A stretch of 64,000 bases of DNA. Source: Prototheca cutis. Its lineage: Eukaryota; Chlorophyta; Trebouxiophyceae; Chlorellales; Chlorellaceae. How positions within the stretch are numbered: position 1 is the first letter of the stretch; each line of letters opens with the position of its first letter. The notes under the pieces are model-generated. The model did no database searches, was not told where the DNA came from, and saw nothing but the letters and a program-made list of their open reading frames with translations. This document shows positions 1 to 64,000 of the stretch, piece after piece. The position numbers were made by a program, and so were the translations under genes. The stretch spans positions 1,117,825-1,181,824 of the forward strand of contig BCIH01000004.1 in assembly GCA_002897115.2 (NCBI GenBank), written 5' to 3'.

Positions 1-313
1 CGGCGCGGCTATGATCGCTTCGTAAGCCGAATCATGCCCATCGAAACAGCTTGTGACCTTATATTTCTTTCGGGACACTCGTTTTAAAAGTCCTCAGTGA
101 TGGATTTTTTGTCGTACGACCCCATACAGGCCTGACTGCAGGGGCCGAGAGGGGGAACATCGGCAGGGGCAGGTGGAGAATGTTGAGGTTGGTCCGCTAA
201 TTTCTTATATTGACATCCTTCGACAATTATTCCCCACTCGAAATCACATTTTCAGCGTTTATTTTGGTTGGGATACTGTCGTACGGCCCCGCCGAGCGCT
301 CGCCCTCGCCATC
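1..313. other. Leading non-coding stretch
   Basis: No exon with a supported splice frame was seen. This is probably the 5' flank and leader of the guanine-deaminase-like gene that follows. A reading frame is open from 173, but its only ATG in a conserved context is at 314. Confidence 0.4.
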
Positions 314-1387
314 ATGCACCACCCGGAGGCCGAGCTCATGCGCAAAGCAATCGACCTGAGCGCCGAGGGAGGCATTCGCCAGCGCACTGGGGGCGTTTTC
401 GGCGCTGTGATTGTCAATAAGGAGACTGGGGAGGTCGTCGGCCAGGGCTTCAACCGTGAGTGGGAGAGGTGGATGTCTCGGCGCCCGCGCGGGCCTGCGG
501 GCGGTTAATTCCGAGTGATCCCACCCAAAGCGTGCCGGTGCGCCCTACCAACCCAGTCAATCAAACCCCTGGTGGCAACCATGCGCAGGCGTGCTGGCGG
601 ATGGCGACCCCACGGCGTGAGTGTTTCTGCCTGGTGGATGGGCGGGCGTTTCGGGCGGGACTGTCCTCTGCCCTAGGGCAGTGGGACGAGGGTTTTGGGC
701 CACGTGTTGAGCCAGTCCGTTTTGCGCGCAGGCCGCCCAAGCTTCCCTGGCCCCGCTCCTTGCAGGCACGGTGAGGTCGTTGCCATCCGCGATGCATGCA
801 AGAACCTGGGCACCCATGTACTCAAGGGCCACGTCCTCTACACTTCTGCTGAGCCATGCCCCATGTGCTATGCGAGCAGCCTGTGGGCCCACATCGACGA
901 GATTTACTAGTGCGGCTGAGAGTGACTGTTCTGGGGGCAGGGACAGTGGTTGGTCTGCGCTGCGCCTGGTGCCCAGTTTCTGACATGAACACGACGGCCT
1001 TGTCTGTGGCCTGGCAGGACCCAATATCCCAAGTTGCCTGCAGCCATGGGTGCCGTGCTCTTCTTTCCCTTGTCCCTGCCGGGTCACTGCACTGCCACGT
1101 CTCACCAGCAAAGGCTCCACTGGTGCGTCCCAGCGCGCCGACGACCCTCGCCGTAACCACGTTGACACCGACAAGCAAGCAATCGATCGGCCCCCCCTTT
1201 TCCCAACTGCAGTGGGGCCACCTACGACGATGTGAAGAAGTACGGGCAGTTTGAAGATGCCGATTTTTTGGCTGAGATCAACAAGCCGGCCGAGGAGAAG
1301 ACGGTCAAGGTGCAGGAGTTCCTGCGTGAGGAGGCGGTGGTGCCCTGGCAGGAGTACGCCGACCTGCCCGACACTGTCCACTACTGA
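314..1387 (+). CDS. Guanine deaminase-like enzyme (CMP/dCMP deaminase fold)
   Basis: Probable purine-base deaminase of the bacterial/plant GuaD type, converting guanine to xanthine in purine salvage, probably in the cytosol. Recognised exons are 314-455, 766-909 and 1213-1387 (TGA). The first exon has the substrate-domain start, with GGVFGAVIV. The second carries the zinc motifs: HGEVVAIR, where the usual family form is HAE, and EPCPMC. The third ends WQEYADLPDTVHY, like the C-terminal tail of Bacillus GuaD. The first exon ends one base into a codon and the second needs two, so a short exon is missing between them. The 16-base stretch 516-531, flanked by AG and GT, restores the frame but is too short to encode the expected family segment, so this part is unresolved. 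Start chosen at ATG 314. The gene is convergent with the thioredoxin reductase gene. Confidence 0.8.
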
Positions 1388-1725
1388 TATTCGCGGCTGG
1401 GCTTGGGGGGTCAATGTTTGAGCGCCCCGTTTTTGAAAAAAAACACCCATGCATGCACAGAACGTATACCCATTGCCACTTGCTTGCTCCTGTACAGCTA
1501 TGCGCTTCACATGGTGCGCCTGGCGGCTCGCAGGGCGCCGCAGGCAAGGGAATTCCTAGAAAACTAGTTGTGCATTCCGCAGCGGTACAGGGAGGCGTGA
1601 GCGGCAGGAGACTGCAGCGGAAATGGGGGGGTCAATGCACCAAATAATAGGGGGGTCACACTCAGGCCTGGGAGCGCTTGGAGGGCGTCAGCACCCCGTT
1701 CTCCGCCTCCGCGGCAGGCGGGCGT
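1388..1725. other. Convergent 3' flanks
   Basis: Spacer between the stop codons of the deaminase gene and the oppositely oriented reductase gene. It probably holds both 3' UTRs. No other feature seen. Confidence 0.4.
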
Positions 1726-3403
1726 CTAGTGACTTGCCAAGAAATGCTCTGCCTCCAATGCCGCCATGCAGCCTGTGGGACGGTGGAAACATGGGGAACG
1801 GGGGGGTGAGTCTGAGGTGCATCGCACATCCAGACCTGGTACATGCAAGGCCGGGTTCTTCAAAATGTCACCCCACTTTCTGGTGGGTTGATCGGCCTCA
1901 GCCCCTCAGCTTGCTCCTGTCATCCTGGGGAAAAGCAACACACGGGAACACACCTGTCCCTGCGGCCGTGATGGCCTGGCGCCACTTCTTGTCCTGGACG
2001 TCGCCAGCGGCAAACACACCCTCCACCGATGTGGTGGTGCTGCTGGGCTTGGTAACAATGTAGCCATCGGAGTCCAGCTCCAGCTGCGTGAGGAGAGTGT
2101 GGTTCGCTTCATAGGAAATTGCCCTTTTCTGTAAAATAATAGTATCAACATCAGAATTCCCGGAGACTGTACTTTCCACGGAAGCACTACACCAAACAGA
2201 AGGAGGACAGACCTGGCCGTCGAGGAACTTGCTGGCGGGGTCGTGGCCGATGGCAAAGAAGAGGCCGGCGACTGGGACATCGGTGATCTCGCCCGTCTTG
2301 ACGTTTTTTACCTTGAGCCCGGCCAGCAGACCCTTGTCGTTGCCATAGGCCTCGACGACCACAGAGTCGTAAAGCACCTCGATCTTGGGGTTGTCCAGCG
2401 CGCGCTTTTGCATGATCTTGGACGCGCGGAACTCGTCGCGGCGGTGGATGATGTAAACCTTGCTCCCAAACTTGGTCAGGAAGTTGGCCTCCTCCATGGC
2501 CGAGTCGCCGCCGCCGATGACGGCGATGGGCGCGTTGCGGAACATGGGCGCCGCGCCGTCGCACACCGCGCAGGCGGAGATTCCCTTCATCCAAAACCCA
2601 TCCTTGCCCTCGCCAGACCCCGGAAACTCGAGCCGCCGTGCAACCGCACCCGTGGACACAATCACAGTGTCGGCCAGCACCTCGCGCTCGTCAGACCAGA
2701 TGTGGAAGGGGCGCTTGGACAGGTCAATCTGCAAGAAACAAGGGTTGCGGTGCGTGTTGCGTGAAGACCAAGCGATGCCTGGTAAATCCCTGACGATGTT
2801 CCGGCAAGCCAATTCCCTGCAGCTCCCTGACAAATCAGTTCCACAGGTGAACAAAAATTTGCCTGCTGGGGCTCCTTCCCATCAACAGGCACTCCTGGCT
2901 CACAAGCCCCCTCCCCCAAAAACCACCCACACTCTTTACCTTGTTGACCGTCTCAGAGAAGATCTTGGTCCCGAAACGCTCCGACTGGGCCCTGAACCGG
3001 TCCGCGATCTCGGGGCCCATGATGCCCTCGGGAAAGCCAGGAAAGTTCTCGAGGTCCGTGGTAGTTGTCAGCTGGCCGCCGGGGGCCACGCCATTTGCCA
3101 TCCAGCCCTCGAACATGACGGGCTGCAGTTCTGCAAGCAACACAGGGAAACACCAGACACGTCATGAGAGTCTGGTTCAGCGTGTCCTGAGGGCTCTTCG
3201 GCCCGCTGATTGCAGGGCCAAATTTGGAACAGGATCACCCAAGAGCGAGCGCGCGCCCCGCGCGCCACAGCGTGGACATCCCCCATCCAGACTCGTATCG
3301 CGTACAACGTACCTGCACGAGCAGCATAAATGGCGGCTGTGTGCCCCGCGGGCCCACTGCCGATGATGGCCACCTTGGTCCTCAGAGGTTGCGTCCCTGT
3401 CAT
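1726..3403 (-). CDS. NTR: NADPH-dependent thioredoxin reductase (NTRA/B type)
   Basis: Flavoenzyme that passes electrons from NADPH through FAD and a CxxC pair to thioredoxin. Exons on the minus strand are 3313-3403, 2940-3130, 2213-2728, 1954-2083 and 1726-1772, joining in frame to 324 residues. Visible parts are the FAD dinucleotide motif GSGPAG near residues 15-20, the redox pair CAVC at about 147-150, the NADPH motif GGGDSA near 166-171, HRRDEFRAS, and the C-terminal [11 protein letters not shown] and [15 protein letters not shown]. There is no C-terminal thioredoxin domain, so this is the cytosolic/mitochondrial plant type rather than plastid NTRC. The start is ATG at 3403. The frame is open upstream only from a TTG, so an organelle presequence would need another 5' exon. 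It is divergent from the GT61 gene. Confidence 0.95.
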
Positions 3404-3808
3404 GGCTGCAGTAGACAGGGCGCGCAGCAAAGTGATTCTAGCCGTGATGGTAACCAACGATATATGCTAAAACTTGTGACAATTTACACCGCTTGGGAAT
3501 ATGGCTTGTACTTAAATAGACAGAAAGTCCCAGGGTTGTCTTGCCATTTTTCAGCCATTGCGTGAGCGCGGGTCGGGTAGCCATTATGGCCATTGATCGA
3601 GTGGCCAGCAGATCTCGCCGGACCACCGGCGTGCCACCAGTTTGCTCGGTCTGCGGGAGACCACAGAGCCTCTCGCAGGCACATCAATACCACATTTCAC
3701 ACTATTTTAAATTGCCCAGCTATTGGGTAGGGCAGGATTTCAGCGTGTGCGTCGCTCATTGGCGATACGCGGCGCCGACCTGGGCCGGGGCCGCAGCTTC
3801 CTAGCCCG
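3404..3808. promoter_or_regulatory. Divergent intergenic region (NTR / GT61)
   Basis: About 405 bases between two start codons that point away from each other, so it should hold both promoters and leaders. No specific motif can be named with confidence. Confidence 0.4.
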
Positions 3809-6227
3809 ATGAGGGGCCGGGTGAGTCCGCGGCATGGGGGTCATGGCCCTGCATGATCATGTGCATTGGGAATGCACACTGACATTTGGATGTGTACACG
3901 CTGACTGCAGCCGCAAGGGCCGGGCCAGGCCTCACGGCCCTGGTCGAGGAGGGTCTGTAAGGCGGCCTTCTACGCGCTCTGGCTGCTCTTCTTTGCATGG
4001 CTCATTGGAGGCCTGACCGGATTCAGTTCTGGGGGTAGGTCGTGGAATTGGGGGTCGCATGGGAACTGATGGGGCTCGCTCAGCTCCAGGACGGCTTGGC
4101 AATGAGGGAGCGGAGCTCGCAGACGGCCCGCCAGGTGGCAGGCTACCGCACAGATTGCGCATGGTGCCCAGCCCCAGCCCATGGCACATGGCCCCTGCAG
4201 GTTTGAGCAAAAGGGGCCCTGGGTCCTGGAGCGGGGATGTGAAGAAGCAGGTCTCAGTCATGCCTACTGCCGAGTCAGACACTGCCGCCAGCCAGCTCCC
4301 GGAACAGGCGGCCGATATCCAGGACACGAGGTCGGCCGAGCGCAGCGACCAAGGCGTGGGCGGTTCTTCCTTTGAAGCGCATGATGCTGCGAATGCTGGT
4401 GCGGAGAAGGAGGTGGCCACAGAGGCGGCTGTCACCTCACCGCCACCGCCTCCGTCGCCTGTTGTCCGGACTAGCCCGCCGCCACCCAGCCCCTCACTGG
4501 AGTCTCCACCACCAGAGTCTTCGCCGCCGTCATTTCCCCCGCCGCCATCGCCCGCAGCGGCAGTGGCGAAGGACCAGACTCAGCAGCAGCAGATGACCAC
4601 CGGCAGTACGACGGCAACTGGTGGTGCAGGGGCCACATCAGCGACCGGCGCCGCCGGCACCACCACGGAGGCAACACCTGGCGTGGTGTCCAGCGCCACG
4701 ATCCAGGTCGTACCCAATGCCAAGGGAGAGCTGAACAAGTACTTCTACAGGTTCAAGAATGTGCAGTTGACGCGCAAGGCGCTGCGCTTTTTCTACCCCA
4801 AGGGTGTGTGTGGGGTGGGGGATGGAGGGGGGGGGCCGCACGGGGCGGGGAAGGTTGGGTCGGCATGGGGTGCGGCAGGCATGTTTGGGAAGTGCTGTGG
4901 CGAGTGGGAGGACTTGAACTTGTGAATGTTCATAAGCTGATGCTGAAACATGTCAGGTCGGTGGCCCCACAATACCGACCCGCCAGATGCCTCTCTTCTG
5001 CAGGGTTTGTGCCGCCGTCGGAGCGCTGGGTGGACTACATCAGCGGCAACTCCTCGGTGCCGGAACTGCCCACCAAGCTGGTCATCAAGGGCGAGGTCAC
5101 CAGCATCCTCACGTAAGCGCGGGCCAGGGCCGCGGTAGTGATGGGGAGCTCCGAGTGTTGAGAGTGGTACATTTGCTCGGCGGTCGACTCCCGACCCCGG
5201 CGCTCGCATTCCCTCCCAAACAAGACAAAACCCCCCATACCTGTCCCTGACAACCTAACGCTTGCCCCTGGTACTGCAGGTACTACATGGATGTCAAGTA
5301 TGAGCCGGCCGAGGAGCAACAGCCCGAGTGCAGGGGCTGGATCGACAAGCCCGCCTTCCTGCTCCAAGTCCGATATGCGTACGTCGCCGTTGTTGTGATG
5401 GGGCTGTGGGGGCGGGAGCTCTGTGTGGCATGGGTTTGGGACCTTCCCAGGCAACGTCAGCAGCAGGGGCTCCTGGGTGCCGTGGCAACAGTGCATGGGT
5501 TCTGGCCAGGGCGGATGGGGAGCGTTTGCATGTCAGGACTGTGACGACTGGCACCTCATCTGGCACATGTCCACCACGTGCATGGCCATTCAATCTGTGT
5601 CTGTGTCGTCTGTGTTTGTATGTGGTTAGCAGCCACGGAATGCGTGATGGGTGGTCGATCACAAAATCGACCCCCATGCTCCCACCCGCAGCGGGAACAT
5701 CTGGCACTCTTGGAACGAGGGACTCATGGGCACCTTCCAGACATTGCGTGAGCTCGGCTACCTACCCCTGGTCCAGATTGACGATCAGGGATACATGCGG
5801 TGAGGCGGGGGGNGGGTGTCCAAGAACGGGGCCTGAGGATGCATGTGGCAAGCCAAAACTCCTGGCAGCAAACCAAACGTTCGCATCCATCCATCCATCT
5901 TTGACGAAATTGTTCCAAACCTGCCCCTTCCTCAAACAAAAAAACTGAAGGGAGGTCACCGAGGGCATGGGTGGGCCAGAGTGTTTCCTGGAGTACGATC
6001 CGGCCACCGGTACCCCCAAGCCCGGTGTAGACTGCAACAAGACAGGTATAAAATTGGGTTGCGAACTGGGACGATTGTCCTTGCTGATCCCCCACCTGGT
6101 TTTAGGCGCTGAAGCTTTTTGTTCAACCAAACAGGCTGGCCGCCGAGTTGTACTCTGCGACATGCCACCCATCTGGGCCCCTGCACAACCCCACCCACAC
6201 CTGCCTCCTTCTGGAACCCCTTCCAAG

Positions 6228-6258
<31 letters not shown>

Positions 6259-9176
6259 ACACGCGCACACACATGACCCACAGGGGTGGTGACGGACAAG
6301 CGCTGCGACCCGGCCAAGCAAGCGTGGTGCACCCCAGGCGTGGCAAGCCTGCGCCGGTTCAACGACGGGCCCACCATTGTGTACTACACGGGTATGAAGA
6401 CTGGGTTGTTTGGGGGGATGGGGCTTGGACAGGCCCAGGAACAGGAGTGGAGCAGGCTGTGCTGTACAGAATCGGGAAGTGGGTGGGTCCTCTGGACGCA
6501 GGAGCAGCCACCCCATCCTTTCACGCCCTGCAACCCTCCCTTTAACAGATGCAAGTGTGCACAACCGGTGGCGCCACCTGTATTTTTCCATGACGGAAGA
6601 CATCAGGTGCGGAATGACGTGTGTTTTATCGAGCGAAAACTGCGCGATGGGTTGCGGGCGCTGACTGGTGCCGAGGTCCCGAGCTTCCCAGCCACAGCGT
6701 ACTGCCCACTTCCGGCGCCGGCCGGGGCGCCTCGCCTCGCACCCGCCTCACATGCAAACTCTAACTCCGCATCACACAGGAGCCTGGATGACCTGGAGGG
6801 CTACTGCTACCGCAACTTGATTGTGGGCAAGACCTCCACTCTCAATTTCTACCAGAACAACTTGGTCAACACCACTGACAGCCACATCGTACGTGGGCTG
6901 GGCCTTTTTTCGTGGCAGTTTTTTGGGTGGGTTTCTAGGTTAGTGGAATGGAACAGTGGTCATGTGGCATCAGAGGCAAGAGGGGTGTATTGCCATGCTG
7001 ATGACAGCGCCTCTTAGTCCTCGGGCATTGGAGGAAACCACTCCCCTGCACGCACACGCGTGCGCGCGCGCGCACACACACACACGAACGCGCAGACACA
7101 GACGCGCGCGCGCGCACACCTTCTGAGCTTTGGCGTTCCCACACACACAACGCCACGCAGAAGGCTCGCAAGGAGGCGCTGGCGGTGTTCAAGCACTACA
7201 CTCTGACCGCGCAGCAGCAGGCCATTGCAGCGCAACAGGCCCGTGACCCCAACGCGGGCCAGTTTGGGGTGAGCAGCGGGGCCCATGGATGCTGGGAGGA
7301 GGTTTTGGGGCAGCGTTTGCATGGCAGGGTCTCAGCGCAGTGGTCCCCTGCATGCCTGCTTGATCCCAGACATCCGAGCGCCATTATCACTCCTCCCTAA
7401 ACAAAAACATTCTGGGAGCAGGGCTACGCACCGCCTTCCATGGAGCTGCTGCGCCGCGGGATTGGGCCTGAGAACATCAACCTGGCCGATGCGATCGCAA
7501 AGCTGGAGATGCCTGCCAACGGCCTGGAGGCGGACATGGGCACGCTGCAGCCCGGATGGGAGGTCGAAGCCGAGCGCTACAACCAGGAGGCAGAGCAAGC
7601 AGCCAGCGCGGGGTCTGATGGGGTGGCAGCTGAGACGATGGCGGCCCGGCGCCGCCGCCGTGGAGGTCGGCGCCTGGCTCAGGAGGATGCCACGGCTGTG
7701 ATGGCCACCACAACAGCTGCGGCCACGCAGACCGCAGAGCAAGAAGAGGAGGCCGCGGTGCAGGCTGCTGCGGCTGCGGCTGCGGCAGCTGCTGCCGCCG
7801 AGACGGCCGGAGCGACAGCCGGCGATGCCGCTGCTGGCGAGGATGCAGCCGCAGTCGCGACCGTGGCCGGGGCGACCACCCAGGGCACTGCTGCAGCCGG
7901 TGAGGCGCAGGAGCTGCGTGAGGCTGAAGCCAAGGTGGAGCGCGTGGAGGCGGCCGTTGCAGAGGCGCGGGATGCGGAGGCGGAGGCCGCCCGTGCTGCG
8001 GCGGCCATCGCAGCTATGCCCTCTTTGTTGGTGCCGGTGCGTATGTAGTTTGGGCGAGAGAAGGGGGAGGTGGGGGAGGCTCTGTTCGCTCAGACTGGTG
8101 TTGCACTTCAACAACAGTGGCAGCTGTGGACGACAGCAGTCGTACCATGGAAATCTGGGCTTTCCACACGATCGTTGACCAAAACCGCCACTGCTTGCTA
8201 CCTTCGCCCCGTACACACAGGAGGACGCGCCACGGAGGTTTGAGCCGTTCCGCCCCGTGGTGACGTACATGTGCCGTCCTTTCTTCTCGCGCGGCGTGCT
8301 GAATGAGGTGGACATTCTGCGTCACATCCTGTCCAACTACAATGTCACGCTGCGGGTCACCACCTTCCAGGTGCTGTGCTGTTGATTGGGTGGAGGGCGG
8401 TTGCTTGGTCATGGCATTGTGCTCCGTGGGGTGTTGATGGTGTGACAGCATGTCTTGGCCTCGCACGTGACCGGCTGGCCTGATAGACAGCGGGATCCCC
8501 CAAATTTCGCGCCCGCTTCCCCAGCCTGCATCCCACCCACCCAAACAAACAGGAGCCGCTGTTGGAGGTGTTGGACTTGATGGGTCACACGGACGTGCTG
8601 GTGGGCATGCATGGCGCGGGCTGGACCAACGCGCTGTTTGTCAAGCACGGCGCGTCGGCCCTACAGATGTACCCCTATGGCTGGCGCCTGCCGCGCAACG
8701 GCCACATGATCCGCGGGTGAGCTCGTGTGTCGGTTGTGTCGTGGAGGGGCTTGGGCATGATGGTGGAGAACTGAAAAGAAAGCGCAAAAACAAATTGAAC
8801 ACCCTCCCCCAAAAAAGGCCCCAACCCTTCCCAACACCCAAACAGGGCCAACTACAAGGAGATTGTGCTGGCGTCAGATGTGGAGTACTCGGAGTGGGTG
8901 AACGAAAAGCCCGGCTACGCTTTCTTCCGGCGCACCGATTTCCACCGCAACCGCAAGGACGCGTTCCTGCACCCGGGCCTGGACGTGCCCCGGCCCGCCA
9001 ACGGTCTGCCAGGCCCGCCATGGGTCTACCAAAACACGTATGTGGACATGGCAAGCTTTGGGCCTGCCATCGACGCAGTCATGGCGGGCGCGGGCATCCC
9101 AAAGATGTCCCCGGAAGCCGCCGCAGCCGTGGCCGCCGCCAGGGCCGCGGGAGCCGCGCTCGATGCCGCGGCTTGA
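3809..9176 (+). CDS. GT61-family (DUF563) glycosyltransferase, type II membrane protein
   Basis: Predicted Golgi glycosyltransferase. Fifteen exons join in frame to 930 residues: 3809-3820, 3911-4034, 4201-4803, 5004-5112, 5280-5378, 5692-5799, 5951-6045, 6284-6391, 6549-6606, 6780-6888, 7161-7268, 7422-8036, 8221-8370, 8553-8716, 8846-9176. Residues 22-42 form one hydrophobic signal anchor after a basic, Pro-containing N-terminus. A stem of about 200 residues follows, with SPPPPP and SPPPPSP runs like extensins. The catalytic part contains WHSWNEGLMG and DLEGYCYRN, and the GT61 signature DVLVGMHGAGWTN around 780-792. An Ala/Glu-rich insert of about 190 residues (7440-8036) splits the domain. 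In plants GT61 enzymes add xylose or arabinose to wall polymers; in animals EOGT and POMGNT2 are related. Donor and acceptor cannot be read here. The N at 5813 is intronic. Confidence 0.85.
7048..7119. repeat. Alternating purine-pyrimidine tract in GT61 intron
   Basis: CG/CA dinucleotide alternation runs unbroken over 7048-7086 and again over 7101-7119 inside the intron 6889-7160. Sequences of this type favour left-handed Z-DNA under supercoiling. Confidence 0.7.
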
Positions 9177-9932
9177 GGACTTCTCATGGGCAGCTGGAAA
9201 ATGATCCCGGGATGGACGGCACAGCTTCCCCGGCCGGGTTCCGGTTTGAGCTGCCTTGGAACCCCGCGGGAAAGTGTGTGAGGTCCTTGGAATACAAGCA
9301 GCACGCAGCAGCCCATCCCCGTGTTCACCCATTCTTCATGAGTCGCATCCCACCTTGGTGGGCGCGGCGCGCCTGCACCCCGCTTGCTTTTGCAGAGCTT
9401 GCTCTGGCATGTACCTTCGCTTGTGTCTTTTCCAGCCCAGGAGGCCTCCATGCTGCTGGTCTGTCTTGGGGCAGGTCCCCAGGGGGGCCCAACCCTTTGG
9501 ATGCCCCGCCATCTTGCCACCCCTTGGAACCAAACGCTATTCGACGTGCACAGCATAGTGTGTTCAATAGGCATAGCATCTTCATGTGAAGAAGATCTTG
9601 AAGTCGAGCGAGCAGGCAGATGATGTTTAGGATTGTGGCTTGGGAAGTATGTGGCCCAAGTTTCGTCATTTCCGCCCAGGGAATTCAGCCAATGATTGGT
9701 CCATGATTTTTAAAAGGCGCTCGCAGCACTCCGCGACAAGAATGCCCGGACCAAAAGGCATGCTATCGCGGCGCGCTTGCCAGCATCAAAACTGATCGCC
9801 TGCGCATGAGCAGCCTGACTGGGCTGGCTGATCGCAGGAGCGGCGGGGCCTGATCTGACGACGGTGGCTTGACGGTCTGGGCCACGCACGCACTGTGAGC
9901 TGGCCGGCACCACCTCCGCCGTCACTTGCGTC
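9177..9932. other. Intergenic, GT61 3' flank and PIS promoter
   Basis: Between two genes on the same strand. It should contain the GT61 3' UTR and the promoter of the phosphatidylinositol synthase gene. Open frames here lack conserved content. Confidence 0.4.
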
Positions 9933-11123
9933 ATGACACAGCACGATTCACCTGGATTTTTCTCCAGACACAACAATATATATTTGTATGTTCCAAATCT
10001 AATAGGTAGGCTGGCAGGACTGGTCTCACGGGGCACTAGAGAGGGCCCATGATTGACTCGTGGGACGTGGGGCGGGCTGCTCCTGTGGGTGACGGAACTG
10101 GGTGCCCCTGAGGGCCGTGGCAGCCACGGGAACTGGGCTGCTTCTATCTCATTGAAGACAACAGGGATAGAGCACATTTCCCTTACCACCACACAGGCTA
10201 TGGCCGTGTGGCCTTTGCGCTGTACGGCTTTGCCGTAGCGCTGCGGTCGCCGGGCGCGATGATTGGTGCTTATCTGCTGAGCTTTGTGTGCGACGAGTTG
10301 GACGGGCGCATGGCTCGGCTGCTGGGCCAAACCAGCACGCTGGGCCAGGTTCTGGACATGGTGACGGACCGCGTGGCGACGACATGGCTGTTGGCCACGT
10401 TGAGCACGCTGTGGCCCGCCTACCTGCTGCCCTGCCTCCTGTTGATCGGCCTTGACATTGCATCACACTGGTTCCAGATGTACGCCACGCTGGCCGCGGG
10501 AGGGTCCACGCACAAGGATGTGCGCAGCCGCAGCGCCGTTGTCCGGTTCTACTACCGCAGCCGCATCTTCATGGGGTTCTGCTGCGTGTGCTGTGAAGTA
10601 CTCTACCTCGCGCTCTACGCGCTGGCCTGGCCGCAGTACCAGAGCTGGGGGGTACTGCCGCTGCCGAGGGCTGTCAGTGAGCTCCTGGCACAGACAGGTG
10701 AGGGGCGGTTTTGTCTTTTTTCTGGGGGTAATTGGGTTTGTCGGATGGCCTGGCTGGTTTCCACGGTGGTTGATCCAGGGGAATACAGGCATCTGATCGG
10801 CAGACCCGCCAACGGCTGCTGTACCAAATACCCTGGCCCCTTCTCAAGGCATTCAATACTTTGACTGGAATCCAGCAATCACATGGATGGCTCTGTCTTC
10901 GTGATCCCAGGCACGTGTATGCTTGCCAAGAATGAGTCCCGTACGATCCCAAAATCACTCCACCGCAGGGCTCTTGCCAGACGCTCCCGTCGGCTTGCCC
11001 GCCGCGGCTGTCATCGCTTTCGCTGCATTGCCGGGGACGATCATCAAGCAGTTTGTGAACGTGATCCAGCTCCGCAATGCCATGGACACACTGGTGCAGC
11101 TCGACCTCGACCGCCGCAGCTAA
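9933..11123 (+). CDS. PIS1: CDP-diacylglycerol-inositol 3-phosphatidyltransferase (PI synthase)
   Basis: Integral membrane enzyme of the ER that joins CDP-diacylglycerol and myo-inositol to make phosphatidylinositol. Exons 9933-10005, 10197-10697 and 10969-11123 join to 242 residues, the usual size for this family. The first exon ends in VPNLIG, completed across the splice to GYGRV, as in eukaryotic PI synthases. The CDP-alcohol phosphotransferase motif is complete and correctly spaced: D57, D60-G61, A64-R65, G74, D78 and D82, with D82 the usual catalytic base. Several hydrophobic helices follow (LLATLSTLWPAYLLPCLLL and others), and the tail is basic and hydrophilic. ATG 9933 is the only in-frame start before this motif. 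Confidence 0.95.
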
Positions 11124-12973
11124 TTTTTCTGCGAGCGTTTTTGCACCCTCCTCATTTCTCGATGTACCAGTCTGCGCTGCCACCTTGACTGCTCATGGCG
11201 CAGCATGCTGTGAGGTTGGATTGTTCATCACTGTCGGGTATGCTGAACAAAGAGTCTCCATGGCAGTTTCATCGAGGAACTGTCAGGTTGACCCTGGGGA
11301 TTCGCAGCCGGAAGCTTCTCTGTGCACTGTCTCCTCTGCCGGTGGTGCAGACGCCCGGGGCTGCGAGTGTGCAGGTAAGCTCTGCAGGTGGGTGCAGCTG
11401 ACCCAATTTCGACTGTCACGCGCCACTGCACCGCGCTCAGCAACCGTGGCGGGGCGGGGGCGGCGCGAAGGGGGATGAACCACGCTCCGAAGTCTTTGAT
11501 CATGGCCTCCTCCTCCAAAACCCGGAACCTGTTTGGTTTTACTGGGTAGAGCAGGTAAGGTTCCCGAATATGATGAGTGCAGTGTGTGAGCTTCTTTCCC
11601 GTGCCACACCTGGAGCGCCGAAAGCGTGTCACCCGGCCCTGCGAGATGCAGTCTCCTGTTCATCAGCACAGTGAGTATGATACCCTGGGATCGCGCCGTC
11701 TACATATGTACGATGAGCGACCGGATGAGTCATCATTGTCCATCCAGCAACCCAATGCCTGAACACTGCACTGCGCCAATGACACACTGCACCACCGCAA
11801 ATGAAATGCCACAGGATGTTCCACTGCATGAGAACAATGCACATCAACACGTCTTGAGTTGTCCCAGTTCCCTGCCGGCTTTTATGTCGGTCCAGGCAAG
11901 AAAACTTGAAACTAAGCTGGGTATGATCCCGATGAGCATGCAAAACTCCATGAGTCCCAGCTGCTTCACCCCCGGAGAGGATGGACAAAGCAAGGGGTGT
12001 TTCATGAGTGCGGCTTGTCTTTCGTATGACTCCATGTCACCAATGGCATGCACATGCTCAAGCTCGATTCCAAATCTCCAGCAGAGGGCTCAACACCCCC
12101 TCGCCCCCACCAAACACTCCGGACATACCTGGGTCAGGGACCCCGTGGAGAACATCAAGGTGCTAACCCTAAGACGCCTGTGAGAAGAAACTATGACCAG
12201 AACGAAAGCCAGCCTATGCTTCTCACTGCTGTTCCCATCTGAAAAGTAAAGAGGGATTGATGGGGCGTAGGCTCCCGCGTCACGCTATGCATGACTCTGG
12301 GTTCCAAGATCGCTGCCATCTCATGCGCTTCAAGAGACAAGGACGACCAGCCCACTAAATTGGATTTCCACAATGCAATCACAGACCGAAAGCTCCACAT
12401 GCCTCACCAAGAGTGTGTCCCTGTCGGCCTGACTTGTGGGCAACGGCTGAGCCGGGGGCGGTTGTGGTTGCCTGCCCAAGGGGGTGCACCCGATGGCCGC
12501 CCACCGCCCAAGCGTGGAACGAACCAGTGGGCGGCGCGGAAAAAGGGGATGTCGAGCGCAGATACAAACGTCCCCCCATGCAGCTCTTTTCGGAGCTTTC
12601 TCAGGACACAATTTCATTGTATTAACTTTATAATCACAATGTATCAGGCTGAAGTCACTGTGACGTCGTCCGGTGCGTAAGTGTTGCTGGTCATGTGGAC
12701 ATGTGCTGCGGGCGTCGCCGCCATGGCCGCGTTGCATTCTCGCCATCTACTTGATGTATGATTTATTCAGTGTCAAATAACATATTTGCACTGCGTGCGC
12801 TTTCCATACTCTGTCTGCAGGTTGTGCGGACAAGAAGAGTCCTCTCATGGGAACCAGCTGTCTGCCGGCAAGTGTGGGGTCTCGGTGTTTGTCGCGCCTG
12901 CCCGGCCTGATCGAGCATCGAAAGCATTCCACCGGTGCGATATGACTGTCTTCGAGCACTGTCTCCCTCACAG
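11124..12973. other. Long stretch without a supported gene
   Basis: About 1.85 kb, more AT-rich than its surroundings. Open frames exist on both strands but none has a family motif or consistent splice frame. Upstream exons of the following coiled-coil gene probably lie at its right end: 12822-12872 is open, flanked by CAG and GTGTGG, and in the right phase. The minus-strand frame 11228-11632 includes a plausible-looking segment (YPVKPNRFRVLEEEA) but nothing supports it. Confidence 0.35.
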
Positions 12974-14576
12974 GCAATCAAGGTCCGTCCATCTGGCGGC
13001 TGTCATGGCGGCGGCTGCAATTCCCCGAGAATCACCACTGTGGTCATGTCACCCAGGCCCGGCGACGTCTCGGTCACTGTCGTGGATGTAAGTGCGCTCG
13101 GGGATTTCTGTCCATCCAAGCATGCCTGACAGTGACTCGGGCGTTTGCCAACACTGGTCACTGGGCGTTCTGGATGGAATTCTGATCGGGTGAGGTGTTG
13201 ATCGGCGTGTCGCACACGGTGTCGGGTCTCGGCTTAACCCCCTCCGCCCCCGGGAATGGTCGGCGCAGCCCGGCTGGGACAGCGGCCTTCAGACCGAGCT
13301 GCGCCACGCCGTGGAACAACGTGAGGCCTTTGAAGAGGAAGCGAGCCATCAACGCAAACAAGCGGGCGAATGGGAGGCCGCAGCCAAGGCCCAGGCGAGC
13401 CTGGTTTCCGGTTTGAAGGCCGACGTCGAGGCGGAGCGCAGGTGGGTACGGATCCGTGGGAGGCACGGAGGGGGGACCATCGTGAACTTGTGGATGGGCG
13501 CGCCATCTTAAACGCTTTGTGACAGCAACAAATCTGTGTCATGTGGTTTCATCTCTCCCATTGTTTGCCGTGGAGATTGTGATTCAGTGATCCAGTACAC
13601 GCTGATTGCGCATGATCGCCACGGGCAAGAGACCCCATCGCGTCGGTGACATCTTCCCCCCCACCTGCGGAATCATCTCCCCGGCAGGGCCCATGCCAAG
13701 ACCCAGAACGAACTCAAGTCCGTGGAGACGGAGCGTCGTGCGGACCGGCGCGACCGCTCCGCGCTGGCATCGCGGCTGCGGGCGGCGGAAGCAGCGGCTG
13801 CCACCGGTGGTGACCGCCTGGCTGCGGTCCAGGCGCTGCTTGCCGCCCGCGAGGCGGAACTGGGCAGGGCCAAAGAGGAGCTGGCCGAGTCCCAGGCGGC
13901 ACGTGCCGCGCTGCAGGTAGAGGAGCGACGGCTGGCACTGGCCGTCACTTCCCTGGGCGGGCGTGTGGAGAGCGAGGTGGAGGTGCTGCGGGCCGAGGTT
14001 GCGGCCCTCAAGCGTGCCGCAGCATCGCGCGAGGCGCTGCTAGCGGAACTCACTGTGAGGCGAGGGGTATCCGTGATGTATATGCTGGGGATGGAGAAGT
14101 TGAGTGTGTGCATGGGTGCATGACTGAGAAGGGTAGCCAGCCGGGCTAGAGTCATGCTGATGGGTGGCACACGTCTCTGATGATATCTGACTGCTGAATG
14201 GTTTTGCGTTGTATGCAAGTATCGTCATCATCCCCACATGCACACGTATTTATCATAGCGTCCCTTGAAATAAAATTTACACTTCTTGTCATGCCCTTTG
14301 CGTTGGCCCTGAAATGAATCATCCCGGTCCCTGACCCAACCCCCGACAGCAACACCACCCCCGACTCCCGCTGCCAAACCCTCGCAGAGTCAAGGCAAGG
14401 CCGCGCGAGCGGCTGCTCGACAGAGGGAGGACGAGCTCGGAGCAAGACTGGCGGCAGCCGAGGAGGAGGCGAGCAAACAGAGGGCGTCGTGCGAATCGGC
14501 GATGGATACCCTGGCCAGGCTGCGGAGCATCCTCCTGCAGAGCGACCGGGCCTCTGGCGCGAAAAACGGAAACTGA
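12974..14576 (+). CDS. Unrecognised coiled-coil protein, 5' end incomplete
   Basis: Not recognised. Four exons join in frame: 12974-13087, 13269-13441, 13688-14054 and 14388-14576 (TGA). The first encodes a Gly/Cys-rich stretch (GGCHGGGC) and then a hydrophobic strand-like segment. The rest is a long Ala/Glu/Arg/Leu-rich coiled coil with heptads such as LAAREAELGRAKEELAES and VLRAEVAALKRAAA, ending AKNGN. The splice phases agree exactly, which argues that it is a real gene rather than chance. The start codon was not found; at least one more exon should lie upstream, near 12.8 kb. Coiled coils of this composition occur in cytoskeletal, centrosomal or scaffold proteins, but no function is inferred. 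Confidence 0.55.
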
Positions 14577-15549
14577 AGGGACAAACCACCAACGGAATCC
14601 TCTGTATACTGCCCTATACATCTGCCATGTGCGTGATTTGGACTTGCCTGACGACAGAACACTGCACAATCTGTTTTGATGCGGACGCGCAAGGCTTCAT
14701 GTTGGGCCCGGGCCGAAGGTCCCGACGAGGGCCAGAGAGTTGATTCCCCCTTTCCTGGAGGACGAACTGTTTAGGGAGGGATCATCCTCTCCATCTGCGA
14801 ACCACTGTTCAGCAACCTCCTGATCACACTAACGTGAGTTATTGGACAAGAAAATTCCATACAAACATCTGCTGGGCGGGCTGGAGGTGTCCCCCAGCCA
14901 GTCGGAGACGCACTGACCTTGAATTGCAAGCCGGTCCACGACAAGGTGCGAGGAGTTCGACTGCACCCGAATCCAATCTTTGTTGTGTATGAAGTGCGAT
15001 GAAGGGGTCCAGGACTGCGGATTCGGACTCTCGCCAAAGTTTCGTTGGAGTGCGGGTTCTCTCGCGAGGATTCGCATTCCGTCGAGACCGCTGTTTCCTG
15101 CCCGCATTGGCCTGGATTTGGGTGATGCATGGATGATAACTTGGGTGCAAATGGCGCTCCCCTCCGCGAGTGCGACAGGGGCCTGTGCCCGAGCATCGCG
15201 TCCTCGCTCTCCGGGAGGTGGGGCAAGGGGATCGGGGCACCACCGACATGGTCAGTTGCGCTGTTGGGGGGTTCCACCTCACATCTCCCAACGCAATCCT
15301 TGCACAGAGGTCTCCACGAGTACGGTCGGACGATCAGGGCAGGCGGAACCCACGCCTGAGATGGACCTCAGGAGTCCAGAGGTGGGAGCCTGCGGCGGGG
15401 TTGGACAGGGGCCTGCTGATTTGCATGGCAAACTGATGCCCTTCCTGTGCAGTGCCTGGTGCCAACCGCGGTCGTTTTGTATTCCACGGTCTTGCTGGGC
15501 CATGTTTATGACATTCCCAGAATGCCAAACATGCCTTGCTCTTCTGCAG
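14577..15549. other. Intergenic plus probable missing 5' exons
   Basis: This holds the 3' flank of the coiled-coil gene and probably the first exons of the chromatin-type gene that starts to be readable at 15550. An ATG at 15129 opens 75 codons, but its link to the next exon could not be shown. Confidence 0.35.
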
Positions 15550-18500
15550 GGGAACGGCGGGGTCACGCCCAAGCCCGAGCGCCGGGACCTTCCCGAATCG
15601 GTGGAAATTGTCTGTAACAATGTTGTGGGCAAGTTTTGGACGGGATCACAGCGTGTGGTGAGTAGCATTCTCTTTTGGATAGAGCGTGTGTGGTTCCCGA
15701 TATATCTCTGTGGTTATTGTTGCGGTGCTCGCAGGTGTCGTTTGGCACGTGTGCTGATGTTTGACGTACCCAAGGAGCTGTGATCAATCAAACAAATAGA
15801 TAATCAAGCAAACAAGTGCGCGTGTATTAACAACTGCAGACATGCCAATGCCGCGACTGCCGGGAGCTGGCTCACAGTCTCGACCTTCCGGCCATAGAAA
15901 TGACACCCACCGACTTTGAGCGTCATGCAGGTGAGTCATGTTGAATGGCGGAGATGCCTTGGATACTGTACTGTTAGTTTTGAAGGGTAATCAAATGAAA
16001 CCACATCCAGACGCTGCTCATCCGGCCCATGCTGACCCGGCCTGTGCTCGCCCCCCCTCTGTTGACCCAGGCATGGCGGCCAGCAAAAAGTGGAAGTACA
16101 CGCTGCGTGTGCCCGGTCCAGACGGCGAGCAGAGTTTGTTGGGCGACTGGATGGAGTCGCACGGCCTGACGGTCATTCTGCCGCTGCGCAACCAGCGGAG
16201 CCACATGATTCCCCCGATGTCCAGCGAGCGAGGCGCGGGACTCAACTATGGCGTCACCAACAAGCGCCGCTCGACGGGTGAGCCCGAGCTCGGCACGCGG
16301 CGCTCGCAGCGTGAACACAAACCCAAGCAAGCGGAAACGACGCCTGCGCAGGCTGGTGGCCATCCAACCAGCACCGGTACCGGCGGCACCATTTCCACAA
16401 GCAGTTCTGGCGGCGACACAGAAATCGAAGAGGCCGGCGACGCGGCGCCTTGGCCCGCCCCGGTCGCCGCTGCCAGGTACCCGGGCCCTGGCCCTCGCGC
16501 CCCGGCGCTGCGCAACGGGAGCAGCGTCGGAGGGGGCCTGCCCTCTGTGGCTTCTTCCCCGACGGGCATCCAGGCCCTCGCAGCCCCGCTGCCACCGCCG
16601 GGCACGGACCTCAACCCGACCTGGCGCCCCGAACACGGCCTGTTCCCCAGTGCCGCCGCGGGTGTTATCGCCGATGCGCCACCCAGTCGAACCATCTACC
16701 AACAGCCCCCCGCCGGGGTGGCTGTCCCAGCCCCCCTGGCAGCACATGGGGCTGGGATGTATGGCAAGTTGCCGACACGGGACCCTCGCGTCGCAGGTCA
16801 GGTTCCGGGTGCAGGTCCGGGCCCGAACGCACCGTACCCGGGGCCAGAGCCCAGGCCTGAGGCCCCGGTCGAGCATGCAACAAGCAGGAAACAGCCAGAT
16901 CCCAAACGGGCACGCTACGGTGCAGAATCTGGAGGCGAAGGCTCCTCCCGGAAGAGCTGGGGCAGCCAGGGCGGCAGTGGCGGGACTGCGCTGGCCAATG
17001 GCAGGACAGGACCCCTCACGACCAGCCGCCCAGGATACGCCGGCGGTACGTGGGTGGGGTGATGTGTTTGCTTGGTCCCTTTTTGGAGGTACATGAGAGG
17101 GGAGGAGTGTACAGCCGGTCTTTGGGGCGAACAGACCCCTGCTAGGTGATGTGCTGCAGACTACTGCAGCAGGTTGCAAAAGGTCGCGCCGGGCATGGTG
17201 CAAGGGACTGGGTTCCTAAGCAGGGTTGGTGGTGAGGTGGTGGGGTGGAATCCCCAGTGCTTGCTTCTCTCCCTCTGATAACAAAACCAATCAGCCCCCA
17301 ATCGCGGTGCAGGTCCCCGGAAGAAAATTGGCAGTGGCTATGGCCGACCGGGGTCTGCACTGCATGCGGCGGCTGGAGGATCCACAAAGCGGAGCAGCGG
17401 CGGCAGTGCGCGGGGTTCGCCCAGTCTTGGGCCTGTCAGCGGGACTAAAGCTGAAACCGCGACTGGCAAGCCTGAGCTGGAGTCTTGGGCTGAGACGCCA
17501 CTGGGCGACCTCCGCGTGGTCATGCGCTGGGGCGGGCAGGAATTTTCAGGCCTGCTGTGTTCTGCAGCCTCTCAGAGGATCTTAAACCCGCCGAGACGCC
17601 TGCGGTCGAGTGAGTTGGCCCAAGGGAGGGGCATTTCGGGTGTGGGGTGGTGGAATGGGGGGCGCAGGGCACGCATGACACTCGCCACCATATGACCAAG
17701 GTCCCCACCGGATGAGCTCCCGCCGACCATTATCCCCATTCCATGCAATGCAGTGCCACTGTGGGCGCAGCAGGCACCGGGCTTGACTACCAGCGGCGGT
17801 TCGGGCCAACTCAGAGGCCCTCCCCCGCCGCCGCCACCGCCGCCACCAGCGCATGCTGCCTACCCGGCCGGCCCCGCCGGCGGCTACCCCTATGGGTACC
17901 CGGCATCGATGGCGGGTGTGCCGGCGCCGATGCTCGTGCCCGGGGCTGTAGTGCTGCCGCCCGCGACCACGCAGACCGCTGCGGAGCTCACGGCGGCGGG
18001 CCCTCTGCGGCCGGCGGCGTGGCCCCAAACCGTCGGCGAGTCCGTCAGGTCCGCGGCGCCACCTCCTGCCATGGGTCCATCGGGCACCCTGGGCCCCAAG
18101 AGCAGCGAGCCCGAGGATGTGGAACGGTACTGGGCCAAGCAGCGGGCGGGCCCGGATGCGGGCACGCTGTGCGCGCTGTGTCACCGGCCTGACGCCGCCC
18201 CCATCGACCCGCGCCTCATTGGGCCCGGCGGCCGGTCGCGGGCGGGCCTGGGGCGCATGGTGCTGGTGCAGCCCACACGCAACACGTACGCCTGGTGCCA
18301 CGAACAGTGCATCAACTGGTCGCCGGAGATCGCCGAGAAGTACGTGCATGCTGCAGTTTTTTTGCGTGGCTGGGTGGGTGGGGGGGTGGATGATGTACTG
18401 ATTGAGGGTGTGGGAATGGGAATTCCGGGCGTGTTGGGTATGTTTGAGAAAACCCCCGAGGACCATCGTGAATGCCGCTGCATGGGTCTCCGACAACAAT

Positions 18501-19112
18501 GAAATCCATGCACGGTATGCTGCAGTACCGATGGGACGAGTCTGACGGAGTTGGCGGCCAAGACAGTCCTGCGAGCACGCGGCCTGCGTTGCCGCATCTG
18601 CGGCGGCAAGGGCGCGTCGCTGGGCTGCATGACATCGTGCCCGACCTCGCTGCACCTGCCCTGCGCCCGCGAGCACGGCTGCCTGCTGATGGTGCGCCTG
18701 CTGTTCGACGCGGGGGGGAGAGGGGGGGGTTTACCTGAGATGGAGCCGCCGCCTGCCACCGACATGATGATCATCCTTTCCTATAAATCAGCCAACCAAC
18801 GCAATGTCTGCGCAGGTGGAGCCATACCGTGTGGCATGCGAAAAGCACGCGCGGACGCTGTCGACGGCCGAGGCAGCGACGGCCAGCGGATCGTCGACCG
18901 GCGCCGGGACCTCTGCCGATGGCGACTCTGACACCAGCGACAACAGCAGCGGCCTGGGCCGGGGGGTCGGTGGCCACGCTGCTGCTGCAGGCACTGGCAG
19001 CGCGTTTGCCGAGTATGGCCGGGTCCAGCCGGGAGACTTGCACGACCGCCACGTGGCCGGGGGACCGCTCACCGCACTGGAGGCGCTGTCCATCGTCGCC
19101 ATGAACCAATGA
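15550..19112 (+). CDS. TDBD-like plus extended-PHD-finger nuclear protein (5' incomplete)
   Basis: Probable chromatin reader or transcription cofactor. Exons 15550-15657, 15840-15930, 16071-17045, 17313-17609, 17754-18339, 18526-18691 and 18816-19112 join to about 839 visible residues. The first three encode a module with CQCRDCREL and MTPTDFERHAG followed by KKWKYTLRV, which matches the pattern of the plant TDBD (Tify-binding) domain. A long disordered Pro/Gly/Ser-rich region follows, including a run of ten prolines. The C-terminus is an extended PHD finger: CALCH, WCHEQC, CRICGGKGASLGC, SLHLPCAREHGC, and CEKHA across the last splice, the Cys/His order seen in the ePHD of ATX-type and JADE/BRPF proteins. 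No SET domain is visible. The donor after GCLLM at 18691 is the one that keeps frame and ePHD spacing. The N-terminal exons are unresolved. Confidence 0.75.
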
Positions 19113-19615
19113 TTCCCCTCGGATTTTGATGTTGCTCTGGCATGCCTTGCCTGCCGAGCTGATGCCCGGCTGGCTGATGTCCTGGCTCTCTAGCGACTGT
19201 GGGAAGGGATGACCCCCCTCACACACACACCCACGGACCCACATGCACCCGGAGTGTGCGAAATTCTTTTCAGCCCTGCTGTGCCAGCAAGGTGCAGTCT
19301 GGGTCATTGGCTTTGTCCCATTGATTTTCCCCCACAGTTGTTTATCCGCTGCGTGACCGACATCCATGCTCGAAAATCTCTCTTTCGCTCCGTTTCCCCC
19401 AACGTCCCAGGTCACCACCACTGGGGACAGAATAGAGAAAACCTTGTCCCCTTGACCCTACGTTCCGTCCATCTGCTGCACTGTTCCCTGAGACACGTCC
19501 GCATGCAACCAAGACTCATTACTTTGTGAGGAGAACAAGGATCCAATGAACTAAAATTGAGGCCCGTGCAGTGCTCCGCCAGCGGGCGTGCAGCTCATCT
19601 CACTGGGTCGTCTCT
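19113..19615. other. Convergent 3' flanks
   Basis: About 500 bases between the stop of the PHD-finger gene and the stop of the ATP synthase epsilon gene on the other strand. Probably 3' UTRs; nothing else seen. Confidence 0.4.
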
Positions 19616-20124
19616 TCATGAGAGCGTGCCCGAGGACCCCTCCGTGATGTCAGTGATCACTGCAGTATGGGAGGCGTGGCACAGCACGTGAATGGGCAGC
19701 TCATGGACATTAGTAGCTGCTCCCTGCCACCAACTCTCAGGAACCACGCCTACTGATGCCCACTCACCCTGCTTGGTGGGCTGGCCATCCTTCCACAGCG
19801 CGGAGCGGTAGTAGATGGTCTCCCTGGCCTTGGCCTTGGCCTTGGCAGGCTCCTTGAGGGCGGCGCGGAGCATGTCCGCGCACAGGTTGGAGTACTTGTT
19901 GTATGTCATCCCGGCCACGCGCCAGTCTGCAGGGGTAGGGTGAAAGCAGCGCTCCACTCGTCAGCAACATCAAATATTGGAATGGGGGAATACAATTAGC
20001 CAGGAGTCCAGGTCTCTGAGCGCAGCGTGCGAAACAAGCTCAGGCCCCCGGCCCGCACGAGGAGCACTCCCTGCCAGCCTCAAGCCGAGCACTCACAGGA
20101 CGAGGCACTCGCGGTGGACGACAT
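19616..20124 (-). CDS. ATP15: Mitochondrial F1 ATP synthase epsilon subunit
   Basis: Small subunit of the central stalk of mitochondrial F1Fo ATP synthase, assembled with gamma and delta in the matrix. Minus-strand exons 20097-20124, 19926-19768 and 19659-19616 join to 76 residues, close to the roughly 70 of the plant protein. The core matches the family: YWRVAGMTYNKYSNLCADML (about residues 10-29), then LKEP and an ALWKDGQPTK segment, as in plant WKWADGKP-type sequences. The very short first exon (MSSTASASS plus one base) is fixed by the splice that restores the WR motif. It shares a 275-bp divergent region with another mitochondrial-type gene. Confidence 0.9.
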
Positions 20125-20399
20125 GGTGTCCTCTGTGTCGACAACCCTTTAAATCCCTGCTGGATACCACCGCAGACAAGGTCGGTTTGGGGGTGGGGTG
20201 GACCCTCGGCGATCGGCATGAGGGAGGCCTTTGTCAGTTCGGGCCCAGACCATTTTCCCGCTTTCCAGAGCGCGATACTTGATCCCCATGCGAGTCCCCC
20301 TCGAACATTCCACAAAGCACAGCGGAAATCATGGAGGTGGCACCATTCACACACCTCCTGAATATCCAGTTTGTGTTTGTTTAGTGTAATCAATATAAA
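20125..20399. promoter_or_regulatory. Short divergent promoter region (ATP15 / CHCHD2-like)
   Basis: Only 275 bases separate the two outward-facing start codons, so promoters and leaders must overlap or be very compact. An AT-rich block lies at about 20365-20400 beside the plus-strand start. Confidence 0.5.
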
Positions 20400-21346
20400 A
20401 TGCCCCGTCGCAGCGGTGGTGGTGCCCGTCGGGGTGAGGATTCGGTTGGTGTGAGGCTTATGTCACTCGTTTCGGGAGTGGTGGGAGCGCATTCTCGCCA
20501 GCCCGCGGATCCCAGTGCTCACAGCTCTTCCGATCTCCACCTCTGCAGCTCCCTCCCCTCCTCCGAGGGCCCCTCCGGCCTCCTTCAGGCCTCCTAGCCG
20601 GCCGGTGTCCACCCAAGCTAGGCCGGCCCCTGCCAGCCCCNCNCCCCCCCCCCCCCACCCGCCTCCACCCGCGCCACACCATGGTGAGGAAATGGGCGCA
20701 TGCATTGTCCTGTGGCAGCGGATCTCTGCCTGGATATTCTTGGATATCTGGGCCTGGCTCCTGGAGATGCTGGCTCCAGATGTTTTTCTCGGATGACTTG
20801 CTTGGATGGGAGCTGCCACCAGACTCCCAGATGGTGACCTTTCACCTCACCCTTGCCCCACGCGTGCAGGTGCCCCTCCCCCGGCGCAGCAGACCTCTGG
20901 TGGAGGCGGTATTATGTCCAACATTGGTGGCATGCTCGTCTCTGGTGAGTTTGATAGGGCATGTGGGCAGTACAGACCGAACTTTTCCCCGTGTATACAA
21001 GTGAGCGAGCAGGCACGGCTGGCTCTTGAGCAAACTGCCAGCAGCAAATGCCCGGCTGGAGTGTGGCTAAGGCCATTCACATTCCCGCTATCCCAAATAC
21101 GCAGGCATGGCCATGGGCACGGGCTCTGCCCTGGGACACCGGGCTGTGGACGCAGTGCTGGGCTCCCGCCACCCTGAGCCTGCGGCGGCCACGGAAGCCG
21201 CGCAGCAGCTGGTGGCGGAGAACGCACCCTGCTCCGAGCAGGCCAAGGCCTTTGCCGAGTGCATGAGCTACTCTGGCGGCGACATGGGTCCCTGCCAGCA
21301 GTACTTTGATGCCATGCAGCAGTGCAGGCTGAACCTGCAGCACTGA
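20400..21346 (+). CDS. CHCHD2/CHCHD10-like twin-Cx9C mitochondrial protein
   Basis: Soluble protein expected in the mitochondrial intermembrane space, where Mia40 oxidises its CHCH domain. Exons 20400-20433, 20549-20683, 20870-20944 and 21105-21346 join in frame to 161 residues. The N-terminus MPRRSGGGARR followed by a Pro/Ala/Arg-rich segment is typical of CHCHD2. The middle has a Gly-rich hydrophobic stretch (GMAMGTGSALGHRAVD). The C-terminus has both Cys pairs in CHCH order: C-SEQAKAFAE-C and C-QQYFDAMQQ-C, each Cx9C. Two N bases at 20641 and 20643 sit in a poly-C run within exon 2, so a few residues there are uncertain. Animal homologues act in cristae organisation and respiration; yeast Mic17 is also related. 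Confidence 0.9.
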
Positions 21347-21811
21347 GCGTTGTCCGTGCCCCCATGTGTGTGGAATCTCTTTGGCCGTGGCACCCGAGTA
21401 CGGGCATGCCTTAAAGCGGTGCCTCCGGCGTTGAAAGGGCTGAGAATTTTGGTTTCCATGTTGAGACTGATGTAGGATGATCACCTCACTGGGGATATTT
21501 TGGGAGACCGGTTCCAGTCGTGGGGGGGGGGGGNNNNNNNNNNNNNNNNNNNNNNNNNNNNNNNNNNNNNNNNNNNNNNNNNNNNNNNNNNNNNNNNNNN
21601 NNNNNNNNNNNNNNNNNNNNNNNNNNNNNNNNNGGGGGGGGGGGGTCGAGGGGCTCGGGCAAATGCAGGAGTACAGCTTTGGCCCATCACCAACTCCAAT
21701 CCAGACTACCCCCTGTGATAACCAAAATCTATTATTTCTCTTGAATTGTGCTGTCTACCGTTCAGTGTATTCGATTCTAGGAGGCTGAGCACTCCGCCCC
21801 GGGGCGACGGA
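21347..21811. other. Intergenic with assembly gap
   Basis: The 3' flank of the CHCH gene and the promoter of LSM5. It contains the gap 21534-21633 bordered by G-runs. Confidence 0.5.
21534..21633. other. Scaffold gap, exactly 100 N
   Basis: One hundred N bases, a conventional length for a gap of unknown size, with poly-G on both sides (about 13 and 12 bases). The true length of the G tract is unknown. Confidence 0.95.
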
Positions 21812-22300
21812 ATGATTGCCCCCCAGCGGTCTACCTTCAAGAACAATCCCAGCCACCTCCTCCCCTCGGAGCTAGTAGATCGATGCATCGGGAGTAGACT
21901 GTGGGTCCTGCTTCGCGGGGACAAGGAAATTGTCGGGACGCTCAGGTACGACCATGACTGGAAAGGTGGGTGGTGGACCCCAGCAAACGACGCCACGAGT
22001 GCAATCCCATGGCTGCCGCATGACGCCCGGCTATCTTCTCACCCTCGCACAGGGGTTTCGATGTCTACGTGAACATGGTGCTGGAGGACGTCATCGAGTA
22101 TGAGATCACGCCAGAGGGCCCAAAGGTAAGGTGCAACGCAAAGTGGCGGTGTGTGCCCCTGAATCGGCGGCCTGGAGCCCCACCCAGGGGTGCTCTTACC
22201 CTTTGTGGCCCTGCAGGAGACGCGGCTGGAGACGATTCTCCTGAATGGGAACAACATTGCCCTGCTGGTGCCCGGCGGCAAGCCCGAGAGCATGGACTGA
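21812..22300 (+). CDS. LSM5: U6 snRNA-associated Sm-like protein LSm5
   Basis: Subunit of the LSm1-7 and LSm2-8 heptameric rings, which bind decaying mRNA in the cytoplasm and the U6 snRNA 3' end in the nucleus. Exons 21812-21945, 22053-22125 and 22217-22300 give 96 residues, the normal length. Sm motif 1 reads [20 protein letters not shown], with [12 protein letters not shown] after it. Sm motif 2 is the LSm5-typical [15 protein letters not shown]. The N-terminal [17 protein letters not shown] is also diagnostic of LSm5 rather than other LSm proteins. ATG 21812 is used; nine residues precede the conserved part. The gene ends tail to tail with CWC25, another spliceosome gene. Confidence 0.95.
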
Positions 22301-22533
22301 GTGCGCCTGGCATTGGGCGACTGCCGAGGGCATGCCTGCTGCCCTCGGCACTCCATGACCCACTGCTTGCTGCTCGAAAAAGACGTGTCTGCTTCACGAT
22401 TCATTGTTTCATGAGCTGTATCAGCCCTGCATTCCGTCTGTCTGTATGCACAGGTCAATCTTCCAGCGGGGATTGTCGTTCAGGTCGAGCCATGGCAGTC
22501 GTTCGTGATGAAGCTCGACCAACACAGCAAGGT

Positions 22534-24828
22534 TCACCTCCGGAACGCGGCTGATGAGGCCGCAGCGCCGCGCTGGTTGAAGTGTTTCCGGCGGTTGACG
22601 GCGTCAGACAGCGAGTCTGGGCCGCCGGCCTCTGCACCGTAGATGCTGCGGTGTGCCACCTCCATGAAAGCCGCCCCCGAGCCCGCCTCCTTGTTTGCCT
22701 GGTCCTCCTCTGTTCCGAGTACAATTGTGCAAGGAGGGAAGGTTATTGTCATGGCAAGCTGTACTAGAGCATGCGTTCCAGAGCAATTGCCCACATCCCT
22801 AGGGCAAACGACCCTGCAAAAGTTCCAAACTCTCCACTCTATCAGGAGCAGGGTGTCCCCACTGGCCCCTCCCCTCACCCCACCCAAAAATTTGAAAGGG
22901 CAACAAATGGCAAACCTTCAGCACGTTCACGGGCGGCTTGGTCGGATACTCGGGCCGCCCTGCCGTGGTCGTGCTCGTCGGCCGCCGCCGTCATGGCGGC
23001 CAGGCGTGCTGCTTGCTCCTCGGCCGACAGCCGGCCTGGGCGGTAGGTCTGGCGGGGGGGACGGGCGGCGGCCGCGGCGCGGGCGGTCTCTTCCTGCTGG
23101 CGGGCCGCGTTTTCAAGGTGTCGCCGTGTCTCTTCCGCTCGACGGCTGCGGTATGGAGTTGGGATTGATGCACGGGCTGCCGTGAGATCCTGAGTTGCAG
23201 CCTGGGCAGCAGCGACAGGCGGCGGTGCGAGCACGTCCAAGGGCAGTCATCTCGTTGTGCCACGAGGCCACCGCGCTGCGATGACCCGTCTGGCGAGCAA
23301 AGTCACCACACTCTGAAAACAGCCACCAAAATAGATCCGAAGACAACACCTCGCCAGGCTCCTACCTGCGCTCATCGGGCTCGGCGTGGTGTCGGCTGTA
23401 GGACAGTCCGTACTTTGCTTCTCTTCCCTGCGCGGACGCTGCGTCGATGTGCCTGGGTCGTTTGGCACCATTGTCACGGCGAGTGGGGGATGGGGACCGG
23501 TGACGGGGGTGGCTGGGCGCATCACGGGCCGGGCTGTCGTCCCTCCTCCTTGCGGGCGGGCTCTGACTATGACGCCCGTCACGACCGCTGTCCCGCCGCC
23601 GGTCAGGGCTCCTACTCCTGTACCTGGAATCCCTGCCACGGTGCTCGACGTCTCGGCGCTCCGGCCGCCGACTCCCCCGAGCGGGGCTCCTACTCCGCGG
23701 TCGTCTATCCCTGATGGGGCTCCTGCTGCGCTCAGGTCGCCGGGCCCGAACAGGGCTCCTGCTGCGCTCTGGTCGCCGGGCCCGAACAGGGCTCCTGCTG
23801 CGCTCTGGTCGCCGGCCATCACTAAAGCGCTGGGTGTCAGAGCGGGCAGATGCTTCTCTGGGCTGTCCAGATGCTGACGGCTGAGCAACCGGTCTCCCAT
23901 CGCCAGTTCCACAGCCGTGGCTTTCCAGCCGCTCGTCGTCACTCTCGTCCTCTGACCTGCTCCCACTCCGTATTTTCTTCTTCTTCTTGTCTCTCTTGTC
24001 CTTCCTGCTCTTCTTCTTGCCGTCCCGGTGGCGCTCCCGGACCTGCTCCTTGACTGCCTGCATCTGGACAGGGTTGGCGAGGATGGAGCGCCGCGCAGCC
24101 AGCTCCTGGTGCCGAATGGCAAACAGCGGGTCGGCATGCAGACGCTGCCACATCTCGTTGGCCGCCGCGGGCGTGTCGCTGGAGTAAAAGCTGGGAACGG
24201 AGGGGCCCGTGGCCGGTGGCCCGGCGGCACCGGGCCCGCCGGCCGCCACGCCCTCGGGCTCGCCAACAGCTGTCCCGCCCGCAGCGGCGGCACTCCGCTG
24301 ATCAGCTTCCTGCCTTGCCATGACGCCGCCTTGGTACATCCAGTCCAGCCGGGCGTTCCGTCTGCAAGGATTGTGGTCGTGATATGTAAGAATCTACAGC
24401 ACGTGTGAGCAAGGAGCCCGAAGTGCCGTCGCATGCTGCTATGGCCGCGGCACGCCTCACTCCCACGACGCCAGGAGCCCAAACTAACAGCCCACTCCGG
24501 TCGCCGCACGAACGCATTGCACCTATCCCAGTGCAGACACGCTTGCATGTCCCAAGCCTGCAGCAGACGCCAATCGACCGACGGCCTCTCCGTCCGCAAC
24601 CCGCCGCCCCACAGTGCGTGCTTACACTTTGACGCCGGCAGCCTCAGCCATGGAGTGCAGTTCCTCTCGCGCCCTCTCCTCCTCGATCTGTTTCTGCAGC
24701 TCCACAACCTTTTGCTGCTCCTTGGCAGCCGCCTGCTCCCGCTTCCACACTTCCTCCATGTTCTGCACCCTCCCCGGATGCCATGTCTTCTTGTTCAAGA
24801 AGGCCAGGGGCCCGCTCTTCTTGCCCAT
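22534..24828 (-). CDS. CWC25: Pre-mRNA-splicing factor CWC25
   Basis: Spliceosome factor that joins after Prp2 action and promotes the first transesterification step. Minus-strand exons 24828-24626, 24361-23366, 23145-22916 and 22709-22534 join to 534 residues. The N-terminus is the conserved CWC25/CIR-N region: NKKTWHPGRVQNMEEVWKRE, an EEERAREEL coiled helix, then across the splice RLDWMYQGG. The middle has a DPLFAIRHQEL segment and a Lys-rich helix. Next comes an RS/RSP-rich domain with 12-residue repeats. The C-terminus has a short conserved basic tail ending AAFRR. The exon 2 to exon 3 acceptor (after CCGCAG, exon start 23145) was chosen because it alone keeps the frame; downstream CAG sites would shift it. 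Confidence 0.9.
23719..23814. repeat. 36-bp tandem repeat in CWC25 RS domain
   Basis: Nearly identical 36-base units, two full and one partial, encode 12-residue repeats of the type ARRPERSRSPVR within the RS domain. The copies differ by one or two bases, which points to recent slippage or unequal exchange. Confidence 0.8.
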
Positions 24829-25603
24829 CTCGACAGATTCTTGCTGAACCCCTGGCTAAGAGCACTCCTTCTGGCAGCAGTCGGCGGCAGGGACCGGCGC
24901 TTGTTGTCGCACTTCGATCAACGCAGTGTCATCGATGCGGCCTCCCCAGGCAGTCCACAGACTCCGGGACCGACCACAAGCAGTACAGTTTTTGAGACAA
25001 TGAATATGCGTTTATGATATATCGCGAGCGATATTGTCGTTCTCGGAGAACTGCGCGCGGTGCCATGCTCGATGAGCCCAGCGAGCGATCATTCCGCTGG
25101 GGCCAAACATGCAATTCACAACAGCACCGCCCATAGCAGCTCGCGCTGCAGTTCTCTTTTCTCTTTCGCTGTACAGCATGAATATTCTCCTGTTTGATGT
25201 GAATAAAGGGCTCAATGAGTGGCTCGTGAGCCCTCATGGGCTGCACGTGCAAACTTCTGAGCTCGGCACAGCATCACTTGAAGACTTGCGCTCTACACCT
25301 TCCAATCCAGTCGGTGCATATGCAGAACTAAAGCGTGTGTGCATTCACAGTTACGCGTATCATATATTGTGGGAATTAGGAGCCTGATACTGTTCCCACA
25401 TTCAGTTGCAGCAGAGCCAGAGTTTTGTCCAGCTCCGAGGAAAGGAAGAATGGAAGCTGGGTGCGGGTAATCCGGAAGGACGAAGGGGGAGGTGTCCAGC
25501 TACCTTACCAGGGGTGCCCTCCTTCCACAGCGATTCCGCAGTTTGGGATCTTGCAACGTGAAATTCCAGTTCCTTTGAACGTAGTAGGTAATAGGCAGGA
25601 AGA
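24829..25603. promoter_or_regulatory. Divergent intergenic region (CWC25 / His-rich gene)
   Basis: About 775 bases between outward-facing starts. Relatively AT-rich around 25.0-25.4 kb. An open frame at 25109-25387 has no recognisable content. No further features supported. Confidence 0.4.
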
Positions 25604-27115
25604 TGTGGAGACGGATCCTGGTGGCCTTGGCCCTGGTGGCCTTGGTCTCGGGGGCAGAGAACGTTTCGACCGCGGCCCAGGTGTGCAGAAATGAGCGGCG
25701 ACATTGTATGGATGTCATTTTATAAAGGTATTATGCACTGTGAGACACCTCGACGACCCTCCGGCGACGCACCCTGTGCAGAGTGTTGCCGAGGATGTCA
25801 ACAACAACGTGGCGCGCGTGGAGGGCCTCGCCGAGGTTTGGGTGCTGCACGGCGGGCTCCTGAGCAAGGTGGGCACTCTGTACAGGACTGTGCGTCACCC
25901 GAGCGTGCTGGGCAGGAAGGCTGGGCCATTTGGTGCCAACCGCGAGGAGGCGTCCGGTGCCGGGACGAAGGCGGAGCCTGGCTTTGGTCTGCGCCAGGGT
26001 GCCCACCACCACGGCAAGATGGGCGGTGAGCTCGAGGACGCTCACCGCCACATGATGCACGGCGAGGACCGCATGGCTCATCAGCACATGGGCGGCGAGG
26101 ACCGCATGGCTCGTCTCCCCGAAGCTGGCGAGGACGCTCCCCACCACCGTCACCACCGCCACCACCGCCACAAGCACATGGCTGACGGCGAGAAGGCCGC
26201 CAACCACGGCCCCTGGCACATGGCTGATGCCGAGGACGACGCCGACAGCACCAAGCCCCGCCACCCCGAGCACAGCGGAAAGGAGAGTGGCATGCTGATG
26301 GGTGTGCACCCGCTGCTGGGTCTGACTGACGAGGGCCACGAGACCGAGGCCACCCAGGCGGCGGTCGAGCCGCGGCACCCGGCGCACGGACTGCTGTTTG
26401 GCGCCGAGAAGGCTTGGCGCCCTGACGGCCGCTCGTTTGACCGCGAGGAGCACCGGAACGTGCATGACCCGCATGCGCACGGCTCCGGGCACTGGCACCA
26501 CGCGCACCGCCGGCCCTGCCTTGCTCGCCGGGTGCGCTTTTGGCTGGCGAATGCGTTGGCCTCGGTAGGTCTGCTGCCGCGCCACCCTCATTTCAGAGCC
26601 CATCATGGGACGCACGCCCACGAGCGTGTGGACTGGCGCGACCAGCACAACGACGTGCATGGCGACATGATGATGCATGATGAGCAGGGTCCCCATGCCA
26701 GGCCCTGGGTGCACATGCACCGGCCCCCGCCCAGCCCGCTCTACTTCCTTGCCATCGCCCTGCTGTCAGGCACCTGCGTCTACATCGCCTGCACCCTCGT
26801 CCGCCACGCTGTCTGGTGAGCGAATTTTTTAGGAATTGAAATTGGATGGGAAGCGGGAACGACCAAGGAGCTTGCTGGAGATGTACGCGTGTCTCATCAT
26901 GAACTGCCCCCAATCCACAGCCTCCTCCCCCCCTCCCACCCACCCAATCACCCAAATTCTCCAACTGACAATGCAGCCACCTGCGCGGTCGCCGCGAGGA
27001 GCGCGGGCAGTTTATGACGGCACCGGTCAGCAACCCTGCCGCGGAGGCTGCGGGCGTCGTGTTTGCTTCCAAGCACGCCAAGCAGGGCTACGAGCCCCTG
27101 CCGCCCGAGGCATGA
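25604..27115 (+). CDS. His-rich single-pass (type I) membrane protein, unrecognised
   Basis: Not assigned to a family. Exons 25604-25681, 25782-26815 and 26977-27115 join to 416 residues. Exon 1 is a clear signal peptide (basic MWRR, a Leu/Val/Ala core, small residues before the probable cut). The predicted lumenal or external part of about 320 residues is very rich in His, Met, Asp and Glu, with HHRHHRHHRHKH and two imperfect copies of GEDRMA-type units. A hydrophobic helix (LYFLAIALLSGTCVYIACTL, about residues 346-366) is followed by a basic tail of about 50 residues. That tail contains GYEPL, which fits the YxxPhi clathrin-adaptor sorting motif, four residues before the end of the protein's last acidic stretch. 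The composition suggests binding of Zn, Ni, Cu or Co in a secretory or vacuolar compartment; this is inference only. Confidence 0.75.
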
Positions 27116-27905
27116 AGATGCCTGTGGGTTTTCATTGTTTCTATCTTTTGCTTGCATGCCGAGTGCACCGTACGACATAATGCACAACAGTGCTTTGCTG
27201 TTTGGATCCGTACTGTACCAGCCATGAACGGACGCAGGCTGGTTGTGGCAACTGGTCTGTGCACGGCGAATCTTTCTCGTCGTCACGAGTACGGGCCCCC
27301 AACCCGGAGCCGGACCTGTCACTGGCACGTCATCTGCCGCAGACCTGCTTTCCAGCAAGCCCATCGAACACGGCATCCGCACCCGAACGCTGCTCAACAT
27401 CTCGAGCAATTCCCCATGTCATTTACCTGAAAACCGCTGTACACTATACTAATTCAAAGCTCCTCGAGGCGGGAGGTGGGTACAGAGAGTGCCAAGGTTT
27501 GTCTGCACAAAGGGTCACAAAAAGACCTGGATCCAGACGGGTTGATGGTGGGGCATTCACCGCCGCTCGTCGAGGGGCCCGTCCCGAGGGAGATGACTGC
27601 GCCCCGGTAACCCCCATCTGATCGACAAAAACTGATCAGTTCGCCTGGAGGCCTGCGTCACGAAAAACGACCCTGGACTCGACCTGCGTGCTGATCATGC
27701 TCTTGCACTGTGACGGAAGGCGTTTCGGTTGTTGTATCCTGGCATAGATCGGGCGCAACGTCGGAGCAGGCCCCGTTTCGAGAGCCGGCTTGCGCGCGAG
27801 CTTGGGGGTGGACCCCGGCCCCGCAGCGCTCCCTCATGCCGACGCCCAGACGGCTGTCAGATCCCATGCTCCACCGCTGGTAGTTTGACAAGGCACTGGG
27901 CCGCG
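27116..27905. other. Intergenic, formin promoter region
   Basis: 3' flank of the His-rich gene followed by the promoter and leader of the formin gene. No supported coding exon. Confidence 0.4.
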
Positions 27906-30900
27906 ATGGACCTGTCGCCCTTTACCTGGCTGAGCAAGAGCCTGTGGTTCGGAGGGTTGCAGCAGGAGGCCCGGCCGTACTACCTGACAGACAGGGTGCT
28001 CGCCTGCGTCTACGGTGCGGGGGGGTGGCGCCTCGACGTGTGCTCTATCCCCGCGTTCTGAGAAGTTGGGTGTTTTGCACCCATCCACTCCTGCCCGTCC
28101 ATGCTACAATGCAGAGGAGGACAGGGAGGCCTGGAACAAGGCTGCTCACCGCGCCTACTTGTCAGAGGGGTGCGTGCGCCCACTGAAAACGAGGGACATG
28201 ACGGCATGCTTGGGGGTCACAATTCCACGGCCCTCACTTCCCTCTCCACCTGCTTCGCCACAGGTACAAGGCCTACCTGAGAGATCTCTCAGACAAGCTC
28301 AAGGCGATCAGGGACAAGGCTGGGGAACCCCCAGCTGCCGGGGTTGGCGGTCCCGCTTCCAAGGACCATGCCGGCATCCAATTTGTCAATCTGAGCCCCG
28401 CCTGGCGTGACCCCGATGTCTACTCCTACTTTAACAACTCTGGTAGGAGGATTCGGTGCTGTGGTTGTACTTGGGTGCAGGGGGGAGATTGAGGGGGGAG
28501 GGGCCTGGTGCCAGGTGTCTCCGGTTGGGGGCGCTGAGGGTCAGCCGAGCTTGTGTGGAGCAGCGTCCACAATCCCTCTCGTGGTCCCACCACACACAAC
28601 ATGCAGTCATGGAGTTCCCGCTCAACTTTTGGGAGAGGCCCCCCGGGCTGGGTCTGTGCCCGCTACACATCATCGTCACCATCTGCAGCCAGATGCACCA
28701 GTGGCTGAGTCTGTCCCCCGACAATCTCGTGGTAGGTGGCGGGAGTGATGTAGGGTTAAATCCTTGAACTCGTCGTTTGTTCTCCATACCAGCAAAATCT
28801 TTTGCAGATTGAATCTGGCCCCTGCTTTAAGAACGAACCCTCCTCCATCGATTCAACTCCACCACCACGGGGGACAGGTGCTGCATGCGCGGACGTGTTC
28901 GGATACAGAGCGGCAGGTAGTCATGTTTGTGGCTGCCTGCCATCTCATCTTCTCCGCGGGCATCGACAACGTCCAGCTGGCCATGGACAGTCTCCCACCT
29001 CTGCACGGTCGACTGCGAGCGGCCAAGGCGCTGTTCGAGGGCGAGCCCGGCGGCGCGGCGTGGGAGCCGGGGGCGCGCCGCCCCGGCGCTGTCGACCAGC
29101 TGCTCCCCTCGCAGCTCCGGCTCGGGACGTACCTCGCCTGTCTCTTGCACGAGCCCGAAACCCTGACACCAAACCCTGGTCGCCCGCTGCTGCTCAAGGC
29201 TATTCTGGCCTCGCGGCTGGGGTGTCTGGACCCAGCGGGCGTGGCAGGTCGGCCGCCGGGGAAACCCCCCCGGTCCCCCACCCGCCGCCGCGCCGCCGGT
29301 GCCAACCCCAACAGCGGCTTGGCACCGACGCGGTCGCCCCCCGGCGGAAGCGGGATGACCACGGGATCCCAGGGTTCAGGCAGGGTTTTGGCGACGCTGT
29401 ACCAGGGCGGGCGACCGTGCTGGACGCGGGGGGCCAGTCTGGACGTGCTGTCCACGGCTGACGACACCCTAGCATTTGACGTGGGTCTGGTGGTCCAGGG
29501 GGACGTCACGTTGGCCCTGTGGTTTGCGGATCACGTCGGCGAGTGGGAGCCGCCGGCCGTCGCGTTTTCCTTTCACACCGCATTCGTTGACGCAGGGGTC
29601 TTGCGTGTCACTGCGCGCAGACTGGACCTCCCGGGCGTTGGGCCAGGTGTGGTCGATTTGGGGGTTGTTCGTGGTTCCTGGTGGAATATTCGTGGAAAAC
29701 CAAAAAATTCGCGCGTGTCTGAGGGGCTGGGAAACTTGAGATTTAGAACACTTTGCTTGAGATCGCCTCCGACAGGCGCGGTGGAATCAGCAGTTCCAGG
29801 CATCACCACGCGGGCGTGCACCCTGTGTATACATACATAAAGTATTCCTGCCCTCCCCCCCAAACATAGGCGCCGCGGCGCTGGCAGAAGCGGAAGGATT
29901 TTTCATGGACATCATGCTGGACGACGAGACGGTCCAGACGGCAGCGTGCGTTTGTGTGGACAGATGGATACCGTTTTATGTCTCTTCCTGCCCTGGGTGA
30001 AGAGGGGAGGAGAAAGAATGGGGGGCTGAGGGGGGTTGCGCTGGAACACGTGGTCGGGGTGCAGGTGATGACATGGCCACCCCCCAGAAATGTTGCAGCT
30101 GCGAGGAGCCTGACCTGCACACGGATGTGGAGAGGTTGCGGGCCAGCTGGGAGGCGCTCATCGACCAGACCGATGGCTTCCTGGACTTCAAACCGTAAGA
30201 AGGGCTACACTGTTGGACTGAAGTCCAATTGTGGGATGGCTGGGGAATGTGAGGCAATGCTGGTTGGGAAAGGGGCCTCCCCCTGTCCTGGACAATACTG
30301 TGGCTTTTGAAGTGAGCGGAGGTTCAGAGCGAGCGAAACCGTCCCCACACAACATGTCACTCGGTCCCACCCCATTGCCAATCAACAATGTGCAGTGTGG
30401 CGGAAGCAGGAATGGACGAGGTGGTTTCGCAGATTCGGGCGGTCCAGGCAGCACGTCTCCGGCCCTCACAGATTCCACGAGGGCTGTGGGCACATTCCAG
30501 GTGCGACAGGGTTGGAGTTGATGGCCTGGATTTCCTTTGTGTGTGTGCTGTGAGTGTGTGTGTCATTCTGGCTTCAGAAATTGCCTGGTCGAAAGTGGAG
30601 CGTAACAGGTACACATTGCGGATTCCTGGCTCTCGCCGGATTCCGACGGCCACTTCCTGTCTATTCCACTGCCCGCTCACGAAAAATCCCCCCGCACACC
30701 CCCAGGTCAAATTCGGAGGCCTCAAGCGTGACGGCATCGCCCACGGCGGTGCGTCTGCGACGGGTGGGCGCCAATTTGCTCGATGGACCCCCCTCTGAGA
30801 GCGGTGCTTCGCTGGCTGGATCAGAGGAAAGCAGCGCGACGGCCGCGGCACGCATCGCAGATGCCGTTTCCTCGCGGAGTCTGCTAAGCCGACCATCGGA

Positions 30901-32456
30901 GGGCGACGGCATTGCTGGTCAGGCAGAGGCTGTCCCGTCGGCCGTCCCATCGACCGATGGAACATGTGTCGCTGTCAGAGACGATGCCATGGCTGCAGTC
31001 TTGCAGCCCGACTTGCCACAGCGGCCGCTGGTGGAAAGCGCTTCGGCCCCCATGCTGTCTGAAAACACCAATACAAAGGGAGAAGCCCGCACAGCAGATC
31101 GGGATGGAAGGCCGCCGGCCGCCCCGCCTCCCCTTTCTATTCCCTCTGACGAGACGGGCACCGTCCGTCGGACGGTCGGCGGCTCCCCCGCCCAGGGCAA
31201 GGCGCGAGCGCCGCCGCCACCGGCGCCCCCTCCGCCGCCGCCTCCAAGGCAGCATCAGCGCAGTACCAGCGCCCCCGACTTGGGTGGTGTGAGCGAGGCA
31301 GCTCCCTGCAGCCCGCCGTCTGGCGAACCTGCGGACACCAGTCGGGCTGCGCAGGCAGACTCTGCGCCGGCGACACCTGTACGGCCGGCGAGAGCGGCAC
31401 AGACTTCGCCTGGCAAGACCCCGCCTCCACCACCGCCACCATTGCCGCCGGGAAGGAAAGAAGGGATCAGTCCAAGTGCCACAACAGGGCGGTCATCACC
31501 GGCAGCCCCGCCACCGGCGCCGCCTCCTCCACCAGGAAAGAAGTCGACCCCCGGCAAGGGAACTCCAAGCACACCCCCGCCGCCGCCACCCCTCCCGCCA
31601 GGGAAACGGGCCAGTCCAGGCAAGGGACCGCCCGGCACGCCCCCACCGCCACCTCCTCCACCTCCAGGAAAGAAAGGAAGCCCCGGAGCAAAGAGTGGCG
31701 CACCGGCAGGCACCCCGCCGCCGCCGCCGCTTCCGCCAAAGAAGCCGGGCACTCCGACCCCGCCCGCGCTGCCGCGGCGCAAGGGTTCCGGTGGGGCCCC
31801 GCCGCCTCCACCCCCTACTCCTGCTGCTGCAGGGAAGAAACTGCGAACACTGTACTGGGATGCGGTGCGGTGCCAGCCTGGCACGGTGTGGGAGGAGATT
31901 CGCGATGCCGGGGACAGCAGCCTGTGCCCGGCATCCATGACTGTGCTGGAACAGCTGTTCGAGGTCGGTACCTCTTGGAGGTTTCTTTTCCTGGAGTTGC
32001 TCAGCTTTGGGGTTGGGCGGGGATTTGGATGCTCACGAAAGGGAATGTTGTCATGTTCTGCCATGCCTGCAGGGTGTTGGTCCTTGCATGGCCCAGGCGG
32101 GAATCAGGCATGGGAGGGAGACCCAGAGCTTGACGACGGCCTGCACATGATGAGCAGCGCTCTCCAAACAGTGAGTCACACACACATGAACATCTTCACC
32201 CTACTTGGCATCTTTCTGCTCTGCAGGCCAAGCAGAGTACGGCCGCTGCCAGGCACCGGCCAGGATCCAAAGAGCCTGGCCGGGGTGGGCGGCCGCCGGG
32301 CACAATGGTCAAAGTGATCCCATTGACTCGTGCCAACAACGTCTCCATCATGTTGACCCAGGTGTGGCTGGGTGGGGCTGCGGGTGCGCGGGTGTGTGGG
32401 GTTGCTTTGGTTCTTGAGCGTTGGTGGTACCATCGGCGACGAGAAATTCACATGCG

Positions 32457-32530
<74 letters not shown>

Positions 32531-34253
32531 ACCCCGAAAAAAAGTCAAAAAAATATCAGTCCNNNNNNNNNNNNNNNNNNNNNNNNNNNNNNNNNNNNNN
32601 NNNNNNNNNNNNNNNNNNNNNNNNNNNNNNNNNNNNNNNNNNNNNNNNNNNNNNNNNNNNNNGGCCGGGGTGGGCGGCCGCCGGGCACAATGGTCAAAGT
32701 GATCCCATTGACTCGTGCCAACAACGTCTCCATCATGTTGACCCAGGTGTGGCTGGGGGGGGCCGCGGGTCCGCGGGCGTGTGGGGTTGCTTTGGTGCTT
32801 GAACGTGGATGGTACGATCCCCGCAGCCACACATGCCTGGACCCCCCCCCCCCCCCCCCCCGCGGATCCCTCCACCACCCCGCGGCCCCGTCAAAAAAAT
32901 ATCAGTCCACCAATCACATGCAGTTTGCGGACTTTAAGAGCTACGAGGGCATCCGGGACGCTTTGCTGGCCGGGTCACCACAGCTGGGCCTGGATCATTT
33001 AAGCCTGCTGATGCAGATTGTCCCCGGCGAGGACGAGGCCAAGGCGCTGCTGGGCTACGCCGGGTCTCCCGAGGAGCTATCGCCGCCAGAGCGCTTCATG
33101 CGGCTGATGGCAGGCGTGCCGCGAGCCGTGGCCAAGGTCGGGGCGCTCATGTTCCGCCTGCAGTTTACGGCGCTGTGCGGCGATGCGGCTGAAGGCATGG
33201 CCGCGGTGCGGGAAGCTGGCGGACAGGTGCTCGCCAGTGCCAGGCTGAAAAAGGCGAGCGACTGCGCTGTTTTTTTAAGGGGGGGGTTTTGGGGGGGGGT
33301 AAACGATGGACCTGGGCAGTCCAAAATCGCTCCACACAAATGGCACCATTCACATTCCTGCTTTCTTGCCACACACAGGTGCTGGCGCATGTGCTGGCGG
33401 CAGGCAACGCACTGAATGCCGGGACGGCTCGTGGCAATGCTGCCGCGCTGAAGCTGGATTCCCTGCTCAAACTGCAAGACACCAAGGTGTCTGCAGTGGC
33501 GGTTGGTCCCGCGGCGCGGAACGCTGCAGCCGGTGCCAGTGCTGCAGGCGCTGCAGCTCCCGCCGATGGTGTCGTCTCGGACGGCTCTGTGAGGTCCGGC
33601 CCGCCGCCCGCGGTGCTGAGGCGGCTGCGGAGTCTTTTGGACTTTATTGCCTGGGACGTTCATGAGGCCGAACCAGAGGTCACCGCCCGCGCGGCCGCAC
33701 AGTACTTGGGGGCGGAGATGCCGGCACTTGCCGGCGCGGTCCGACGAATGCAGTCAGGTCTGAAAGTCTTTTGTTGCTTTCGTTGTATGCGTGCACGTAG
33801 GTTCTCACAGACATGGGAATCCAAGCTCACCGTCTGAAGCCAGAACCCCCCCCCCCCCAACACACACACACACACGCACACCGTGCAGATGTGCAAGATG
33901 CGCTACGGGCACTGCAGGCTGGGCTGGCTTCCACCCGCCGCGAATACGAGGCCGAGCTGCGGTGCTCTGGGGATGCCGACGGCGGTGGCCCCATGGGGCC
34001 CAAGACTGCGGCGCCCCAGCCGGCCGCGGATGCACAGTTTGCAAGAGTGCTCGAGGCGTTCCTGGAGGAAGCCGGCGAAAAGCTGGCGGAGCTGCGCCAG
34101 CTCAGCGTGACGACCGAGCAGGAGACCAAGGCGCTGCTGGGCTGGCTGGGGGCGCAACCCAGCCAGGACGCGGCCACGGTGTACGAGCTGGTCCACCGCT
34201 TTGCCGTGCAATTTGATGCCACCTTTGCCGCCGCACACAGGGCAGCACAATGA
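27906..34253 (+). CDS. Formin with N-terminal PTEN-like domain (plant class II-like)
   Basis: Actin nucleator and elongator. Twelve exons join to about 1,305 residues: 27906-28014, 28115-28169, 28264-28442, 28607-28731, 28878-29646, 29870-29953, 30065-30194, 30706-31963, 32227-32361, 32924-33253, 33379-33757, 33889-34253. Residues 1 to about 190 resemble the PTEN phosphatase-like part of plant class II formins (YLTDRVLACVY, VMEFPLNFWERPPG), followed by a C2-like region. The P-loop that should read HCxxGxxR is HARTCSDT (about 159-166), so no phosphatase activity is expected. FH1 spans about 650-859, with many poly-Pro blocks separated by GKK. FH2 runs from GKKLRTLYWD (about 860) to the end, including IPLTRANNVSIMLTQFADF and HVLAAGNALNAG. 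Intron 33254-33378 is GC-AG. The exact end of exon 6 is uncertain (29953 keeps the frame). A gap at 32563 interrupts one intron. Confidence 0.85.
32457..32530. repeat. Poly-C tract of 74 bases
   Basis: Unbroken C run inside the formin intron that begins at 32362. The equivalent position in the second copy of this intron (32842-32861) has only 20 C, so the tract length is either polymorphic or misassembled. Confidence 0.9.
32563..32662. other. Scaffold gap, exactly 100 N, with duplicated flanks
   Basis: The sequence left of the gap ends in an A-rich stretch and ATATCAGTCC that reappears at 32889-32908, close to the next exon. The sequence right of the gap restarts at a point equal to 32278. 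The two contig ends therefore overlap and the gap is not a real distance. Confidence 0.9.
32663..32909 (+). repeat. Second copy of formin exon 9 (3' part) and its intron
   Basis: 32663-32746 repeats 32278-32361, the 3' part of the FH2 exon encoding MVKVIPLTRANNV, and the following intron is similar but not identical (for example a GTGGGGCTGCGGGTGCG versus GGGGGGCCGCGGGTCCG difference). The copy begins inside the exon without an acceptor, so it cannot be an extra exon. Most likely it is the other allele of the same locus. Confidence 0.85.
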
Positions 34254-34785
34254 ATGACTGGAGGCAGGGTGGCTGCTGTGACTGCAGGTGCCTCCAGCGG
34301 ATCGGGGGCAATTTTGGCATGCAATTTCNCCCCCGCCTCGAGGCACCTCTTGACTTGCTGCGCAGTTCTGGGGTGTGATCAGAACAATGTGATTGCACAA
34401 CCTTTTCACCAAGCTTCTGTGTCTGTTTGTGTCCGGATTGACAGGAATTCATCCAAGACCTGCACCGTTGCTCTGCGCAGTCGTCCGTGACACAGTGTTG
34501 GCTCATGGCCGCCACGTTTCATTCCATTCCACTGTAAGCCTCGTAGGACTGAACCCTGTGCACTAGTAGGTAGCGCTGATTTATTTTTGCAAGTCCCAAT
34601 GCCCTGGGGGGTTGATCAGGGATGAGAGGGGACTACCCCCAGCCGGTCCACCAACCGCATTCCGCGGATTCCGAACGGGAGACGACAATACGGGCAGACC
34701 AAGACCCGACACCCCCTCTCTCTCCCAATCTCCATCTTCGCAGCCATCTCCTGCACCCAGTGCGCAGCTCGCGGAAACCGTCACA
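34254..34785. other. Intergenic
   Basis: Formin 3' flank and promoter or leader of the next gene. It includes a single N at 34329. Part of 34590-34785 may be coding for the unresolved N-terminus of the deaminase-like gene. Confidence 0.35.
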
Positions 34786-35590
34786 ATGTGTGGAAAGACG
34801 TTTTGCCAGTGCAAGGTCGTCTACGCCGTCCCGGCCCGTGGGCCGTGGATGAAGATCTCCGCCCTCGAGGGTCCAGACGAACAGTGTGAAAAAGGTCCCA
34901 AAGGTGAACGACAATGACGGCCACGTCAACAGCACGCACCGGTGCTGCGCGGAGCGCAGGTGCGTCGTGGCTCGGGGTCCTGGGGCCCAGTGGGGCGGGG
35001 CGGCCCTTGCTTGGAGCCCGTCCCGTGTCTGCTGGGGCCGCGTGCCATGGCTAAGAGTGTTGTTTCTTGGCGGAGATCTGCGTGCCGGCACCGGGCTTGG
35101 CCTGGCCGCATTGGGCAGAGGCTTCTGGTGGGTGGCCCACCTGGGCCCACCAGGCCTGTGAATCGCCTTGACCAACCATCCAGAGAGGTACTTGCGAACA
35201 CACATAGCTGCTCATCGACAATCATGCCCCCGACCGACTCAATCCCCTGCACATTCCCACCACAGGCTGTTGGAGTCTTGGGTGGCAGAGGCGAGGCGGC
35301 ACGGTGTCCCGTCGGCCCGTGTGGTTCCCTGGGTCCGACGCAAGCTCGGTGCGCACATGACGGTGTACCGCTGCCGGCAGGACGGCAGCCTCGGCAGGGC
35401 CACGCCGTGCCTGCTGTGCTGCCGCGAACTGGCGCGGTTTGACATCCGGGTGCACTGCTCTCTGGAAGGCGGCGGCTGGTTCTCGGGACGAGTCACCGAT
35501 GCTGGCGCGCCCGAACCCATGCTGACCTCTGGCCAGCGGCGCATGCTCAAGGGCAAGGGACCCAAAGCCTCCGTCACAAACTCCGCCTGA
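34786..35590 (+). CDS. Small deaminase-superfamily protein (family unknown)
   Basis: Possible zinc-dependent nucleoside or base deaminase. The last two exons are clear: one ending at 34959 and 35266-35590 (TGA). Together they read NSTHRCCAERRLLESWV..., then AHMTVYRCRQDGSLGRATPCLLCCRELARF in two parts about 40 residues apart. CAE followed by PCxxC is the zinc-site layout of cytidine deaminases (CAE...PCxxC), and the strand between them (TVYRCRQDGSLG) fits the deaminase fold. After this come GGGWFSGR and a basic tail. No close family is recognised and the spacing is not that of canonical CDA. The N-terminus is uncertain: the ATG at 34786 opens a Cys-containing frame (MCGKTFCQCK) that differs by one base from the frame of the CAE exon, so a splice between them or a different first exon is needed. 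Confidence 0.5.
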
Positions 35591-36035
35591 GGGGGCGCGC
35601 GCGGCCGATGCCCGGCCCCCGCGCGGGCGTTGCGGGCCCAGTCCCGGACTCGTGGCAGCGCCAGGCACACACCCTGTGCCCTGGACCCTTCTTTCAAAGT
35701 AGATCTTTTGATTGACATGGTGACCGAACCTTGAAGCTCTTTGTTTCATTTTACCGCAAAAAAAATATGCCAGCGGCCCTGTAGTGCCTTGCGGGGCGGC
35801 ACTGGGCAGCAGAGAGTAGTCAGGAAGAACCTGGATAGAGCGTCGCCTGTTTGGGGCGTCGATCCGGGGATCAGATCGGAGCCGTCCCAGGAAATGTCCC
35901 ATGGTCGCAGGGCCTTCTCAGCAAGCGAGCAGCGTGGAAGCGGGCCAAATTCTCGACGCCGCACGCCCAGCCCGTGATAAAACACGCCAGGTTTGACGTT
36001 GTGACGCAAGGCCTAGGAAATAGGACGCGAGCGGG
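35591..36035. other. Intergenic
   Basis: 3' flank of the deaminase-like gene and promoter of the coiled-coil gene at 36036. No feature seen. Confidence 0.4.
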
Positions 36036-38198
36036 ATGGCCACTGCAGAGCAGCACGTCCCCGCGGGGACGTTTTCCCAGGAGGAGACCCAGGAAGCCGT
36101 CAAGGGGGTCGTGAAGGGAGCGACCTCTGGAGACGGTGCGTGGAGTTTGTTCTACTCATCGAGCGTGTTGGGCCGGGGCTTGCTTGGCGGTGGCGAGGCT
36201 ATCGGGAGGTTTGAGTGCGGTGGGGGCTGGCGGGCAGGGGCGCACCGCACCCGCATCGACCGTAGACTGGGCGGGCCTGTCAGGCCCCGTGATCGTTCTC
36301 AGCATTGTTATAATGCTCAATGATGTCCATTCCACGCGTGTGCAGGGGCCGAGTCTGTGTCGACGCCAGGTGGGCAGTGGGGTGCCGTGGCTGGTTCTCG
36401 ACAGGGACCACAGGGTTGCCGGCTGGGGGCAAGAGGAGTTGTCACGGCCGGTGCCCTTGCATGCACCCTCTGGCCGGGTATCTTGTGATTCAATGGGGCC
36501 ATGAGTGCTGGCGTTTATAATGGTTGTGGAAATGAAAAATCCCCGGTCATATTGCTTTCGGGACGGGAATGGGGGATGAAGCTCCTGTCACGCGGCCGGT
36601 TGCCCATGAGAACGAGCAAATGTCCATGGTCAAGGAAGAACAAAACATGAGACATCAACCAATGATGTTTTATTTCCTTATGACCTGATTTGCATACAGC
36701 TCCCAGCAAGCCGACGCCACTGGAGGTGTCGGAGGTCTCTCCCGCGCCCACGGGCCCCAAGACCCCAGGGGTGTCGGTGGCGGCGCCGCCCCGCGTGCCC
36801 GTGTCACCTGAGTCCGGGCTGACCACCGCGGCGGCTGCTCCTGAGGGCGAAGAGGTCGTGTCTGGGGAGATCGAGGGGGCCCCCGCCGTAGGGGCCGAAC
36901 GCCCCTCCATCGAGCGCCCATCGGCCGGCGCGGTGTCTGAGATCAAGTCTGCGGAGGCGCACCCGGCGGCGGAGGTGGAGTCGATGTCTGCGGCGGATAT
37001 GGCCGCCCTGAAGCAGAGCGAGGCTGCGGTCCTGGCGGCGCAGCGCGCGGCGGAGCTGGAGTCGCAGGAGGCGGCTTTGGTGTCGCTGCAGGAGAAGGCC
37101 GAGACCCTGGAAGTGGACGCTGAGGGCCTCAAGGCGCAGGCTTCGCTGGAAAAAATGAAGGTCGAGGCGGCGAAAGAAAAGCGCGACGAGCTCGCAGTCC
37201 AGGAGCGTGAATTGTACGACGAGGCCGAAGCCGCGGAGCGCGAGCGGCGGGCCGTCGTTGAGAGGGCGAGGCCGCTGGCCTACGAAGCGCAGCGCAAGGA
37301 GTTTGAGGCCGAGGCTCTGAAGCAGGAGGCCGCCGACCACGAGTACCACGCGCAGGTGCTGGAGGCGCGGGCGGGTGCGCTGGTGAAGGAAGGGGAGCAG
37401 ATGGCGGCGCTGGCGCAGCGGCGGCTGGCGGAGGCCGACCTGTACACCGCGGAGCTGACGGTGGTGCAGCAGGAGCTGGACGAGATCGCGACGCAGGCGC
37501 AAGGTCTTAGCGCTGCGGCGCTGCGGGACAAGGTGGAGGCCAACCGCCGCGAGATCGGTGTGCTGGCCTCGCGGATCAAGGCCCTGCGGGACGAGATTGA
37601 CTGGGCCGAGGCCGAGATTGACCGCATCCGGGGCGATGCCGACGACTGGGGACGCATCGCGGCCCGCAAGCGGCACGAGACGGCAACGCTGGCGCTGCGC
37701 GCCGCCGAAGCCCGCGAGGCCGCGGAGCTGGCCAAGCAGCGCGGGCACGAGGCCGTCGAAGAAGCTCGCGGCCCCGCAGAGCTGGCGGAGACCAAGTACC
37801 GCGAAGCCGCGGAACTCGCTCGGCGCGCGGCGGCGCTGGAGGAGGAAGCCCGCGCTGCGCGGGAGGAAGCGCTGGGCATCGTGGGCGAGGCTGCGGGGCC
37901 CGTCGCACGGCGCCAGGAACACCTCCGCTCGGCCGCCGAGCTGGAAGCTGCGGGCCGCGCGCTGCAGGCGCATGCGGAGCTGGCCGAGGGGCGGGTGGAG
38001 CGCAGGCTCTACGAGTCCCGTGTCCGCACCGAGACCGCCGCTGAGGCGCGTGGTGAAGCCGAGGTCCTGCAGGCCACGGTCGAGAAGACCCGGGCCGAAG
38101 TGGAAGCCCACCAGGCTGAGGCCGAAGCCCTTGCCGCCGAAGCCGAGCGCCACGCTGAAGCCCCGCCGCCTTTGGCCACCGTCGACCCCGTGCACTGA
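36036..38198 (+). CDS. Long Ala/Glu-rich coiled-coil protein, unrecognised
   Basis: Not recognised. Exons 36036-36135 and 36700-38198 join to 532 residues. The N-terminus (MATAEQHVPAGTFSQEETQE) and a Pro/Val/Ala-rich segment of about 75 residues are probably disordered. From about residue 120 to 515 nearly everything is uninterrupted helix with heptads rich in Ala, Glu, Arg and Leu (for example AAELESQEAALVSLQEKAET), then a short Pro tail ending VDPVH. There is no transmembrane segment and no Cys-rich motif. The strong codon bias toward GC-rich codons leaves long open frames on the opposite strand, which are not genes. Similar composition is found in algal flagellar-root, eyespot or thylakoid scaffold proteins, but no assignment is made. 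Confidence 0.7.
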
Positions 38199-39009
38199 GC
38201 CAGGCGGTGTCCACCGGCGTAGGCTGCCTTTCTCTCTTTTTTCAAGGAAAGAAAGTCAGCGCTTACGACGACGTGTGGGCGTTCATCGTGGCTGAACCTT
38301 TGCATGCTTTTTGTTGTCTTGGGGGATTGCTAACAACGGAATGGGGGCGTGGTTCAGGGCCGTGCATATGCAGATGTGCATAGGTCTTGTGCCTGCCCGC
38401 AGCCCCTCCCCCCATGTTTCCCCCACCACCTACACACCAGCCGGTACAACTGGGCCCCCTCGGCTCCCGCGGCGTTTCCAGGGTCCGACACTTGCTGATT
38501 GTGCACCCAGACCTGCCAAAGGCTTCGCGCCTTTTCTGCCATGCGTTGGCCCCCACAACGGGCACGGCCCCTACCCTCTCCCTCTGCCAGCATCGCAGCC
38601 TGGGCCTCGCCGTGGCTCTTGATCCCATTTCGTCCCCGCTTGCCTCAACCCATGCCACCATTTGAGCACTCTCGACAGACCCTCCACACGCCTGTTTTCA
38701 CGTGCTGTTCCCGTCATGTTTTTAGATGATGACACCGGTATGCGAATGCGAACGACCAGAGGAGAGTGCAGAGAATGAGATGGGGTGCGGAGTGTTCTCC
38801 TGGCCGAGACCTGTCACTGGAAGGGGCCGTGATCACCGACGACACCGACCGGGCGGAGGTGCCGTCCCGATGCCCAGGCTGCACATGGGGCTGTGCGATG
38901 CTCTGGGCGCTCTTGTCGGAGCCAAACAGACCCACAATAAAAACATCATTGCGTTTTTATCCAGGCCTGCCAATAGCATCAAAGCTCTTTTTTTCCCGTG
39001 GGCTCAGGC
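38199..39009. other. Intergenic
   Basis: About 810 bases holding the 3' flank of the coiled-coil gene and the 5' region of PDCD2. A CAG lies shortly before the PDCD2 ATG, so an untranslated first exon is possible. Nothing else supported. Confidence 0.4.
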
Positions 39010-40785
39010 ATGGCGGCCGCGGAAGCTCAGCCGCCCTCGCCGGCCCATGACGAGGATTTTAGCGACGAGGAGGACCTGGACTGGGTCCTGGGGTTTGTAG
39101 AATGTCCTGAGAGCCCGGAATCATTGCTGCGACACAGATTTCCCAGCAAGGTGGGAGGGCGGCCGGCATGGCTGGACCCGGTGCGGCTGCCCCAGCCAGC
39201 CCAGCTGGCGGGCCCTTCGGGCAAGGAGCCCCTGAGCTTCCTCCTCCAGGTGACTCGTTGCTGGTGATGTCATGGAGTCATAACTGCAATGCACCTGTAA
39301 GCATGGCCTGTGTGCAAGTGGTTGAGTGCATGTCAGCCGTTGGGCATTGAGCTGGTTAGGAGGCGAGCCTGCGCACCTGCGGCTTGCCCGCAAACTACCA
39401 GACGCCACTGTCAGTGCCGCCCGCTGACTGCGCCTCCTCCGCACTCGATGCCCCATCCCCGGTTGCTGCCCACGGATGCAGACATATGCACCAGTGGATG
39501 TCAATCCGGACGCCTTTCATAGGGCCATGTTTGTCTTCATGCACCCTGATGTACGGCGGTGGGGGGTCTGCATGTTTTGTTGAAGGATCCTTTGCCATGT
39601 GTATCTTCCTGTTTGGGCATCTGCCTTGCCATCTGAATGACTGTCGCAGCACCTGCAGACATTCATGTCGTGAAAAGGTCCACCGCTGCATAGCTGTGAC
39701 GACCTAGCACCACACCGCACCATTGCTACACGCAGGGCCAGGAGCTTTTGAAACCCGGCGGCGTGCGCGTGCTGCGCTGTCAGCTGCCCCGGGCAAACCC
39801 CTACTATGACGACAAGCCGGCCCCCCCGGAGCAGCTACGGCCGAGGCCTGCAGGCCCTCTGGCGGCACAGGATCCCTGGACGGTCGCGACATGTGAGCAG
39901 GGCGCTGCGGCGGCGGGGAGTAGGGAGCCCCCAGCGCCTAACACGCCATTGCTCTTTCCGGAGAATGAGATGGTTGTGGAGGAGGAGGAGGAGGGTATGG
40001 ACCCGGAGCAAGAGGCGGAAATGGTGGCACGCATGCTGGAGCGCACAAACGTCCAGGTGTGGGGACTGGCTCTTGTCCTTTTTTTTTGGGGGGGGGGGGG
40101 GGGGGGCATGGTTGTCCGGCTGCGTGTGGGGTGCACCTGGAGAGAGGACCTAAAAACACTGGAGACCTGGGCTTTCCACTGAGACAATCTCGCTTGCTCC
40201 ATCCCCAATGCCTGCATCCCTCCATTTTAATCTCAGCCCTTCCTTCCAACGACCGCAGCGGCAAGAGCAGGCCGACGACGACACAGCAGCGTTCATGGCG
40301 GAGGCCGAGTCCAAGATCACGGAGGACCAGCGCGATTTTGCAGCGTTCCAGGCCCGGGTGTGTTGAGGGGGGGAGGGGGCAATGACACTTTCATGGTCCA
40401 GGCACCTCTTGGTTCCCTTTAACCTCCTCTATCACCCGCCTCCGCAACAAATCCCCTAACTCCACAGATCGCGTCGAATCCGGCACAATGCCTGCGGTAC
40501 TGTTTTGATGCAGCTGCACAGCCGCTGTGGCCGAGTACGAGGGGTTCATGCCGCGGCGAGGCCGTGCCGCCGTGCGGAAACTGTGGTGCCCCACGGCAGT
40601 TTGAGTTCCAGATCATGCCCCAGCTGCTCAACCACCTGGATCTGGACCATACGCGGAATGACGCGCCTGACTGGGCCACGATTGTGGTCTTCAGCTGCAG
40701 CCGGTCCTGCAGTGCAACCGAGGGAGCGCCCAGTGCATACATTGAAGAATACGCCTGGGTGCAGCCGCCGCTGACAGAGAGCTGA
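39010..40785 (+). CDS. PDCD2: PDCD2 / Tsr4-like ribosome biogenesis protein
   Basis: Chaperone-like protein that in yeast (Tsr4) and animals (PDCD2) binds nascent ribosomal protein uS5 (Rps2) and supports 40S subunit maturation. Exons 39010-39249, 39482-39550, 39736-40056, 40259-40357 and 40468-40785 join to 348 residues. The N-terminal part has the WLDP and PLSFLLQ...YAPVDV segments and [11 protein letters not shown], as in PDCD2. The central region is acidic ([18 protein letters not shown]). The C-terminal domain carries [33 protein letters not shown] and [11 protein letters not shown]. The ATG at 39010 gives a start close to the conserved acidic [16 protein letters not shown]. Confidence 0.9.
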
Positions 40786-41596
40786 CACGAGGTCATCGAG
40801 TTGAGCGACAATACACACAGCTGCTCGTTTCCAGACCACTTGCGACTGCCATGCGCGTCGCCGGCACGGACGTCATGGCCGGCGCTGGCATTGTCACCAT
40901 TGCGGCAGTAGCCTGGTGGCAGAGCCATCAGTCGACACTGCCGCGAATGCTAAACACACAGCGGGATCGTGAGATCCTGTGCAGATGTAACAAGGTTGTC
41001 ACAAAAGAAAGTTCGATGTGGACAGTTCGCGGCTGGCGCTGGGGTCCAATTATCCAGCACGGGGCTCACTTGTATCGGGAACGGATGACCCAAGCCAACG
41101 CCTGCATGCTGCGATTGATGTCGATTGTGGCAGGGTGCGACGAGAATTGAATGGATACGCGAGCGATACCAGGATCTAAAGGTTTTCGTTTCCCTTCTGG
41201 CCCCCATCAAGCCGCTGGGCTGTGTTGTCAATAAAGAAGCACGTGACAACCTCATTTGACCCCGAATTCAAGTCTTTTCAGCGAGCTTGCGTTCGGGGGT
41301 TACAAAATCGCGAGGCTGCCGCAACACGAGCTACCTTTTACCATCACCCACGACTTGCATGTTTGGTTGTAGGACATTAGGTTTAGGTGTAGTTGCACCC
41401 AGCTCATATTTACTATAAGATCCCTACTGTTCTGTGCGGCGAGTCGCCGGGCGGCGGTTACTACACCTGAGACTTCGCCGGCGCAAGGAGGACCACGATA
41501 ATCGGCTGCTGAGCCCCGGATTCTGGCAATAAAAGACCTTGTTGTGTTGCAAGGTCGAAGTTCGGACAATATACGGAGCCGCGCATCTCGGTCAGC
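40786..41596. other. Intergenic
   Basis: PDCD2 3' flank and promoter of the Pro-rich secreted protein. AATAAA occurs at 41230-41235, a possible polyadenylation signal for PDCD2 if its 3' UTR is long. No coding exon supported; a minus-strand frame at 41461-41925 overlaps the next gene and was rejected. Confidence 0.4.
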
Positions 41597-42742
41597 ATGG
41601 CACAACGACGCCGGCTTCGTGGCAGCATCGCGCTGATCTTGTCGTGCACGATGGTGAGCTTGACCGTCCCTTGGGCTGCATATTGTTTGATATTGTAGTG
41701 TTCTAGCTTCAGGCATTGCGGTGCGCAGCTGGTTTGATCGCCGCCATGGTCCCCGCTACCGATCATACAGGTGCTCGCGGTGACTGCCCAGTGTCGACAG
41801 CTGTCCAGGACGCCGTCAGGTGCGCAATGTGCTGAAGCCAGCGCCGGCGCATAGCATGTTTCTGGACCACCACCTGCACCGATGACATTCGCAGCAACCA
41901 TTGTGCCTTTTTGTTTATATAACATGCATCAATGACCAGAAACATAATTTTGCCTCCTGAATACCTGTGCTGCAGACACAGTGGAGACGGCCACTGACGC
42001 CACCGAATTGACGGTGGAGCGCTCTGGTGCAGCACTAAGTGGACGGCGTTCCCTCGCGGCGGCGGACAAGAGCGCCTTTGATGTGGCGTCCACTCTTTCA
42101 AGCAGGATCCTGAAGCAGACAGCAACGGCTGCTTCCAAGAAGAGCAGTCTCGCCTCAACCAAATTGAAGAAGTCCCCCCCGCCACCCAAGAAGCGGTTCC
42201 CTCCCCCGCCCAAGAAAAAGTCTTCTCCCCCCCCACCCAAGAAGCGGGCCCCTCCCCCGCCCAAGAAAAAGTCTTCTCCCCCGCCACCCAAGAAGCGGCC
42301 CCCTCCCCCGCCCGAGAAATCTCCCAAGTTGATTGAGGGAAGGAAGCTCTTAACTCCTCCAGTTGGACTGAATGCTGTCCTCCCACCACCAAAGCCTTCT
42401 CCCCCACCCCCAAAGCGCTCTCCACCCCCACCAAAGCGCTCTCCACCTCCACACCCCACCAGCTCACCTCCTCCCCCACCACCTAGCCCATCCCCATCTC
42501 CGGCTCCATCGCCGCCACCATCGACCGTCTCCACGTCGTCCACCAAAGTATTGACGGAGGCCCTTCCTTCGCCGCCTGCCGTTACAGGCGTCGTTGGTGC
42601 ACAGTCCAGCAGCCCCGAGGGTCGTGCTCCTCTTGTGACGACCGTGCCTGCCCCCTTCACTGGGAGCAAGACCGTCCCCGTGCCGGGCGGGAGGACGCCT
42701 GTGCTGAACCCTATCCCCAACCCTCCCACATCGGAGGCCTGA
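41597..42742 (+). CDS. Secreted Pro/Lys-rich extensin-like protein
   Basis: Probable cell-wall or extracellular-matrix structural protein. Exons 41597-41653, 41713-41770 and 41976-42742 join in frame to 293 residues. The first two exons encode a basic N-terminus and hydrophobic core (MAQRRRLRGSIALILSC, then MALRCAAGLIAAMV), fitting a signal peptide or signal anchor split by an intron. A Ser/Thr/Ala-rich region follows, then 42174-42310 encodes repeats of about 14 residues alternating KKSSPPPP and KKRAPPPP. A second block has SPPPPKR and PPPPPPSPSPSPAP. Runs of Ser-Pro(n) are substrates for prolyl hydroxylation and arabinosylation in green-lineage hydroxyproline-rich glycoproteins. The Lys/Arg pairs inside each repeat make the protein strongly basic. 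Confidence 0.7.
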
Positions 42743-43612
42743 ACAAGTTTGTAAGACACTTGTCCACGAGAGCCCTTGCCATGCTGGCGCTCCCCTCTGT
42801 GCGACATGCGTCGTTGCCGGCTCATACCTCAGATTTTCTCTGTTTTTCCTAGGGCCATATATCTTTCGTTGACAGGAGCCCAATCCCAGCAAACTTGTTT
42901 CCACCCTTTTTCGAGGGTGTTATCCCTGATCTGAAACCTTTGCATATGAGCCTCCATGGCTGTTGCGCTCCAGGACGATGCCCCAGGTGTTGCTGCTGGC
43001 GCCCCCTTGGCGCTTTCTCTGCCCCCCGCGCATGAGCCGAAATGAGTCACCACATGTATCCCTGGATCATACAATTTGTCTTTCGTTTACTTTTTCCTAG
43101 ATAGGCCAGCATGGCATGAAGCTCCCCATGGCCAGCCCGGGTCGAGGGCTCTCCATGTGCATCCCAGCAGACTCTATTTCTCCAGACCTGTCCAGACCTG
43201 TCCAGACCTGTCCATCCCCCTCAGAGGTATCCTTCCTATGCACATCGAGGCTGCAACTGTGTAACATGGCGTTTTCGAGGGGAGGCATGAAAAGGGAAAG
43301 ATGCCCAGGGCAGTGGAAATCGCCAGGGCTTCCGCGACTGGTCGTTAGCCGGGTGCTTGCCAGGCTTGGCCATGCCAGCATGTGTGGGGCCCCAGCGTCC
43401 GTGCTCGAGTCCGTTCCACCGACCCTCGGGGCAGGCATGCTTCCCAGGCGATCCATTTTGGGATCGTGTGTATTGTTTGCAGATGTGATCGTTGCGTATG
43501 GCCATTCTGGCGAGCACCATGTCCCCTGACGGGGGAGGAGACCTGAGCCCGACAGCTGCGAGGCACGGACCGCCGGGGTTGATGCCCTGACCCATCGCTC
43601 CCCGCCCCGGCA
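42743..43612. other. Intergenic with short tandem repeat
   Basis: About 870 bases between the Pro-rich gene and the CobB-BtuF gene. It contains a 10-base unit repeated three times at 43181-43213. No coding exon supported, although an additional 5' exon of the next gene could hide here. Confidence 0.4.
43181..43213. repeat. Three tandem copies of a 10-bp unit
   Basis: The unit TCCAGACCTG occurs three times without a break and is followed by a partial fourth copy (TCC). Confidence 0.9.
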
Positions 43613-46600
43613 ATGAAGCACAGGGAGAGGAGTCATGTGCCCATCATCGTGGTGGCGGGCACGGCCACTGGCGTCGGGAAAACCTCCGTCGCCATTGGGC
43701 TCATGGCCGCGCTGAGGTGCGTGGGCTCCGGGGTTGCGGCGCCGCAGGGCTGGGCTGCCTCTGCTCGTTCAGCGCCGTGGGACGCGTTGCCCTGCCCTGT
43801 CGGCACCTCATGATTGGTGTGCTTGCTGATGGCCTGCCATGAGCCCGCTGACCGACTCTGCAGGGCAAGGGGCCTGGAGGTGCAGGCCTTCAAGGTCGGC
43901 CCAGGTGTGCCAGACGGTGGTAGGCGTTGGTTTGCTGGATGTTGGCCGGGGCAGTGCCGGTGTGGTGCCTCGCGTCGTTGCAGGGGACGCGTGTTTGGTG
44001 CACATGGGCAGTTTGGTGTTTGGGGGGGAGATATTCCCGGCGCCAGGCACCTGCGCTGTTGCGGCAATCGGCTTGTTGCATGGACGAGGGGGCCGTCGTT
44101 TGCTTGCAGTTCATCGCCCATGTCCCACAGGGTGGTGGGAGAGGTTGTTCCTTGATTGGTTCCCTCACAGAACCAGCGCTGATGCACCCTTGCTCCCACA
44201 AACCTGCAGATTTCCTGGACCCGATGTACCATGAGCTGGCAGTGGGCCGGCCGTCCATCAACCTGGACGGTTGGCTGATGGGGCGGCGCGCGGTGCTGTC
44301 GGCGGTGCGTCGCGGCTCGCGCGGCGCCGATGTGGCGGTGGTGGAGGGTGTCATGGGGTTGTTTGACGGCCTGGACGGCTCGGGGGACGCCGGGTCCACC
44401 GCCGAAGTGGCCAAGTGGCTTGACGCGCCCGTGCTCCTGGTGGCCGACGCCGGCTCAGCCGCTCGATCGCTGGCGGCCACGCTCCGGGGCTTTCGCGACT
44501 TTGACCCAGAGCTGCACGTGGCGGGGGCCGTGCTCAACCGCGTGGGCGGCGCCGCACACGCCGCGTGCCTGACCGCCGCGCTGCAGAGCGCGGGGCTTGC
44601 TGCGCTGGGCCCGCTGGGCTGCCTGCCTGTCGACGGGCGTGTCGCGCTGACCGAGCGCCACCTGGGCCTCCGTGTTCCGGCGGAGGCGCCGGCGGACTCT
44701 GAGCGGGCCATTGCCGCGTTGGGCAACCTCGTAGCCCAGCACGTCGATATCGATGCAGTGATGGCGTTGGCGCGCACCGCGGGAGGGGGTGGCTCACGCC
44801 GTGGTGTTGAAGGTGGTGGTGCTGCTCTTGGCAATGATGATAACCATGACGATGAGTACGCCCGCCGGCAGACGACGACGGGAAATGTTCCAGGTTCGCC
44901 GGCGGTGTCATCGGCGTCTGTGGGTTCCTTGAACGACGATGATCCCTCCAGCTGCTCCGAGGGGTCGGGGCCCGGGGCTGCACCTCGAGCAACCCTCGCC
45001 ACCGTCGCCGGCTACTACCCGGGCGCTGACGACGGCGACGAGCCACGTGTGCGGATCGCGGTTGCCCACGACGAAGCGTTTTGCTTCTATTACCACGACA
45101 ATCTGGCCAGGTTGGAGGCCGCGGGGGCGGAACTGGTTTTCTTCTCGGCGCTCTACGACCCTCTGCCGGGTGGCGTCGCTGGCGTCTACCTGGGCGGCGG
45201 ATACCCGGAGCTGTAAGCCGTCCCTTTTTTGGGAGCCGGGTTTGGCTCGGATGGGGGTTGAGCAGTTGGGGGAAAGGAGAGATACGCAGGGTACATGATA
45301 GCTGGGCCCACTGCCAGCACAGCCCCAATCCGTCACGCCCTTCACAGCGAGCGAGGTCAAAACCAATCGGTGCAGGCATGCGCAGGTGCTGTCTCGGAAT
45401 GTGGCGCTTCGGGCGGGGCTGAGGGCGTTTGCCGAGGCGGGCGGCGTGGTGTATGCGGAGTGCGGCGGTCTGATCCTGCTGGGCCGGGCAGTGCAGACCG
45501 AGGAAGGCGGCGCAGACGTGCCCATGGTAGGCGTGTTTGACTTCAAGACCGTGCTATCCCGGCGACTGACGATGGGTTACGTCGAGCTGGAGACGACGCG
45601 CGAGTGCACAGTGTTTGCGCCGGGGCGCGCCGCGCGGGGCCACGTGTTTCACTGCACCTCCATCGTGGAAGAGCACATTCTCGCTGCTGTCGCGCAGCAG
45701 TCGCATGACGGCGATCATGGCATCATGGCACGGAGCGGTGGGGCGGGCATGGGAGACCACTTCAGTGCCACAGGCTATGGTGGCGCCGGCTACGGCCCCG
45801 CCGCCACGGAACTCAAAGGTTCCATGACGGCTGGCTCGTCCTATGCCGACGACAACACCACCGCCACCAGCACCTTGACGGCAACACAGCAGTGGACAAC
45901 AGCATATCGAGCACAGCCTCAGTTTGCCGGCGCAGCGGCCGTGCCAGAGGGTTTCACACGCGGGCGCACCCTCGCATCGTACATCCACGTACACTTTGCT
46001 TCCTGCCCCGCTCTGGCGGCGGATTTGGTGGCCAGCTGCCGGAGCGTGGACGTCGCTGCGGCGCATGGCGCCACGCTCGCGGCCACTCGCGCGGCGCTCG
46101 CCGCGCAGTGCGCGCAGCGTGGGCTCGCTCCCCCCCTGCACTCGCGGCCGGGCCTGGGTCCTCGGTCGGCGCTGGACTTGCTGGCACTGGAGGAGCCGCG
46201 GCGGGGGCCAGGGACGCACGACGTCGCGGCTGCCGGTTATTTACCTCCAGGTGACACACCTGCGCCCGCGCCGGCGATGCCAGAGCCGGCGGGACGGTCG
46301 TACACTGCCGGGTTTGACCCCGGCGCAACGAACGCGCTGGGGCCGCGTCGAGCCAGTGCGGTGACGTTTGACCTTGTCGCTGCGGCCCGCAATGGCAGCG
46401 CCGCCTCGTTGGGGGGATCGCTGATGCTGCCCTCGCCGCGCAAACACAGCGACGACGGCGGCGCCGCTGCCTCTGGACCTGCTGTTGCAATTTTCGGACC
46501 GGGAATGCAGCCCAAGCGAGGCGGCGGTGGCGGCGATTCATCGGTGCCGCTGGCGGTCTCAGGCCGCCCTGGGGCCGCGGCGATGAGCCGCAGTGTGTCA

Positions 46601-48720
46601 TACGCTGCGCTTTCTTCCTCGACGGCCACGGCTGTGCAGATTGGGGCTCTCGGGTCCCGATCTCCCAGCCAGCCGGCGCTGCTGCACCTCGCGCCAAGCG
46701 GTGGCGTTGCAGCCTGGCCCGGTGGTGCCGCGGCCATCGCCATGGGCCATCAACGTCGCGGCAGCCTGGAGACGGCGCAACCTCCCAGCGCACGCGCTCC
46801 GTCGCTGGCAGACGCGCCGTCGCACGGCGGCAGTGGCGCGCTGGTGTGGCAAGGCAATGACCGTATCGTCAGCTTGGGGCCCGGCGCCAGCGAGGTGCTG
46901 TGGGCGCTGGGACTCAAGGCCCGTGTCGTGGCAGTCTCCGACGCGACGGATGAGCCGGCCGATGCGTCAGGCCTGCCGCGCGCTGCGCGCAGGCTGAGCA
47001 CGGTCTCGGTCGCTGGAGGAGTCGGTGGGGTGGGCGGGACGGCGATCGCCGGGCCATCCGGCGGTCCTGCCCCCCACCAGTCGTCGTTGCCCTTTGGCCA
47101 GCATCATGCCCACGGGTACCATCACCATCAGCAGCAACTCAACGGAGCGATGAGCGCAGAGCGGTCGTGGCAATCGCCGCCGCAGTACGGCGGCAACGGG
47201 CCGGGTTCGGCCGGTCGCGGCGTCGGCAATACGCGGCACGGGCAACGTCACGGTCACCGCCACCCGCAGCAGCACAGTCCGCTGCATCGGCTGGCAGAGG
47301 CCGGCGCGTCAGTAGTGGCCTGGCTCGCCGGCGGCGGGCAGCCCGGTCAGATGCCCTGGGGCCATCGCAGTGGATCAGCCACACACGGCTGGGTGGGCTC
47401 GAATTTTGTGACGCCCGCGAGCAGCCCCGCCCGGGGTGGTGCTGGCGGTAGTGCGCAACACCCAACAGCTGCAGCACCTGTGACTCTGTACGTCGATGAG
47501 CGGCTGCTTGCCCGGGAACGGCCGGGTCTTGTGGTCATGGAAGAAAGCGCAGACACCGCCGCGGCGTTGACCGACGCGTTGAGTGCCATCGGTCTTAGAG
47601 GGTCCACGCCCATCTTCGTGCTTCGGATAGGGGGCTTGAGTGCATTCCTCGAAAGCATCCTAGAGGTGAGGAGAGAGGGGGATTTTTATGTGGGGGGCGT
47701 GCGGACCGGAGATTATCAAATCTGGTGGGGCCCGGATCACGATGCACAGCCGGCCGAGGGAATCCGTATGCTTTTGACCGGTGCTGGCATTTTCAGGCAA
47801 TCCTTACGCAATCTCCTCACCCCATCTTTCCAATGCCACTATTCTCTGGTGTAGCTGGGCGAGGCGGCGCACGTCAGTACCGAGGCTGCAGCACTTGTGG
47901 AAGCCCTGCGGTCCCGGCTTCGAACGGCCGCCGCGCTGGGGTCGGCGGGGCCCGTGGCGGGCCTGCCCTGCGCCCCGCCCCCCGCTGTCCTCATTCTCGA
48001 GTCGGCTCTTGCCGGCACCCCAGGCACGTTATTGGTGATGCTGAGCTGTTTGCTGTTTTGATCTGTTTCTCTTGTCGACAGGTTGACGAGTGGGGGGGAG
48101 GATCCATGTGATGTGTGGTGTGATGTGGAGCATGATCAGCGATTCTGGCTCCTGCGGTGACTTCCAGCGCTCTCTCTCTCCCTCCCTCTCTCTGTCTGTG
48201 AACAACCAGAAATCCGGTCATAATAAGCAACAGCACCGAACACACACAAATTTCTGCAGCCCAGGGGCCATGGGTGGAGGAGATGGTGAGGCTGGCCGGC
48301 GGTCGCAGCGCCCTAGCGTGGCCAGGGGAGCGTTCGCCTGTGACCCCGGCGCGGCGGGCGCGGTCCTCGTCTGCCACGGCAGCGTTGTTGGCGTCGGCCT
48401 CCCCTGCAGTGCTGGTGGTGTTGCATGGGCCCGGCTCGGCGGGCCTGCAAGCAGCGCTGGGGGCGCTGGCCGACGCGGCCGCCGCGGGCGGCGGCTGGTG
48501 GCAGTGCCCCGCGGTCCAGGCGGCCGAGGTGTACGTTGTCCCCGCACCTTTCTTCACGCGCCTGGGCCCGCGGCTGGTCGAAGGTGTGGAAATGCTGGCA
48601 CGGGTGCTCCGCCGCGCAGCGGCGCCGGCACTGGGCCGGCCCATTCTCAAGCTGGCGCTGCGGCCGGGGCAGCGCTGCCGGCCGCCCCTGCTGCCAAACT
48701 ACTTTTTGCCTTGGAGCTGA
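43613..48720 (+). CDS. Cobyrinate a,c-diamide synthase (CobB/CbiA) fused to a BtuF-like domain
   Basis: Exons 43613-43716, 43864-43904, 44210-45212, 45376-47665, 47855-48034 and 48265-48720 keep frame through 1,357 residues. The N-terminal half is a CobB/CbiA protein, which in bacteria uses ATP and glutamine to amidate the a and c carboxylates of the corrin ring. It has the P-loop GTATGVGKTS at about 20-29, FKVGPDFLDP, VVEGVMGLFDG, GGYPELHA, and the glutamine amidotransferase nucleophile in YAECGG (C412). Further on are the partner histidines in GHVFHC and the family's C-terminal ASYIHVHFASCPALA. After a linker of about 300 residues comes a periplasmic-binding-protein-like domain of BtuF type: RIVSLGPGASEVLWALGL from about 879, an insert of roughly 170 residues, VTLYVDERLLARERP from about 1085, then WVEEMVRLAGG and RLGPRLVEGVEMLAR near the end. 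No signal or transit peptide precedes the P-loop. The last intron boundaries (48034/48265) are the weakest splice. Confidence 0.85.
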
Positions 48721-49301
48721 ACCAACGGGGCCCTCACCTTTTATTGGGTGGAAACCCCACAAGAGAAATCCCCAGGAGAGAGAGGGAATTGCTTGACCAA
48801 GTTGTTGCTGCATCCACCTTGATGAGGGCCCCATGGGCGGCAGGCGCAGGGGCTGGATATCCAGCCTGGCCCCCCTTTTCCTCTTCCCCCCAAGGCACCC
48901 CCAGCAAGAACCCTACAGGCGTGCACTTGTCGACGGACGAAACGATGAACCTGTGAGTTGCTTTGAGAGGGAGCCTCAGCAGCGGCCCTCATCTCTTGCA
49001 TGGTGCCGCAACCCACTGCCAAACAAAGGAACGATTGTGAGATTTGATCGCAAGCCTTGTAAACTGAGCTGCAGGAGTAGCGATGAAATGAAAGTTGATC
49101 TCCTCCGGCAGGCACTGCTCGCTCTGAGACGGTGCAGTGCACGACAGGGGGGCCTCTCAACTCTCGCTATTTGGGGGTTCCAGCCAATCCAATCCAAGCA
49201 ATCACTGCGTGTCGCACATGTCAGGGCCCCAGTGCTGAACATTAATCGATTTATTTCGTATTAAGCAGACACATTCCGTTCATCACAAGCCGACTGTTAT
49301 A
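48721..49301. other. Intergenic
   Basis: 3' flank of the fusion gene and frataxin promoter. A perfect 16-base palindrome lies at 48851-48866. No coding exon supported. Confidence 0.4.
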
Positions 49302-50597
49302 ATGCTGCGCCGGTGCTGGCGGTCTGGGCTGCCGCCCCGGGTGCTGGGGTGGGCAGGTGTAGCTCGCGCCGAGCAGCAGACAGTCGTCCTTGCTGCCGTG
49401 TGCCCACTTGATTCCATTGCGATTGGGCACACACCATGGCCCAAGGTGCAAGGAGGCTCAGTACTTCCCTCGAGGTGGCTGACTGGGACCCCCTCTCTGG
49501 CACAAGTGGGTGACAGCGAGCATGCCCGGTGAGCCGAGTTCCCGCAGGTTTCCCACAGGACGCCTTGGGAATCCCATGGCCCCAGACCATTGGGATCCAT
49601 GAGATGCATGCACGACTGGAATTTGAAGGTGTAGCATGCTGCATTCCCCCAATTCCTTGCAGTGCGGCGACACAGCTGTCGGACCCACAGTATCACCACG
49701 AGGCTGATGGCACATTGGAGAATCTCGTGGACAGGCTGGATGTGAGTCGTGCTAGAGGATGGTGATGATCTTGTGCAGAAATGAATTTTGTGCATCATTG
49801 GTATTTGAAATCGTTGGGAGTGCATGGCATCCATCTTCTTGGAGAATCAAAGCGGCAAACCTCCCTCGCCGCGGCACAGGAGTTTTTGGAAGAAAACGAC
49901 ATCGAGGGTGAAGTCGAATACAGCGTACGTGGAGCTTGATAGGGTAGGATGGCATGCTTTTGCATACTGGAGGCATGCATGGGCATGTGGATGGAATGGG
50001 AGCAGAGCCCGTGCTGCCAACCATTCCGCTGGTCGGAGGGAGCGCAATGGGTGACGATGAAGCCCCCCTGCCGTTCATCGCAGCAAGGCGTGCTGACGCT
50101 GCAGCTGGCAGGGCGTGGGACCTACGTCATCAACAAGCAGACGCCCAACCACCAGATATGGTCATCGTCACCCGTCAGGTGAGCACAGTTTTCTCTGTTG
50201 TGACAACGGTGCATTTCGGATGGGTGGGTGCCAGGGACACGGGCACCATACCACCACCATGGTCCAATGGACACCGTCACTCTTTTGCCAAGAACTTTGG
50301 CTGCAAGCCTTCGTGGGAGGCAGCATGCATGGTGTAGTGGGGTTGGGAAGAGTAGCGCATGGCTCAACCTGATCAACGCATTCTTCGAGTAAGGCGTTGA
50401 TTTTGCTGCTGCTTGACCCCGGCCCTCGTACCACACCTGAAAAACACACTCGCAGCGGTCCTGTCCGTTACGACTATGTGGGTGGCAGCTGGCTATACCT
50501 GCGGGATGGGCATGAACTGCATGACCGGCTACAACAGGAGCTGCAAGAGCTGACTGGGTGCTACCCGGGTCTGGAACGACCGACCGCCGACCACTGA
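49302..50597 (+). CDS. FXN: Frataxin (CyaY family)
   Basis: Mitochondrial iron-binding regulator of the NFS1-ISCU cysteine desulfurase complex in iron-sulfur cluster assembly. Exons 49302-49348, 49663-49741, 49880-49924, 50084-50178 and 50456-50597 join to 135 residues. The first exon is a short, Arg-rich, amphipathic presequence ([16 protein letters not shown]) suited to mitochondrial import. The acidic first helix and strand follow ([20 protein letters not shown], then [12 protein letters not shown]). The sheet has [19 protein letters not shown], the family NHQIWSSSP turn, and GPVRYDY. The C-terminal helix is [14 protein letters not shown]. The exon 1 donor at 49349 (GTGGGC) was chosen because the stronger-looking GTGTAG site nine bases later breaks the frame. 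Confidence 0.95.
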
Positions 50598-51299
50598 CCA
50601 AAGCGCTGCCACCAGGGTGTGATCCTAAACAAAGCCCGAAATGGTATGTTTGGATACTGGCGTTGTGCTTCTTATGGCCGACTGAGTTGCCTCGGATGAC
50701 GTGCCGCAGCATAAGCTGCCTTGCATGGTAGTCCCGTCTGAGTGTTTCGGAAGGTTCACCCAACAGCGCTTGGGTGTGAGTGTCCCCCCCCCCCCCCCCG
50801 TCAGCTGCGATTTTGGGAGTTTAAGAACACAGAGAATAATTTCAAGCTAAGAAAGGTCGTATCACACTTTGCGGGGTTGCAGACATCAGAAAATTGGGCG
50901 TCGACGCTCCTGCAAAGCCGCGGGCAAGTGGGCAACGTGACTGGTGAGTGCCGGGCACACTGACAACTCGGGAACGTCTCGAAAACCCGATTCATCATCG
51001 ATAGACACTGTTTTATACGGTTTGATGCGAAATGTGACTCTTGGGGGCCCCTGGGAGGGGCTCGACTCTATCAGGGAGCAACATCGCAGCTTTGTCGAAG
51101 GCATTCCAGTCGCAGTAGGACGCCTGTGGGGCGGCCAGCAGCGTGACAAATCGTGCTCATGGGCGTACGAATATTTTGCAGTCCCGGGTGACGGAGTCCA
51201 GATCTTACTCGATATAGTCCACAGCATTTCGTTGCAACAGTTTTGACGGGGTGAGAAAAGCACGAGTGGCTCTTGCCCCCAAGAGCCCTAGCCACGCAC
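50598..51299. other. Intergenic, kinase promoter region
   Basis: About 700 bases, with a poly-C run near 50786-50799. An open frame at 50944-51246 has no recognisable content. An upstream untranslated exon of the kinase gene is possible. Confidence 0.4.
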
Positions 51300-54179
51300 A
51301 TGGCGGAGCACCAGAGTATAGACGGGGGCTCCATTCACAGCGATGAGCAGCTTATAGACAGGCGACTGACCATTAGATGGGGTCCTCAGGAGACTGAGGT
51401 CTTCGAGAAGGAGAACTCTAATGGCGGCACCCATGATGTGTCTTCTGCTGAGATGGCGTCGCTGCATGGCAATTCGGTAAGCAGGTGGGCTCGCTGGTGG
51501 GCTCGCTGGTGGGCCGTGCTCCCGTCCAAGACGACCCGCTGTGTCAGGACAACGCCATTGTCACTCATCATGATCATGCGGGCCTTCTTTCCAGGCGGCC
51601 AAGCGCCGTGCAATTACGGAGCTGCTGTTCTTCGCCTGCGTCGGAGACCTCAAGCGCTGCCAACGCATCGTCAAGCTCTGGAACCTGAGTGTGCGTGGCG
51701 TGCGGTGAAGCTGGTTGTCTTTGACGCTCCCCTGCGAGGCATGGGAGCACATTGAGTGCACTGGATCGTGGTCTGGGGATTGGGATTGTCTGCACTGACA
51801 CGATGACCCTTTGGCCGCCTGTGCAGGTGGCTGCCCCTGACTGCTGCGACTACGACAAGCGCACACCACTGTGAGTTAGCTTACCCGTTTGGCGCGATGG
51901 ATTGACTTGAAATGTTCATTACATGATCAAGTATTCGCTTTCTTGCCGCTGGCGCTTACTTGGACGGGACTCGTGATACGGCGGCTTTGTGGCAGTCACC
52001 CGTGCTTCTTCACTGCCATGTGCATAGACAGGGCTGACGATGGCACGCGGCTGCACCTCACTTCCCCCGCTTCCCTCCCTCCCCAACCAAGGCACCTGGC
52101 CGCGAGTGAGGGTGCCTATGGCGTCACCGAGTGGCTGCTAAATGAAGGTGTCAACGTCAATGCGCTGGACCGATTCAAGCGCACGCCGCTGGAGGATGCG
52201 GTACGCGGCGAGTTCAAGCTCGTGGCTTCGCTCCTGGTCAAGGCCGGCGGCATGGTCTACAGCAACGGCAAGGTGTGTTTTCCTGTGGTGTATGGGCGTT
52301 TTGGAGGGTCCTTCTTGCACTGTGTGCTGTGCCAGAAGCAAGTGCCCTGCATGCACTGTCCGTGCCTGCCTGCGGCCTGGTCTTGATCTACACTGGCATC
52401 ATCACGCGTTCCCTCACACCTCACTTCTTCAACACCCCGAATACATCCGACCTCTCCACTCTCCAACAACGACAGCTGGTGCCCATGGAGGAGTCGGAGC
52501 TGGTCAACACGCTGGGCTACAAGCCGCCGCCTCTGCTGGCTGCGCAGATCTCCCAGGAGTGGGAGCTGGACCCGTCCACCATCCACATCAAGCAAAAGCT
52601 GGGAGAGGGAGAGTTTGGCGTCGTGCATCGTGCCACATGGTCGGTCGGTAGCGTTGTTTTAAATTGTTACTGTTTAACTGTTGTTGTTATTTGAGTGGGA
52701 GATGGGGTAGATGAGGGGGGGTTAGCAGAGTGGGTTGGAGGAGAGGAAACTGCCCATCCCCCATTCAAGAAATATGCCGTCCCCCCCCCCCCCCCAACGC
52801 ATGCTACCACCCCAGGTTTGGTACTGTTGTTGCGGCCAAGACACTCAAGGCGTCCTCGGACATTGCCGTGAACGATTTCCGTGCTGAGATCGATATCCTG
52901 CAGCGCGTGCACCACCCCAACTGTGTCCAGGTCGGTTTCTTGTGGTTTTATGTTTCAAAGGAGTGGCAGCGTGGTGGTGTGCTCGCGTGTGTGTGTGTGG
53001 GGGGGGGAGGGGGGGGGGGGTGAGGTGATTGAAAGCGCTGCAGCGCCGCACTCTAAATTTCAAAGACTGGGCAGCACCACCCGTGCGCCGAAAACAAAAA
53101 ACCACTGTGCAGTTCCTGGGTGCGTGCACGAAGAAGGAGCCGTACATTCTTGTGACGGAGCTGATGACAGGCGGTTCGCTTGCGGATGCATTCAAGCTGC
53201 CCGAGGCCTTCCCGCTGCGTCGTGCGCTGGAGGTTGCGTTGGACGCCGCACGGGGCCTAGCGTACCTGCACAACCGTCAGCCCACGCCCGTTATCCACCG
53301 TGACCTCAAGCCAGGCAACCTGATGCTGTCAGGGTCCATGTACCAGGACCCTTCCCAGATCATCTTCAACTCAGGCATCGTAAAAATTGCCGATTTTGGT
53401 CTGTCCAAGACGCTGCCGGCCAATCGGCATGCCGACTTTGAGTTCAACGATCGCTTCAAGCTCACGGGAGAGACCGGTGCGTAGATGGGATGGGTGGGAG
53501 TCGGGCCGCCTGATTGGGTGGGCAGGGGAATGGCCAAGGTGCACCATGCACAATCCACTTTGTCTTAGCCATACGCGCAATGTGTCTGTCCCAGCAACGA
53601 CCCCCCCGGCCCCTCAGGTTCGTACCGCTACATGGCACCCGAGGTGTTTAGGCACGAACCCTACAACTCGCGGGTGGACGTCTACTCCTACTCCATGATT
53701 GTCTACCAGCTGCTGGAGTACCACCCGCCCTTTGCCGACATGGACCCCGTGGAGGCGGCACGGGCGGCGGCCCTCGACCATGCCCGGCCCAGCTTCATCG
53801 CGCTCGCGCGCCCCGGCGAGCTCAACAAGGTGCGCTGCAGTCTGTTTTGGAATCTTCTTGGGAGGGGTGGGGAGGTGGTTGGGGGTGCAGATGGGGGGAG
53901 GGCAAAGCATTATGCACGGTGGGTTCCCTCAGACATCGCTTACTTGATGCCATGAGATGTTTCTGGACGTGTTTGACACCATACGGAAAAAAAAACGATT
54001 CCGCCACGACGACACAGCTGCTGATGAAGTTGATCCAGCGGTGCTGGGCACCCAATGCGGATGAGCGGCCTTCTTTCCCGGAGATTTGCAAGACGCTGGA
54101 GACCATGCTGTCTCAGATACCACGCCAAAACGTTGTCATGAGCGGCGGTTCCCAGGGCAGCTGCTGCACCGTTGTGTAA
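51300..54179 (+). CDS. Ankyrin-repeat Raf-like protein kinase (ILK type)
   Basis: Serine/threonine-type kinase resembling plant Raf-like group C MAP3Ks, the ILK proteins. Nine exons join to 504 residues: 51300-51476, 51595-51690, 51827-51870, 52092-52272, 52476-52639, 52816-52930, 53113-53476, 53618-53829, 54018-54179. After about 60 disordered residues come ankyrin repeats (LLFFACVGDLKRC; KRTPLHLAASEGAYGVTEWLL; FKRTPLEDA). The kinase domain is complete: GEGEFG at 209-214, VAAK with K229, HRDLKPGN with D323, DFG at 353-355, and RYMAPEV. The catalytic residues look intact, unlike some plant ILKs, which vary in the HRD or DFG. The C-terminus is GSCCTVV. CTVV fits a CaaX prenylation box, with an adjacent Cys that could be palmitoylated, which would place the kinase at a membrane. 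Confidence 0.9.
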
Positions 54180-54540
54180 GCGCAGGCGTACACCTCCTTG
54201 TCCTCCCCCCAATCGATCTTCACTCTAGCAGCCCCTCACCCTTTTTTTTGTCAAACCCACGATACCACCGACTTTTTCCAAAGAGTCCAAGCCTGGCACG
54301 CAGACTCACGACTGGTTCACTTGACGAATTTACCTGGTGCCCCCAAGACACTGCCTGTGCCTTTTGAGATATGCATCTGTCCCAGGTTTCTCGCTGTGCC
54401 TGTGACAACCCCCCCCCATAGTGGTGGCGTTGACACCTGGTTGTCCTCGGGAGGGCATTGTGCTGCAGGCCATGCGGGCGGTGGATGTGTGTGCGCCCAT
54501 GTTTCACAGAATGACACGTCAGGCTTGCACCTTTGTAACT
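54180..54540. other. Convergent 3' flanks
   Basis: About 360 bases between the stops of the kinase gene and the ABC transporter gene. Probably 3' UTRs only. Confidence 0.4.
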
Positions 54541-57500
54541 CTAGAGCACGGTGCTCCTGCGGGGCGTCAGCCGCTCCTGGAATGAATCTTGCCGCAGGAG
54601 CACGACTTCCGTGGCTCCAAGCGAGCCGGACGACAGGGTCGCGGCGCCGAGGGCCTGCGGCCCTGCGCCGTTTGCCTGGCGTCGCAGGTACTCTTCCCCA
54701 GTGGAAAACACCCACCGCGCGCCGCCCATGCACTCCAGAACATGCGTGTGCCACTGTACCAGCTGCGGCCGGTGCCCTGTCATAGTTTGGGCGTGTGCGT
54801 GGAGAGAGTTGGATTGATGCCTGAGCGACAGGGCATCGGCGCTGCTGCAGCACTGGTTTGCAGGTGCTTGGGCCGCTCAAAGCGGGCCCCATGCCCCCAC
54901 GGTCCACAGAGACTGCTATCATTTGGCGCTGCCTGTGAATGACCCAGTCAAACAGGCAATGAACCCCTCCCAGATCAGCAATCCTCCCGTCGCCCACCGA
55001 CGGAGACGCAGGCCGTGCCCCGGCGCCGCAGCTCGGCATACATCGCAGCCTCGGTTCCGGGGTCCAAACCCGACGTCGACTCGTCCAAGAAGGCTAGCGT
55101 GGGGTTCTGGTGGAACAGGCGTGCAAACGCTACACGCTGCTGCTCTCCCGTCGACAGTTCCAGTGCCCAATCTGCATCAGCATTCAGTCCTCCAACACTG
55201 CTCCCAAATGGAAAGGGGGGGGGGGTGTCTATCCTACGGCTGGTTGCAAGACAGACAGAGAAGATGCCAACGCGACGAGCGAGGCGCAGACGGAAAGCAA
55301 AGCTCGTGAGGGCCCAGAGCATGCTTGATGAAGGCAGCAGTTGGCACACAACTTTCCAGGTTCAACTAAAAAGCATCACAATCCCTGAGCCCACTGACCG
55401 TTCAATGAGGTCTGGCAGTCGTGCGGCGGCCAGGCAGGCTGCCAACTCCGCGTCCGTTCCGGGCTGCCGGGTGTGAGGGAAGCACAGCTGGTCTCCCAGC
55501 GTGCCCAGGCACATGAACGGTTTCTGGGGCAGGAAGAACAGCGTGCTGGCGGGTGGCGTGATGATGCTTCCACTGCCATGTGTCCAGAGACCTTTGGGGT
55601 GGGGTGTCGGTTGGGAACAGGCTTCCTGCGGGTGACGATGATTACTGGCCTGCTCCAAAACACACACACAGCACAACACCCCCACACCCACTGGATCCCC
55701 CCCCACACCCCCACACACAAACAAGCAAACAAGCAGCACACCTGCAATGCAGCGCAGCAGGCTGGACTTGCCGCAACCAGAGGGCCCCACGATGAGCAGC
55801 GACTGGCCCGCCCGCAGCGTGAGGCTGAGGTCCGTCGCCAGCAGCGGCCCACCCCGCGGCGCGGCAAAGCAGAGTTCCGTAAGGTCGAGCATCGTGTCCG
55901 GGCTTGATGATGTCCGGCGCACAATCCCCCCCCCGGCCTTGGCTGGGGACTGGTGCGCTGAAGAGCTGCCATGCCTCAACGCCTTGAGCAGTTCGTCCAG
56001 ACGCTCGGTCTGCGCTGCCAGCGCCGACAGCTCAGCCAGATTGGTGACTAAATAGGAGATCGCGGCCTCGATGCGCTGAAAGGTAAAGGCCACCTGCGAG
56101 ATCTCGCCAAATCGCACCTCGCCCGCAAAGTACCGCGGCGCCATGAGCAACGATGGCACCTGTGTGTTGGCATGCCCGTTATCTCGTTGGAGAGCGGGTC
56201 CTGGCCACGGCTCTGCTCGAGATGCCGCGGGAAGGTGCTGGTACCCCTCAGACCTTGTCAATCACCAACACCTACACAAGCAAAGTAAGAGCAGCACCCA
56301 CACCCATGCCCACATGCACACGCATACCACGAGGGTAAGGTTGGAGTAGACATTGAGCCAGACCCCCAGGCCAGCTTCTAGAGCAAGACGCCGGAGCCCC
56401 GCGGCGACCGCAAGACCCAGCCGGTTCCTGCTCTCCGTGGCCTCACGCTCCTCGCCTTTAAAAAAGGCTACGCTCTCTGCCGCTTCACGCAGGTGGATGA
56501 GCTGGTGCCGGAGGTCTGCCTCGCGCCGCAGCACCGCGTACGTCCTTGAGATGAGTGGCCGGCCGAAGATGAACGCCGACACCAGCGTCCCCGCCGTGGC
56601 ATAGAGCAGCAGGAACCCAAACACGTGCGGTGCGATGCTGAGGAGCAGCCCCGAAAACGTGACCAGGAAGAAGAGCTTGCGGAGCATGCCCACGGCCAGC
56701 AGCACGCTGCTCGCCACAAACGAGCGCACGTCGTCGCAGATGCGCTGGTCGGGGTTGTCGATGGCCCGGGGCACGTCCAGCTGCAGCAGGTAGTATGCGC
56801 GGTCCGCATAGTATGCCGTCAGCAACTGCTGCGTCAGCCATGCGCGCCACTTGATCATCATAAAGCCGTCGAGCCAGTCGGTCAGGGCAAACAGCGGCGT
56901 TGCCACGGCTGCCACGACGCTGAATTTCCTGATGGCGCCATAAAAGTCGGCTGTGGTTGTGTAGGATTATGAAGTCGTTATCGTCAGGCTGTGGCTTCCG
57001 ACAACAATGGGCCGAGGGTCGGAACAGCAGCGCTGCCATGCGTGTCTGCGCAGCATGGCTGCGCTGCTGCGGCGGTCTTGTGCCCGCAGCGCCGCCGGCA
57101 CACGTTGTGATGCTGCGTAAGAGCAAAACCCCCTACATCCCATGCCACACATACATTGCTGCTTTTCAGCCAGGGCCGAGGACAGATCATTCTGGACGTA
57201 GCTGAGCTTGAGCAGGAGCAGGCTGGTGGAGATCGACAGCACGAGGGAAGCCAAGGCCAGTTTCCATGCAATCAGCCAATCCGAGCCTGCAGCATTGGGA
57301 CGGTTGGCAGTTGGTGATGGCATTCTGATGAGTTCTTGGAGCAATGAACAGATCGGAATGCCCGCGCGTCCCCATCCACCCCGCAACTGCCTGGTAACCA
57401 CCCCACCATGCACCAGGACCCTCCTCACCAGTGAACCACAGGCGCGCCAAGCGGCACCACACCGCCAGCAGTTTCCATAGTCCCGGCTTCGATGGCTGGT

Positions 57501-57585
57501 TCACACGAGATCTGCCAGTGGTCTCAGGCGGAGCCACATTCAGAGCGACCACGCCGGGAAGCAGGCTGGCCTGCTCGCTGGTCAT
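54541..57585 (-). CDS. ABCD2: ABCD-family half ABC transporter (ABCD2-type, plastid-like)
   Basis: Half-size transporter, one membrane domain plus one ATPase domain, expected to dimerise. Minus-strand exons 57585-57429, 57286-57155, 56950-56328, 56159-55742, 55591-55399, 55197-54998 and 54776-54541 join to 652 residues. The membrane domain has the SbmA/ABCD layout, including RICDDVRSF and a long loop with LRREADLRHQLIHLREAAES and AFFKGEERE. The ATPase has Walker A GPSGCGKSS (about 425-435), signature LSTGEQQRVAFAR, Walker B TLAFLDESTSGLD and the H-loop in SVGHR, whose His is restored only by the last splice. Resemblance is to plant ABCD2, annotated as chloroplastic, and to cyanobacterial homologues rather than to peroxisomal ABCD1. 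The substrate is unknown. ATG 57585 is the first in frame; a longer transit peptide in a further exon is possible. Confidence 0.85.
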
Positions 57586-57933
57586 GCTCGTGGATGCATC
57601 ACCGCGGACGGGCACCGGGCATCTGCGTTCAGGGAAGTGATGGCTCTACAACAAACGATACGACCTTAAAGTCTATGCAAACTTCATGCGAAATAGATCC
57701 TGGTTTTTTGGACGTGTTGGGCGTAAAGAGTGCTCCTGCTGGCAACTCTATGTCTGCCTCGGGTGTTTGTTTACTTGATGATCTCGGGCCTGGCCGGTCC
57801 ATTGCTGGGAGTCCGGGCACCCCCTGCTGCGCCCGATGCATGCGACTCCTTGAGCGATGAGATACATGTTCCACCCCGTGGCCGTCGTACGTATTATTTT
57901 TCTATTGCCAGATTTGGACAAGAATTGTTACCA
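57586..57933. promoter_or_regulatory. Divergent promoter region (ABCD2 / CPP1)
   Basis: 348 bases between outward-facing starts of two genes whose products are both expected in the plastid envelope. No motif can be named with confidence. Confidence 0.45.
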
Positions 57934-58479
57934 ATGAATGCAGGGACAATGGCGATGGGTCTGCGGACCCCTGCCCGGCAGGTCACGCCCACACTGGCTG
58001 GGCGGGGCTCCGTGATGTGCAGGAACGCCTTTGGCTCCCGCATGCCTGCCCTGAAGCCCGTGCGCCTCGTCCCCAGAGCGGTATATGGGTCTGGCGGCGA
58101 CGAAGATCCATACAACGTAAGCCGGCGGACCGGGAATGGATGGATCCCACTGGGTGGATGGGTGGGCAGCACCACTGTGCTTGTTGCATCACGTCTCCCT
58201 TTCTTGGGAAGGCCTCTCCTGCCCAGTCTGATGCTTTTTTGGTGCCTGTGTTCATGATGAACAACCCTTCGTGTCTGGCCACACCGTCTGCAGGTCCTGG
58301 GTATTCCGAGGAACGCGGATTCCCAGGCCGTCATGCGTGCATACCGCAAGCGCCTCAGCGAAGTCAAGTTTGATGAGGCTGCCAAGGCCCGGATCGAGGC
58401 CGCACACTCGAGAATCATGATGTCGGCGCTGACATCCAGGCTCCAGGTATTGGAGAGCCGGAGCTGTTGTGGGTTGGGC

Positions 58480-58576
<97 letters not shown>

Positions 58577-58676
58577 NNNNNNNNNNNNNNNNNNNNNNNN
58601 NNNNNNNNNNNNNNNNNNNNNNNNNNNNNNNNNNNNNNNNNNNNNNNNNNNNNNNNNNNNNNNNNNNNNNNNNNNN

Positions 58677-58770
<94 letters not shown>

Positions 58771-59879
58771 AATTTGGTGGGCAGAGTAGGGTTTAGACGC
58801 ACATGCATGCATGCATGCATCCGGCCGGTATTGCAGTGTGTGGCAGTTGCCATGGGGTGGTGGTCTTCCATGCATGTGGGAAGGGAGAAACAATCCCTTG
58901 CAAACAGTCTCCAGCCCTGCATATCCCAGCCCCCCCGTCTCACACTTTCCTTTCCTCATGCCTGCAGGGCAATGTCTCGGTTGGTCGGGAGGTCCGGTAT
59001 GCTGACCGAATGCAGGTCTTCCCATGGCGACCGAGGGTGTTTGTTGCCGGGCGCAAATTCATCCTGTACAATGCCATCATCCAGGCGCTCATGCTGGCCT
59101 ACGCCGTCTGCTACCCGACGACTACCCAACCGCTGATTTACTGTGCGTCGCGCCGAGATGTGGAGTGTCTGTGTATGCTGCACTGGACCAGCAATGGGTG
59201 TGCGCAACTGCTGTGTTGAACTGCTCCTGCTCGGTTTGTTCTGCAGCTGTCATGGCGGGCGGAGTGGCACAGCTGCTGAAGCAGAATGCCATCAACCCAC
59301 CGCCATCCGAGGGATCCGAGACAAGCGTCTCCTCAGGTGTGCTGAGGCTGTTGCTGCTTTCCTTTGCTGGCGTGGTGTGAACAATCCTGCAACCCTCCCA
59401 TGGGCCGGTGACAGAGAGCCGGACTATCACCACCAATGGTGTTTGTGTTCAGTGGGGGGGACAAACTGCCATGGTGCACTGTCTCCAATCAAACACCAGC
59501 TTCTTACACAAACAAACACAAAAAAATCGTTCTACATACATACAGGCATGAAGAACGTGCTCCGCGGATTCTTTTTGGCCTTCTTGGCAACATTGTTTGG
59601 CTGCATGCTGTGCTACACCATCCCAGACGCTGTGTCCACTGCCACCAGGTTCTACCTGCCCATCTGGTTTTACGAATACCAGGTGTGATGGATCGGGTGG
59701 TGCAAAGTGACATGACGTGTTTGGAAGGGGGTTGTCTCTGTTTGCAGCACACGTGCAATGCAAAGCACACAAACTCAAACATCCCCCTCTCCCCCAACCC
59801 CTTGCCATCACCATAGAACCTGATGCTGACCATTGGCACGACCATCTTCCAGTTCATCTTTGCCGCATTCTACCGCTGA
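57934..59879 (+). CDS. CPP1: CPP1-like J-like chloroplast membrane protein (DUF3353)
   Basis: Plant CPP1 (chaperone-like protein of POR1, CDF1 family) stabilises protochlorophyllide oxidoreductase and is linked to plastid protein import. Exons 57934-58116, 58294-58446, 58968-59142, 59247-59336, 59546-59682 and 59817-59879 join to 266 residues. The first exon is a transit-peptide-like sequence rich in Arg, Ala, Pro and Ser. The J-like domain follows (DPYNVLGIPRNADSQAVMRA) without the HPD motif of true J-proteins. It ends in RIEAAHSRIMMSALTSRLQG, then VRYADRMQVFPW. Three or four hydrophobic segments come next (AIIQALMLAYAVCY; GFFLAFLATLFGCMLCY; LMLTIGTTIFQFIFAAFYR). ATG 57934 is used; ATGs at 57949 and 57955 are also possible starts. 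Confidence 0.85.
58483..58769. repeat. (TG)n microsatellite with a 100-N gap
   Basis: A pure TG run of 94 bases (58483-58576), 100 N (58577-58676), then 93 more bases of TG, all inside CPP1 intron 2. The real length is unknown because the gap is a placeholder. Confidence 0.95.
58802..58820. repeat. (CATG)n tetranucleotide repeat
   Basis: Four and three-quarter units of CATG shortly after the TG microsatellite in the same CPP1 intron. The unit is self-complementary. Confidence 0.9.
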
Positions 59880-60164
59880 AAGGAACGATCTCACTGCCTG
59901 CTTGCCCCCGTGCGTAAGGACCTAGGCAGCGCATTTGTTCTTGTCAAGGGCGCAGGGGCTGTCCAGCAGTTGCTGTGCAGCAATCGAAGCAGGATGCAAA
60001 GGAAAGAAAGCACATGTGCAGCGACAACTGACCTGCACCGCAGCATGCAGCCCCACAAGTTGGATTTCTCATTTTCTGCACTAGCATGCATGGCGCATGG
60101 CCAGGCCGCGGTGAGACAACGCGGCTATGCTTGCTGGGTTCATTCATACACACATGCCACATCC
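59880..60164. other. Convergent 3' flanks (CPP1 / At5g03900-like)
   Basis: 285 bases between two stop codons facing each other, probably overlapping 3' UTRs. Confidence 0.4.
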
Positions 60165-62722
60165 TCAATTGCCGTCATCCAGCCAAGATGGCAGCCGTCG
60201 GGCGGGGTGGTCGACTTCTCGCCGGCGGCTTGTCCTTTGATCATCCTGGTCACGTCCCCGAGAAGTTTTCTCGTTACTGCCTGGTGTCGCCCGGCCCAGG
60301 CCACCCGAGCCGTTCCGGGCCCTCTCCCTGGCGGCCAGGCGGGCCTCCCAGTCGTGGAGCGCCGCGGCGGTGGCTTCTTCACCGGATGGCGCCTCCCCTG
60401 CCTCGGAGCTGGTATACACGACGCGCCGCTGGTCAAACCTCCGGTGCGCCGCCTCGGACCGCGCCAGCTTCAGCTTGGCTTCCAGCTCGCGGCTGGGGGT
60501 CCGCAATGCGGCAGCCGCACGGGCCCGAGCCTTGTTCCGGGCCCGGATGGCCGCGTTGCGGCGACCCAGCCGCAGCGCGCGCAGCGCAGGAATGGCGAAG
60601 AACGACGCCGCGTATGCCTGGAAAAAGGGCAGCGCCCCCGGAAGCCAGGCCAGGCCATGCAGGGCCAGGGCATGCAGGTGCGCGGGCGATCGGAGTGCGC
60701 CGCCCAGCCAGGCCACGCCCAGGCAGTTTATCAGTCCGAGGCCAACAGCCAGAATGCATTGCCCGGAGTTTGCGCGCGTCAGCGGCACCGTCTGCTCCTT
60801 GAGCGCTTCGGGGAACGGCGTGGCGTCCTTGCGTCGCACCTGGTGCTCATGAGCGAGGAGTTGTAGAGGAGGAGTTTGTGGCTCAAGGGTTTGAATGGGT
60901 GCAGGGGTGTGAGATATCTCTGGTGGAGACTTTGCAACGAGCCTGTGCCTGGAATCGCGCATGCATTCTCAGAACGCAAGCCCAGTGCTCACCACGCAAG
61001 TCTCCCCGACTCACAAAGGCCTGATACCAAGGCACCTGACTGGCGGCAGTGGACTGCAAGTTGGGGAACTGATAAAGGATGCCGCCCTCTGCGTCCACGA
61101 CGGGACTGCCGTTGAATCGGATGAGGGCGGGGAGCACGTATGATTCGTCAACGGCAACTGCATCGTCTCGAGACTCAGTGCCTCGCCCATCAAGGAGCGG
61201 CGCCAGCTCCTCCGCCGCTACAACGCCGCCGCGTGCTTGGATGTACTTGCCAACCTGCGATCCACTCGTTGAAGGAAAAAGGGGGAGGCATCAGAAGTTG
61301 AGTCTCCTCGCCCTGAATCATGCATTGCGTTGCTGTTCTCGAGCTACCTGGATGGGTCCAGTGACGATACCCAGCCAACCACCACTCATGCAGCTGCGGC
61401 ATCCTGGCAGGCGATCCATTGCACCTGAACGCGGAATTCTCCTGCTGCAATGCAGCGCTGCAACCACCGTGCAACCGCTGCCCACAACCACCTACCCACC
61501 TGCTCCCAGCGGCGGCTGTCCAAGTCGGCGTTGGGGTCGCCGTCTCCAAACACAAACGAAAACACAGCCTCCAAAAAGCTCATCCCCTGGGCTTGACCAC
61601 TCGCCACGCGCTGCTGGCGGTACTGTGGGTACCGCGGGCTCCAGTACCTGCGAGTGGAAGTTGGCGTGGCATGCATGCCATCGTGTGTCAAGCTCGCTGC
61701 AAAATCAGGAGCGCCCGGTCCCCATGAATTAACCAATCACTGGGCACCAGCACACACTACCACAGCCCCTTCACACCCACCATAGCAGGTCGGTGAGGTC
61801 AATGTACATGTGGGGTCCCCAGCCGGGCCGGCGATAGTATGCTGGGCCGCCGTGGTAGGAACCTCCGCCAGAATGCCTGCGGTCCCTGCTGTCCCGGTCG
61901 CTCTGGCTGCTGGACGACGCAATGGCCATGAACGCCAGGGCCACCGTGGCAACACTGACGAGCAACATGGAGCCAAAGGTGATGCGGGCCAGGTACGCCG
62001 CCCCGGTCTGGGCCTTGGAAACCAGGCCCTCCAGCCGGATCCTCCGCGACTTGGCACGCACACGGTCTATGAAATCAGGATCAAAGCTGTACAAAACTTC
62101 CCCGGCATCAGACACCTATTTTGTGTGGTTTTTATTTTGGGAGGAACCTTGTGTTAGAGTTCTGGTGACCGATGCTCCAGCTCACTCCAGAGCAAACACC
62201 CCATTCCACCTGTTTGCAGACAGCAATAGGTCCCCCAGCCGGCCCCGCCCCACCAAGACACACCGGATATCCATTCATCCATCTCACCCTCAGAACGGCC
62301 TGGGAATCGGCGGCTAGAGCTCGAAGGGCCTCCTGCGCCAGCTGAACGCTGATCCCGGCAGAGGCGGCCACGTCGCCGATGGTGACAGCGCATCCCCTGG
62401 CCATGACTGCAGCCTCGGTTTTGCGGCGGATTTCCGGCGACAGTCGCTCGCTGGCCACCTCCCTGTCCGGGGAGATGTACTCACGAGTCAAGGCCCGCCT
62501 GACGTGCTGGAGGGCACGCCCAGGGCCCGGGCAGGAATGGAAAGCGGGTCGCAGGGGCCTACAGGGACGCAGCAGCGCCCTGTCATTGTTATGCACCGCT
62601 GGACAGGACTTTGAAGCGCCCAATTGGCGGTTCATACGCAGCGCAGGCGGCGTCAAGGAACTTATGGACGCCCCGCAAGCTTGGGCTGGTGCCCGACTCT
62701 GGATCAGCATGACCCCGAGCAT
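60165..62722 (-). CDS. At5g03900-like plastid membrane protein
   Basis: Homologue of the Arabidopsis protein At5g03900, annotated as a chloroplastic iron-sulfur-biosynthesis family protein; its biochemical role is not established. Minus-strand exons 62722-62288, 62115-61781, 61647-61500, 61254-60993 and 60919-60165 join to 644 residues. The N-terminus is transit-peptide-like. Conserved parts in order are TIGDVAASAGISVQLAQEAL, VSDAGEVLYSFDPDF, a hydrophobic helix (FGSMLLVSVATVALAFMAI), LLWYWSPRYPQY created by the splice after 61781, and GMSFLEAVFSFVFGDGDPN. The rest includes YIQARGGVVAAEELAP, ESYVLPALIRFNG, ILYQFPNLQ, a second membrane region around ILAVGLGLINCLGV, and a basic RNKARARAAAAL. 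The winged-helix-like first part suggests a regulatory or scaffold role. It is divergent from LSG1. Confidence 0.85.
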
Positions 62723-63101
62723 GCGATGTCCGTGCACTCTATCGCCACGTCATATCCGGTTCAACAGTCGTCAGTCAATGTCATGTGTGCTTTGCCAAGG
62801 GCTCCTGAGATTGATTGAGTGCATGGGTGGGTTTCCTTGAGACGAGCCAGATCGCTTCCAATCACCGGCCCTCCCACATTACGGGAGCCTGCGCGACATG
62901 GCGACATGCATGCCGTGCACCGATTTGGGTCATGAGGCGGGATCCACACCAATCCAAGCGCGCTTAATGCGTTGAAACTTTATTACAAACTCTTTTGAAT
63001 ATAGGCCGCAGGGCCTCTGCATACCGGGAAGAGCTCTCTAAGCAGCGGCTGCACGTTCCAGGTCCCCAGGCCCGGCTGCCGCGCGGCGGCCCCAGAGCGT
63101 C
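62723..63101. promoter_or_regulatory. Divergent promoter region (At5g03900-like / LSG1)
   Basis: 379 bases between outward-facing starts. Nothing more specific can be read. Confidence 0.4.
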
Positions 63102-64000
63102 ATGGGCAAGCACAACGGCAAGGCCCGCAAGTCGGGTCTGGCGGTGGGCAACGCCCTGATAAACAGGGCGCGCAGGGAAGGCCGCACCAATGGCGCGGCT
63201 TCCCACATGTACACCACCGCCCCGGGCAGCGACACCAACATGCAGTCGGTCATCGAGCGCAACGACCTGGAGGAGATGATGGCCATGGTGGGTTGCGCTG
63301 CAGGGGATTTGCCTTTGTGGGTTTGTACACCAGGGCTAACTTGTTGTTTGGTAGAATTGGGTTGTGGGAAGGCATTCTTCCCATGCGGGCGCTTATCGGA
63401 GTCTGGGCTCCTGGGGGAGGCATGCAGGAGGTGTGCACCTGCACCGTCGCACAAGCCAACGAACAATATACTATGCCATGTGACGCCCCCACAAACACAA
63501 CAAGCATCGCAGGCGTCATTGGCGGACAAAGATTTCAGTGCTGAGAAACAGAATGTGGTGGTGATCAGCACGGGGTCGGTGGCCCCCCACGACTCAGAGC
63601 GCGACGTCGCGGAGCGAGCGGCGGCAGAGGCCCGGCACGCGCACCGTCTGGTCATCCCACGCCGCCCCGCGTGGGACGCCTCTACCACGGCCGCAGAACT
63701 TGATGCCGCCGAGCGCTCGGCCTTTCTAGACTGGCGCCGGGCGTTGGCCGAACTGGAGGGCGAGGAGCGGCTGGTTTTGACCCCCTTTGAGAAGAACCTC
63801 GAGGTCTGGCGCCAGCTGTGGCGTGTGCTGGAGCGCAGTGACGTCGTCGTTCAAGTCGTGGACGCCCGTGATCCGTTGACCTATGCCTCGCCAGACCTCG
63901 AGACCTACGCCCGCGAGCTCCATGCCACCAAGCACACCGTGCTCCTCCTGAACAAGGCCGACCTGCTGCCGCCCGCGGTGCGGCTGGCATGGGCCCGCTA
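63102..64000 (+). CDS. LSG1: Large-subunit GTPase 1 (LSG1), 3' end beyond window
   Basis: Circularly permuted cytoplasmic GTPase that releases the export adaptor Nmd3 from pre-60S ribosomes. Two exons are present: 63102-63287 and 63513 to the window end, joined in frame. The N-terminus is MGKHNGKARKSGLAVGNALI, and the family's linker follows with VIPRRPAWDASTTAAELDAAE. Diagnostic blocks are LVLTPFEKNLEVWRQLWRVLERSDVVVQVVDARDP (in two halves) and the G4 motif LLNKADLLP, which comes first because the GTPase motifs are permuted. The G1, G2 and G3 motifs should lie beyond 64000. Confidence 0.93.
   Translation, partial: MGKHNGKARKSGLAVGNALINRARREGRTNGAASHMYTTAPGSDTNMQSVIERNDLEEMMAMVGCAAGDLPLWVCTPGLTCCLVELGCGKAFFPCGRLSESGLLGEACRRCAPAPSHKPTNNILCHVTPPQTQQASQASLADKDFSAEKQNVVVISTGSVAPHDSERDVAERAAAEARHAHRLVIPRRPAWDASTTAAELDAAERSAFLDWRRALAELEGEERLVLTPFEKNLEVWRQLWRVLERSDVVVQVVDARDPLTYASPDLETYARELHATKHTVLLLNKADLLPPAVRLAWAR

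What the first reader, a model, noticed from the sequence alone, without database searches (positions are those of the whole stretch)
43613..48720. Nuclear-encoded CobB/CbiA fused to a BtuF-like cobalamin-binding-type domain
Seen directly: one reading frame runs through six exons, with a full CobB/CbiA set of motifs (P-loop, EGVMGLFDG, GGYPEL, catalytic YAECGG, FH pair) followed by BtuF-type motifs (RIVSLGPGASE..., PRLVEGVEMLA). Known: in bacteria CobB/CbiA amidates corrin intermediates (its relative CfbB amidates Ni-sirohydrochlorin), BtuF binds B12 for import, and eukaryotic algae are not known to make B12 from scratch. Inference: the protein could sense, modify or salvage a corrinoid or another cyclic tetrapyrrole, with binding and amidation in one chain. 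It has five introns, so it is not a bacterial contaminant. No targeting peptide is visible, so the binding domain would be cytosolic, which is odd for a BtuF-like fold.
Basis: partly seen in the sequence, partly recalled or inferred. Interest (0 to 1): 0.88.

Follow-up and report, generated by a model that had tools for sequence, protein, structure and literature searches.

The report
Eukaryotic B12-enzyme and binding-domain fusion
A green alga that does not seem able to build vitamin B12 carries, in one gene, an enzyme of the bacterial B12 pathway joined to a cobalamin/heme-binding-type domain, and the same fused protein turns up in other algae, a liverwort, water moulds and dinoflagellates with no known job.

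Summary
Six exons (43613-48720, +, GT-AG introns) give one 1357-aa frame. The front half is CobB/CbiA with intact motifs, above NCBIfam's CobB cut-off and below CfbB's. Residues 879-1357 match a profile of 19 bacterial-type BtuF-like proteins to the last residue (107 bits; best of 500 shuffles 3.0). A homologue's model has the BtuF/heme-binder fold. The domain is not BtuF proper, and most bacterial relatives look leaderless, so a cytosolic place is not odd.

The gene is not unique: 79 other proteins have both domains, in chlorophytes, streptophytes, oomycetes, a bolidophyte and dinoflagellates, the last three with kelch and DUF5522 added. Eukaryotic CobB lies on one side of one branch (100/99). 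In bacteria 12 of 80 loci hold a corrinoid-type gene (5 by a methylase alone; control 1 of 34, p=0.055).

The genome has METH, METE and adenosyltransferase matches, but CbiC, CobS and a second GATase_3 were not found. Most likely the protein amidates and holds an imported corrinoid or another tetrapyrrole; the substrate is unknown. This alga's binding half has lost four conserved cysteines. I found no description of the fusion in print.

The parts
43613..43716 (+). exon 1 (aa 1-35), start Met and P-loop
43864..43904 (+). exon 2 (aa 35-49)
44210..45212 (+). exon 3 (aa 49-383), rest of the CbiA ATPase domain and start of the amidotransferase domain
45376..47665 (+). exon 4 (aa 383-1146), amidotransferase domain, linker, first part of the binding domain
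47855..48034 (+). exon 5 (aa 1147-1206)
   Evidence: 3' end chosen among several frame-keeping splice pairs
48265..48720 (+). exon 6 (aa 1207-1357 and stop)
43619..46063 (+). CobB/CbiA-like region, aa 3-612 (introns within)
   Evidence: own profile of 60 stand-alone CobB: aa 3-612, 490 bits; NCBIfam CobB over cut-off
43658..43687 (+). P-loop GTATGVGKTS, aa 16-25
44344..44370 (+). EGVMGLFDG, aa 94-102
45455..45469 (+). AECGG with the likely glutaminase Cys 412
   Evidence: role by analogy
45980..45997 (+). YIHVHF with the likely catalytic His, aa 585-590
   Evidence: role by analogy
46064..46858 (+). linker, aa 613-877
   Evidence: between the two profile matches
46859..48717 (+). BtuF-like (class III substrate-binding-protein-type) domain, aa 878-1357, with an unmatched stretch at aa 916-1085 and introns within
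   Evidence: fold from the homologue model

Best explanation
This is one nuclear gene of a green alga encoding a two-part, probably cytosolic protein of an old eukaryotic family (identity close to certain). Shown by sequence: a CobB/CbiA amidotransferase with its motifs intact, a long linker, and a domain homologous to mostly leaderless bacterial BtuF-like proteins. Inferred: the front half uses ATP and glutamine to turn acetate side chains of a ring-shaped tetrapyrrole into amides (the a and c positions in CobB), and the back half holds the corrinoid or related ligand so it can be passed to or from the active site. The substrate is most likely a corrinoid taken up from outside, because the genome holds B12-using and B12-handling gene families but none of the ring-building or loop-building ones that I sought. 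In this alga and its close kin the binding half is diverged and may bind poorly or have another role.
Against: No substrate evidence. No second GATase_3 and no CobS were found, so amidating a simple precursor would lead nowhere. 10 of 80 fusions lack the ECGG motif: in six the Cys place reads Gly and in one Ser, among them Elliptochloris and Picochlorum; in three I saw no such motif. These may use ammonia, be inactive or be bad models. The corrinoid neighbourhood is weak as statistics: 12 of 80 loci vs 1 of 34 control stretches, one-sided p 0.055; 5 of the 12 rest on a TP-methylase match alone, and without them 7 of 80 gives p 0.25. Other neighbours are commoner: a squalene/phytoene synthase in 21 loci, a flavin reductase in 22. 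Only 2 of 80 loci have cobB near. The fold matches heme and siderophore binders as well as BtuF. The window has none of the four shared cysteines. Marchantia paleacea has the fusion, while METH is reported absent from liverworts (PMC11439496, passages).
Confidence: 0.47

Rival explanations
1. The front half amidates a non-corrin tetrapyrrole that the alga makes itself, such as sirohydrochlorin or siroheme, and the back half binds heme or siroheme. CfbB shows that this enzyme family can change ring.
For: [quoted passage not shown] A full-length TP_methylase match and two partial ones are in the genome, not sub-typed. The fold ranks heme binders as high as BtuF. 17 columns that are conserved in stand-alone CobB are kept by under 60% of the fusions.
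Against: CfbB model far under its cut-off (361 of 560). Where bacterial relatives of the binding half stand near tetrapyrrole genes, those that I could name are corrinoid genes.
Confidence: 0.22
2. The protein is a sensor or scaffold: the binding half and, in stramenopiles and dinoflagellates, the kelch and DUF5522 parts report ligand supply, and amidation is secondary or lost.
For: Kelch and DUF5522 in the oomycete, bolidophyte and dinoflagellate forms. 10 of 80 fusions lack ECGG, with Gly or Ser at the Cys place in seven. RSSxxL-type motif in 8 of 31 green linkers (pattern chosen after seeing the data).
Against: 70 of 80 fusions keep ECGG, and the window keeps 125 of 143 conserved CobB columns.
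Confidence: 0.16
3. In the window's branch the gene is a relic: CobB persists by chance and the binding half is decaying.
For: All four cysteines lost and a long unmatched stretch in the binding half; 114 bits against 422 in Myrmecia, 444 in Trebouxia and 374 in P0009, which lies beside them in the tree.
Against: Binding half alignable to the last residue in the window and found in Auxenochlorella and Prototheca too; 125 of 143 CobB columns kept.
Confidence: 0.12
4. Artefact: contaminant, or two neighbouring genes read as one.
For: No RNA for this gene in hand.
Against: Five introns and one frame; both domains in 79 other proteins, CobB first in 78 of them, the exception being P0059.
Confidence: 0.03

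Closest known systems
CobB/CbiA, cobyrinic (hydrogenobyrinic) acid a,c-diamide synthase
   Same: domains, motifs, NCBIfam score above cut-off
   Different: nuclear, fused, in a genome where CbiC, CobS and a second GATase_3 were not found
CfbB, Ni-sirohydrochlorin a,c-diamide synthase
   Same: same superfamily and chemistry
   Different: 361 bits against a cut-off of 560
BtuF, PhuT, HmuT and other class III substrate-binding proteins
   Same: fold of the C-terminal half (homologue model)
   Different: domain is C-terminal in a chain without a leader; BtuF model far below cut-off; a four-Cys set in most relatives
Unnamed BtuF-like proteins (~325 aa, LTQDxCxxCD), mostly leaderless
   Same: homology along the profile, positions 2-38 and 71-323 of 325
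   Different: stand-alone in bacteria; the four shared cysteines are absent in this alga
Bacterial CobB fusions with other partners (e.g. P0086, P0095, P0101)
   Same: CobB joined to another Pfam domain
   Different: other partners; they lie with the bacterial rows of the tree

Membership tests
CobB/CbiA | CbiA ATPase domain plus GATase_3 domain | tested here: met
   Pfam
CobB/CbiA | score above the curated CobB cut-off | tested here: met
   436.5 bits, cut-off 254; TIGR00379 385.4, cut-off 261.4
CobB/CbiA | Cys in ECGG and the other motifs | tested here: met
   (window; 70 of 80 fusions keep ECGG)
CobB/CbiA | part of a corrin-building pathway in the same genome | tested here: not met
   CbiC 0, CobS 0, PF07685 at one place only; six-frame searches without splicing, so divided genes can be missed
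[quoted passage not shown]
   needs an enzyme assay
CfbB | score above the CfbB cut-off | tested here: not met
   361 of 560
BtuF | score above the BtuF equivalog cut-off | tested here: not met
   10.8 of 234; bacterial relative P0139 29.4
BtuF | class III substrate-binding-protein fold | tested here: met
   for homologue P0013, residues 518-835; the window's own protein was not folded
BtuF | secreted or lipid-anchored, works with BtuCD | tested here: inconclusive
   P-loop at residue 16 and binding domain at the C-terminus speak against it; no targeting program was run and partners were not sought
unnamed BtuF-like subfamily | profile match along the domain | tested here: met
   107 bits, profile positions 2-38 and 71-323 of 325
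unnamed BtuF-like subfamily | four shared cysteines (30, 93, 96, 228 of P0139) | tested here: not met
   all four in 71 of 79 rows from bacterial loci and 53 of 80 fusions; none in the window. The loci were fetched partly with a pattern that holds Cys 93, which favours it
algal CBA1 | homology to CBA1 | not tested
   no CBA1 sequence was fetched

The most novel reading that the evidence does not exclude
Many eukaryotes that import B12 carry a dedicated cytosolic enzyme that re-amidates corrinoids whose a or c side chain is unfinished or hydrolysed: a vitamin B12 repair or completion enzyme with its own corrinoid-holding domain, taken once from bacteria and kept in green plants, stramenopiles and dinoflagellates.
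Probability: 0.2. Interest if true: 0.9.

Novelty: new variant of a known kind. Interest (0 to 1): 0.74.

Why it matters
[quoted passage not shown] A conserved amidotransferase of the B12 pathway, fused to a tetrapyrrole-binding-type domain and present even in a liverwort, points to an unmapped step of corrinoid or tetrapyrrole metabolism that can be tested with one purified protein and a few known substrates. It may also bear on why liverworts keep the adenosyltransferase CblB without METH, which that paper leaves open.

Tried and rejected
Contamination or two genes: rejected on the five introns, the single frame and the fused homologues. CfbB and BtuF membership: rejected on their cut-offs. 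First intron-5 models (acceptor 48260) broke the frame.

Uninformative: PF17653 and MMACHC in the own genome, 0 matches but no control rang; PF01497 in the own genome, 0 matches, although this very gene was not found either. PDB sequence search with the CobB half of P0013: no match. CobB donor: not resolved; no named bacterial group holds the eukaryotic rows.

Trees: which rows count as eukaryotic was set by me. 19 of the 104 rows are unnamed environmental proteins that I labelled by their fused architecture. Roots were not tested, so 'one side of a branch' is a clade only if the root lies outside. The careful CobB tree left out 8 rows (long-branched or odd in make-up) and thinned 22 bacterial rows, 104 to 74; the quick tree with all 104 gave the same split (99). 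The binding-domain tree needs 2 label changes, as three distant paralogues (L004_7119, L038_13844, L035_2440) fall outside; it fits one origin but does not prove it.

P-loop pattern: my strict pattern fits 62 of 80 fusions and misses the window's own GTATGVGKTS; EGxMG fits 63, GPDxxD 71 of 80. A looser P-loop pattern puts it within 30 residues of the start in 49 of 80, later in 9 (Chloropicon 119), unmatched in 22.

Literature, by listing unless said. PMC4057078 (passages): a CobB-like protein in the haptophyte Chrysochromulina brevifilum (the text has 'C. brevifilum'; genus from recall), no fusion in what I read. PMC11439496: abstract, outline, passages, section 9. PMC7242693 and PMC11356416: passages. 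The library lacks most subscription journals and all bioRxiv preprints.

Full report
What is there. One forward-strand gene, 43613-48720, six exons, five GT-AG introns, 1357 residues. The window lies in contig C4 of a 19.9-Mb, 23-contig genome. The best named protein matches are from Auxenochlorella protothecoides and Prototheca wickerhamii, and the CobB region is 67% identical to Auxenochlorella's over 474 columns, so the host is a chlorophyte near them. The front half scores 436.5 bits on NCBIfam's CobB model (cut-off 254) and 361 on CfbB's (cut-off 560). Of 143 columns at least 95% conserved in 116 stand-alone CobB, the window keeps 125. Those 116 are listed hits of a search with a eukaryotic relative, mostly unnamed metagenomic proteins, not a random sample of CobB.

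How widespread. Of 360 proteins examined (359 listed by three searches plus the window), 80 have both domains, CobB first in 79. One of these, P0063, is a metagenomic CobB run into what looks like a signal-peptide BtuF, and it lies with the bacterial rows. The rest I take as eukaryotic by name, or by architecture and tree place. Source names include Auxenochlorella, Prototheca, Nannochloris, Myrmecia, Micractinium, Trebouxia, Elliptochloris, Tetraselmis, Chloropicon, Monoraphidium, Marchantia paleacea, Aphanomyces, Saprolegnia, Triparma, Prorocentrum and Polarella. Chlorokybus, Mesotaenium, Mesostigma, Spirogloea and Picochlorum are my reading of source codes, from recall. The oomycete, bolidophyte and dinoflagellate forms add kelch repeats and DUF5522 after the binding domain; 22 of 80 carry the DUF5522 cysteine motif. 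CobB without the binding domain was listed for Closterium, Chara and a chytrid, Rhizophlyctis; split gene models are possible. The CobB tree puts 48 of 48 rows labelled eukaryotic on one side of a branch (99). The careful tree does so for 43 of 43 with 100/99, in all of 200 bootstrap trees. The binding-domain tree fits one origin but is weaker. Which eukaryotes lack the gene was not surveyed.

Catalysis across the family. 70 of 80 fusions keep ECGG, the window among them; 10 do not. In six of the 10 the Cys place reads Gly and in one Ser; in three I saw no such motif. Salmonella CbiA is recalled to accept free ammonia, so these need not be dead, but it counts against a simple glutamine-dependent enzyme everywhere.

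Bacterial context. Twelve of 80 hold at least one core corrinoid-type gene; in five of these (L009, L010, L015, L017, L025) it is only a TP-methylase match. In L004 it abuts cobB. In L044 the order is cobB, pduO piece, this gene, cobQ. L050 has cobO, cobU, cobT, cobS, pduO, cobQ, a BtuF with a leader and btuC; L048 the same but for cobS; L038 pduO, cobQ, BtuF and btuC; L056 pduO, BtuF and btuC; L039 pduO. CobU, CobT, CobO, Cob_adeno_trans, a GATase_3/CbiA protein and the L004 CobB were checked by Pfam; CobS, BluB, BtuC and the leaders were named by eye. Having a secreted and a leaderless form in one gene row suggests a cytosolic corrinoid-handling role. Control: 34 stretches of 16 kb, spaced through six of the genomes and not matched by taxon, 1 with such a gene; one-sided Fisher p 0.055, and 0.25 without the five methylase-only loci. 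So the association is suggestive, carried by the Nitrospirota and L004 gene rows, not proven. Other neighbours are commoner: a squalene/phytoene synthase in 21 loci, a flavin reductase in 22. Of 24 bacterial genomes picked from the 80, 17 have CobB above cut-off and 12 have CbiC; completeness is unknown.

Host context. METH (PF02965), METE (PF01717) and an adenosyltransferase family (PF01923) are matched. CbiC and CobS are not found, and PF07685 is matched only here. The searches do not splice. So the alga looks like a facultative B12 user that does not make corrins, with the CobB step standing alone.

Mechanism. Shown: an amidotransferase with intact motifs and a homologous binding-type domain in one chain. 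Inferred: ATP- and glutamine-dependent amidation of ring acetates, with the second domain holding substrate or product. Without CobQ-type and loop-building genes, a product on the way to cobalamin is a dead end. I therefore favour repair or completion of imported corrinoids, or an as yet unknown amidated tetrapyrrole. For this alga the loss of the cysteines leaves open whether the binding half still binds.

Known or new. Each half belongs to a known superfamily. The fusion, its breadth and its bacterial neighbours I did not find described in ten searches of a library that lacks most subscription journals and all bioRxiv preprints. The nearest is one CobB-like haptophyte protein (PMC4057078, passages). 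I file it as a new variant of a known kind.

Noticed in passing
window 55362-56966 (-): Two adjoining frames of an ABC transporter (ABC_membrane_2, ABC_tran), 6.6 kb downstream. Best PDB sequence match 6tqe (an ABC transporter ATP-binding protein/permease; recalled as Rv1819c, a B12 transporter), then ABC transporter D member 1 and the lysosomal cobalamin transporter ABCD4. Whether the neighbourhood is conserved was not tested.
   Followed up: partly
window 46064-46858 (linker), and linkers of homologues: Motif RS[SA][PNLSED][DEQ][LF] in 8 of 31 green linkers, the window's RSALDL among them; shuffles expect 0.09. The pattern was chosen after looking; it may be a phosphorylation or docking site.
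   Followed up: partly
P0017, P0024, P0027, P0028, P0030, P0032, P0040: Fusions with Gly or Ser in place of the ECGG cysteine: ammonia-dependent, inactive or misread forms.
   Followed up: no
P0063: A metagenomic bacterial-type CobB run into what looks like a signal-peptide BtuF in one frame: an independent fusion or a lost stop.
   Followed up: no
L040, L042, L043 and others; L005, L010, L020 and others: The binding protein lies near a squalene/phytoene synthase in 21 loci (Nitrospira among them) and near a flavin reductase in 22 (Chloroflexota among them): roles outside B12 are possible.
   Followed up: no
L055 5741-6439 and 6 other loci: A diphthamide-synthase-like gene (PF01902, checked for L055) beside the binding protein in 7 loci.
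   Followed up: no
P0029, P0036, P0038, P0045, P0050 and others: Kelch repeats and DUF5522 (motif CCGxxCRHCPxGH) follow CobB and the binding domain; no paper in the library holds the word DUF5522.
   Followed up: partly
window 41948-42742 (+): Open frame rich in SPPPPKK-like repeats just upstream, like a hydroxyproline-rich cell-wall protein (by eye).
   Followed up: no
window 1898-2881 (-), 10112-10864 (+), 32357-33415 (+): Frames matching a Pyr_redox_2 oxidoreductase, a CDP-alcohol phosphatidyltransferase and a formin FH2 domain.
   Followed up: no
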